A stretch of DNA of 41,132 bases from Pseudomonadota bacterium (lineage in GTDB: Bacteria > Pseudomonadota > Alphaproteobacteria > Acetobacterales > Acetobacteraceae). Within the stretch, counting starts at the first letter, position 1. Each line of letters opens with the position of its first letter. The stretch lies in assembly GCA_021805545.1 (NCBI GenBank), contig JAJZFB010000032.1:1-41132 (forward strand). The letters run 5' to 3'. Under the pieces are notes generated by a model, which did no database searches, was not told the DNA's origin, and saw only the letters and a list, made by a program, of their open reading frames with translations. The translations under genes were made by a program, and so were the position numbers. Shown here piece after piece: positions 1 to 41,132 of this stretch.

Positions 1-896
1 CTCTCGCGCCGGGGGATGCCGCCAGCCTGGGCGGCACGAGCCTGGCCGAATATGCGCGCGCGCGCGGTTACAGTGCGGCGTTTTTGCAAGAGCATCTCTA
101 CCCCATGATCGCCGCTGTTTGGTCCTGCCCCGCAGGCGAGGCCGGAGAGCTGCCCGCTGCCGCCTTCATCCGGTTTTGCGAAAATCACGGGCTGCTGAAA
201 CTTGCCGGGCGGCCAGTGTGGCGCACGGTGCGCGGCGGCTCGCGCGAATATGTCTCCCGGTTGCGCGCGGCGTTTACCGGCACGCTACACCAGGGCGAGG
301 CGGTAACCGCGCTGCGCCGCCTGCCCGGCGCGGTGGAAATTTGCACGGCACGGCGCGCGGAAATGTTCGATCAGGCGGTGCTGGCCTGCCATGCGGATGA
401 GGGCTTTGCCATACTCGCCGATCCCTCGCCACTGGAGCGTGACATTATCGGGGCCTTCCGCACCACGCGCAACGAGGCCGTGCTGCACGGCGACTCCGCC
501 GCCATGCCGCGCCGCCGCGCCGCCTGGGCGGCCTGGAATTACATGGGCGGCGCGAATGAGGTGGCCGTAACCTACTGGATGAACCATTTGCAGCACCTGC
601 AAGCAGCGCGAAACTGGTTCGTGACGCTAAACCCGCAATGCACGCTGCGTGACGTGGCGCTGCGCCAGAATTTCAGCCACCCCGTGTTTGATATGGCCGC
701 CCTGCGCGCTCAATCCCGGCTATGGGAGGTGCAAGGGGTCAACCGCATTTGGTTCTGCGGCGCCTGGTGGGGCGCCGGGTTTCACGAGGATGGGTTGCAA
801 GCGGGCCTTGCCGTGGCCGAAGCGATTGGCGGGGTACGCCGCCCCTGGCGGGTGGAACATGAATCCGGGCGAATTCCGGCGCGGGCGCTTGCATGA
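1..896 (+). CDS. FAD-dependent oxidoreductase, COG2907 type (5' end outside window)
   Basis: The reading frame is open from base 3 with no start codon, so the gene begins upstream; only about 297 C-terminal residues are visible. The C-terminal motif FCGAWWGAGFHEDGLQAG is the flavin/substrate closing motif of the NAD/FAD-dependent amine-oxidase-like family COG2907, and GRPVWRTVRGGSREYV is another family hallmark. The N-terminal FAD-binding Rossmann segment is missing from the window. Relatives sit beside DUF1365 and Cfa-like genes in alphaproteobacteria and act on membrane fatty acids; in Rhodobacter such a flavoprotein desaturates a methylated fatty acid on the way to furan fatty acids (from memory). 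The stop overlaps the next ATG by 4 bases, which indicates an operon. The TTG at 84 is only an internal codon. The family call is firm; the exact reaction is inferred. Confidence 0.88.
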   Translation, partial: LAPGDAASLGGTSLAEYARARGYSAAFLQEHLYPMIAAVWSCPAGEAGELPAAAFIRFCENHGLLKLAGRPVWRTVRGGSREYVSRLRAAFTGTLHQGEAVTALRRLPGAVEICTARRAEMFDQAVLACHADEGFAILADPSPLERDIIGAFRTTRNEAVLHGDSAAMPRRRAAWAAWNYMGGANEVAVTYWMNHLQHLQAARNWFVTLNPQCTLRDVALRQNFSHPVFDMAALRAQSRLWEVQGVNRIWFCGAWWGAGFHEDGLQAGLAVAEAIGGVRRPWRVEHESGRIPARALA

Positions 897-1675
897 ACGC
901 GCTATACACCACGCTGGTAACGCATACGCGCACACGCCCCCGCCGCCACGCCTTGGCTTACCGGCTGCCCTATCTGCTGCTCGATCTCGACGCCATGCCT
1001 GGCGCGGCGTTGTTCTCCCGCAACCGCTTCAACCTGTTCAGCCTGTATGAGCGCGACCATGGCGGCGGCACCTTGCCCTTGCGCGCCTGGGTGCGGGCGC
1101 GGCTGGACGAGGCTGGCCTGCATGAAGCAGGCGCGCGCATCACGCTGCTGACCCTGCCGCGCTTTCTGGGCCTGGGCTTCAACCCGCTCAGCCTGTTCTT
1201 CTGCCACAACGCAGAAGGCGCGCTATGCGCGGTGCTTTATGAAGTGAACAACACATTTGGCCAGCGCCATGGTTACTTGTGCCCCGTGGCGCCCGGCGCG
1301 GCCGCGCCGCTGCGCCACACAGCCGAGAAATGCTTCTACGTCTCACCCTTTATGGATATGGGCTTGCGCTACCGCTTTACCCTTACCCCGCCGGGCGAAG
1401 CCGTGGGGCTGCACATTGCCGTGGAAGACGAGGCAGGCACATTGCTGCGCGCCACACTGGCGGGCGCGCGCCAGCCGCTTACCGATGCCGCATTACTGCG
1501 CGCGGCACTTGCCTACCCGTTGCTGAGCGTGAAGGTGCTGGCAGCCATTTATTGGGAAGCGCTGCGGATATGGCTGAAGGGGATCCGCCTTCGTCCGCGC
1601 CCGCCCGCGCCCGCGGCGCCGGTTACGCCGGGCCACGATCTGACAAGGCACGATCTGACAAGGAGAGCCGTATGA
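893..1675 (+). CDS. DUF1365 domain-containing protein
   Basis: This 260-residue protein matches DUF1365 (COG3496) along its whole length. It starts with the typical short N-terminus (MNALYTTLVTHTRTRPRRHA) and contains FNPLSLFFCHNAEG and the YEVNNTFGQRHGY and KCFYVSPFM motifs. The biochemical role is not established. The family is almost always encoded between a COG2907 flavoprotein and a Cfa-like methyltransferase, as here, so a role in fatty-acid tail modification is inferred from context. The start overlaps the upstream gene by 4 bases and the stop overlaps the next ATG (ATGA). The C-terminus carries a repeated pentapeptide, HDLTR HDLTR, produced by a 15-base tandem duplication that also provides the ribosome-binding site of the next gene. 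Confidence 0.88.
   Translation: MNALYTTLVTHTRTRPRRHALAYRLPYLLLDLDAMPGAALFSRNRFNLFSLYERDHGGGTLPLRAWVRARLDEAGLHEAGARITLLTLPRFLGLGFNPLSLFFCHNAEGALCAVLYEVNNTFGQRHGYLCPVAPGAAAPLRHTAEKCFYVSPFMDMGLRYRFTLTPPGEAVGLHIAVEDEAGTLLRATLAGARQPLTDAALLRAALAYPLLSVKVLAAIYWEALRIWLKGIRLRPRPPAPAAPVTPGHDLTRHDLTRRAV
1634..1663 (+). repeat. 15-bp perfect tandem duplication
   Basis: CACGATCTGACAAGG occurs twice head to tail at 1634-1648 and 1649-1663. It lies in frame at the 3' end of the DUF1365 gene, adding five codons. The second copy leads directly into AAGGAG, the likely Shine-Dalgarno sequence for the methyltransferase start at 1672. Confidence 0.95.
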
Positions 1676-2871
1676 GCGACATCGTCCACAGCCTGGCGCT
1701 GGCCACGCCTGGCGGCTCGCGCCCATTGGCCACCGCCGTGCTGCGGCGGGCCTTGCGGCAGCTACGATATGGAAGGCTTGTATTTGCGCTACCGGGCGGT
1801 GAACGGCTGGAGCAGCGCGGGCCGCACCCGGGGCCTGATGCCGTAATGGAAATACATGATTCCCGCCTTGCCCTGGCGTTGCTTCTGCGCGGCAGTGATG
1901 GGCTGGATGAGAGCTATATTGCCGGCGCGTGGAGCAGCCCAGACCTGCCAGCCCTGCTGACCCTGCTGGCCGTGAATTTCGCCGCCACGCCAGCGCCAGG
2001 CCTGCTGGCCGCGCCACTGCGCCTGCTCGCGCGGCTGCACCATGCCGCCAATGCCAACACACGGGCAGGGGCGCGCCGCAACATTATGGCGCATTACGAT
2101 TTGGGGAATGAATTCTATGCCGCGTGGCTGGATTCCTCGATGCTTTATTCCTCGGCGCTATATACGGCACCCGATGATACGCTGGAAGCCGCGCAAGCGC
2201 ATAAGCTGGCACGTATTACACGCTGGCTGGATGTGCCTGAGGGCGGCAGCGTGCTTGAAATAGGCTGCGGCTGGGGCGCGCTGGCGGCGCGGCTGGGCGG
2301 CATGGGCGCGCATGTTACGGGGCTTACGCTCTCACCCGCGCAGCTTGCCCATGCGCAAACCGTGGCGGGAGACAACGTAACCCTTGCCCTGCGCGATTAC
2401 CGCGACGAAAGCGGAACATATGACCGCATTGTTTCGGTGGAGATGCTGGAGGCCGTGGGCGAAGCCTATTGGCCAGGCTATTTTGAAACGCTGCGCGCGC
2501 GCCTTAAGCCTGGTGGCCGCGCCGTGTTGCAGGTTATTACCATTGCCGCTGAGCAATATGACGGCTACCGCCGTGCGCCAGACTTCATCCAGCGCCATAT
2601 TTTCCCTGGCGGCATGCTGCCAACCAAGGCCGTTATCACCTCTCTGGCGCGCCGCGCCGGGCTTGAGCCAGGGCGCGTATTCCATTTCGGCTCCAGCTAT
2701 GCCCGGACCTTGGCTGATTGGCGCATGCGCTTCGTGGCCGCCTGGCCACGCCTTACGGCGCTGGGGTTCGATGCGCGCTTCCGGCGCCTATGGGATTATT
2801 ACCTCGCCTATTGCGAAGCCGGGTTCGCCGCCGGCTACATTGATGTTGGGCTTTACGAGCTAAGGGGCTAA
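1672..2871 (+). CDS. Cfa-like SAM-dependent fatty-acid methyltransferase
   Basis: This 399-residue protein belongs to the cyclopropane-fatty-acyl-phospholipid synthase family (COG2230). Visible signatures are the family motif AHYDLGNEFYAAWLD near residue 141, the SAM-binding glycine-rich motif VLEIGCGWGA near residue 194, and SVEMLEAVGEAYW near residue 254. The last motif has Ala where classical E. coli Cfa has the His of its bicarbonate site (EHVG). That pattern is common in the subgroup encoded beside COG2907/DUF1365, so the product may be a methylated rather than a cyclopropanated acyl chain; this is inference. The frame is open upstream to about 1279, but ATG 1672 is preceded by AAGGAG and overlaps the preceding stop by 4 bases, so it is chosen as the start. 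The enzyme should act on membrane phospholipids from the cytoplasmic face. Confidence 0.9.
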   Translation: MSDIVHSLALATPGGSRPLATAVLRRALRQLRYGRLVFALPGGERLEQRGPHPGPDAVMEIHDSRLALALLLRGSDGLDESYIAGAWSSPDLPALLTLLAVNFAATPAPGLLAAPLRLLARLHHAANANTRAGARRNIMAHYDLGNEFYAAWLDSSMLYSSALYTAPDDTLEAAQAHKLARITRWLDVPEGGSVLEIGCGWGALAARLGGMGAHVTGLTLSPAQLAHAQTVAGDNVTLALRDYRDESGTYDRIVSVEMLEAVGEAYWPGYFETLRARLKPGGRAVLQVITIAAEQYDGYRRAPDFIQRHIFPGGMLPTKAVITSLARRAGLEPGRVFHFGSSYARTLADWRMRFVAAWPRLTALGFDARFRRLWDYYLAYCEAGFAAGYIDVGLYELRG

Positions 2872-2875
2872 ACAC

Positions 2876-3274
2876 ATGAAGTGGATTGTTACCGCCTATG
2901 GTTTTACCGCCCTGGTGTTCCTGGGGCTCGATTCGATATGGCTGAGCATGATGAGCAGCCGGCTTTACAAACCGGCGCTGCAGGGGCTGCTGGCCGATAA
3001 TTTCCGCCTTGTTCCAGCCTTGTTGTTTTATCTGCTTTATATTGGCGGAATCGTGGCCTTTGCCATTCTCCCGGCTTCAACCCCCGCGCAGGCATTGCTG
3101 CGCGGCGCGGGGTTTGGGCTGGTGGCTTATGCAACCTACGACCTTACCAACCAGGCAACCTTGCGCGCATGGCCGGTACTGGTTACTGGCGCGGACCTCT
3201 GCTGGGGCATGCTGGCGACTGGCATCGCGGCTGGCCTGGCCTTCGCGCTCTGCCGCCTGGTACTGCGCGGATGA
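2876..3274 (+). CDS. DUF2177 family membrane protein
   Basis: This 132-residue, very hydrophobic protein has about four predicted transmembrane segments. It shows the DUF2177 landmarks: an N-terminal helix with LGLDSIWL, GFGLVAYATYDLTNQATLR in the third segment and W near the last helix. Function is unknown. It lies 4 bases after the Cfa-like gene and its stop overlaps the ATG of the SDR, so it is the fourth member of the lipid operon. Family members recur in this same neighbourhood in other alphaproteobacteria, which suggests a membrane partner of the fatty-acid-modifying enzymes. Confidence 0.85.
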   Translation: MKWIVTAYGFTALVFLGLDSIWLSMMSSRLYKPALQGLLADNFRLVPALLFYLLYIGGIVAFAILPASTPAQALLRGAGFGLVAYATYDLTNQATLRAWPVLVTGADLCWGMLATGIAAGLAFALCRLVLRG

Positions 3275-3996
3275 GCGGCATTGGTGCCCGCGCGGCGGTT
3301 TTTGGCGCCGCCGGTGCTATTGGCGGCGCGCTGGTGCAGGCGCTGCGGGCGCACGGCGCCGATTGTGTTTATGCGCTTTCACGCCACGCCATACCGGCAA
3401 ATGCCACCGGCGTGGTTCCTGTTTTCGCCGATATTCTCGATGAGGCTTCACTTGCCGCTGCGGCGGCGCAAATCGGCGCGCACGGGGCGCTCGATACGGT
3501 GATGGTCGCCACGGGCCAGCTACATGCGCCGGGTATAATGCCTGAAAAAGCGCTGCGCGAAATTACACCTGAGGCCATGGCCACGATATTTGCGGTGAAT
3601 TGTACCGGCCCCGCGCTGGCGATGAAGCATTTTCTGCCGCTTTTGCCGCGCGGGCGCCCTGGGCGGCTGGCCGTGCTCTCAGCCCGCGTGGGCAGTATTT
3701 CCGATAACCGCAAAGGCGGCTGGTACGCCTACAGGGCCGCCAAGGCGGGTTTGAACATGGTGGTGCGCAGCGCGGCCATCGAGACGGCGCGGCGCACGCC
3801 CGAAGCCATGGTGGTGGCGCTGCACCCGGGCACCGTGGATAGCGCGCTCTCATTTCCATTCCGCGGTTTCATCGCGCCGGACCAAATGCTTGCGCCGCAA
3901 GTTGCGGCAGAGCGGCTTGTTGGTGTTATAAAATGTTTGCGCCCGGAGCAGAATGGCCAGCTCATCGCCTATGACGGGCGCGTTATTCCACCGTAA
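3271..3996 (+). CDS. Short-chain dehydrogenase/reductase (SDR)
   Basis: This 241-residue SDR has a Rossmann fold. The cofactor loop GAAGAIG sits at residues 12-18, the catalytic Ser is in VLSARVGS, and the YxxxK pair is in YRAAK, followed by the usual N-M segment and a LHPGTVDS motif. The start ATG at 3271 overlaps the DUF2177 stop (ATGA); an in-frame upstream extension would run through that gene and was rejected. The substrate is unknown. Similar SDRs accompany COG2907/Cfa clusters. The 3' end overlaps the convergent membrane-protein gene by 14 bases. Confidence 0.87.
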   Translation: MSGIGARAAVFGAAGAIGGALVQALRAHGADCVYALSRHAIPANATGVVPVFADILDEASLAAAAAQIGAHGALDTVMVATGQLHAPGIMPEKALREITPEAMATIFAVNCTGPALAMKHFLPLLPRGRPGRLAVLSARVGSISDNRKGGWYAYRAAKAGLNMVVRSAAIETARRTPEAMVVALHPGTVDSALSFPFRGFIAPDQMLAPQVAAERLVGVIKCLRPEQNGQLIAYDGRVIPP

Positions 3997-4588
3997 CCAC
4001 GGATTGCGCCGTGGCTTTTCCAGCATAAAGCAGGCCGATAAACGCCGTGAGCGTGCCCACGCTGGCGGCGTTTACCGGAAGCAGCGCCGCATATTGCGCC
4101 GGCGTGAATGACAGAAGCGGCGCGCCCAAGCCAGGCCCGTAAATTTGCCAGAGATAGAACATGAACGGCAGCGCCAATACCGCAAGGCTGAGGCGCCGCT
4201 CCGCCGTGGTGAAGGATAGCGCGGCGAGGCTGATGCAAGGCAAGAGGAACAACGCCACACCCGAGGCCATGCCAAGCAGTTTGACACACCAGATGGTGTT
4301 GAGCGTGCCCAGTACCGGCAAGGCGATGCGCGCGGCGCGTGAATGCCGGCGGGCCAGGAGCGGGATGGCAAGAAACAAAGGGCTGGCCAGCATTGTGAGC
4401 AAGCAAGGCACGGCGGCAGCGCCGATGCTGAGGTAGAGATAGAACGGATAAAACGGGCCATTGGCGCCGATGATGCAGGCTGTGAGGCAGGTGGCCGCGG
4501 TTAAGGGGTGAGGATGGGCCGTATATGCCGCTATGCCGCGCGCCCGGCCCGGCTTGTTCTGGCCATGATGGCGCGGCATATCAGACAT
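3983..4588 (-). CDS. Hypothetical multi-pass membrane protein
   Basis: This 201-residue protein has a short basic N-terminus (MSDMPRHHGQNKPGRAR) followed by about six hydrophobic stretches long enough to span the membrane. I do not recognise a family and see no catalytic motif. Its ATG overlaps the end of the DUF6134-like gene by 8 bases, so the two are co-transcribed. Its 3' end overlaps the convergent SDR gene by 14 bases. The pairing with an exported protein and the position against the lipid operon suggest an envelope role, but nothing in the sequence proves it. Confidence 0.7.
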   Translation of the reverse strand: MSDMPRHHGQNKPGRARGIAAYTAHPHPLTAATCLTACIIGANGPFYPFYLYLSIGAAAVPCLLTMLASPLFLAIPLLARRHSRAARIALPVLGTLNTIWCVKLLGMASGVALFLLPCISLAALSFTTAERRLSLAVLALPFMFYLWQIYGPGLGAPLLSFTPAQYAALLPVNAASVGTLTAFIGLLYAGKATAQSVVTVE

Positions 4589-5234
4589 CGCGGCGCAGAT
4601 AACGGATTAATGAACCATCCTTGCCCGCGAAACTCAGCGACAGCCAATGCTGATTCGCATCATACCACAGATCAAGCTCTACATCGCCAGAAACCTTGTA
4701 ATGCTGGCCAATCGCGCTGCCGCCACCGGCGGTGGCCACGGTTTCCTCGCCCAGGGGGGTGACATGCGGGTGCAAGAGCTTGCCATTCTGCGGGTTGATC
4801 CATGGGCCGCTCAGCTCGGCGATGTTCCAATGCGTGGCGGGCAGGGCATGGGGTGGCGCGATATAACGCGCCGTGCCGCTACCCTTGACGGCGAATCCCG
4901 CGGCGGTCTGATCCGCGTGCATTTGCGCGGCTTTGCCATCATCGTTTGTTGTCGTGTCAATATAAAATATCCGCGCGCCGCGCCATTGTTCAATACCGTC
5001 CATCCGGTAGTGGAAAAGCCGGATTGGCCCGAAAGACACCGCGATACGGACAGCGATTTTAATCGCCAGGCTGTTGCCGGTCTGCGTAAAATTCAGCGTG
5101 TGGGTGCCGATCTGGCTGCCCTTGCGCCATATCTCGAAGGCGAGCTGGCGCGAGGGCGGCACTGGCAATGCCTTTGCCGGCCCCGGCCCGGCTAAAAATC
5201 CCGCTGCCCCAAGCAGCCACGCGCGCCGCCGCAT
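4581..5234 (-). CDS. Exported DUF6134-like protein
   Basis: This is a protein of about 217 residues. The N-terminus MRRRAWLLGAAGFLAG followed by AKALPVPPS is a clear Sec-type signal peptide with a probable AxA cleavage site. The mature part is beta-rich (FEIWRKGSQIGTHTLNF, YRMDGIEQWRGARI, LDLWYDANQHWLSLSF) and resembles DUF6134 proteins, a periplasmic family of unknown function. ATG 5234 is preceded by AGGAG with 7-base spacing; the adjacent ATG at 5237 is possible, and the frame is open further upstream to 5435 without a ribosome-binding site. It is the first gene of a two-gene operon with the membrane protein at 3983-4588. The family assignment is from memory and moderate. Confidence 0.72.
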   Translation of the reverse strand: MRRRAWLLGAAGFLAGPGPAKALPVPPSRQLAFEIWRKGSQIGTHTLNFTQTGNSLAIKIAVRIAVSFGPIRLFHYRMDGIEQWRGARIFYIDTTTNDDGKAAQMHADQTAAGFAVKGSGTARYIAPPHALPATHWNIAELSGPWINPQNGKLLHPHVTPLGEETVATAGGGSAIGQHYKVSGDVELDLWYDANQHWLSLSFAGKDGSLIRYLRRDV

Positions 5235-5403
5235 CATGCGTCTCCTGTTGGTAACGCATGTTATACGCGCCGGCACGGCGGGCAGATCACCAGCCGTATG
5301 GCTGTTTCCTGGCATCCAGGCTGACTTTGCACCGCGCCTGGGCAATATAGCCGCACGGCGCAGCGCTGTTGCGAGCCTGGCCCTACCCTGATACGGCCCT
5401 TTA

Positions 5404-5465
5404 GAGCCGGATTCAGACTTTCGAATCGCACGCACAGCGAGCTCATCTCAGGTCATCGCGCGCTA
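5404..5465 (+). repeat. Dispersed intergenic repeat, copy A
   Basis: The stretch from GAGCCGGATTCAGA through TTTCGAATCGC, AGCGAGC and CATCTCA to ATCGCGCGCTA aligns, with scattered substitutions, to the reverse complement of 10981-11040. Both copies lie in spacers. A third, partial copy of the GAGCCGGATTCAGATTTC core starts the long hairpin at 11054. It lies 29 bases before the MFS gene. Confidence 0.8.
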
Positions 5466-5494
5466 ACGGCAAGACAGAAACAGGGGGAGAATGC

Positions 5495-6763
5495 ATGGCG
5501 GCGACACGTTTCCGGTTCTTTGTTATTTTTCTGCTCTTCACCATCACGGTTGTTAACTATATCGACCGCGCGGCCATCTCCTTCTCCATCCCGCTTATGG
5601 AAAAAACGCTCGGCCTGTCCAAAGCCGATGAAGGCGCGATCCTCGGCGCATTCGGCATTGGCTATGCGTTTACCACCCTGCTTGGCGGCGCGGCTGTGGA
5701 CCGCTGGGGCGCGCGCGGCGTGCTGGGCGTGGCGGCGCTGTTGTGGAGCTGCGCCATTGGCCTTACGGGGGTGGCAACAGGGTTTGCAGCACTTTATGCC
5801 GCGCGGGTGCTGCTGGGCGTGGCCGAAGGGCCGGGCTTTCCCGTGATGATAGGGGCGGTAACACGCTGGCTGCCCCCGGCGCGCCACGCCACCGCCATGG
5901 GGTATGCCTTAATTTCCGTACCGCTGGCGCTGGCCATTGGCGGGCCGGTCGTCACACATCTGCTGGCGCTCTTCGGGTGGCGCTGGGCGTTCGGTGTGCT
6001 GTTCATCGCCTCGCTGGTCTGGCTGCCGGTATGGCTGATTTTTTTCCGCAACGACCCCGCGCAGTCACGCCATGTAAATGCCGCCGAGCGCGCGCTGATA
6101 CAGGACGGGCGGAACGGGCCGCCCCCGGCCCATGGCCGCCTGAGCTGGGGCGATGCCCGCGCGCTGCTGACAAACAGAACCCTGGTTGTGAATTACTGGG
6201 CGTTTTTCGTCTTCGGCTATTACCTCTTCTTCTTCATGGGCTGGCTGCCAACCTATCTTTACGAGGTTTACCACCTGAACCTGCACGCTGTTGGGGCGTT
6301 TACCGTGCTGCCCTGGCTCGCGGCGGCGGCGGCGCTGTGGGCCATCAGCCATTGGTCCGACCATCTGCTGCGCAAAACCGGGCGCTTGCGCTATGCGCGC
6401 TCTTACCTCATCGCCGGAACGCAATTTGTGGCGGCGCTGGCCGTTATTCCGGTGGCGTTCGGCATCAGCCTGAATGTGGCGATTATCTGCATCACCGTGG
6501 CGGTTGCGGCCTCGATGGGCGCGAACGCGGCCTATTTCGCGGTTAATGCCGATGTCATGCCCAAGCGCGCGGCAACCGGGGCGGGGATTACCGATTTCAC
6601 CTTCGCCTTGTCGGGGTTCTTCGCCCCGGTCCTCACCGGCTGGGTGCTTAACCTGCGCGGAAACTTCACCGATGCTTTCCTGCTCATGGCGGCGCTGGCC
6701 GCATCCTCCGTTGTGCTGGTGCTGGCCTTCCACAACCCAGACCGGGACCGGCTGCGCGATTAG
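5495..6763 (+). CDS. MFS transporter, anion:cation symporter (ACS)-like
   Basis: This 422-residue protein has about 12 hydrophobic segments. Major-facilitator features include NYIDRAAIS in the first helix, the loop 2-3 signature GGAAVDRWGARG, and GVAEGPGFPVMIGAVTRWLP, which is typical of the ACS family (hexuronate, glucarate and phthalate-type organic anions). It is expected in the inner membrane as a proton-coupled organic-acid importer; the substrate cannot be read from sequence. A purine-rich GGGGGAG lies just upstream of the ATG. It is divergent from the DUF6134 operon across about 260 bases that include a dispersed repeat. Confidence 0.88.
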   Translation: MAATRFRFFVIFLLFTITVVNYIDRAAISFSIPLMEKTLGLSKADEGAILGAFGIGYAFTTLLGGAAVDRWGARGVLGVAALLWSCAIGLTGVATGFAALYAARVLLGVAEGPGFPVMIGAVTRWLPPARHATAMGYALISVPLALAIGGPVVTHLLALFGWRWAFGVLFIASLVWLPVWLIFFRNDPAQSRHVNAAERALIQDGRNGPPPAHGRLSWGDARALLTNRTLVVNYWAFFVFGYYLFFFMGWLPTYLYEVYHLNLHAVGAFTVLPWLAAAAALWAISHWSDHLLRKTGRLRYARSYLIAGTQFVAALAVIPVAFGISLNVAIICITVAVAASMGANAAYFAVNADVMPKRAATGAGITDFTFALSGFFAPVLTGWVLNLRGNFTDAFLLMAALAASSVVLVLAFHNPDRDRLRD

Positions 6764-6777
6764 GGCGCGATAAGCCG

Positions 6778-7152
6778 CTAGGCTTGGCGCTTATGCCCGC
6801 GCAAATGCTCCCGCAGCCAGGTTGCCAGCACCAGCGCGTGGTTATGTTCCGGGTCATGCGCGGCATACAGCAAGGTTACCGGCCCCTGCCGCAGCAACCC
6901 GGCCAGCACGGGCAGCACATCCGGGCGTTCGGCCAGTTCCGCGCGGTAACGCTGCTGGAACACCTCCCACCGCGCCGGGTCGTGGCCGAACCATTGCCGC
7001 AGCGCGGCGCTGGGCGCGGCGTCCTTCAGCCACAGGGTCAGGGCTGCCTCTTCCTTGCGTATGCCGCGCGGCCATAGGCGGTCCACCAATATGCGCGCAC
7101 CGTCGGCTGCTTCCGGCGGGGCGTAGATACGTTTGATGCGCAGATCGGGCAT
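6778..7152 (-). CDS. DUF488 family protein (YeaO-like)
   Basis: This 124-residue protein matches the YeaO-like branch of DUF488. It shows IKRIYAPPEAADGARILVDRLWPRG, LTLWLKDAAPS, and the C-terminal LLYAAHDPEHNHALVLATWL. Function is unknown. ATG 7152 is preceded by GGAGA at good spacing; a longer frame from 7209 lacks such a site. It converges on the MFS gene, with 14 bases between the stops. Confidence 0.88.
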   Translation of the reverse strand: MPDLRIKRIYAPPEAADGARILVDRLWPRGIRKEEAALTLWLKDAAPSAALRQWFGHDPARWEVFQQRYRAELAERPDVLPVLAGLLRQGPVTLLYAAHDPEHNHALVLATWLREHLRGHKRQA

Positions 7153-7252
7153 TTTTGTCTCCTTGGGCGTATAGTGCGCCGTGCCGCCATAGCGGCGTTG
7201 AGAATACATAATTACAGTAATTATGTATCCTTTGCCTGCGGCACGGCCCGCA

Positions 7253-8656
7253 TCAACTTCCCCCCTTCAGCCGGTACGGCACCACGCCACGCTCGGCGGT
7301 ACCCATATCCAGCGCGCGGCCCATGGGGGGTACGGAGCGGTGGCGGCAATTCGTGCGTTCGCAGGCGCGGCAGCCGGGGCCGATAAGGTCGGCGGCTTCC
7401 GGCGCCAGATTCAGCCCGGCGCCGTACACGGTTTGCGCGGCGTAACGTGTCTCGCAGCCCAGCACCACGGCCACGGCGCGCGGGCGGGCGAGGTAGGAGC
7501 CAGCGCCGCGCCCCACGGTGCGGGCGATGTTGAGGTACATCACGTCATCCGGCGTGCGGGCAAGCTGGACCAGGATGTCCCCCGGATGCGCAAAGGCCCG
7601 GTACACGTTCCATAACGGGCACGGGCCGCCGAACTGGGCGAACTGGAAGCGCGTGGCGCTGGAGCGCTTGAGGATATTCCCGGCAATGTCCGTTTTGGCG
7701 AAATAGAAGGGTATGCCCGGTAAATCGGGCCGCTGCATGGTGGAGAGCCGGTGCGCGATCTGCTCGAAACTGGCACCAAACTGGTGCTGCAGGCGTTGTA
7801 TGTCGTGCCGCACGGCGCGGGCGGCCTCGTGGAAGCGCGTATAGGGCAGCATGAGCGCGCCGGCGAAATAATTGGCCAGGGCTATGCGCGCCAGGCGCAG
7901 CGCCTCGGGCGAGGTGAAGATGGTGCGGCGCAATTCCTTCTCGATCAGCGCCTTCTGCTCCAACTGGCCGATGACATGGGCGAGCCAGAAGGTTTCGCTC
8001 TCGGGCGCCACATCCTCGGCCAAATACAGGCGCTTGGCTTGGCGGTTGAGCCGCCAGAACAGCCCGGTGCCGAGCAGGCCCGGCGCGCTGGCGGTAACCA
8101 GCCCGTGTGTGTCGCGCAAATAGCGGCGCAAATCCTCGCGCAGATTGGCGGAGGAAAATTGCGCGTCCTCGAAAAACTGCTCGGCGGCGCGGTCCAGCAG
8201 GGCGAAATGGTTCTGGCGGGACTGCACCCAATCGCGCACTTCGTCATACGGAAAACGCGGCAGGCGGGCAGCGGGGGCGGCAAGCTGCTCGGCCTGGGCG
8301 GTATAGGCGCGGTACAGGGCCATGAAAGCGTCGGCAAAAGCGGGGGCGGCCCGCACCAGGGCATGCAGCTCGCCGGACGCGCTGGAGAAGGGGCGGAAGA
8401 GCGGATCGGCCATATCCTCGCGGAGCTGGGCCTCGCGGCGGGCATCCTCGCTATCGGCAAAATGGCTGGCGGGCAGGTTAAGGGCAGTGGTTAGGCGCAC
8501 CAGCAAAGCCTGGGTAAGCGGGCGCTGGTCAGCCTCTATCTGGTTGAGATAGCTGGGGGAAATACCCAACCGCGCCGCCAGGGCCGACTGCCTCAGCCCG
8601 GCCTGGGCGCGGGCGCGGCGCAACCGCTCTCCTGCAAAAATTTTCCTATCCGCCAT
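7253..8656 (-). CDS. ScfR/PccR-type transcriptional regulator of propionyl-CoA metabolism
   Basis: This 467-residue protein carries an N-terminal XRE-type helix-turn-helix (residues about 8-65, with LRQSALAARLGISPSYLNQIE). A central region resembles the ImmA/IrrE domain but lacks an HExxH motif. The C-terminal DUF2083 domain holds the conserved Cys cluster GCRACERTNC and RSVPPMGRALD. Family members (RamB, ScfR, PccR) sense short-chain acyl-CoA levels and control methylcitrate or propionyl-CoA carboxylase genes. Divergence from prpC across a 202-base spacer containing repeated TTTGC/GCAA-type half-sites fits local control of prpC and prpB, and probable autoregulation. The start is clear at ATG 8656, though its Shine-Dalgarno sequence is weak. 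Confidence 0.88.
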   Translation of the reverse strand: MADRKIFAGERLRRARAQAGLRQSALAARLGISPSYLNQIEADQRPLTQALLVRLTTALNLPASHFADSEDARREAQLREDMADPLFRPFSSASGELHALVRAAPAFADAFMALYRAYTAQAEQLAAPAARLPRFPYDEVRDWVQSRQNHFALLDRAAEQFFEDAQFSSANLREDLRRYLRDTHGLVTASAPGLLGTGLFWRLNRQAKRLYLAEDVAPESETFWLAHVIGQLEQKALIEKELRRTIFTSPEALRLARIALANYFAGALMLPYTRFHEAARAVRHDIQRLQHQFGASFEQIAHRLSTMQRPDLPGIPFYFAKTDIAGNILKRSSATRFQFAQFGGPCPLWNVYRAFAHPGDILVQLARTPDDVMYLNIARTVGRGAGSYLARPRAVAVVLGCETRYAAQTVYGAGLNLAPEAADLIGPGCRACERTNCRHRSVPPMGRALDMGTAERGVVPYRLKGGS

Positions 8657-8677
8657 GGCATTATTTTTACAAAATTA

Positions 8678-8712
8678 GCAAAAATCCGCAAGGTATTTGC
8701 TCTTATCCGCAA
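8678..8712. promoter_or_regulatory. Candidate ScfR/PccR operator between regulator and prpC
   Basis: The segment contains GCAAAAATCCGCAA, TTTGC and a second ATCCGCAA. The two ATCCGCAA copies (8684-8691 and 8705-8712) are exactly 21 bases apart, which is two helical turns. TTTGC at 8696-8700 faces GCAAA at 8678-8682. PccR/RamB-type regulators are known to bind TTTGCAAA-like half-sites. The site is 21 bases upstream of the regulator start and about 150 bases before prpC. Confidence 0.55.
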
Positions 8713-8858
8713 TGAACGCACTGGACGGCGGCTTGCTTTACGGCAAATAGAACGGCGCAAATACACAGGAGCAAGCAACGCCGTGATGCTGCGCGAAGTC
8801 TGGTTTGCCGCCTGCCCTGTTCAGAACTTGTCCGCCACTCTTGCACGAAGGTGAGTCC

Positions 8859-10007
8859 ATGACCGAAGCCTCTACCCTGCCCAAGCCGAAAAAATCTGTC
8901 GCGCTGTCTGGCATTGCCGCCGGCAATACCGCGCTGTGCACGGTGGGCCGCACCGGCAACGACCTGCATTACCGCGGCTATGACATTCTCGATTTCGCGG
9001 ACACCTCGGAGTTCGAGGAGATCGCGCATCTGCTGGTGCATGGCACGCTGCCCAACGCGGCGGAGCTGGCGGCCTATAAGGCCAAGCTGAAATCTCTGCG
9101 CGGCCTGCCCGCCGCCGCCAAGGCGGTGCTGGAGCAACTGCCTGCCTCCGCCCACCCGATGGACGTGCAGCGCACCTACGTGTCCGCGCTGGGCACCATT
9201 CTGCCGGAAGCGCATGACCATAACCACCCCGGCGCGCGCGACATTGCCGACAGGCTCATCGCCTCGGTCGGCTCCGCGCTGCTGTACTGGTACCATTACG
9301 CCACCAACGGCAAGCGTATCGACGTGGAAACAGATGACGAGACCGTGGGCGGGCACTTCCTGCATTTGCTGCATGGCAAGGTGCCGCCGGCTTCGTGGGT
9401 GCGCGCGATGCACACCTCGCTGATTTTGTATGCCGAGCATGAGTTCAACGCTTCCACCTTCACCTGCCGCGTCATCGCCGGCACGGGGTCCGACATTTAT
9501 TCCGCCATCGCGGGTGGCATTGGCGCGCTGCGCGGGCCGAAGCATGGCGGCGCCAACGAGGTGGCGTTCGAAATCCAGAAGCGCTACGCCAACCCGGATG
9601 AGGCTGAAGCCGACATCAAGCGCCGCATGGAAGCCAAGGAAGTCATCATCGGCTTCGGCCACCCGGTTTACACCATCTCCGACCCGCGCAACGTCGTCAT
9701 CAAGCGCGTCGCCAAGAGCCTTTCGGACGAGGCGAAATCGACCAAGATGTACGACATCGCCGCGCGCATCGAGACGGTGATGATGGATGCGAAGAAGATG
9801 TTCCCGAACCTGGATTGGTTCTCGGCCGTTTCGTACCACATGATGGGCGTGCCGACCGCCATGTTCACGCCGCTTTTCGTCATCTCCCGCACTTCGGGCT
9901 GGAGCGCGCACATCATCGAGCAGCGCATCGACGGCAAGATCATCCGCCCCTCGGCCAATTATACCGGGCCGGAAGATCTGAAATTCGTGCCTTTGGCAAA
10001 CCGCTAA
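8859..10007 (+). CDS. prpC: 2-Methylcitrate synthase
   Basis: This 382-residue citrate-synthase-family enzyme condenses propionyl-CoA with oxaloacetate in the methylcitrate cycle in the cytoplasm. Visible motifs are [20 protein letters not shown] near the N-terminus, the [14 protein letters not shown]-like segment, [16 protein letters not shown] (catalytic His region) and IIGFGHPVY (second catalytic His). The length fits PrpC rather than the longer Gram-negative GltA. ATG 8859 has AAGGTGAG upstream; an extension to 8805 lacks support. Linkage to prpB and the ScfR/PccR-like regulator supports the call. No 2-methylcitrate dehydratase gene (prpD or acnD) is present in the window. Confidence 0.92.
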
Positions 10008-10018
10008 TTGCCGCATCC

Positions 10019-10044
10019 CCCGCCAGGGCAGCCTGGCGGGTTTT
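10019..10044 (+). terminator. Intrinsic terminator between prpC and prpB
   Basis: CCCGCCAGG, loop GCAG and CCTGGCGGG form a perfect 9-bp GC-rich stem followed at once by TTTT. It lies 11 bases after the prpC stop and 22 bases before the prpB start. Confidence 0.85.
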
Positions 10045-10065
10045 GAATTTTTAGAGGGATTTTCC

Positions 10066-10983
10066 ATGACCTACCTCAGTGCTTCGGCTTATTCCAACAT
10101 TCCCGCCGGTGAGCGTTTCCGCGCTTTGCTCAACCGCCCCGGCATTTTGCCCATCCCCGGCGCGCATAATGGCTTGGCCTCGCAGCAGGCGAAGCGGGCG
10201 GGCTTCGAGGCGTGTTACCTGTCCGGTGGCGCCATGTCCGCCTCCATGGGCCTGCCGGACCTTGGCATTATCACCGTGGACGATGTGGCCTGGTTCATCC
10301 GCCAGGTAACGCGCGCCTCTGGCCTGCCGGTGCTGGTGGATGGCGATACAGGCTATGGCGAAGCGCTGAACGTGATGCACATGGTCCGCACATTTGAAGA
10401 TTGCGGTGCCGCCGCGCTGCATCTGGAAGACCAGATTTTGCCCAAGAAATGCGGGCACCTGAACGACAAGAAGCTGGCCAGCCCGCAGGATATGGCCGCC
10501 AAGGTGGCCGCCGCGCGCCATGCCCGCCGCCATATCTACATCATCGCCCGTACCGATGCCGCCGCCTCTGAGGGCATGGACGGCGCCGTTGCGCGCGCGA
10601 AGCTGTACATGGAAGCTGGCGCCGATGCGATTTTCCCCGAGGCGCTGATTACCGAGGAAATGTTCCGCGAATTCGCCCGCCGCATGCCCGGCGTGCCGCT
10701 GCTGGCCAACATGACCGAATTCGGCAAGACCCCGTTCTTTACGCAGGAACAGTTCCAGGATTTCGGCTACAAAATGGTCATATGGCCCGTTTCCTCGCTG
10801 CGCGTGGCCGCCAAGGCGCAGGAAAAACTCTACGCCGCCATAAAGCAGGACGGCGGCACGCATAGCAGCGTGGACCAGATGCTGACCCGCAAGGATTTAT
10901 ACGCCACCATCGACTATGACGGCTTCGAGGCGCTGGACAGCACGATTGTTAAGACCATCGTGCCGGAAGCGCTGCCGCGTTAG
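10066..10983 (+). CDS. prpB: 2-Methylisocitrate lyase
   Basis: This 305-residue member of the isocitrate lyase/PEP mutase family cleaves 2-methylisocitrate to pyruvate and succinate. The catalytic loop KKCGH is at residues 127-131 with the nucleophilic Cys129. The metal/substrate region VDGDTGYG is at 91-98, and HLEDQ, IARTDA and ANMTEFG follow in family order. ATG 10066 has AGAGGG upstream. It follows prpC by 58 bases with an intrinsic terminator in between, so its expression may depend on read-through or on its own promoter. Confidence 0.93.
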   Translation: MTYLSASAYSNIPAGERFRALLNRPGILPIPGAHNGLASQQAKRAGFEACYLSGGAMSASMGLPDLGIITVDDVAWFIRQVTRASGLPVLVDGDTGYGEALNVMHMVRTFEDCGAAALHLEDQILPKKCGHLNDKKLASPQDMAAKVAAARHARRHIYIIARTDAAASEGMDGAVARAKLYMEAGADAIFPEALITEEMFREFARRMPGVPLLANMTEFGKTPFFTQEQFQDFGYKMVIWPVSSLRVAAKAQEKLYAAIKQDGGTHSSVDQMLTRKDLYATIDYDGFEALDSTIVKTIVPEALPR

Positions 10984-11040
10984 CGCGATAACGTGAGATG
11001 CGCTCGCTTTGCGAGCGATCCGAAAATCTGAATCGCACTC
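10981..11040 (-). repeat. Dispersed intergenic repeat, copy B (inverted)
   Basis: The reverse complement of this segment aligns with 5404-5465 over about 60 bases, sharing GATTCAGA, TTTCG, ATCGC, AGCGAGC, CATCTCA and ATCGCG. It begins at the prpB stop codon and contains the small perfect hairpin CGCTCGC-TTT-GCGAGCG at 11001-11017. Confidence 0.8.
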
Positions 11041-11053
11041 TGCTTCATTGATT

Positions 11054-11117
11054 GAGAGCCGGATTCAGATTTCAGGCCGGATCACAACGTGATCCGGCCT
11101 GAAATCATCCGGCTCTC
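11054..11117. terminator. Long hairpin, probable bidirectional terminator
   Basis: GAGAGCCGGAT-TCA-GATTTCAGGCCGGATCAC pairs with the facing arm through an AAC loop. The result is a stem of about 29 bp with one 3-base bulge, ending in ATTTTCT on the + strand. It lies between convergent prpB and the SDR gene. Its left arm shares the GAGCCGGATTCAGATTTC core with the dispersed repeat. Confidence 0.8.
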
Positions 11118-11182
11118 ATTTTCTAGCAGCACGGAAGAGGGCCATCCCCGGGGCGTTTTGAAAACGCGCAGGGATGATACGC

Positions 11183-11974
11183 TTAGTTGCCCTTCACCGT
11201 ACGCCCGCCATCCACAACAAGAATATCCCCCGTGTGGAACACCGAGGCATCTGACGCGAGATAGGCGGCGGGGCCTTCAATATCGGTTGGGTAGCCAGGC
11301 CGCCCCAGCGGGGTGATGGAGGAGAAATGCTTGGCAACGGCCTCGCTCTGCGGGCTGCTGTCGGTCATCCCGGTCATGATGAAGCCCGGCGCGAGCATGT
11401 TCACGCGGATTTTATATTGGCCCAACTCCACCGCCATGCCTTTTACCATGGCCGCCAGCGCGCCCTTGGCGCCGGCATAATGCTCCATGCCCTGGCGGCC
11501 CTGGAAGATTGAGAGGCTGCCGCATACGGCAATGGAGCCGCCCGGGTCACCCGCCTGCGCCCGCGCGCGCATATGCCGCGCCGCCTCGCGCAACGTGTAG
11601 AAGGAGCCATGCAGATTCACGTTCAGCAATTCGTGATACATCTCGCTCGTCATATCTGGAAACGAGGGGGCGTGAGACGTAAAGCCCGCATTGGCGAACA
11701 CGCAATCCACCCGCCCCATGGCTGCCAGCGAGGATGCAAACGCATCGATTACCGCCTGCTCATTGGCCACATCGACAGCCTCGTGATGCACCCGCCCTGC
11801 CCCAGCCGCTTTTAATTGTTCCAGCGCCTGCGCGTTGCGGTCTGCCCTGCGGCCCCATACCACCACATCTGCCCCTTGTTTGGCGCAACCCATGAGAAAC
11901 CCAAGACCAATACCGCTATTGGCGCCGGCGGCCAGCACCACACGGCCTGTGAGGTCGAAAAGTCCACGCGTCAT
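11183..11974 (-). CDS. SDR family oxidoreductase
   Basis: This 263-residue classical SDR has the cofactor motif GANSGIG (residues 18-24), FANAG, the catalytic Ser in CGSLS, YAGAK as the YxxxK pair, and the C-terminal VDGGRTVKGN. It probably oxidises or reduces a secondary alcohol or ketone with NAD(P)H in the cytoplasm; the substrate is unknown. It starts 3 bases after the sulfotransferase stop on the minus strand, so it is the last gene of a three-gene operon with the sulfotransferase and ADH. It converges on prpB across a spacer of about 200 bases with repeats and a terminator. Confidence 0.9.
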   Translation of the reverse strand: MTRGLFDLTGRVVLAAGANSGIGLGFLMGCAKQGADVVVWGRRADRNAQALEQLKAAGAGRVHHEAVDVANEQAVIDAFASSLAAMGRVDCVFANAGFTSHAPSFPDMTSEMYHELLNVNLHGSFYTLREAARHMRARAQAGDPGGSIAVCGSLSIFQGRQGMEHYAGAKGALAAMVKGMAVELGQYKIRVNMLAPGFIMTGMTDSSPQSEAVAKHFSSITPLGRPGYPTDIEGPAAYLASDASVFHTGDILVVDGGRTVKGN

Positions 11975-11977
11975 GTT

Positions 11978-13129
11978 TTATGCCTCCTGGGCTGTGGCGA
12001 CGGGGTGCGCCCGTAAATAATCCGAGAAATAGGGTTCAAGCTGCTTTTTGGTGAAGCCCCATTCGGCAAGTGAGTATTTATGCGTGCCATAGCGGCCTTG
12101 CGGATTCTCCCGCAGCCAGTTTTCCATGCCGTTTTGCGTATTGGCGGTCCATTCATCCCCCAGCCAGGCATAGATTTTCTTCATCTGCGCCATCGGGTCC
12201 TGCATCATGTCATCGTAATAAAGATGATAGATGTCATCCGGCCTTTCCGCGCTTACTTCCAGCGGGCGCGCCACATGCATTGCCATTTGCAGCGGAAAAT
12301 ACCGGTGCATATATTCAAGCCCGGAATCCTTGTTGAAAATAAGCCGCGACTTGCCACGCATGTTCACTGAGGAAGCAAAGGTGGCGTAAGGGTCACGGTG
12401 CGTCCAGATTATTTTCGCATCCGGGAAGGTTTTGAAAATCTGGCGGATGAAAAGAGAGTCGGATGGCATTTTAAGCACCCAGCGCCCACCATTGGTGGAT
12501 TGCAGGCATTGCAGAACACGCTTGCGATGTTCGAAAGCAGTGGCCATGCTGGTGAACAAAATCCAGTCATGGTAGGTGGGCGTCACTGTCAGTACCGCCA
12601 GCATAAGCGAGCGGAAATCCTGCGCCACCAGGTGCACACATTCCGTCGGCCCGTCGCCTGGCTCCCAATGCGCGGCGCCTATGGCGGGGTTGGCTTTCAG
12701 CATGGCCTCATCCTTGGCCAGTTCCGCCAGGCAGCGCGGGTCGGTTTTCAGCGCGCCGGGTGCCGCTGGCGCGCCGCCCTGATAGGCCTCCCAGCGCAGC
12801 ATGGAGCGGTTGGCTGGGTCCGCATTCATCAAGTAGCTTATCATCGTCGTGCCGGTGCGCGGCATGCCGAGGATGAAGACCGGGCGCTTCACCAGCGCCT
12901 GCGTTACCGCGGGGTTTTTGCGGATATAATCGTCCACCTGCATGCGCGCCGCCAGCGCTTCCACATAGCGGTTTTTCATGATGCCCCAGCCGCGCTCCGT
13001 CAGTGCATCGGCCTTGGCTGTGTCGGCCAGGAGAATCTCCAGCCCCTCGCGCCAGGAATCGGTATCGGGATCTGGCGCGCCGGATTTTTCGCGCGCGGCG
13101 TTTACAACCTCGTCGAATGTCAAAGCCAT
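11978..13129 (-). CDS. Sulfotransferase family protein (Sulfotransfer_3)
   Basis: This 383-residue protein has the 5'-phosphosulfate loop FILGMPRTGTTM, followed by a 3'-phosphate-binding region IIWTHRDPYATFASS. Both are hallmarks of PAPS-dependent sulfotransferases. The C-terminal part (DDMMQDPMAQMKKIYAWLGDEW) fits the bacterial Sulfotransfer_3 group. Such genes are common in hydrophobic-compound metabolism clusters of actinobacteria and sphingomonads, but their acceptors are mostly unknown. It lies 20 bases after the ADH and 3 bases before the SDR in one operon, divergent from an alkylsulfatase-like gene. Confidence 0.87.
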   Translation of the reverse strand: MALTFDEVVNAAREKSGAPDPDTDSWREGLEILLADTAKADALTERGWGIMKNRYVEALAARMQVDDYIRKNPAVTQALVKRPVFILGMPRTGTTMISYLMNADPANRSMLRWEAYQGGAPAAPGALKTDPRCLAELAKDEAMLKANPAIGAAHWEPGDGPTECVHLVAQDFRSLMLAVLTVTPTYHDWILFTSMATAFEHRKRVLQCLQSTNGGRWVLKMPSDSLFIRQIFKTFPDAKIIWTHRDPYATFASSVNMRGKSRLIFNKDSGLEYMHRYFPLQMAMHVARPLEVSAERPDDIYHLYYDDMMQDPMAQMKKIYAWLGDEWTANTQNGMENWLRENPQGRYGTHKYSLAEWGFTKKQLEPYFSDYLRAHPVATAQEA

Positions 13130-13149
13130 TTTTTGCCTGTTCTTGTCGT

Positions 13150-14154
13150 TTAATCGAAGGTGAGCACCACTTTCGCGGCCTCGCCGGCGTTGTCGGCCAC
13201 CTCGAAAGCATGCAGGAAATCGTTGAAGGAAAAGCGATGGGTTATCATCGCTTCGGGGTCGATCTCGCCCTTTGCCAGCTTTTCCATTACCTCGGGAAAT
13301 TCCGTGGGATAGCCGGAAGCCCCGATCAGGCTGACCTCCTTGCTCATCAGCCGTGTGGCGTCGATGGTGACAGGATGGCGCTGCATGGCCACGGTGATGA
13401 TACGGCTGCGCTTATTCGCGAGATCGACAAGCTGGGCCAGCAGGCCGGGCGCGCCGCTGACCTCGAAATACAGTTCCGTGCCTGGATAATCGATACCCCA
13501 GATTTTACCCACGCCATGCAGCTCCTGGAGAATCTCCTTGGGCGGCGTTTCGCGCGGGTCGAACGCGGCGCGGGCGCCGAGCGCCAAGGCGCGTTCGCGG
13601 CGCAAGGGGGAAAGATCGAAGGCAATAATGTCTTCTATGCCGCGCTGGCGCAAACCCAGCACGATGCCAAGCCCGATGGGCCCCACGCCGAACACGGCGA
13701 CATGCTCGCCCGGCCTGGGAGCGGCCCGGTTGACCGCGTGCATGGCCACGGACAGCGGCTCCACCAGGGCGGCATGGTCGAGGCTGACGCTGTCTGGCAC
13801 TTTGCAGAGCGATTGCACATGCCCATCCACCTCGCGCAGCACCACATAGGGGCTGAATCCGCCACATTCACCGCCACGGCCCATATCCGCCGGGCTGTTG
13901 TTGGAATTATAGGCCACGCGGTCGCCAAGCTTGTAACTTTTTACGTCAGGGCCAACTTCGATGACCTCACCGGCGAATTCGTGGCCGAGCGGCATGGGCT
14001 TGCCGAAGCGCGGCCCCATGTGGCGAAAATGCAGGTCGGTGCCGCAAATACCGCTGGCCCGTACTTTAACAATGATGTCTCCCGGCCCCGCCACGGGGCG
14101 CTGCACATCGCTCAGCCGCAGGTCGCCCGGGGCATGGAGTGTTGCCACTTGCAT
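13150..14154 (-). CDS. Zinc-type alcohol dehydrogenase (MDR), structural-zinc lobe reduced
   Basis: This 334-residue medium-chain dehydrogenase carries the catalytic-zinc motif GICGTD (Cys37) and GHEFAGEV (His58, Glu59). The Rossmann loop GVGPIGLG follows. Where family members usually have four closely spaced structural-zinc cysteines, this protein has NSNNSPADMGRGGECGG with a single Cys, so the structural zinc is probably absent. The substrate is unknown. GGAGAAG precedes the ATG. It is the first gene of the ADH-sulfotransferase-SDR operon and diverges from the alkylsulfatase-like gene across 201 bases. Confidence 0.87.
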   Translation of the reverse strand: MQVATLHAPGDLRLSDVQRPVAGPGDIIVKVRASGICGTDLHFRHMGPRFGKPMPLGHEFAGEVIEVGPDVKSYKLGDRVAYNSNNSPADMGRGGECGGFSPYVVLREVDGHVQSLCKVPDSVSLDHAALVEPLSVAMHAVNRAAPRPGEHVAVFGVGPIGLGIVLGLRQRGIEDIIAFDLSPLRRERALALGARAAFDPRETPPKEILQELHGVGKIWGIDYPGTELYFEVSGAPGLLAQLVDLANKRSRIITVAMQRHPVTIDATRLMSKEVSLIGASGYPTEFPEVMEKLAKGEIDPEAMITHRFSFNDFLHAFEVADNAGEAAKVVLTFD

Positions 14155-14355
14155 TATGGGCTTCTCCTCAAATGATTATCTGTATCTTGCGCCCCACATA
14201 AAAACGGCTGACGCTTGGTGGCAATGTGCAAATGCATCGTGCCCCGGCCATAAGATGGCCGTCTGGCCATTTTGCCCGGCCGGGAAGCATGCGCCGGGTT
14301 GCGCGGGAGCCGGGACCTGGCCTGAAATGGATGAAAAGCCAGGAAGGAGAGCGAT

Positions 14356-15609
14356 ATGACCGCAAAGCCAGAGCTTTCGCCGCAAGGGTTGCGCGTGGCG
14401 GAGATGATACAGTCCGGTGCCGGGCAGCAAAAACCCATAGAGCGCGCACCCGGGGTTTATGAAAGCCGGGGCATCGGCAATTCTTATCTCGTGACCACAA
14501 GGGATGGCGATGTATTGGTGAATGCCGGCGGGCTGGGCGATGCCCGGCGCGGCAAGGCTCTGTTCGCCATGGTGTCGTCTAGCCCCATACGCGCCATTGT
14601 GCTTACGCAGAGCCATGCCAACCAATATGGCGGGCTGGAGGTTTACAAAACGCCAGATAACATCGTGATCGCACACCGGCTTTATCCTGGGGAGCGCGCC
14701 TATAGCGAGGCGCTCAGCCCGCATTACCGCCGCGGCTCACGCCGTATTTTTGGAAATATAGCCGGTAAAAGCGAAGATATTGTGCCAGCCAGCGAAGTGG
14801 CGCCGGACCTGCTGATCGGCGATGAGGGGCATGAATTCACGCTGGGGGGACGGCGGTTCGAGATTATCCACACGCCTGGCGGCGAGACGCGCTCGGCCGT
14901 TATCGTCTGGCTGCCAGAGGAAAAAATCGCCATCGCTGGTAATTTATTCGGGCCTGTGTTCGGCAACCATCCCAACCTCAACACGCTGCGGGGCGACAAG
15001 CCGCGCTGGGCGTTGCAATTCATCGAATCAGTAAAAAAGTTGCGCGCGTTGAGGCCAGAACTCATCCTGACCGGGCACGAGGCCATTGGCGGCGCGGCGC
15101 ACATAGAGCGCGAGATGACGCGCATTATAGACGCGGTGCAATACGTGCACGACCGCACGGTGGAGGGAATGAACGAAGGCAAGGATTTGCGTACGCTGAT
15201 GCGCGAGATCCAAACCCCGCCAGACCTCACCCTGACCGAGGAATATGGCAAGATTGCTTGGAATGTGCGTGCCATATGGCATGAATATACGGGGTGGTTT
15301 GACCCTGCGCGCGGCACCACCGAGCTGTATGGCGTGCCGCCCGCAAACGTGGCGCCCGCTATTGTGGAACTGGCCGGCGGCGCGGAGAAGCTGGCGGCAC
15401 GGGCGCAAGGCTTTGTGGATGAGCAAAAGCCGCTAGAGGCGCTGCATTTGCTGGATATTGCGCTGGCCGCCGCCCCAAATTCGCCGGCCGCGCGCACGGT
15501 GAAGCAGGCCGCGCTGACTTTGCTGCTGGCCCAAAGCGGGGGCAAGAATTTATGGGAGCGCATGTGGATTGCCGCGGCATTGCGCGAGCTGGAAACGCCG
15601 TCTGGCTGA
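14356..15609 (+). CDS. Alkylsulfatase-like MBL-fold protein with degenerate zinc site
   Basis: This 417-residue protein aligns in layout with SdsA1/BDS1-type alkylsulfatases. It has an N-terminal metallo-beta-lactamase domain (NSYLVTTRDGDVLVNAGG; IVLTQSHANQYGG), the GNHPNLNTLRGD substrate-pocket segment, ILTGH, and the dimerisation domain with VRAIWHEYTGWFDP and TTELYG. The usual HxHxDH zinc motif reads Q85-S-H87-A-N89-Q90, so two His and the Asp are replaced. The usual Glu in the AEN segment reads AGN (Gly195). His241 and Glu177 remain. It is therefore either a non-catalytic relative or a changed enzyme; this is inference. GGAGAG precedes ATG 14356. Confidence 0.82.
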   Translation: MTAKPELSPQGLRVAEMIQSGAGQQKPIERAPGVYESRGIGNSYLVTTRDGDVLVNAGGLGDARRGKALFAMVSSSPIRAIVLTQSHANQYGGLEVYKTPDNIVIAHRLYPGERAYSEALSPHYRRGSRRIFGNIAGKSEDIVPASEVAPDLLIGDEGHEFTLGGRRFEIIHTPGGETRSAVIVWLPEEKIAIAGNLFGPVFGNHPNLNTLRGDKPRWALQFIESVKKLRALRPELILTGHEAIGGAAHIEREMTRIIDAVQYVHDRTVEGMNEGKDLRTLMREIQTPPDLTLTEEYGKIAWNVRAIWHEYTGWFDPARGTTELYGVPPANVAPAIVELAGGAEKLAARAQGFVDEQKPLEALHLLDIALAAAPNSPAARTVKQAALTLLLAQSGGKNLWERMWIAAALRELETPSG

Positions 15610-15705
15610 TGGCGGCCCACTAGCGCGGCGGGCGCAAGGGCGGTTTGCCGCATGGCGGCATTGGGCTTATGAGCCTGCCGCCCCTAACCGCTCTACCGAG
15701 GATAC

Positions 15706-17328
15706 ATGATTCGCCTGGACAATATCAGCAAGCAGAACGGCACGCGCCTGATCTTCATCGAGGCTTCGGCCGCCCTGCAGAAGGGCGAGAAAATTGGCCT
15801 GGTCGGCCCTAACGGGGCGGGTAAATCCACCTTGTTCCGGCTGATCTCGGGCCAGGAGCAGGCCGATGAAGGCCACATCCTCATCGACAAAGGCGTGAGC
15901 ATCGGCCTGTTCAGCCAGGATGTGGGCGAAATGGCGGGGCGCAGCGCCGTGGCCGAGGTGATGGATGGCGCCGGGCCGGTGAGCGAGGTGGCCGCGGAGC
16001 TGGCCGCGCTGGAAGCCGCCATGGCCGACCCGGAGCAATTCGACAGGCTGGACGAAATTCTGGAACGCTTCGGCGAGGTGCAGACGCGCTTCGAGGAGCT
16101 GGGCGGCTATGCGCTGGACGCCAAGGCGCGCGAGGTGCTGCACGGGCTGGGCTTCTCGCAGGAGATGATGGAAGGCGATGTTGGCCTGCTCTCCGGCGGC
16201 TGGAAAATGCGCGTGGCGCTGGCGCGGATATTGCTGATGCGCCCGGATGTGATGCTGCTGGACGAGCCGAGCAACCATTTGGACCTGGAAAGCCTGATCT
16301 GGCTGGAGCAATTTCTGGCCGGTTACGATGGCGCCTTGCTGATGACCTCGCACGACCGCGAATTCATGAACCGCGTCATCAACAAGGTTATCGAGATTGA
16401 TGCTGGTAATCTCACCAGCTTTTCTGGCGATTACGAATTCTATGCCCGGCAGGCGGCGTTGAACGAGAAGCAGCAGCAGGCGCAGTTCGAGCGCCAGCAG
16501 GCGATGCTGGCCAAGGAGGTGGCGTTCATCGAGCGCTTCAAGGCCCGCGCCTCGCACGCAGCCCAGGTGCAAAGCCGCGTGAAGAAGCTGGACAAGATTG
16601 AGCGCGTGGAGCCACCCAAGCGCCGCCAGACCATCGAGTTTGAGTTCCGCCCCGCCCCGCGCTCGGGTGACGATGTCGCTAATCTGCGCGGGGTTTCAAA
16701 GGCCTACGGCAGCAAGGTGATTTACGGCGGGCTGGACCTGCTGATCCGCCGCAAGGAGCGCGCCTGCGTGCTGGGTATTAACGGCGCGGGCAAATCCACG
16801 CTGCTGAAGCTGGTAACCGGCACCACCGCGCCAGATGCGGGCAGCGTTACCTTGGGCGGCAGCGTGAAGATGGGCTATTTCGCCCAGCATGCCATGGATT
16901 TGCTGGATGGAGGCGCCACTGTCTTCGAGGCGCTGGATGCCGCCTTCCCCCATGCCGGGCAGGGTGTGCTGCGCAACCTGGCTGGTGCGTTCGGGTTTTC
17001 GGGCGATGAGGTGGAAAAGCGCGTGCGCGTGCTCTCGGGCGGCGAGAAAGCGCGGCTGGTGATGGCGGTAATGCTGTTCGACCCGCCGAACTTCCTGGTG
17101 CTGGACGAGCCGACCAACCATCTGGACCTCGCCACCAAGGAAATGCTCATCAAGGCGCTTGCAAATTATGAGGGCACCATGCTGTTCGTCTCGCATGACC
17201 GGCATTTTCTCAGCGCCCTTTCCAACCGCGTGCTGGAGCTGACGCCGGAGGGCATCCACCAATATGATGGCGGCTATACCGAATATGTGGCGCGCACCGG
17301 GCAGGAGGCGCCCGGGCTGCACGCCTGA
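15706..17328 (+). CDS. ABC-F family ATPase (ribosome-associated)
   Basis: This 540-residue soluble protein has two ABC domains and no membrane segment. Walker A motifs are GPNGAGKST (about residue 36) and GINGAGKST. Signatures are LSGGWKMRVALAR and LSGGEKARLVMA. Walker B segments VMLLDEPSNHLDLE and LVLDEPTNHLDLA both keep the ABC-F hallmark DEPxNHLD. The linker holds a charged coiled arm (NEKQQQAQFERQQAM to VKKLDKIE) as in YheS/Uup-like proteins. Such proteins act on the ribosome to relieve stalling or give antibiotic protection. GAGGATAC precedes the ATG. The stop lies inside a palindrome shared with the convergent Hint gene. Confidence 0.93.
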   Translation: MIRLDNISKQNGTRLIFIEASAALQKGEKIGLVGPNGAGKSTLFRLISGQEQADEGHILIDKGVSIGLFSQDVGEMAGRSAVAEVMDGAGPVSEVAAELAALEAAMADPEQFDRLDEILERFGEVQTRFEELGGYALDAKAREVLHGLGFSQEMMEGDVGLLSGGWKMRVALARILLMRPDVMLLDEPSNHLDLESLIWLEQFLAGYDGALLMTSHDREFMNRVINKVIEIDAGNLTSFSGDYEFYARQAALNEKQQQAQFERQQAMLAKEVAFIERFKARASHAAQVQSRVKKLDKIERVEPPKRRQTIEFEFRPAPRSGDDVANLRGVSKAYGSKVIYGGLDLLIRRKERACVLGINGAGKSTLLKLVTGTTAPDAGSVTLGGSVKMGYFAQHAMDLLDGGATVFEALDAAFPHAGQGVLRNLAGAFGFSGDEVEKRVRVLSGGEKARLVMAVMLFDPPNFLVLDEPTNHLDLATKEMLIKALANYEGTMLFVSHDRHFLSALSNRVLELTPEGIHQYDGGYTEYVARTGQEAPGLHA

Positions 17329-17340
17329 ACCAGGTTCAGG
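17324..17340. terminator. Palindrome containing both convergent stop codons
   Basis: CCTGAACC-A-GGTTCAGG is a perfect 17-base palindrome. Its two arms contain the TGA of the ABC-F gene and the TGA (read as TCA) of the Hint gene. It may act as a small shared terminator; there is no T-run. Confidence 0.5.
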
Positions 17341-20300
17341 CGCTTAAACGCAAATCCGGCACAGGCACCGCCAGAGCAGCCGCCGCATCGTGCGACAGGC
17401 ATAGCTCCTGCCCATTCAAGCCGCGCACGGTAATGTCCTGCGCCCGCACAGCAGGTGCCACGGAAATTTCGCACCGGAACGCATGGCGCCCGCTTGTGGG
17501 ATAGCTGTGCCTGCTGCCGTGCTCATACAAATGGCACAGATCATGGCGCAGCATGTTGGGCATGGTCTCGCCCAGCTTGCGGCCATGCGCGTAAATTTCC
17601 AGCACGGGCGGCGTCTCCGCCTGCCAGTCCGCCTGATTCTGCGCCCAGCCGCCGATAATGGCCACACGGCCTTCGCCCCGGCCTTCCACGGCAATTTCAT
17701 CCACATAGCCTAGCAGCAGGCCGGGCGCACGCCGTATTATGGCCTGCCGCGCCGCTTCCACCTCGTGCCCGCAATGGCGGAGCGGCAGGCACATGGCTTG
17801 CGGCAGGTCCGCGCCCGCGCGGGCGGCAAACGCCGCGCCCATGCCGAATTCGCTGGCCTCATCGTTAGGGAACAGGCTTTCAGCCGGTGCGCCTTCGGCG
17901 AAGACCAGATCGTGCTTGGCCAGGCCGAGATGGTAATAATGCACGCACTCCACGGCCTCTGCCTGGGTGATGTTGAGGCCATTGACGAGATGCCGCGCCT
18001 GGATCAGCACATCGCCAAATGCGAAGGCGTGGCCGGGGGAGACGTAAAGATCGGCCATGGGCAGATTCTCGCCCAGCGCGCCCGCCTTGATGCAGATGGG
18101 CAGAGCCAGCTTGTTGCCCGCGATAAACCGCCCGTCATAGGCCTGGTGGCCGAGGTAAAGCAGCTTTTGCGTGCCGCTGGCGGTGACCACCTCATCCCCT
18201 TCGGCCAGCGCCTGCACGGGCACTTGGCACACCGCGCCGCCACGCAGCGCTGCGATGCGCGTACCAGCGGCGAAACAGGTTGCTGGGACGCCTGTCCCCC
18301 CGCCTGATTGCACGATCAGCGTTAACGGATCGCTCAACGGGGTTAGCGGGTTGGCGTACGATGTGTCGGACGCCAGAAAATCCTGCATCGTTACGCTGTA
18401 AGTGCCCGCCTGCAGATCAACCGTGCCGGTCTGCCACGCCCCATCGAGGTTACCAGCAGCCGTGGTGAAGGTGGAATAAGATGAAGAGCTGATCTCGATG
18501 CGGGCAACGTCTCCGGCATTCACCTTGTTGCTGTAGACATTAATCCCGTTTGTGGTGGTAACACCGTTCTGCACTGTGGTGGTGAGCGTGCGGTTCTCGC
18601 CGGTCCAGGCGAAATTGAGCACCTCATCTGTGGTCGTAACAACATTACCGCTTGTGCCCGCCTGGTTACCCAGAGCGATAAAAGTGCCGCCAGTGGCGAT
18701 TGTGCCAACAACGGGCGAGAAGGGAATGGCCAAACCATCGACAAGAGACGCCGAGCTGTTGATGGTGAGCAGCGCCGGGTTGCTGGCCGTGGCATCGGAA
18801 CCCGCCAGATTATAGGTGAGGGAGTTAACATATTGCGGTGGCTGCTGCCCCGATGTGCCGCTCACCCCGCCCAGCCCGTCCACGGCAGCGGCATTGCTTT
18901 GGCCGCCATAATTGGGGTTGAGCAATTGCACCGGCGCGGAAATGGTGCCGCCGGTGATGGTTTCGCCAAGTATGTTGGGCGAGTTGGCGCCATTGGCGGC
19001 AACAATGCCGTTGCTGATGGTGCCGCCGCTAATTCCGCCAGCGGTGAGTGTGGCGTTGACGATAAGGCCGCTCGTCTCTGTCGTGCCGCCGGTGATGAGC
19101 CAGGAGCTGCTGCCGCTGGCGGTGAAACCGCCGACAATGCCGTCAGTAATCGTGCCCGTGGTGACGGTGCCCGCGGATAAAGTGCCATCGTTGAGCACGC
19201 CGCCGCTAAGCTCAGAGGCGCTGACCGCGGTATCGGTATCGCTGGCGCCCTGCAACGTGCCGCCCATGACAATGCCGCTGCTGAGCGTAATATTGGTGAC
19301 GGTGGCCCCCGCGAGGGTGCCGCTGGTGATGGTGCCGCCCAGCAGCGTGCCGTTAGACACATCGGCCCCGGAGATGGTAACGCCGGTGATGGTGCCGCCA
19401 TTGGCGGTGAGGGTTCCCGCCGCGCTGGAAATGGTGCCGCCAATGACACTGCCCTGCGAAATGGTGCCGGTGTTGCTGGTGGTCGGGCTGGCGGCTGTCA
19501 TATACAGGTCGAATGTCTTGGCGCCGCCGCTATTCGCCTCGGTCACCTGGAACCAGGTGACACCGCCAGAGGCATTCAGCGGCAGATTTTGGATCTGCAT
19601 GGCCCCCACCGGCTCGGCACCGCCAGCCGCCGCCGCCGTATAACCGCCGCCAGCCAGCGTCTCGATGGCCCAATTCTGCCAAAGGCCTGGCCCCGTATCG
19701 CTTTGCAGAGTCACCACGGTAAAGCTGGGGTGCCCGCCCGTATCGGAGGTCATGATACCAAGCTCGATCGTGCTGTTGGCAGACAGAACGACACCGGCAT
19801 TGGTGCCGTCGCTGGCGGCGAAGTCGAGGACGATATTGTCGCTGCTCAGCCCGGCGGGGATGGCGTAGGTTCCACTTGGCGGCGTGATGATATTGTTGAT
19901 CGCGGGGGTGGTGTAGCCCGTGGGCTGATCGTTCGGCCCGAAAATCGTGAGGCTGAGCGCTGGCACATCCGTCGACGTGCCTGGCTCGGCAAGTGAGATG
20001 AGCGGGCCGCCTGAGGTATAGGCCGCCGTTTGCGCGTCTGAATAGCCATAGCCGTAGGAATTGGAGTTATCGCCGATAACCGCCGCGTAAGAGTTATAGT
20101 ATTGAGATACCGTTGGATGCGCGACGAGGCTCTGGCCAAACGCCTCGGCGGGGTCCCAATTATAGCTCTGGTTGAGGTCGATTGTACTGTTGGCCAGGGT
20201 TGTGCCGCCAAGCTGGGCATTGATGGGCTGCCCCGTGGACCCGAAATAACCGGCATTGAACCCAACCAGGAGCTCGCGCAGTACCGCCCCCCATTGGTTG

Positions 20301-21259
20301 TTGGCACCGGTATTCATGGTCTCGAACGGCACCGAGGTAATCGTGGTCTGGCCGTTTACAAGCGTGGTGGAGATACTCGCATAAATATCGGCCGTGCCAT
20401 TGGTCTCGTAAATGCTGTTTTCGAGCTGTTGCGGCGTGAGCGCGATTGTGCCCTTGATTTCGCTGGATGAAAGCGGCTCCAGCAGGAATAAATTACTGGC
20501 TGTGTCCCACACAAGATCATAAGCGTAATAGCCGGCGTTATGGTAGGTTCCACCGGAATCCGCGGCGCCGTCGAAGAAACCCGAGAGCGTGATGCCGCTG
20601 CTCTGCGTGCCTTCCAGGCTGCTGACGTAATTGACCCAGTCGCTCGGCGCGCTGGGCGGCACCGCCATCTGGAACGTGCCGTTCAGCGGACCGGAACTGT
20701 AGGTGGAAATGCTTGAGCCAGCCGATGTGAGGCCACTGACAATGGATGCCCCGCTGACATTATAGCCTGAGCTGGCCGTGCTGCCATTGCTGTAGCTTAC
20801 GCCAAGCGCCATTGGCAGGCCATATTCCACCACCGAGGTCAGGTTGCCCGCATCATAAGCCGTGCCGGTCAAGTTGGCTTCTATCGAGTCGTATCCAAAA
20901 TTATATTGCGTTGCGCTCTGCGCGTTAATCTGGCTCTGCAGGGTAATGATGTTAGAGAGCGACTCGTTCGTGGCCGAGCTTTCGACGATCACATAAATTT
21001 TACCGCTGGCAAACGAACCAGGCAACGAAATCGTATCGGCGGCCGTGCCGGTCAGGCTGCTATCGATGTTCACCGGGGTTCCGCCGGTCACTGTGCCGTC
21101 TATGGCGAGCGTTGCCCAGTCGCTGGAACCAGCGAGATTCACGGCGGCTGTCGAGGCCGCATCGAAAGCAACAACATAAACGGCGGAGAACCCCGTGCCG
21201 TTGGTCTTCAATTCATCGAGCAATGTGCTGCTAAGTGTGACATCCAAAGCCGTCGTCAT
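17336..21259 (-). CDS. Large protein: GH64-like N-terminus, beta-helix-like repeats, Hint domain
   Basis: The 1307 residues fall into four parts. (a) Residues about 1-590 contain YDSIEANLTG near 124, VVEYGLPMALGVSY, and NSYAAVIGDNSNSYGYGYSD near 388. These resemble the thaumatin-like GH64 beta-1,3-glucanase fold; of the two catalytic acids one looks like Glu (DSIE) and the other may be Glu instead of Asp. (b) Residues about 598-800 are a Gly/Thr/Ile repeat block (GTISQG, GGTIT, GTLSAG) typical of a beta-helix. (c) A Hint_2 domain starts at Cys995 (CFAAGTRIAAL) with DLYVSPGHAFAF. (d) The C-terminal module (GGWAQNQADWQ to GRHAFRCEIS) is common in Acetobacteraceae surface proteins. No signal peptide is visible, so export would need another route. 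Hint call firm; GH64 call moderate. Confidence 0.75.
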   Translation of the reverse strand: MTTALDVTLSSTLLDELKTNGTGFSAVYVVAFDAASTAAVNLAGSSDWATLAIDGTVTGGTPVNIDSSLTGTAADTISLPGSFASGKIYVIVESSATNESLSNIITLQSQINAQSATQYNFGYDSIEANLTGTAYDAGNLTSVVEYGLPMALGVSYSNGSTASSGYNVSGASIVSGLTSAGSSISTYSSGPLNGTFQMAVPPSAPSDWVNYVSSLEGTQSSGITLSGFFDGAADSGGTYHNAGYYAYDLVWDTASNLFLLEPLSSSEIKGTIALTPQQLENSIYETNGTADIYASISTTLVNGQTTITSVPFETMNTGANNQWGAVLRELLVGFNAGYFGSTGQPINAQLGGTTLANSTIDLNQSYNWDPAEAFGQSLVAHPTVSQYYNSYAAVIGDNSNSYGYGYSDAQTAAYTSGGPLISLAEPGTSTDVPALSLTIFGPNDQPTGYTTPAINNIITPPSGTYAIPAGLSSDNIVLDFAASDGTNAGVVLSANSTIELGIMTSDTGGHPSFTVVTLQSDTGPGLWQNWAIETLAGGGYTAAAAGGAEPVGAMQIQNLPLNASGGVTWFQVTEANSGGAKTFDLYMTAASPTTSNTGTISQGSVIGGTISSAAGTLTANGGTITGVTISGADVSNGTLLGGTITSGTLAGATVTNITLSSGIVMGGTLQGASDTDTAVSASELSGGVLNDGTLSAGTVTTGTITDGIVGGFTASGSSSWLITGGTTETSGLIVNATLTAGGISGGTISNGIVAANGANSPNILGETITGGTISAPVQLLNPNYGGQSNAAAVDGLGGVSGTSGQQPPQYVNSLTYNLAGSDATASNPALLTINSSASLVDGLAIPFSPVVGTIATGGTFIALGNQAGTSGNVVTTTDEVLNFAWTGENRTLTTTVQNGVTTTNGINVYSNKVNAGDVARIEISSSSYSTFTTAAGNLDGAWQTGTVDLQAGTYSVTMQDFLASDTSYANPLTPLSDPLTLIVQSGGGTGVPATCFAAGTRIAALRGGAVCQVPVQALAEGDEVVTASGTQKLLYLGHQAYDGRFIAGNKLALPICIKAGALGENLPMADLYVSPGHAFAFGDVLIQARHLVNGLNITQAEAVECVHYYHLGLAKHDLVFAEGAPAESLFPNDEASEFGMGAAFAARAGADLPQAMCLPLRHCGHEVEAARQAIIRRAPGLLLGYVDEIAVEGRGEGRVAIIGGWAQNQADWQAETPPVLEIYAHGRKLGETMPNMLRHDLCHLYEHGSRHSYPTSGRHAFRCEISVAPAVRAQDITVRGLNGQELCLSHDAAAALAVPVPDLRLSA

Positions 21260-21880
21260 GATTCCGCACCGTGCCCGTTATATGGTTGAATAAGCCCCGC
21301 GGCCACCGCCACGGCGGATAGTAAATGGCAAAAATCCATGCTTGACAATACACCTGCCCCCGAGGGGGCTTGGCTGCACAAGGTGAACAACACCCATGAA
21401 AACGGTGGTTCATTGCAAAAATGAAGTTAAATGGCACGTTATCCCGCAACCGCGGACCAAGCTATATTATAGCCTAGCCAGCATGTGCATACGCGCCTGG
21501 AGCGCACCCAAAGCGTACCGAAAAAGGAACGAAATTGCCGGGAATATACATGAATTGCAACAACAACCAGGAAAACACCAGCTGCATAATTATGTTAATG
21601 AAATAATTTGTATAATATTATAAAATCTTCTTCGTATCTTGTTCCATAATTATCCGTAATCATTTTGCCGCCACGTTAGATGGCAATCACCGGCTCGCGC
21701 GCCGCGCTTCCACCACCAACGCGGGGGCCGCCCGGATATTATAACACAAATTTAACCTTCCGACAAACGCCGCCAGCCAGGCCGCCGCGGCACCTTTTCA
21801 GCCTTCTTGACCTATATCAATGCACCGGCCGCCTGCTCTGGGGAATCACTCTATTCCAAAGTAATTTTCAGGGAAGTTTC
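21260..21880. other. 621-base spacer without a convincing gene, partly AT-rich
   Basis: This is the only gap over 300 bases. It separates the Hint gene from the ferredoxin gene (divergent). Its middle (about 21560-21665) is strikingly AT-rich (AATAATTTGTATAATATTATAA) compared with the surrounding DNA. It holds the palindrome GCCCCCGAGGGGGC at 21356-21369 and, near the ferredoxin, an FNR-like box. A 75-codon open frame at 21396-21623 has no ribosome-binding site or recognisable product. Confidence 0.8.
21807..21820. promoter_or_regulatory. FNR/FixK-type box before ferredoxin-P450
   Basis: TTGAC-CTAT-ATCAA matches the FNR/FixK consensus TTGAY-N4-RTCAA. Its centre is about 67 bases upstream of the ferredoxin ATG. 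That would suit activation from -41.5 with a short leader. Confidence 0.6.
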
Positions 21881-22228
21881 ATGCCCAAGGTCACTTACAT
21901 AGAACACGGCGGCGCCTCGCATGAGGCCGAAATTGCCGTTGGCGAGAATGTCATGCGTGGCGCGCTCTATAATAATGTTCCCGGCATTGCGGGGGAATGC
22001 GGTGGCGCGCTTTCCTGCGCTACCTGCCGCTGCTTTGTTGATGATGCCTGGGTGGCAAGGGTTGGCGGGCCGGCCACGCATGAGGAGCGCGAATTGCTTG
22101 AAGCGGCCGCCAGCCTGGACACCGATGAAGGGCCGGCGCGGCGCAATGTCAGGCTTTCTTGCCAGATCAGCATGACCGATGATCTCGACGGCCTTGTGGT
22201 GCGCTTGCCCGCGAAGCAATACGCCTGA
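21881..22228 (+). CDS. [2Fe-2S] ferredoxin (adrenodoxin/putidaredoxin type)
   Basis: This 115-residue ferredoxin shows the cluster motif Cys40-x5-Cys46-x2-Cys49 and a distal Cys94 in RLSCQI. The gap between the third and fourth ligand (44 residues) is several residues longer than in typical adrenodoxins. It should pass electrons from a reductase to the P450 encoded 27 bases downstream. No ferredoxin reductase gene lies in the window. ATG 21881 follows AGGGAAG; the in-frame extension to 21680 crosses the FNR-like box and was rejected. Confidence 0.92.
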   Translation: MPKVTYIEHGGASHEAEIAVGENVMRGALYNNVPGIAGECGGALSCATCRCFVDDAWVARVGGPATHEERELLEAAASLDTDEGPARRNVRLSCQISMTDDLDGLVVRLPAKQYA

Positions 22229-22255
22229 CAACAACGAGCATAAAGAGCACGCATC

Positions 22256-23503
22256 ATGACCATAGATCCCGCCCATCCGGTGCCGCCGGTTCTGCCCCGT
22301 TATGCGGGACCAAACCAGATTCCGCCACATATTCCCAAAGGGCTGATCCGCTCCATCGGGCTGACCACGGGGGCTGAATTTCTGGCGTCTCCGCACGATT
22401 TTATGGCCAAACTGCACGAGAAACAGCCGCCGATTTTTTACGACGTGAATGATTTTTGCAATGCCTGGCAGATTATCAAGCACGAGGATGCCTTATTCGC
22501 GCTGCGTCATCCTGAATATTTCTCCAACGAGGGCGCAACGCCGTTTCCGCGGGATCCGGATGATTATTTCTACTTCATTCCCATAGAGATTGACCCACCT
22601 CAGCACCGGAAATACCGCAATATCGTCGACCCCTTATTCTCCCCCCAAGGGGTTCTCAGGCTCGAAGGGCTGATCCGCCAGCGGGCCAGGGATTTGCTCG
22701 ATCAGTTCGCCGGTACAGGCGAATGCGAGTTCACCACCGCGTTTGGCAGGCCATTGCCGGTCTCGGTGTTTCTGGACATTATGGGCCTGCCTCAGGACAT
22801 GCGGGATACGTTCGTGCAATGGGCCGTCGACCTGCTGCATTCGCAGGATCGCGAGACCATGGGCAAGGCCATGCGGCTGATCTCGGCCTATATAAAGCAG
22901 GCGATCGCCGAAAAGAGAGCCAAGCCGGATGACGGCGTGGTAAGCCGCATCGCCCATGCGGCACCCGATGGTATACCGCTAAGCGATAAGGAGGTTTTTG
23001 GCTTCGTCATCTTCCTCTTCATTGGCGGCCTTGATACGGTGTTCGCCACGCTTAACAATATCTGGCTATGGCTGGCCCAGAACCCTGAGCGGTGCCAGGA
23101 AATCATCAACCGCCCCCAAGACATCAACGCCATCGTCGAGGAACTTCTGCGCCGCTGGTCGGTTACCTTCTCTGGCCGGGTGGTGGCAAAGGACGTGGAG
23201 CTGCGCGGCGTGAAAATGAAGGCCGGCGACAGGGTAACCAGTATTCTGCCGGCCTGTAATTTCGATCCCGAGGTCTTCCCCGATCCCCTGAAAGTCGATT
23301 TCGACCGCCCGCGCAAAACAATTCTGGCCTTTACCGTCGGCGTTCATAGCTGCATGGGGGGGCATCTGGCCCGGCTCGAGGTTAAAATCGCTTTGCAGGA
23401 ATGGCTGAGCCGGATTCCTCAATTCGCGGTCAAACCGGGCAGAAAAATCGAGTACCGGCCGGGCGGTGTTGTCGGCCCCAAATATCTTCCGCTAGTTTGG
23501 TAG
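22256..23503 (+). CDS. Cytochrome P450 (CYP101/CYP111-like)
   Basis: This 415-residue soluble bacterial P450 has all the core motifs. The I-helix oxygen-activation motif FIGGLDT carries Asp260-Thr261, the same Asp-Thr pair as P450cam. The ExxR pair is E296/R299, and the heme loop FTVGVHSC has the thiolate ligand Cys366. The I-helix GGLDTV and the partner ferredoxin type point to the CYP101/CYP111 neighbourhood, whose members hydroxylate terpenoids and similar small hydrophobic molecules. The actual substrate is unknown. It is co-transcribed with the ferredoxin and probably under the same FNR-like box. Confidence 0.93.
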   Translation: MTIDPAHPVPPVLPRYAGPNQIPPHIPKGLIRSIGLTTGAEFLASPHDFMAKLHEKQPPIFYDVNDFCNAWQIIKHEDALFALRHPEYFSNEGATPFPRDPDDYFYFIPIEIDPPQHRKYRNIVDPLFSPQGVLRLEGLIRQRARDLLDQFAGTGECEFTTAFGRPLPVSVFLDIMGLPQDMRDTFVQWAVDLLHSQDRETMGKAMRLISAYIKQAIAEKRAKPDDGVVSRIAHAAPDGIPLSDKEVFGFVIFLFIGGLDTVFATLNNIWLWLAQNPERCQEIINRPQDINAIVEELLRRWSVTFSGRVVAKDVELRGVKMKAGDRVTSILPACNFDPEVFPDPLKVDFDRPRKTILAFTVGVHSCMGGHLARLEVKIALQEWLSRIPQFAVKPGRKIEYRPGGVVGPKYLPLVW

Positions 23504-23518
23504 GCCATGGCCGCGCAT

Positions 23519-23562
23519 GCGGAATGGCATCGCATCATTTGATCTAAATCATGCCATTCCGC
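23519..23562. repeat. 12-bp inverted repeat flanking an FNR-like box
   Basis: GCGGAATGGCAT (23519-23530) and ATGCCATTCCGC (23551-23562) are perfect inverted arms around a 20-base loop. The second arm overlaps the FNR-like half-site by two bases. It may be a terminator for the P450 gene or a compound operator. Confidence 0.7.
23539..23552. promoter_or_regulatory. FNR/FixK-type box before amidohydrolase
   Basis: TTGAT-CTAA-ATCAT lies 128 bases (centre) upstream of the amidohydrolase start. It keeps the TTGAT-N4-ATCA core of FNR-family sites. Confidence 0.55.
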
Positions 23563-23673
23563 GCGTTTGGATGTTAAAAACCGACATAGAGACGGTAATT
23601 CAGTCTGCCAGGAAACCAGGCACGCATAACCGGCCAGTTTGATTGATATGTGTAATTTTTGGAGGAACCATCG

Positions 23674-24993
23674 ATGCAAATGAACGATATGGTGATTATC
23701 AGCACGGATGACCATGTATGCGAGCCGCCCAACCTGTTTGACAACCAGCTCTCCGGCGAATTGCTGGCCAGCGCCCCCAAGAACAAAACCGACAAAAACG
23801 GCAATAATTACTGGGAATACCAGGGCCATATGCGCGGCCTTATCGGGTTGAACGCGGTTGTGGGGCGGCCGTTTGAGGAATATGGCATGGAGCCAAGCTC
23901 CTTCAGCCAGCTCCGCAAGGGGTGCTACGATGTGCATGCGCGCATCGATGATATGGATGTCAACGGCATTGCCGCCTCTATGTGCTTTGGCAACTCCATC
24001 GCGTTCGATGGCCAGACTTTCCACAAGGCGCCGGACAAGAAGCTCGCCCTGCGCCACATGCAGGCTTATAATGACTGGCATTACGAGGAATGGTGCATGG
24101 CCTATCCGGGCCGCTTCATTCCCATCGGCGTGCTGCCCACTTGGGATATTGACGCGACGGTTGCGGAAATTCACCGGCTTGCCAAAAAGGGCTTCCGCAC
24201 CGTCGCCATGAACGAGAACCCGACGGTGCAGGGGCTGCCCAGCATCCATAACGATTACTGGGCGCCGTTTTTCAAAGCCATTAACGATACCGACATGACC
24301 ATCGCCCTGCATATTGGCAGCGGCAACCCCGCCCCCCATGCGTCGATGGAATCGCCCATCGAAGCCTGGATTTCCACCATGCCGCTCTCCGTGGCACAGG
24401 GGCTGGCGGATTGGACGCAGTTGAAAGCGCTGCTTGACTACCCCGCCATGCGCATCGCCATTTCCGAAGGCAGCATCGGCTGGGTTCCCTACCTTATGGA
24501 ACGCGCCGATTTCTCGAACTGGCGCCACAAGGTTTGGACCCATTCCCGCCTGCAGAACGTCAAGCCGAGCGAGATCATCAAACGCCACTTTCTGCACTGC
24601 TTCCTGCACGACCCGTACGGGCTTCGGAATTTACAGGAGATTGGCGAGGACATGGTGGCATACGAAGTCGACTACCCGCATTCCGACGCGCTATGGCCCG
24701 ACGCGCCGGAGCATTTATGGGAGTCTGCGAAGCATCTCACCGATCTGCAGATCGACAAGATCACCCATCTCAACGCGATCCGCTTTTTCCGCTTCGATGA
24801 TATGTTCAAGCATTACAAGCGCGAGGCACTGACAGTTGGGGCGCTGCGCGCCAAGGCGAAAGCCAAGGGGGTGGATACCACACCCAAATCCTCGGGCGGG
24901 CTGCGCCCCGTGGAAGATCTGCGCCCCGTAACCTCGGGCGACATCATCGCCATGTCGCGCAAGACGGCCGATGAGCGCATGGCGGCTGAATAA
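23674..24993 (+). CDS. Amidohydrolase family protein (amidohydrolase_2, TIM barrel)
   Basis: This 439-residue protein resembles the ACMSD-like decarboxylase/hydrolase branch of the amidohydrolase superfamily. It begins with the metal-region motif ISTDDHVCEPPNLF, typical of the DDHxxEP subgroup. Later come ALHIGSG (metal His), ISEGSIGW and EVDYPHSDALWPDAP, which holds the catalytic Asp region. It may hydrolyse or decarboxylate a ring-cleavage or hydroxylated product of the P450; this is inference from adjacency. ATG 23674 is preceded by GGAGG at 8 bases; the in-frame TTG at 23659 was rejected. Its own FNR-like box suggests coordinated but separate transcription from the P450. Confidence 0.88.
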   Translation: MQMNDMVIISTDDHVCEPPNLFDNQLSGELLASAPKNKTDKNGNNYWEYQGHMRGLIGLNAVVGRPFEEYGMEPSSFSQLRKGCYDVHARIDDMDVNGIAASMCFGNSIAFDGQTFHKAPDKKLALRHMQAYNDWHYEEWCMAYPGRFIPIGVLPTWDIDATVAEIHRLAKKGFRTVAMNENPTVQGLPSIHNDYWAPFFKAINDTDMTIALHIGSGNPAPHASMESPIEAWISTMPLSVAQGLADWTQLKALLDYPAMRIAISEGSIGWVPYLMERADFSNWRHKVWTHSRLQNVKPSEIIKRHFLHCFLHDPYGLRNLQEIGEDMVAYEVDYPHSDALWPDAPEHLWESAKHLTDLQIDKITHLNAIRFFRFDDMFKHYKREALTVGALRAKAKAKGVDTTPKSSGGLRPVEDLRPVTSGDIIAMSRKTADERMAAE

Positions 24994-25007
24994 GCCACCA
25001 AATAGTC

Positions 25008-25060
25008 TGCCCGGTGCATTCAATTCAGCAAGAATTTCTTGCTGACTGGCGCACCGGGCA
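25008..25060. terminator. Nested hairpin, bidirectional terminator candidate
   Basis: The outer arms TGCCCGGTGC and GCACCGGGCA enclose inner arms CAGCAAGAA and TTCTTGCTG. They lie between the convergent amidohydrolase and ABC permease genes. Confidence 0.7.
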
Positions 25061-25110
25061 TGTCATGCAAATTCACCAAGCCGCCGCCATGGCGGGCCTG
25101 GATACAGGCT

Positions 25111-25887
25111 TTACGGCTTCATCCGGTAGCCGGTGCGGAATATCCACCAGATTACGGCAAGACAGGCCACCATGAACAAGCCGGTGAACGCAAGGCTGAG
25201 CCCCACCCCAACCTCGCCAACGCCGTAAAAACTCCAGCGGAAACCGCTGACCAGATACACAACGGGGTTGAGCATATTCACGGTGCGCCAGGGCTGCGGC
25301 AGCATATCAACCGCATAAAACGCGCCACCCAGGAAGGTGAGCGGGGTTACCACCAGCGCGGGAATAATGGCGAGCTGCTCGAAATTTTGCGCCCAGATGC
25401 CGATGATGAAGCCAAACAGGCTGAAGGAAATTGCCGTAAGCAGCATAAAGGCAACCATCCAGCAGGGGTGCAAAATATGCAGCGGGGTGAAGAAGGTGGC
25501 CGTGCCAAGGATAATCAGCGCCAATATAACCGATTTGGTGGCCGCCGCCCCAACATAGGCCAGCACAGTCTCCATGGCGGAAAGCGGCGCGGCCAGAATT
25601 TCGTAGACAGTCTTGGAGAAAATCGGGAAATAGATGCCAATCGAGGCATTGCCGATGCTCTGCGTGAGCAGTGTGAGCATGATGAGGCCTGGCACAATGA
25701 AGGCCCCATACCCAACCCCGCCCACATGCTGGATGCGCGAGCCGATGGCGCCGCCGAACACCACGAAATACAGCACGGTGGTAACAACCGGTGTGGCGAT
25801 GCTCTGCCAGAAGGTGCGGCGCATACGCGCCATCTCTGCCCGGTAGATCGTCCACACGCCGGTAACATTCAGCCAGGCCACGCTCAT
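25111..25887 (-). CDS. ABC-2 type transporter permease (YadH-like)
   Basis: This 258-residue integral membrane protein has about six hydrophobic segments and the ABC-2 family layout: a cytoplasmic N-terminus with [14 protein letters not shown], a central [11 protein letters not shown], and [19 protein letters not shown] before the last helices. Together with the upstream ATPase it should form an inner-membrane exporter; the substrate is unknown. Its ATG overlaps the ATPase stop by 4 bases. Confidence 0.9.
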
Positions 25888-26810
25888 GGCGCAGGCTCCA
25901 CCAGGCTGACGAAAATATCCTCAAGCGAGCTGCGGCTGGTGTCCAGGTCCTTGAAATCGATGCCAAGCTCCGCCATGCGGCGAAGCAATGCCGGAACGCC
26001 GGTATCCTCGGCATTGGCATCAAAACCATAGACAAGAACATGGCCGTCATCTGCTAGCTCCAGCTTCCACGGCGCCAATTCAGCGGGAATGGCCCCGAGC
26101 GGATGGTGCAGCACAAGGGTCAAGCGGCGGCGGCCGAGCTTGCGCATCAGCGCCTCCGTCTCCTCCACCAGCAAAATCCGCCCCTGCGCAATAACCCCCA
26201 CACGGTCGGCCATTTCCTCCGCCTCTTCAATGTAATGGGTTGTCAGAATGACGGTGACCCCCTTATCCCGCAAGCGGCGCACCAGCGCCCACATGTCGCG
26301 CCGCAGGCTGACATCCACGCCAGCCGTGGGTTCATCCAGAAACAGGATTTTTGGCTCATGGCTGAGCGCCTTGGCAATCATCACGCGGCGCTTCATGCCG
26401 CCGGACAGCTCAATCACCCGCCGGTCGCGCTTGTCCCATAACGAAAGGTCGCGCAGCAGGTGCTCGATATAGGCCGGGTCTGGCCGGCAGCCATATAGCC
26501 CGCGGCTGAAACTGACCGTATTCCAGACCGTAGCGAAAATATCGAGTGAAATCTCCTGCGGCACCAGCCCGATCAGCCCGCGCGCGGCGCGGTAGTCCCG
26601 GACAATATCGTGCCCGTCCACCAGTACTTGCCCCGCGCTCATGCCCACCGTGCCGCAGATAATGCTGATCAGCGTCGTCTTGCCGGCGCCATTGGGTCCG
26701 AGCAGGGCAAAAATTTCCTGCCGGTTGATCGTAAGGTCAACATTATCAAGGGCGATCAGGCCTGATTGATAAGCTTTACGAAGCGCTGAGACAGAAATAA
26801 TCGGGTGCAT
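25884..26810 (-). CDS. ABC transporter ATP-binding protein (YadG-like)
   Basis: This 308-residue ATPase has the Walker A motif GPNGAGKTT, the Q-loop LVPQE, the signature [15 protein letters not shown], Walker [13 protein letters not shown] and the H-loop [16 protein letters not shown]. The sequence order is close to E. coli YadG, so it is assigned to the ABC-2 export group. The frame is open upstream to 26885, but ATG 26810 ([14 protein letters not shown]) matches the usual family start; no strong Shine-Dalgarno sequence is visible at either site. It overlaps the permease gene. Confidence 0.9.
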
Positions 26811-26992
26811 ATCAGGACTCGGCAAATGTTTGAGGTGGCAGGCTTTATCTACCCCGGCAAGATGCCGCCATATCAGGCATGACAATCCCCGCCTGACAAC
26901 CCCGCGCGCTCCTGATACTGTTTTTGCACCGCCCCCTGCATCGTCGGCGGGTGCCGCTAAAGCAGGGGCCGATTGCCAGCTTGTTCAGCTCC

Positions 26993-27265
26993 TCAATCGC
27001 CATCGCCCTCGTCGTCATCATCGTGGTGATGGTCCCAGTATCCCTGTGGCGGGTAATAGGCAGGTGGCGGAGCGTAAGCCGGCTGCGGCGCGTAATAATA
27101 GGCCGGCGGCGGCGGCGGCGGTGGGGGCTGGTAATAGGCCGGGCCGCCAAAGCCGAAAATTACACGCGGCCCGCCCCAGCCATCACCATCGGCCCGGGCA
27201 GCCTGGGTGCTGCCGATGAGAAGCGCGGCGATGGCAGCGGCGCCAAAAGCGGATTTGAGTCTCAT
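26993..27265 (-). CDS. Small secreted Pro/Tyr-rich protein with His/Asp tail
   Basis: This 90-residue protein has a signal peptide (MRLKSAFGAAAIAALLIGSTQAARA). The mature part is a low-complexity chain of Pro and Tyr (a run of eight Pro, PAYYYAPQPAYAPP) and ends in YWDHHHDDDDEGDGD, a dense cluster of metal-binding side chains. No enzyme family is recognised; similar Pro/Tyr-rich exported proteins are common and uncharacterised in alphaproteobacteria. ATG 27265 is chosen because GGGAG stands 6 bases before it; the ATG at 27271 abuts that site. It is divergent from a methyltransferase gene. Confidence 0.72.
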   Translation of the reverse strand: MRLKSAFGAAAIAALLIGSTQAARADGDGWGGPRVIFGFGGPAYYQPPPPPPPPAYYYAPQPAYAPPPAYYPPQGYWDHHHDDDDEGDGD

Positions 27266-27420
27266 GGTCATCTCCCGCACCCTGGCCAGACATTCCGGCC
27301 TTATTGGGTACGCTGAGCATTTATCTCCCGGAATGTGCCAAAAGCGGGCGAAGTTTGCGCCAAAAAGGTGGCGGAGGCGGTGGTGGATGAAATGTAATCC
27401 GCGGGCCAAGGCGCGGGATG

Positions 27421-27453
27421 ATACCAGCGGTCATGCTCAATGACCGTTGGTAT
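27421..27453. promoter_or_regulatory. 33-base palindrome, operator candidate
   Basis: ATACCA-G-CGGTCAT (27421-27434), loop GCTCA, and ATGACCG-T-TGGTAT (27440-27453) form 14-base arms with one mismatch. The element sits between divergent genes and is followed by a direct repeat of TGGTATTAGG (27448-27457 and 27459-27468), spaced one helical turn apart. Confidence 0.6.
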
Positions 27454-27490
27454 TAGGCTGGTATTAGGGCCGGCCGCTTATCAAGCGGGC

Positions 27491-28390
27491 ATGGATGCAC
27501 CTACTGGGCACGAGGAGGAGGATTGCTGGTCCCGCTGGCTCGGCCAGGGGCGGGATGGCGGCGATGCCGCCATGCGGGCGCGGATGGAGGCTGAAACCGC
27601 CGCCTATGCCGCGCGGGTACTCGGTTTTGTGCCGGCACCGCCGGGCGAGATGCTGGATATTGGCAGTGGAGATGGGTTGATGGGCTGGGCGGCCTTATCG
27701 CGCTGGCCGGATGTGTTTGTGACGATGACCGATATTTCCCCTGCCCTGCTGGCCCAGGCACGGGCAAAGGCCGCGCGGCTTGGCGTTGCGGCGCAATGCC
27801 GGTTTGTGCGGGCCGGTGCGGAAACGCTGGGTGGCATTGCCGATGCCTCGCAGGATGTGGTGACCAGCCGCTCGGCCCTGGCCTATGTGGCTGATAAGCC
27901 TGCGGCATTCCGCGCGGCATACAGGGTGCTGCGGCCTGGCGGGATAATGGCCATCGCCGAGCCGCTGTTCCGGGAGGAAGCGCTATCCGCCTGCCTGCTG
28001 CGCGAGGCCGCGGCGCAAACCGCCGATCCGCTACTGGCGCTGCTGTATAAATGGAAGGCCGCGCAATTCCCCGGCACGCGTGACGCCATGGAGGCCAGCC
28101 CCCTGGCCAATTACACCGAGCGCGAGCTGCTGGGATTCGCCAAGCAGGCCGGGTTTCGCGGCGCGCATCTGGAACTGCATATTGATGAGCGCGAGGTGCC
28201 GCCGCGCGGCTGGGAAGCATTTTGCGCGGCATCGCCGCACCCTTTGGCGCCGTGTTTGGCGGATATATTGGCCAGAGATTTCTCCCGCGCGGAGCGGGAG
28301 ATTTTTGAAGCGGCGATACGCCCTGGCATCGAGGCCGGGCAATTTGGCACGGCCAGCCGCATGGTTTATTTATACGCGCACAAACCATGA
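27491..28390 (+). CDS. Class I SAM-dependent methyltransferase
   Basis: This protein of about 299 residues has the SAM-binding motif MLDIGSGDGLMGW, an acidic motif II (VTMTDISPALLAQA), and a post-motif region VLRPGGIMAIAEPLFREE typical of the Methyltransf_11/25 group. The substrate is unknown. ATG 27491 is preferred over the in-frame ATG 27440, because 27440 lies inside a 33-base palindrome; neither has a strong ribosome-binding site. It is divergent from the small Pro/Tyr-rich protein and upstream of the cytochrome-porin gene. Confidence 0.78.
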   Translation: MDAPTGHEEEDCWSRWLGQGRDGGDAAMRARMEAETAAYAARVLGFVPAPPGEMLDIGSGDGLMGWAALSRWPDVFVTMTDISPALLAQARAKAARLGVAAQCRFVRAGAETLGGIADASQDVVTSRSALAYVADKPAAFRAAYRVLRPGGIMAIAEPLFREEALSACLLREAAAQTADPLLALLYKWKAAQFPGTRDAMEASPLANYTERELLGFAKQAGFRGAHLELHIDEREVPPRGWEAFCAASPHPLAPCLADILARDFSRAEREIFEAAIRPGIEAGQFGTASRMVYLYAHKP

Positions 28391-28467
28391 AAAACGCGCG
28401 CCGCGCCCCCCGAAGCCGATGATATGATTGTTACAAAAATAAATTCCGCCCCGATATGCGGCTGGAA

Positions 28468-28481
28468 TTGATTCAGATCAT
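28468..28481. promoter_or_regulatory. FNR/FixK-type box before cytochrome-porin operon
   Basis: TTGAT-TCAG-ATCAT has the same core as the box at 23539-23552. Its centre is about 95 bases upstream of the GTG start of the cytochrome-porin gene. Confidence 0.58.
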
Positions 28482-28569
28482 CGTTCAGCCGGCACGTTGC
28501 AAATATCATTTTCCACAACCGGACGGCGAGTATGTGCCGGAAGAACGTATTGCAACAGGAGAGCCGGGC

Positions 28570-29925
28570 GTGACAGCTAAAACATTCCGCCGGATGATTA
28601 TAACCGCATCTTTATGCGCGGGCACGCTGGCGGCCCCGCAGGCCAAGGCGATTCCGGCTTTTGCCGCGCAGACGGGCGAGCCGTGCTCGGCCTGCCATAT
28701 CGGGTTTCCGCAGCTCACCGCCTATGGCCGTTTGTTTAAGCTGCAAGGTTATGTGGCGGGCGGCCATACGCCCACCTTCAAAAATCTCGCCGCGATGATT
28801 CAGGCGGGCTATACTTACCTGGGCAAGAGCGTTCCTGGCGGGCTGGCACCGGATTATCCGGATAACAACGCCGTCTCGGCGCAGCAGATAAGCCTGTTTT
28901 ACGGCGGCGCGCTTTATGCGCCCATTGGGCTGGGGGCCTTTGTACAGGGCACGTTTGATGGTGTAGCGCATCAGTTCCACTGGGATAATCTCGATATCCG
29001 CCTGGCACGGCCGGCACAGGCTTTTGGTATGCCGCTTTATTATGGCTTTACCTTCAACAACAACCCTGGCGTGACCGATTTGTGGAATACGCCGCCAGCC
29101 TGGGGGTATCCGTATATTGCCGATGAGCTTGGCGTGGGCAACGCCGCGGGAGTGCAACTGAGCTCGCTGGGGCAAAGCGTGTATGGCGCGGGGGCTTATG
29201 CCGCGCTTAACATTACGCCTTCGAACATGCTGTACGCCGAGATGGATTTGTACGAGCCTGTACCCAACCACACCGCCTACGCGCTGGGGGTGGGACCGGA
29301 AGTGCCGATTAGCGGTGTTATACCGTATTGGCGCATAGCCTTGCAGCATAGCTGGGGTGCCAGCTCGCTGGAGGTTGGCGCGCTGGGGCTTATCGATAAC
29401 CCCTACCCTGCCGGCTACATGCACGGGCCAAGCGACCAGATTGTGGATGTGGGGCTGGATTCGCAGTTTCAGTGGATCACGCTCAACCACGCGCTCTCGC
29501 TGCAGGCGCTTTATGTGCATGAAACCCAGCATTGGGATGCCAGCTACGCGCTGGGCCAGGCCAGCAACCCCACGGACCGGCTGGATGAGGTGACGCTGAC
29601 GGCTTCTTACCTGTATAAGCAATGGCTGGGCTTTACTGAAAGTTACACGGGTATTACGGGCAATGCCGACCCGGCGCTGTATGCGCCAGCACCAGTTGCC
29701 GGCAGCGCCAATGGCAAGCCAAACACCACTAGCTTTACCACCGAGCTTGATTATTACCCCTGGAATGATGGCGGCCCGGCTTTTTTTCCCTGGATGAACG
29801 CCAAGTTTTTTGTTGAGAATACGTATTACCCGGTATTTAACGGGCTGGCGCATAATTACGATGGGTATGGGCGCAATGCCAGCGGCAATGATGTGCTGTT
29901 TGCCGGAATTTGGCTGGTCTTTTAA
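28570..29925 (+). CDS. Cyc2-like outer-membrane monoheme cytochrome-porin
   Basis: This 451-residue exported protein has a signal peptide (residues 1-27, ending AKA). Directly after it comes IPAFAAQTGEPCSACHIGFPQLTAYGRLFK, which contains one heme site, Cys39-S-A-Cys42-His43. The remainder is beta-rich with alternating hydrophobic residues and ends in Phe (LFAGIWLVF), as expected for an outer-membrane barrel inserted by BAM. A heme plug fused to a porin, with the AQTG...C..CH...PQL..YGR.FK.QGY pattern, is the architecture of Cyc2, the outer-membrane iron oxidase of Acidithiobacillus and Gallionella-type bacteria. GTG 28570 is preceded by AGGAG at 8 bases. It is followed after 15 bases by a periplasmic cytochrome c. 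Iron oxidation itself is inference. Confidence 0.75.
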   Translation: MTAKTFRRMIITASLCAGTLAAPQAKAIPAFAAQTGEPCSACHIGFPQLTAYGRLFKLQGYVAGGHTPTFKNLAAMIQAGYTYLGKSVPGGLAPDYPDNNAVSAQQISLFYGGALYAPIGLGAFVQGTFDGVAHQFHWDNLDIRLARPAQAFGMPLYYGFTFNNNPGVTDLWNTPPAWGYPYIADELGVGNAAGVQLSSLGQSVYGAGAYAALNITPSNMLYAEMDLYEPVPNHTAYALGVGPEVPISGVIPYWRIALQHSWGASSLEVGALGLIDNPYPAGYMHGPSDQIVDVGLDSQFQWITLNHALSLQALYVHETQHWDASYALGQASNPTDRLDEVTLTASYLYKQWLGFTESYTGITGNADPALYAPAPVAGSANGKPNTTSFTTELDYYPWNDGGPAFFPWMNAKFFVENTYYPVFNGLAHNYDGYGRNASGNDVLFAGIWLVF

Positions 29926-29940
29926 CCAATGGAGAAAGAC

Positions 29941-30327
29941 ATGACAATGATACGGAATATCGCGCTGGCGGCACTGCTGGCACAGCTTGCCAGTGTTGGC
30001 GCGGCACAGGCGGCGGGCAGTGTTAGCGCGGGCGCGCAAGTATACGCCAACCAGTGCGCCATGTGCCATTCCAACCAGCCGGGTGGGCAGGGCATTGGTC
30101 CCAGCCTGGCCGGTGTGTATGGCAAGCCCGCCGCCTCGCAGGCCGGGTATGATTTTTCTCCGGCGCTGAAGGCCGCGCATCTCATCTGGAATGATGCCAC
30201 GCTGAACAAATTCCTCGCGGCACCGCAAGCAACCGTACCGGGCACCAAAATGCCCTATGCGGGGCTGACCAACGCGGCCCAGCGCGCCAATGTGATCGCG
30301 TATCTGGCCTCCATCGCCAACCCCTAG
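29941..30327 (+). CDS. Periplasmic class I cytochrome c
   Basis: This 128-residue exported cytochrome has a signal peptide (residues about 1-25, GAAQAAG). The heme motif is Cys39-A-M-Cys42-His43 and the distal ligand is Met104 in GTKMPYAG, with the IGPSLAGVYGK segment of cytochrome c2/c-550-like proteins. GGAGAAAG precedes ATG 29941. It is co-transcribed with the Cyc2-like gene and could receive electrons from it in the periplasm. Confidence 0.92.
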   Translation: MTMIRNIALAALLAQLASVGAAQAAGSVSAGAQVYANQCAMCHSNQPGGQGIGPSLAGVYGKPAASQAGYDFSPALKAAHLIWNDATLNKFLAAPQATVPGTKMPYAGLTNAAQRANVIAYLASIANP

Positions 30328-30332
30328 GTCCC

Positions 30333-30361
30333 GGCTCTGAAATCCGTTGGATTTCAGAGCC
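30333..30361. terminator. Hairpin after cytochrome c gene
   Basis: GGCTCTGAAATCC-GTT-GGATTTCAGAGCC is a perfect 13-bp stem with a 3-base loop, 5 bases after the cytochrome stop. No T-run follows directly, so the terminator role is inferred. Confidence 0.75.
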
Positions 30362-30480
30362 ATCACACTAGATCGTTTTGAAAAAACCGCGCATGTTTCG
30401 TGCCCAGATGAGGCTGGGGCGGCAAGAGCCGGGGTAATCCACCCTGTATGCGGAGAGCCGCCGCAATGCGGGAGGGGGCC

Positions 30481-32679
30481 ATGGCGGCAAGTTTGGCGGG
30501 TTTTCAAGCAGTACAGGATTATTGGCTTGATGCGTGGCAGCGTTCTATTCTGGCACTGGATGTGCTGCGTGAGCGGGGCAATATTTTCCTGGAGCAGAGC
30601 GCCAAGGAAGTTCCCCATGCCCTCACCTTCATGGCCGAGCTGGTGGCCGATGGGCGGAAACTGCCGCGCCCGGTGAATTATGCGCTGGTGCGCATTGTGC
30701 CGCCAGAGGGCGCCATGATTGACCCGGCGAAGACGCCCATTATCGTGGTGGACCCGCGCGCCGGGCATGGGCCAGGCATTGGTGGGATGAAGCAGGACAG
30801 CCAGATTGGCATGGCGCTGGCGGCGGGGCATGCGTGCTATTTTGTTGGGTTTTTGCCCAAACCAATACCCGGCCAGACCGTGGAGGATGTATGCTTGGCC
30901 GAGGCGCATTTTACCGGGGAGGTGGCCAGGCTGCACCCCGAAGCCGAGGGCAAGCCCATGGTCATCGCCAACTGCCAGGCTGGCTGGCAGATTATGATGA
31001 TGGCGGCCATGCGGCCTGGGCTGACCGGGCCCATTATGCTGGCGGGATCGCCACTTTCATACTGGGCGGGCGTGCGGGGCAAAAACCCTATGCGTTACCT
31101 GGGCGGCATGCTGGGCGGCACATGGCTGACGGCGTTGGCCGGGGATTTGGGCAATGGTATTTTCGACGGCGCGAATCTCGTCGCCAATTTCGAGGCTCTG
31201 AATCTGGCGAATACTTATTGGACCAAGCCGTTTAACCTGTATGCGAACGTGGATAAGGAACGGGAGCGATTCCTGGATTTCGAAACCTGGTGGGGCAGCC
31301 CTGTTCTGCTCAATGCCGAAGAAATGCTGTGGATCGCGCAGAACCTTTTCATCGGTAACAGGCTTTCCACAGGGCAATTGCGCGATACGGATGGCGTGCG
31401 GATTGACTTGCGGAATATAAAGGCGCCGATCGTGGTGTTCTGCTCATGGGGCGACAACATTACGCCACCGCAGCAGGCTTTGGGCTGGATCCTCGATTTA
31501 TACGAGCATGACCAAGAGATTTTGGAGAACGGCCAGACGATTATCTACACGATGCACCAGACGATCGGGCATCTGGGCATTTTTGTTTCCGGCAAGGTGG
31601 CCACAAAGGAACATGGCGAGTTTGTTTCTGCCATGGAGCTGATAGATGTGACGCCGCCCGGATTATACGAGGCGGTTATTAGCGATGTTGATGAAACGAC
31701 CGAAAACCAGGAGTTGATAAACGGGAAATACCTGCTCCGGCTTGAGGCGCGCACACTGGATGATCTTCGCGCGCTGGGCGGTAATGATCTGGACGATGAG
31801 CGGCGCTTTGCCGCGGTTTCGGCTATATCCGGCGTCAATCTGGGGCTTTACCGTACATTGATGGCCCCTGTTGTAAAGGCCATGGCCAATGAGCCGATGG
31901 CCAGGGCGCTGCGCAACATGCACCCCAACCGGCTCCGGTTTTCGATGTTCTCTGACAAAAATCCGTTCATGCAGCCGGTGAAAATACTCGCCGGTGCCGT
32001 GCGTGCCGGGCGCAAGCCGGTTGACGCCGGTAATCCGCTGGTCACGGTGCGGGAGGCCGCCTCGGCGCTTATCACATTATCGCTGCAAATAGCCAATGAA
32101 TACCGTGACGCGATGATGGAGACCGTGTTCCTGCAAACCTATGGCTCGCCCGTCTTGCAGGCGCTAGCCGGGTTGCAGGCCGAGCCCGGCAAGCAGCCGC
32201 GGCAGATCGAGCGCGATTTGGTCAGGGAACAGAATATCGCGCGGCTGCGTGCGGAGCTGGAACAGAAATTCGAGGCTGGCGGGGTGGAGGAAGCGCTGGC
32301 GCGCGCATTTTATTACATCCGCACCAACACAGGCATTGTGGATGAGCGCGGCTTTACGGTCATCCAGCAGATAAGGGCGGCACGCCCCGCCGGCAAACAC
32401 CTCAGCCTGGCGCGATTGAAGCAATTGATGAGGGAACAATATCTGCTCATCCGCTTGGATGAGCAGCGGGCCGTGAATGCACTTCCAAAACTACTGGTGA
32501 CTGACCCGGAAGAAATAAACGCAGCACTGATGGCACTGCGTCAGATTCTGACCGCGCCAGGCCCATTAACCACCGCGGAGAAGAAGCGCTTGGCGCATAT
32601 CGAGAAATTATTTGGCGCAACAGGCCGTGCCGCGCGGGTGAAAGGTGCGGGCACGGCAGCACCGAAAACCAAAGCATAA
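30481..32679 (+). CDS. DUF3141 family alpha/beta-hydrolase-like protein
   Basis: This 732-residue protein fits DUF3141, a family related to polyhydroxyalkanoate synthases. The N-terminal half is an alpha/beta-hydrolase fold with a possible triad: Cys165 (IANCQAGW), Asp325 (SWGDNITPP) and His364 (TIGHLGIF). A Cys nucleophile is what PhaC enzymes use. The C-terminal half is helical and charged. The reaction is unknown; an acyltransferase or thioesterase role is a guess. ATG 30481 is chosen because GGGAGG precedes it closely; ATGs at 30448 and 30466 are alternatives. A methyltransferase follows 9 bases downstream. Confidence 0.82.
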   Translation: MAASLAGFQAVQDYWLDAWQRSILALDVLRERGNIFLEQSAKEVPHALTFMAELVADGRKLPRPVNYALVRIVPPEGAMIDPAKTPIIVVDPRAGHGPGIGGMKQDSQIGMALAAGHACYFVGFLPKPIPGQTVEDVCLAEAHFTGEVARLHPEAEGKPMVIANCQAGWQIMMMAAMRPGLTGPIMLAGSPLSYWAGVRGKNPMRYLGGMLGGTWLTALAGDLGNGIFDGANLVANFEALNLANTYWTKPFNLYANVDKERERFLDFETWWGSPVLLNAEEMLWIAQNLFIGNRLSTGQLRDTDGVRIDLRNIKAPIVVFCSWGDNITPPQQALGWILDLYEHDQEILENGQTIIYTMHQTIGHLGIFVSGKVATKEHGEFVSAMELIDVTPPGLYEAVISDVDETTENQELINGKYLLRLEARTLDDLRALGGNDLDDERRFAAVSAISGVNLGLYRTLMAPVVKAMANEPMARALRNMHPNRLRFSMFSDKNPFMQPVKILAGAVRAGRKPVDAGNPLVTVREAASALITLSLQIANEYRDAMMETVFLQTYGSPVLQALAGLQAEPGKQPRQIERDLVREQNIARLRAELEQKFEAGGVEEALARAFYYIRTNTGIVDERGFTVIQQIRAARPAGKHLSLARLKQLMREQYLLIRLDEQRAVNALPKLLVTDPEEINAALMALRQILTAPGPLTTAEKKRLAHIEKLFGATGRAARVKGAGTAAPKTKA

Positions 32680-32688
32680 GGAGGCAAC

Positions 32689-33264
32689 ATGAATATATCA
32701 AACGCCGCCAAACATCTTGGGCCGATGTTTGAACAGATTGCCGCTGATGGGCAACTGGCGCTGGACGAGCTACGCCTGCCACACGGTGCGCAAGTGCTTG
32801 ATGTTGGCACGGGCGTAGGAAATTTTGCCATTTTTCTGGCGCTGCGGGGCTTTGATGTGCTGACCGGAGAGCCGGACACTGACACGACCCGCTATGCGCG
32901 CCAAGATTGGGCGGGCAATGCCGCCGCCGTGGGTGTTGAGCGAGGCATCCGGTTCCAGCATTTCAACGCCGCGCATATGCCCTTCGAGGACGGCAGATTC
33001 GCGGCGGTGTTTTTTTACGGCGTGCTGCATCATATTGACGAGACAGCGCGGAAAGATGTGTTCCGTGAGGCGTTGCGCGTGGCGCGCCCGGGCGGCGCGG
33101 TGGTGTTTTTTGAGCCGAACCCGGAAACGCTGAAACAAATATGGGTGAATGATCCTGGCCATCCGGTTCCCGCCGACCCTGCCTGCTATAAGGGCAATCT
33201 GCCGGTAAAGGCGATGAGGCTGCAAGGCCGCCGGATGGATATTTCGCTCTACCGTGCGGGATAA
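32689..33264 (+). CDS. Class I SAM-dependent methyltransferase (Methyltransf_11-like)
   Basis: This 191-residue protein has the SAM motif VLDVGTGVGNFAIFLA, followed by FYGVLHHIDETARKD and ARPGGAVVFFEPNPET, the standard order for small-molecule methyltransferases. The substrate is unknown. GGAGG lies before ATG 32689, and it is in an operon with the DUF3141 gene. Its stop codon lies in a hairpin shared with the convergent gspD. Confidence 0.87.
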   Translation: MNISNAAKHLGPMFEQIAADGQLALDELRLPHGAQVLDVGTGVGNFAIFLALRGFDVLTGEPDTDTTRYARQDWAGNAAAVGVERGIRFQHFNAAHMPFEDGRFAAVFFYGVLHHIDETARKDVFREALRVARPGGAVVFFEPNPETLKQIWVNDPGHPVPADPACYKGNLPVKAMRLQGRRMDISLYRAG

Positions 33265-33287
33265 GGCGCACGCCAGCCGCGCCTTAT
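33261..33287. terminator. Hairpin spanning two convergent stop codons
   Basis: ATAAGGCGC, a 9-base loop, and GCGCCTTAT form a perfect 9-bp stem. The arms carry the TAA of the methyltransferase and the TAA (read as TTA) of gspD. It is a likely shared terminator. Confidence 0.65.
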
Positions 33288-35548
33288 TGCCCGCCAAGTT
33301 TCTGGCGCACCCCCTGGTCTGGATCGGCCGATCCAGAGAATGGCTCGCTTTGCAGCGCATTGGGCACCATGCTGGCATTGGGGAGCTGCTGCTGCATATC
33401 CTCGGTCAGGTCCAGCGCCTGCTGCTGCGTGCGGATGACGTGCGGCGTTATGAGCACCAGCAATTCCTCGCGCGTGCGGTTATTGTTCTGTGTGCCAAAC
33501 ACGCCGCCCAGAAGCGGAATATTCTTGATCCACGGCAGGCCGGAATTTTGTTGTGAATCATTATCAGATATCAGCCCGGCGAGACCAATGGTCTGCCCAT
33601 CTTGGATGGCGATGCGCGAGGTGATTTCGCGCTGCGTGAAAGTAGGAGAGTTGAGCCCTTTTGTAGTGACCGCGGGAGAAACGCCGCTCACGATCTGGTC
33701 GATATCCATGGTTACCAGCCCAGCGCTGCCCACATGCGGCGTGACACGCAGGATAATGCCTGTTTGCTGATAGTTGATGGAGTTGATAACCGGCGAGCTT
33801 GACGTGCTTATATCCTGTGAGGTCTGGCTGAGATAGGGAACCAGGTCGCCCACCTGCAGGCTTGCCGTCTGGTTGTTCAACACCATTAGCTCGGGCGCCG
33901 AGAGCACGCGCACTTTGGTGACAGCTTGCAACGCGGAAATGGCGAGAGGTGCTGCATTAGAGCCATTGCCAGAGAGTACAAAACCCGGGAAACTCGTCGC
34001 CAGCGCGCTGGTGGTGGCATTGCTCAGCACGGCATTGATATCGCCGGATTTGAAGAAATATTGCGTGCCATATTGCAGTGCGCCGGTCAGGTCCACCTCG
34101 GCGATTGTGGCGTCGATCTGCACTTCCAGCGGCTGAATGTCGATCTTGGCGAGCATGCCGCTAATCTGGCCGTCCTCCTGCGCCGTGGCGTAGATGAGCA
34201 GCGCGTTATTCTGCGTATCCGGAATGATACGAATACCGGAGCTGGCGTTGCCGCCGCCGGTGGAGGAAAGCGGGCCGAGCAAGGCGCTGGCGCTGCTGGC
34301 CGAGTCTGGCGGCGCGGCTGAGCTGGCACTGCTATTATCCGTGCCGCTGGCCAGACTGGTGCTGCTGGTGAGTGACGTGCCGCCGGCAAGAGAATTACCG
34401 CCCGTGAGCGAACTGCCCATGCCGCTGGTGCTATTGCCCATCATGTTGTCCGATTGGTCCGGCGTGGAAGATTGCTTTGCCGCGGGCGTGGGCTGGGCGG
34501 TTACATCGTTGGGCGTGAAGGCTTGCTGCAACAGGTAAGCGGCATCGTTGGCACGGGCATTGCGCAGGTAATAAACATGCCAATGCCGCACGGTTTCACG
34601 CTGCACCTGGTTAAGCACGGAATAAACACGCGAGGCATCATCCAGCTCACTCTGGTTGCGGGCGATGACCAGCACGCCGCTAATGCGCGTGAGCGGCACA
34701 ACGGAGACATTGCTTGCCACCTTACTATCGGTTTGCTTCACCAGGGCCTGCTTCAAGGCCGTGGCGAAATCCTGCGCGTCGCCATCGGCGACCGGAAATA
34801 CTTCGTAGGATTGACCCGCCAGCTCATCGACATCGAAAGCCTGGGCGAGCGCGACAAGCGCCTCGCGCGTTGCGGGATCTCCCTGGATGATGAGCGCGTT
34901 GCTGTTGGGGGCGGCGATAACGGCCCCGCCCTTGGCGACATAAGGCTGCAATACAGTGGCAAGCTGCTGCGCGGAGGTATAGTGGAGCTGCAGCACCGTG
35001 CCACCGCCCAAATCGGGCGCACTGGCGATGTTGGGTGTGCTATCGGCTTGGCTGACGGACATGACGCGGTAGATGCCATTGCTTTGTACCAGCGTGGCGT
35101 TGTTTTGCGCCAGCAACGTCTGCAATGTAGGGATAAGCTGGGCACGGGTAAGGGGCACCACCGTGCGCAGCGTGGCCGTGCCGGTCACGGATGGATCGAT
35201 TGTATAATTAACGTGTAATATGCCGCCCAGAATCTGGCTGGTGATGGTGCGTATGTCGGTATCGGCGAAGTCGAAGGAGATGTCGCCATTGGCGCTTACC
35301 CCGGTGGGTGGCGCAGCATTAGTGGCGGATGGTGCTTGCACCCCGTAGCTGGCACTTGGCAAAGGCGGCGAGGCCGGGTTTGCCACGGCGCCATTAACCT
35401 GGGCTCCCGGGAAAGGCTGCGGGATGGAAGGCCCGGGCGCTGACTGAAGAATCGGCGCCCCCGTGCGTGAAAGCGCCGGCGGTGGCGGTATATGGCAGGA
35501 GGCCAGAAGCAGCAGGCCAGACAGCGGCAGATATTTCTTATGGCGCAT
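33284..35548 (-). CDS. gspD: Type II secretion system secretin
   Basis: This 754-residue outer-membrane secretin begins with a lipoprotein signal (LLLLASC, lipobox Cys18). It contains the N0/N1 domains (ISFDFADTDIRTITSQILGG and PNSNALIIQGDP) and the secretin core with VRVLSAPELMVLNNQTASLQVGD. The carboxy region has TREELLVLITPHVI. Between N-domains and core, about residues 355-435 form a Ser/Gly-rich linker with repeated SLTSST, SLAG and SSASS blocks. It forms the outer-membrane channel of T2SS. It is the last gene of the minus-strand gsp operon and overlaps the preceding gene by 11 bases. Confidence 0.93.
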   Translation of the reverse strand: MRHKKYLPLSGLLLLASCHIPPPPALSRTGAPILQSAPGPSIPQPFPGAQVNGAVANPASPPLPSASYGVQAPSATNAAPPTGVSANGDISFDFADTDIRTITSQILGGILHVNYTIDPSVTGTATLRTVVPLTRAQLIPTLQTLLAQNNATLVQSNGIYRVMSVSQADSTPNIASAPDLGGGTVLQLHYTSAQQLATVLQPYVAKGGAVIAAPNSNALIIQGDPATREALVALAQAFDVDELAGQSYEVFPVADGDAQDFATALKQALVKQTDSKVASNVSVVPLTRISGVLVIARNQSELDDASRVYSVLNQVQRETVRHWHVYYLRNARANDAAYLLQQAFTPNDVTAQPTPAAKQSSTPDQSDNMMGNSTSGMGSSLTGGNSLAGGTSLTSSTSLASGTDNSSASSAAPPDSASSASALLGPLSSTGGGNASSGIRIIPDTQNNALLIYATAQEDGQISGMLAKIDIQPLEVQIDATIAEVDLTGALQYGTQYFFKSGDINAVLSNATTSALATSFPGFVLSGNGSNAAPLAISALQAVTKVRVLSAPELMVLNNQTASLQVGDLVPYLSQTSQDISTSSSPVINSINYQQTGIILRVTPHVGSAGLVTMDIDQIVSGVSPAVTTKGLNSPTFTQREITSRIAIQDGQTIGLAGLISDNDSQQNSGLPWIKNIPLLGGVFGTQNNNRTREELLVLITPHVIRTQQQALDLTEDMQQQLPNASMVPNALQSEPFSGSADPDQGVRQKLGGQ

Positions 35549-36077
35549 TCATTGGTACTTCATCGTCAAAACTGGAGCCGTTATTGGCGGGCATGATGCC
35601 AGGGGGATCGTCACCGGCCGCATCCGCGCCGGAAGCTGATTTGAATTGCGGGCGCAAGGTCAGTTTACCTTCAGGGCCAAGCACCACGACGCTGCCCGGT
35701 GAAATCTGTAGTACACGGTAACCGCTGATTATACCGTTGGCCGCCACAATTTGGGGCTTCTGCCCATCGGGCGTGAAAATGGCAAGGCGCTGACCACCAA
35801 TAATCATGATTGCCGAAAGCCGCGGCAGGCTTGTACTGGTACTGCTGCCCGGCTGGGCTGGCGGGCGCCTGTCCGGCTCGAAGAGCGGGCGGGCCAGGCA
35901 GATATCCGCCCATTGGCGGACGGCCCGAACCTCCATGCCGCCAGCCCCGGCGCGCGGCAGCACAACCGGGCGTAACTGGCGCAAATCGCCCGGCCCCGGC
36001 AGCAGCCACTCCGCAGCGAGGATAAGCGCCAGTACAGTTGCAAGCCCCGGCCATGCGAGCGTTAAGGTTATTTTCAC
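35538..36077 (-). CDS. T2SS GspC/GspN-like inner-membrane protein
   Basis: This 179-residue protein has one N-terminal membrane helix (TVLALILAAEWLLPG) and a periplasmic part with ARPLFEPDRRPP, typical of the GspC/GspN homology region. A small beta domain with LSAIMIIGGQRLAIF and GYRVLQISPGSVVVLGPEGK follows. It probably links the inner-membrane platform to the secretin. It overlaps gspD by 11 bases and gspM by 4. C versus N cannot be decided by eye. Confidence 0.75.
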   Translation of the reverse strand: MKITLTLAWPGLATVLALILAAEWLLPGPGDLRQLRPVVLPRAGAGGMEVRAVRQWADICLARPLFEPDRRPPAQPGSSTSTSLPRLSAIMIIGGQRLAIFTPDGQKPQIVAANGIISGYRVLQISPGSVVVLGPEGKLTLRPQFKSASGADAAGDDPPGIMPANNGSSFDDEVPMNAP

Positions 36078-36652
36078 GGCGCGGCCGCCCGGAAGCCAAT
36101 AACGGTGAAATTGGCCTGCAACGGCCGCAAACCATCGGGCACCATTTGCAGACTATTGGAAAGGCTGATCTGGCCGACAATCATGTAGGGGTGTGCCGTG
36201 CCTATGGCCTGGAGCAGTGCAACGAGTACCGGCCAGGATGAGGTAACGCTGACCTGCATGCTGATGCGCCGCAGCGCGCCTGATTGCTGAGCCGGCAACA
36301 ACTCCGCACTGTCGATATTCGTGCCCGCCTGGCTGGCAAGGATTTGCAGCGCCGATTGGAGATTGGCGCCGGCAATGGCATCGGTTTTGCCCGTGAGCAG
36401 AGCCTGGTCGTCATCCGTCTGCAGCCCAGCCGCGCTGACGGCCCGCCGCAGTGCTGGAATTTCGGTGCTCAGCACCTTCATTCTCACCGCGAGCACCTGT
36501 TGCTGAGACAGTTCCGCCGCGCGCGATTCGTACCAGCCGATAAGCGGCATGGCCGTGCTTATCCACAGCATTACGGCGGCGAGAATAGCCAGCGCCACGG
36601 CCAGCGCCTGGCCACGCCTTCCATCAGGCAATGTGTGGGGCAGGGCCATCAT
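36074..36652 (-). CDS. gspM: T2SS platform protein GspM
   Basis: This 192-residue protein has one membrane helix near residues 16-38 and a periplasmic coiled region, followed by the T2SSM_b-type ferredoxin-like domain (ALQILASQAGTNIDSAEL, LRRISMQVSVTSSWPVLVALLQAI). It is expected to pair with GspL in the inner membrane. It overlaps both neighbours by 4 bases. Confidence 0.85.
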   Translation of the reverse strand: MMALPHTLPDGRRGQALAVALAILAAVMLWISTAMPLIGWYESRAAELSQQQVLAVRMKVLSTEIPALRRAVSAAGLQTDDDQALLTGKTDAIAGANLQSALQILASQAGTNIDSAELLPAQQSGALRRISMQVSVTSSWPVLVALLQAIGTAHPYMIVGQISLSNSLQMVPDGLRPLQANFTVIGFRAAAP

Positions 36653-37671
36653 GGCCCCACCGACACATGCATGGAAAAAATATCGGCCTTACCATCGGCC
36701 GTGCGGGTAACGGGGGCGGTAAAACTGGGGTCGTGCAGCCCTTTGACGTTGGAGAGCAGGCCAATGAGCCTGGCGGCGTTGGCGGATTGGCCGTCAAAGG
36801 TCAGATCGCCGGATTTGAGGGTGAGGTCGGTGAGCCATGTATCATCCGGCAGGGCGTTGGTGAGTGTGGCGAGAACCTGCAGCGCATCGCCCGTGCGGCG
36901 TGCCTGGACGATGGCGTTTTGCCCCGCCGCCGCCGTAACAAGCTGCTGCCGCAAAGCCAGCGCCTTGCTGGCCTGGGGTTGCACGGCGGCGATGGCGCGC
37001 GCCGCCGCATCCAGCGCCATTTGCTGGCGGATGAACGGCGCCGCAACACACGCCACGAACAGAACAGCGCAGAGCACGGGTAAAGCCGCCCGCAAACCGC
37101 GCCGCTTACGTGGCTGGTTTCCGTCCAGCTCAATACGCCCGGTTCCGGTCTCGATGAAGGAGGGATTCAACCCTGACTGGGCAAGAGGCTGGCTCAGCGC
37201 CTCGACCACTTTGCGCGGCACGATGGAAAGCCGCAGGCTAACCCTGCCGCGCGCACGGTCTGGACGGACGGCGCCAAGGCTCCAGTAAAGCTCTTCAGCC
37301 GTGAAGGGGGTCAGCCGGTCCATCTCAAACCCTATGGCCGCCCGCAGGTTGCGCGCGGCGGCAATCGGCAACAGCACGCCGCGCGAAAGCATGGTGCCGG
37401 CGGGCAGGCGCAGACCAGTTTCGATATTCGGGGCGATGGTGGCGGCGGCGGTAGCCGGACGGTCCGGGTCCAGGCGCCGTATATTTGTTTCTGAACCGTT
37501 CTGGCGCAGCAGAAGCACACCCGTTATTTTTGTGCCGCCACCGTTTTCATCGCCGCTCATTCTGTCTATGGCGATAATCAACGCATCCTGCTGCCGGTTG
37601 GCCAGAAGGCCAAGGCCTGGAACCAGAGACCGCATTTGCGCAACCCACCAGACGCTAAATTCAGCGAGCAT
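36649..37671 (-). CDS. gspL: T2SS platform protein GspL
   Basis: This 340-residue protein has a cytoplasmic N-terminal part with PilM/GspL-like segments (GFEMDRLTPFTAEELYWSL), a membrane helix (LRAALPVLCAVLFVACVAAPFI) and a periplasmic PilN-like region (LTNALPDDTWLTDLTLKSGDLTFDGQS). It anchors the GspE ATPase to the membrane. ATG 37671 is preferred; a TTG at 37707 is an unlikely start. It lies 62 bases after gspJ. Confidence 0.83.
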   Translation of the reverse strand: MLAEFSVWWVAQMRSLVPGLGLLANRQQDALIIAIDRMSGDENGGGTKITGVLLLRQNGSETNIRRLDPDRPATAAATIAPNIETGLRLPAGTMLSRGVLLPIAAARNLRAAIGFEMDRLTPFTAEELYWSLGAVRPDRARGRVSLRLSIVPRKVVEALSQPLAQSGLNPSFIETGTGRIELDGNQPRKRRGLRAALPVLCAVLFVACVAAPFIRQQMALDAAARAIAAVQPQASKALALRQQLVTAAAGQNAIVQARRTGDALQVLATLTNALPDDTWLTDLTLKSGDLTFDGQSANAARLIGLLSNVKGLHDPSFTAPVTRTADGKADIFSMHVSVGP

Positions 37672-37733
37672 GGGGCTTGGCCTTGGCGGATATGGGCAAT
37701 TTAACAATTGGAGCGCAGCGTGAGGAAGCCATG

Positions 37734-38300
37734 CTAGTTACCGGTGCTGAGTGGCGCTGCCACAAGGTCTGGCCAGCTTTGGCCATCGGTGAATGTGAGG
37801 TGGAGCCTGACGAGTAAAGGCAAGCCCCTGCCCTGCCATTTGTGAGACCAAACGGGCGAGCCGCCTTGCACCGGCACCAGATAGGAGAGGCTCAACGATT
37901 TTACCCCCTGCGCAAGCGGTTCGATTTTGGGCGGCGGCGGTGGCGCAATGGGTATGCCCGCCGGGTGCGGACGGTAGCGCAGGATAAGCTGGCCAGAAGG
38001 CGCGGTGAGAATGGCGGCATCCGCCAGCCTGCCCTTAAGCCCCGCGCCCGCGGGCAGCCTGGTGGTGAATGCCACTTCGTCCGGCAGGCCGGCCATACTG
38101 CCTGGCAGGGCCTGGGTAATCAGGTGCGACAAGGCACCATCCATCGCGGCAAGGTTTTCAGGCTGGGTGGAGTTGCGCGAGGCGGCCGACCAGGCGGTGA
38201 GGCCAAAGCGGAAACTCTGCGCAATTCCGGCCATGACCAGCCCGAACACAACGAGCGCGACCATGACCTCCAGCAGGGTGTAGCCATCATCACGCCTCAC
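37734..38300 (-). CDS. gspJ: T2SS minor pseudopilin GspJ
   Basis: This 188-residue prepilin has the cleavage site G6/Y7 and the +5 Glu (GYTLLEVMVALVVFG), followed by a long hydrophobic helix and a beta-rich globular part (LSLSYLVPVQGGSPVWSHKW). GspJ forms the tip complex of the pseudopilus. It overlaps gspI by 4 bases. Confidence 0.85.
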   Translation of the reverse strand: MRRDDGYTLLEVMVALVVFGLVMAGIAQSFRFGLTAWSAASRNSTQPENLAAMDGALSHLITQALPGSMAGLPDEVAFTTRLPAGAGLKGRLADAAILTAPSGQLILRYRPHPAGIPIAPPPPPKIEPLAQGVKSLSLSYLVPVQGGSPVWSHKWQGRGLPLLVRLHLTFTDGQSWPDLVAAPLSTGN

Positions 38301-38653
38301 GCCGCTGGCCCCAGGCGCTGGGTGGAAAGGGTTACATGCCGGCTGCCGAAGCCCTCGGTGACCTGCACGGCATAGAGGGTAAGCGGCCCGGCGGACTGCT
38401 CCGGGACAATATCGATCTGCCAGGAGAAGCCGCCGCCATCATCGCCATGGGCACGCATGGGGCGCAGCGGGGTGAGTGTGCCGATGGAAGCAAGGCGCGA
38501 TTGCGCGCGCACCACCGCCTGCTGGTAGCGCGCGGCGATTGCTGTTTCCGCAGCGCCGTCGAACCCCGCTTTGTAAAGGACGATGGTTGCCAGCGCCGCG
38601 ATAACGAAGGCCGCCATCACTTCGAGCAGGGTGAAACCGTTTTCATTGTGCAT
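38297..38653 (-). CDS. gspI: T2SS minor pseudopilin GspI
   Basis: This 118-residue prepilin has the cleavage site G6/F7 and +5 Glu (GFTLLEVMAAFVI). Its small globular part suits GspI. ATG 38653 is favoured because it gives the short prepilin leader; a longer frame from 38761 would bury it. It overlaps gspH by 11 bases and gspJ by 4. Confidence 0.85.
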   Translation of the reverse strand: MHNENGFTLLEVMAAFVIAALATIVLYKAGFDGAAETAIAARYQQAVVRAQSRLASIGTLTPLRPMRAHGDDGGGFSWQIDIVPEQSAGPLTLYAVQVTEGFGSRHVTLSTQRLGPAA

Positions 38654-39032
38654 TGATATGCACCTGCCCGGTAAGCCAGTCCGCGTTAATGGTAACAATG
38701 CGTCCGGCATCGCGCAGCGTAACGTGCCCGCCGCTGGCACTGCCGTCTGGCGCGAAAACAATGCCAGTTGGCGGCGCGATGCTGACGCTGACGCCGCCAG
38801 GCAGGCGCGGCATGATGAAAGCCACGGGGCGGCCTTGGGCTATGGCCTGGCCACGCGCAATGCGCATGGCATTGGCAATATCATGCGCGGCCGCCTGGGT
38901 GGTGAGCCATTGGCTGCGCGGCGCGCCGTAATTGGTAATGAGCACCAGGATGATGGCCATGACGGCAATGACCACCAGCATTTCCATAAGGGTGAAACCG
39001 CCCGCGCGGCTGGCGTTACTGGGCGATGTCAT
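38643..39032 (-). CDS. gspH: T2SS minor pseudopilin GspH
   Basis: This 129-residue prepilin has the cleavage site G12/F13 and +5 Glu17 (GFTLMEMLVVIAVMA). The downstream AAAHDIANAMRIARGQAIAQGRPV is the GspH/FimT pattern rather than that of the major pseudopilin GspG. The start overlaps the end of gspF by 17 bases. Confidence 0.85.
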   Translation of the reverse strand: MTSPSNASRAGGFTLMEMLVVIAVMAIILVLITNYGAPRSQWLTTQAAAHDIANAMRIARGQAIAQGRPVAFIMPRLPGGVSVSIAPPTGIVFAPDGSASGGHVTLRDAGRIVTINADWLTGQVHINAQ

Positions 39033-40230
39033 TGAGGCTGAGCATGGCAAGCAAGAGCGAGGAGACGATGCCGGCAACGGCCGCGCCCATGAGCACGGTG
39101 ATGGCGGGCACCAGCAGCGCGACCAGGCGCTGCAGCGAGATGCGCGTACGCTCCTCATGCACATCGGCGGCGCGCAGGGCCAGCGGGCCAAGCTGGGCCG
39201 TGGTCTCGCCCAGGCGCAGCAAATGCACGAGGCGCGAGGGGAAAATGGCCGTGCGCGCCAGGGCATTGGCCATGCCCTGGCCGGTTTTAGCACTTTCCGC
39301 CGCCGCCTGCACGGCGCCCTGGGCGGCCATATTACCCAGCACATCCTGCGCCATGGCCAGGGCGCTGAGCAGCGGCACGCCGTTGATGAGCAGCATACCC
39401 AGGGTGCGTGCGAAGCGGGCGCCGAGAATCTCGCGGTTGAGACCGCCTATGATGGGCAGGCGCAACAGCAGCTTGTCTGCCGCCAGGCGCGGGCCGGGCT
39501 GGCGCAGGGCCTGGCGCGCCGCAAACCCCAACGCGGCCAGCGCCACCAGCGCATATGGCCCGTAAACGGAAACAGCATTACCCATACCCAGCAAAAAAGC
39601 GGTGGAGGCAGGCAAAGGCACCCCATTATCGGCAAAAAGCGGCACGAATTGCGGCAGCACCTGGGTGAGCAGCAAAATAATGGAACCTATGGCGGCAACA
39701 AGCAGCAGGGCCGGGTAGATCATGGCCGACTGCACTGCGGCGGCCATGCTCCGCTGGCGCTCCAGCAACCCGGCGATGCGCTCCAGCGTGCCAGCCAGGT
39801 CGCCCCCCGCCTCACCGGCGCGAATAAGTCCAACGGACAGGCGGGTGAAGCTGCGCGGCTCACTTTGCAGGGCGGCAGCCAAAGGCGCGCCGTCGCGCAC
39901 TTTCTCACGCACCCGGGCCATTACCGCGCCAACGCGCTTATTGGGCGCCTCTTCGGCCATCAGCTTCAGGGCCTGGTCCAGATCTTGCCCTGCGGCCAGC
40001 ATGCTGGCCAGTTCGCGCATGGCATCCGTAAGCTCTGTACGGCGCAGCGCGCCAATGCCGCCCAGTTGCAGCGAAAATATGTCCATCAGCCGCGTTGCCG
40101 GGCTGATGGACAGCACCATCGCACCGCCTTTCTGGAGCTGGGCGGCAATGGCGGTGGCGCTGGCGCCTTCGCTGACACCTTTCAGCAGCTCGCCGCCGCG
40201 CCCTAGCGCCCGGTAACGGAAGCGGGCCAT
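39016..40230 (-). CDS. gspF: T2SS inner-membrane platform protein GspF
   Basis: This 404-residue polytopic protein has two T2SSF domains, the N-terminal MARFRYRALGRGG typical of GspF, and three membrane helices (SAMIYPALLLVAAIGSIILL, YGPYALVALAALGFAA, VPAITVLMGAAVAGIVSSLL). It is the core of the assembly platform. It begins directly after the gspE stop. Confidence 0.93.
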   Translation of the reverse strand: MARFRYRALGRGGELLKGVSEGASATAIAAQLQKGGAMVLSISPATRLMDIFSLQLGGIGALRRTELTDAMRELASMLAAGQDLDQALKLMAEEAPNKRVGAVMARVREKVRDGAPLAAALQSEPRSFTRLSVGLIRAGEAGGDLAGTLERIAGLLERQRSMAAAVQSAMIYPALLLVAAIGSIILLLTQVLPQFVPLFADNGVPLPASTAFLLGMGNAVSVYGPYALVALAALGFAARQALRQPGPRLAADKLLLRLPIIGGLNREILGARFARTLGMLLINGVPLLSALAMAQDVLGNMAAQGAVQAAAESAKTGQGMANALARTAIFPSRLVHLLRLGETTAQLGPLALRAADVHEERTRISLQRLVALLVPAITVLMGAAVAGIVSSLLLAMLSLNDIAQ

Positions 40231-41132
40231 TTATTCCTCGGCCCGCACGGCGCGCAGCACTTCCTCAATGCTGGTTTCGCCGCGCGCCACGGCCTCCATG
40301 CCGGTTTGCAGCAGGGTTTTCATGCCGCGCGCCACCGCCTCCTGCTCAATTTCCGCCTGGTTGGCGCGGTTGGCGATCAGCCTCTCCATCCCGGCATCGG
40401 GCAGCAAAAATTCGGCAATGGCCTGGCGGCCGCGATAGCCGGTGTTGCGGCAGGCGGGGCAGCCTTGGGCGCGGCACATTGTTTCGCTGGCCAAATTGTG
40501 GCGCGCCCGCAGCGCCTGCGGCAGGGGCATTTCGGTTTTGCAGTCATCGCACAGGCGGCGCACCAGGCGCTGGGCCAGAATGCCGCGCAGCACGGCGGCG
40601 AGCAGGTAATCCTCCATCCCCATATCGCGCAGGCGGGTGATGGCCGCCGCCGCCGAGTTGGTGTGCAGGGTGGAGAGCACCAGATGCCCGGTAAGCGCCG
40701 CACGCGCCGCGATTTCAGCCGTTTCCAGGTCGCGGATTTCGCCTACCATGATGACGTTGGGGTCCAGGCGCACGATGGAGCGCAGCAGCGAGGCGAAACC
40801 CAGCCCGATTTGCGGGCGCACCTGGATTTGGTTGATGCCGGGGAGCTGATATTCGATCGGGTCTTCGACCGTGATGATCTTGGTCTGTTCCGCGTTAAGT
40901 GAGAGCAACGCGGTGTACAGCGTGGTGGTTTTGCCCGAGCCGGTGGGGCCGGTGACGAGCATGATTCCATTGGGCGCGGCCAGCGCGGTTTTCAACCGCT
41001 CGATCACCTGCGCATCATGCCCCTGGGCGGCGAAGTCGAAGCTGACAGCGCTGCGGTCCAGCACGCGCAGCACGATGATCTCGCCGTGCAGGCTGGGGGC
41101 GGTGGCGACGCGGAACACCACATCCTGCCCGC
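40231..41132 (-). CDS. gspE: T2SS ATPase GspE (5' end outside window)
   Basis: About 300 C-terminal residues of the secretion ATPase are visible, and the frame is still open at the window edge. Motifs are Walker A GPTGSGKTTTLY, the Asp box ITVEDPIEY, Walker B region IMVGEIRDLETAEIAARAALTGH and the His box STLHTN. A Cys4 zinc-type cluster (LCDDC and CRAQGCPAC) is intact. GspE powers pseudopilus assembly on the GspF platform. Confidence 0.95.
   Translation of the reverse strand, partial: GQDVVFRVATAPSLHGEIIVLRVLDRSAVSFDFAAQGHDAQVIERLKTALAAPNGIMLVTGPTGSGKTTTLYTALLSLNAEQTKIITVEDPIEYQLPGINQIQVRPQIGLGFASLLRSIVRLDPNVIMVGEIRDLETAEIAARAALTGHLVLSTLHTNSAAAAITRLRDMGMEDYLLAAVLRGILAQRLVRRLCDDCKTEMPLPQALRARHNLASETMCRAQGCPACRNTGYRGRQAIAEFLLPDAGMERLIANRANQAEIEQEAVARGMKTLLQTGMEAVARGETSIEEVLRAVRAEE

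Follow-up and report, generated by a model that had tools for sequence, protein, structure and literature searches.

The 41,132-nt stretch of DNA analysed here (the window) encodes a Cyc2-like cytochrome-porin and, on the same strand directly downstream, a monoheme cytochrome c. On balance, and with modest confidence, the pair is read as a Cyc2-type conduit in which electrons would pass from Fe(II) through the Cyc2-like protein and the cytochrome c to an aa3 oxidase, providing extra energy for a heterotroph; the conduit role is much surer than the electron donor or the direction of flow. The observation is sound, and published work had anticipated most of it. In 2023, Cyc2 homologs were described in Acidocella and other Acetobacteraceae and linked to Fe(II) oxidation and to a bc1 complex with defects (PMC10715153, in the part available), and an Acidocella genome (MAG 20) that 'may' encode a Cyc2-like cytochrome was described in 2021 (PMC8357290, likewise in part), so the branch, which the first-pass annotation had thought might be a little-studied one, is not unstudied. 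What seems new is a branch-wide loss of the Cyc2 signature Arg, patchy retention of the monoheme partner and a rusticyanin-like gene in the same genome. The available portions of those two accounts differ in that no mention of the Arg loss or of a rusticyanin-like gene was found in them.

The coding frame of the cytochrome c begins 3 nt after the stop codon of the Cyc2-like gene, in agreement with the linked periplasmic cytochrome c that had been claimed for the locus. The ATG at 29941, preceded by GGAG at a distance of 6 nt, is likely a better start than the ATG at 29929. The 66-nt region of the hairpin behind both genes folds at -27 kcal/mol (z -5.8); the hairpin has no T-run and is absent from the terminator-like listing of the window. 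A minus-strand ORF of 774 aa (28612-30936) spans the whole pair and is favoured by a crude GC3 gene call, and it is regarded as a shadow because the plus strand shows the homology. The annotated neighbours (methyltransferases, an ABC transporter, a P450, an amidohydrolase, a DUF3141 protein and a secretin) give no functional hint. Elsewhere on the minus strand of the window, a GspD-like secretin gene (Pfam) is followed by genes resembling the remainder of a type II secretion cluster (33284-41121), and a 1307-aa protein (17336-21259) carries a Hint_2 domain in its C-terminal half as its only Pfam match.

Table 1. Features of the Cyc2-like/cytochrome c locus and the rusticyanin-like gene of the same genome.
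Feature	Position	Strand	Description and basis
Cyc2-like monoheme cytochrome-porin gene, predicted outer-membrane protein	28570..29925	+	GTG start, 451 aa; homology and barrel model
Signal-peptide-like N-terminus, residues 1-27	28570..28650	+	Ends in A-K-A; judged by eye
Cyc2 signature region, AIPAFAAQT	28648..28674	+	Ala33 at the Arg position; alignment to published motif
Putative heme c site CSACH, residues 39-43	28684..28698	+	Followed by PQL (47-49) and GRLFK (53-57); sequence
Predicted 16-strand beta-barrel, residues 73-450	28786..29919	+	AlphaFold2 model and structure matches
GGAG, likely ribosome-binding site of ATG 29941	29931..29934	+	Inferred from sequence
Monoheme class I cytochrome c gene, predicted periplasmic protein	29929..30327	+	132 aa from ATG 29929; Pfam, NCBIfam and sequence
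Putative heme c site CAMCH of the partner cytochrome	30055..30069	+	Sequence
Perfect 13-bp hairpin, 3' of both genes	30333..30361	+	Folding
Rusticyanin-like blue copper gene	C27:3998-4786 (window genome)		Metal-transport P-type ATPase and DUF302 gene adjoin

Cyc2 proteins of Acidithiobacillus ferrooxidans and Mariprofundus ferrooxydans PV-1 are described as fused cytochrome-porin iron oxidases, and the PV-1 protein was expressed in E. coli in the same study (PMC8406198, available portion). Measured against that published description, the window protein resembles them in its signal peptide (judged by eye), its single N-terminal CXXCH, the PXL that soon follows it (CSACHIGFPQL), its 16-strand porin fused to a cytochrome domain in the AlphaFold2 model and its length, which exceeds the 365 aa given as the minimum for Cyc2. 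The only CXXCH lies directly behind the signal-peptide-like stretch, and the last residue is Phe, both as first annotated. No model of Pfam or NCBIfam matched the protein, and a sequence search for a solved relative returned none at a meaningful E-value. The AlphaFold2 model, built with 62 aligned sequences, has a mean pLDDT of 89.1 and a pTM of 0.85 and consists of N-terminal helices and a subsequent 16-strand barrel, the fold that the first-pass annotation had asked to see modelled. Confidence in the heme domain is lower than in the barrel, since pLDDT falls below 50 at residues 22-31 and averages ~62 at residues 31-40. In a Foldseek search, the best PDB matches of the model are porins (Omp32, chitoporin and OmpF), accompanied by AlgE and OprP, with E-values down to 6.5e-8 at ~10% identity and TM values of about 0.4-0.5. 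These porin matches agree with the published Cyc2 models, as far as the available accounts of them go.

Relatives of the protein are common. A Cyc2-like match is present in 59 of 200 genomes of the same family (E <= 0.001), many full-length and some partial, and at least 577 of at least 595 pattern-matched stretches in a scan of named genomes encode relatives; such numbers make the Cyc2-like family more than a chance resemblance. The best 80 of the at least 577 relatives were kept. Their top 21 rows, at 54-85% identity, are followed by Rhodospirillales, Rhizobiales, Nitrosospira, Bacteroidota and others at about 35-46%, and the 80 include Acidocella aminolytica, A. aromatica, Acidiphilium rubrum, A. 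iwatense and several MAGs. Among the matches listed, the nearest named relatives are Acidocella, Acidiphilium and unclassified MAGs. In wider samples, 88 of 398 genomes of the phylum matched at E <= 0.001, many only over the heme domain and the start of the barrel, and 52 of 369 genomes of the class matched at E <= 1e-8. A profile built from 29 outside rows, none of which belongs by code or name to the window's family, matches the window protein along its length (459 bits, E 2.5e-139), and one built from ten Mariprofundaceae-like proteins reaches the heme domain only (36.7 bits, E 5.1e-11). With both profiles, none of 200 shuffles scored, and among the 173 ORFs of the window only that of the Cyc2-like gene did. 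HHalign of alignment A1 against eight Mariprofundaceae-like proteins gives a probability of 99.1% (E 1.6e-18, 265 columns); we infer the Mariprofundaceae-like nature of this comparison family, whose members are anonymous. Cyc2 of A. ferrooxidans itself was not recognised in the phylum and class samples or in 14 neighbourhoods scanned for the rus operon. Together, homology, the scores of these purpose-built profiles, the heme site and the barrel model uphold the original assignment as a Cyc2-like cytochrome-porin.

In a tree of 90 rows, built by a quick method with SH-aLRT support and without bootstrap, the window protein lies inside a set of 20 Acidocella/Acidiphilium-type sequences (support 100), apart from the Mariprofundaceae-like and Gallionella-like rows. 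The published Cyc2 tree is larger, with 1,593 sequences. In the 90-row tree, the closest relatives of the window protein are ZJ1.bin73 and the same-genus genome G140. Two other genomes of the genus, G187 and G068, fall beside A. aminolytica and A. aromatica, which makes an Acidocella relative the probable source of the window. The alphaproteobacterial kin and a negative search of the window's own genome for RuBisCO are in line with the alphaproteobacterial heterotroph proposed at the outset.

The window protein differs from Cyc2 of A. ferrooxidans and PV-1 immediately upstream of the heme site. The motif AXPXFAR[Q/K][T/Y] upstream of CXXCH is described as unique to Cyc2, and the tree sequences of that study were screened by CXXCH or PXFAR[Q/K][T/Y] (PMC8406198, available portion). 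Ala takes the place of the signature Arg in 25 of 25 distinct proteins of the Acidocella/Acidiphilium branch, the window protein among them; 20 of the 25 come from the tree, and the remaining five were placed in the branch by 61-66% identity. The window protein and the rest of the branch retain the remaining core positions (P, Q, T, CXXCH, PXL and GRXFK). Outside the branch, the Arg is present in 104 of 132 distinct family proteins collected (104 of 157 overall), and its loss extends beyond the branch, since the 28 outside proteins without it include further Acetobacteraceae. Counts of 10/10 and 29/29 in the comparison rows were set aside as biased, the 29 having been chosen mostly from Arg-bearing rows; 104 of 132 is the fair count. 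Because the protein departs from the published signature rule, it is classed as a Cyc2-like variant rather than a strict Cyc2: the cytochrome-porin part of the first-pass Cyc2 claim stands and the strict signature does not. The variant probably works like Cyc2. No discussion of the Arg departure was found in the available parts of PMC8406198, PMC10715153, PMC10654088, PMC8790237, PMC8357290, PMC8223813, PMC8305228 and PMC4571130, supplements aside.

The partner cytochrome (P0002) matches Pfam Cytochrom_C (E 3.6e-12), and its best NCBIfam match is c-550 CycA at 71 bits, below the cut-off of 240. Cytochrome c4 is a diheme protein. The partner carries one CXXCH only and is thus monoheme, and it is not of the Cyc1 type that had been claimed, because Cyc1 of A. 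ferrooxidans is a c4 cytochrome according to the literature available in part; the Cyc1-like role is perhaps right. A monoheme cytochrome gene lies downstream in 16 of the 25 branch members. In 15 members, including the window and its two nearest relatives, the partner heme site is found 118-171 nt past the Cyc2-like stop codon. The branch partners are homologous to P0002, with 45-84% identity over 91-138 aa. A partner gene was not found next to the Cyc2-like gene in the other nine, which include the A. aminolytica and A. aromatica lines. Mono- or diheme cytochromes beside cyc2 in Acetobacteraceae have already been noted (PMC10715153, available portion). Across the 157 distinct family proteins, a heme ORF is nearby in 77, none is present in 69 and room is insufficient in 11. 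The nearest partner has at least two hemes in 20 of 47 proteins with the Arg versus 1 of 30 without it. A coupling of Arg loss to partner type was considered and rejected, since only four independent pairs on supported branches were left once kinship was allowed for (sign test p = 1).

Nine plasmid records contain a Cyc2-like match. On pACRY03 (NC_009469.1) of Acidiphilium cryptum JF-5, the pair ACRY_RS18645/ACRY_RS18640 belongs to the same tree branch as the window, also with Ala for Arg; its Cyc2-like protein is full-length and 59% identical to the window protein, and its downstream monoheme cytochrome c is 61% identical to P0002 over 102 aa. The pACRY03 copy differs in that the plasmid is typed conjugative and the cytochrome starts ~500 nt on. 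The intervening DNA, behind the full-length gene, repeats part of the sequence for the C-terminal portion of the barrel (L031:9402-9708). The Cyc2-like proteins of pACRY03 and CP084173.1 are identical from the heme site onward, and both records hold a c-type cytochrome as well as SCP2/U32 and PdxST genes in the same region, to which pACRY03 adds a ribonucleoside-triphosphate reductase. CP084173.1 is labelled Acidithiobacillus ferrooxidans YQ-N3, and its Cyc2-like protein and neighbours resemble those of pACRY03; the plasmid may originate from Acidiphilium cells accompanying the labelled strain in culture. The Cyc2-like copy of A. multivorum pACMV3 is split. The pair stands with SCP2/U32 and PdxST in three Acidiphilium-type plasmid stretches, two of which contain the reductase. 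The functions of SCP2/U32, ribonucleoside-triphosphate reductase and PdxST presumably suit low-oxygen life, and the region is possibly a low-oxygen cassette.

The window genome is a draft of 2.79 Mb and 97.75% completeness, in which an absence is not proof. It contains two heme-copper oxidase genes: an aa3 CtaD (TIGR02891, 693 bits), above its cut-off as is CoxB, and a CyoB-like quinol oxidase below its cut-off. In the single bc1 cytochrome b, the second His of the second pair is replaced by Tyr. In the Rieske protein, whose boxes are CALEGD and CPCDGS, both His ligands and one Cys of the disulfide are missing (all by eye). The cytochrome c1-like gene of the same operon (contig C75) retains its heme site. 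Comparable bc1 ligand losses are reported in Acidocella, and the window shares with the published Acidocella and other Acetobacteraceae the bacterial group, the adjacent cytochrome c, the defective bc1 complex and the proposed supply of aa3 (PMC10715153, available portion). Searches of the window draft genome for RuBisCO, HiPIP, a photosynthetic reaction centre and U32 gave no match.

On a contig other than that of the Cyc2-like gene, the genome encodes a rusticyanin-like protein. It aligns to rusticyanin structures (E 4e-14) and shares with A. ferrooxidans rusticyanin (PDB 2cak, 1rcy) the C-x4-H-x4-M spacing and an upstream His; the retained residues His, Cys, His and Met are what we take to be the type 1 Cu ligands of rusticyanin. 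It differs from the A. ferrooxidans protein in scoring 95.2 bits with TIGR03095, below the curated cut-off of 146.7, and in having a metal ATPase adjoining. Rusticyanin-like hits occur in 10 of 200 same-family genomes at E <= 1e-5, none above the cut-off, and the weak hits in G043, G076 and G084 resemble other cupredoxins. The Cyc2-like gene, counting a copy with an internal stop in G183, is present in 7 of the 10 genomes with a hit versus 52 of the 190 without (Fisher p 0.008, kinship ignored); at E < 1e-20 the figures are 4 of 5 versus 55 of 195 (p 0.027, kinship ignored). Three genomes carry the closest-matching type, namely that of the window, G068 and G114, and in G114 there is no Cyc2-like match. 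The rusticyanin-like gene was not found in G140 and G187, which are of the same genus and have the Cyc2-like gene. These co-occurrences hint weakly at a link between the two genes.

In the favoured conduit from Fe(II) to aa3, the barrel would sit in the outer membrane, and the small N-terminal heme domain would close its periplasmic mouth. Soluble Fe(II) would enter the pore and give one electron to a heme attached at CSACH, from where the electron would move to the monoheme cytochrome c encoded alongside and then to the aa3 oxidase, perhaps with the rusticyanin-like copper protein. Iron would thus be an added source of electrons alongside organic carbon, and the oxidase would be fed by the conduit, as the organism's own defective bc1 complex can hardly supply it. 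Section 17 of PMC10715153, a source available in part, argues the same route to the aa3 oxidase. Several points weigh against this reading: the Arg-to-Ala change, the nine of 25 branch members in which the partner was not found and the negative RuBisCO and HiPIP searches of the draft. The rusticyanin-like gene, below its cut-off, adjoined by a metal ATPase and not found in two same-genus genomes that have the Cyc2-like gene, also counts against it, as does the standing of Acidiphilium and Acidocella as Fe(III) reducers in the literature available in part.

That standing is the starting point of the main rival, in which the conduit runs outward at low oxygen and electrons from organic matter would pass via the periplasmic cytochrome and the Cyc2-like protein to extracellular Fe(III). 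For A. ferrooxidans, a role of Cyc2 as terminal Fe(III) reductase has been proposed (PMC10715153, available portion). The best support is the gene region of pACRY03 combined with the physiology of its host, since A. cryptum JF-5 is described, in accounts available in part, as reducing Fe(III) at any oxygen level, even without oxygen. The window genome itself fits this direction less well: no U32 gene was found in the draft, the bc1 complex looks incapable of passing electrons from quinol to cytochrome c, and the annotated neighbours of the pair differ in kind from the pACRY03 region. An outward flow is held to be unlikely, although it is the strongest of the competing readings. Less probable still is that the pair oxidises another extracellular reductant, such as reduced metals or humics, or protects against metals, without energy conservation. 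The spread of the family, which reaches phyla such as Bacteroidota among the matches listed, would suit such a role, as would the lost Arg, the metal ATPase beside the rusticyanin-like gene and the phrase 'perhaps other reduced metals' in PMC10715153 (available portion); against it, the nearest named genera among the matches listed are the acidophiles Acidocella and Acidiphilium, and the heme-domain core is kept except Arg33. We give very little credence to the view that the protein functions chiefly as a porin, that its heme is vestigial or structural and that it plays no part in respiration. Ordinary porins are its best structural matches, Arg33 is lost, the partner gene is missing from view in 9 of 25 branch members and the A. 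multivorum plasmid copy is split, but CXXCH, PXL and GRXFK are kept across all 25 branch members, and 16 of them have a cytochrome gene downstream.

Returning to inward flow from Fe(II), a bolder proposal makes the Acidocella/Acidiphilium branch a Cyc2 subtype with a function of its own, in which Arg loss would shift the tuning of the heme towards Fe(II) at very low pH and towards electron transfer to a monoheme cytochrome or a rusticyanin-like protein. Such a subtype would be the main supply of aa3 in heterotrophs with a dead bc1 complex and would have been missed by signature-filtered surveys. This proposal is speculative and rather unlikely.

A signature-based filter would lose the Acidocella/Acidiphilium branch. 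Cyc2 is in use as a marker gene for iron oxidation, and a branch that departs from the marker signature bears on the reliability of that marker. The branch belongs to well-known heterotrophs of acidic, iron-rich waters, and the pair offers a direct test of why Acidocella retains an aa3 oxidase with a bc1 complex stripped of key ligands.
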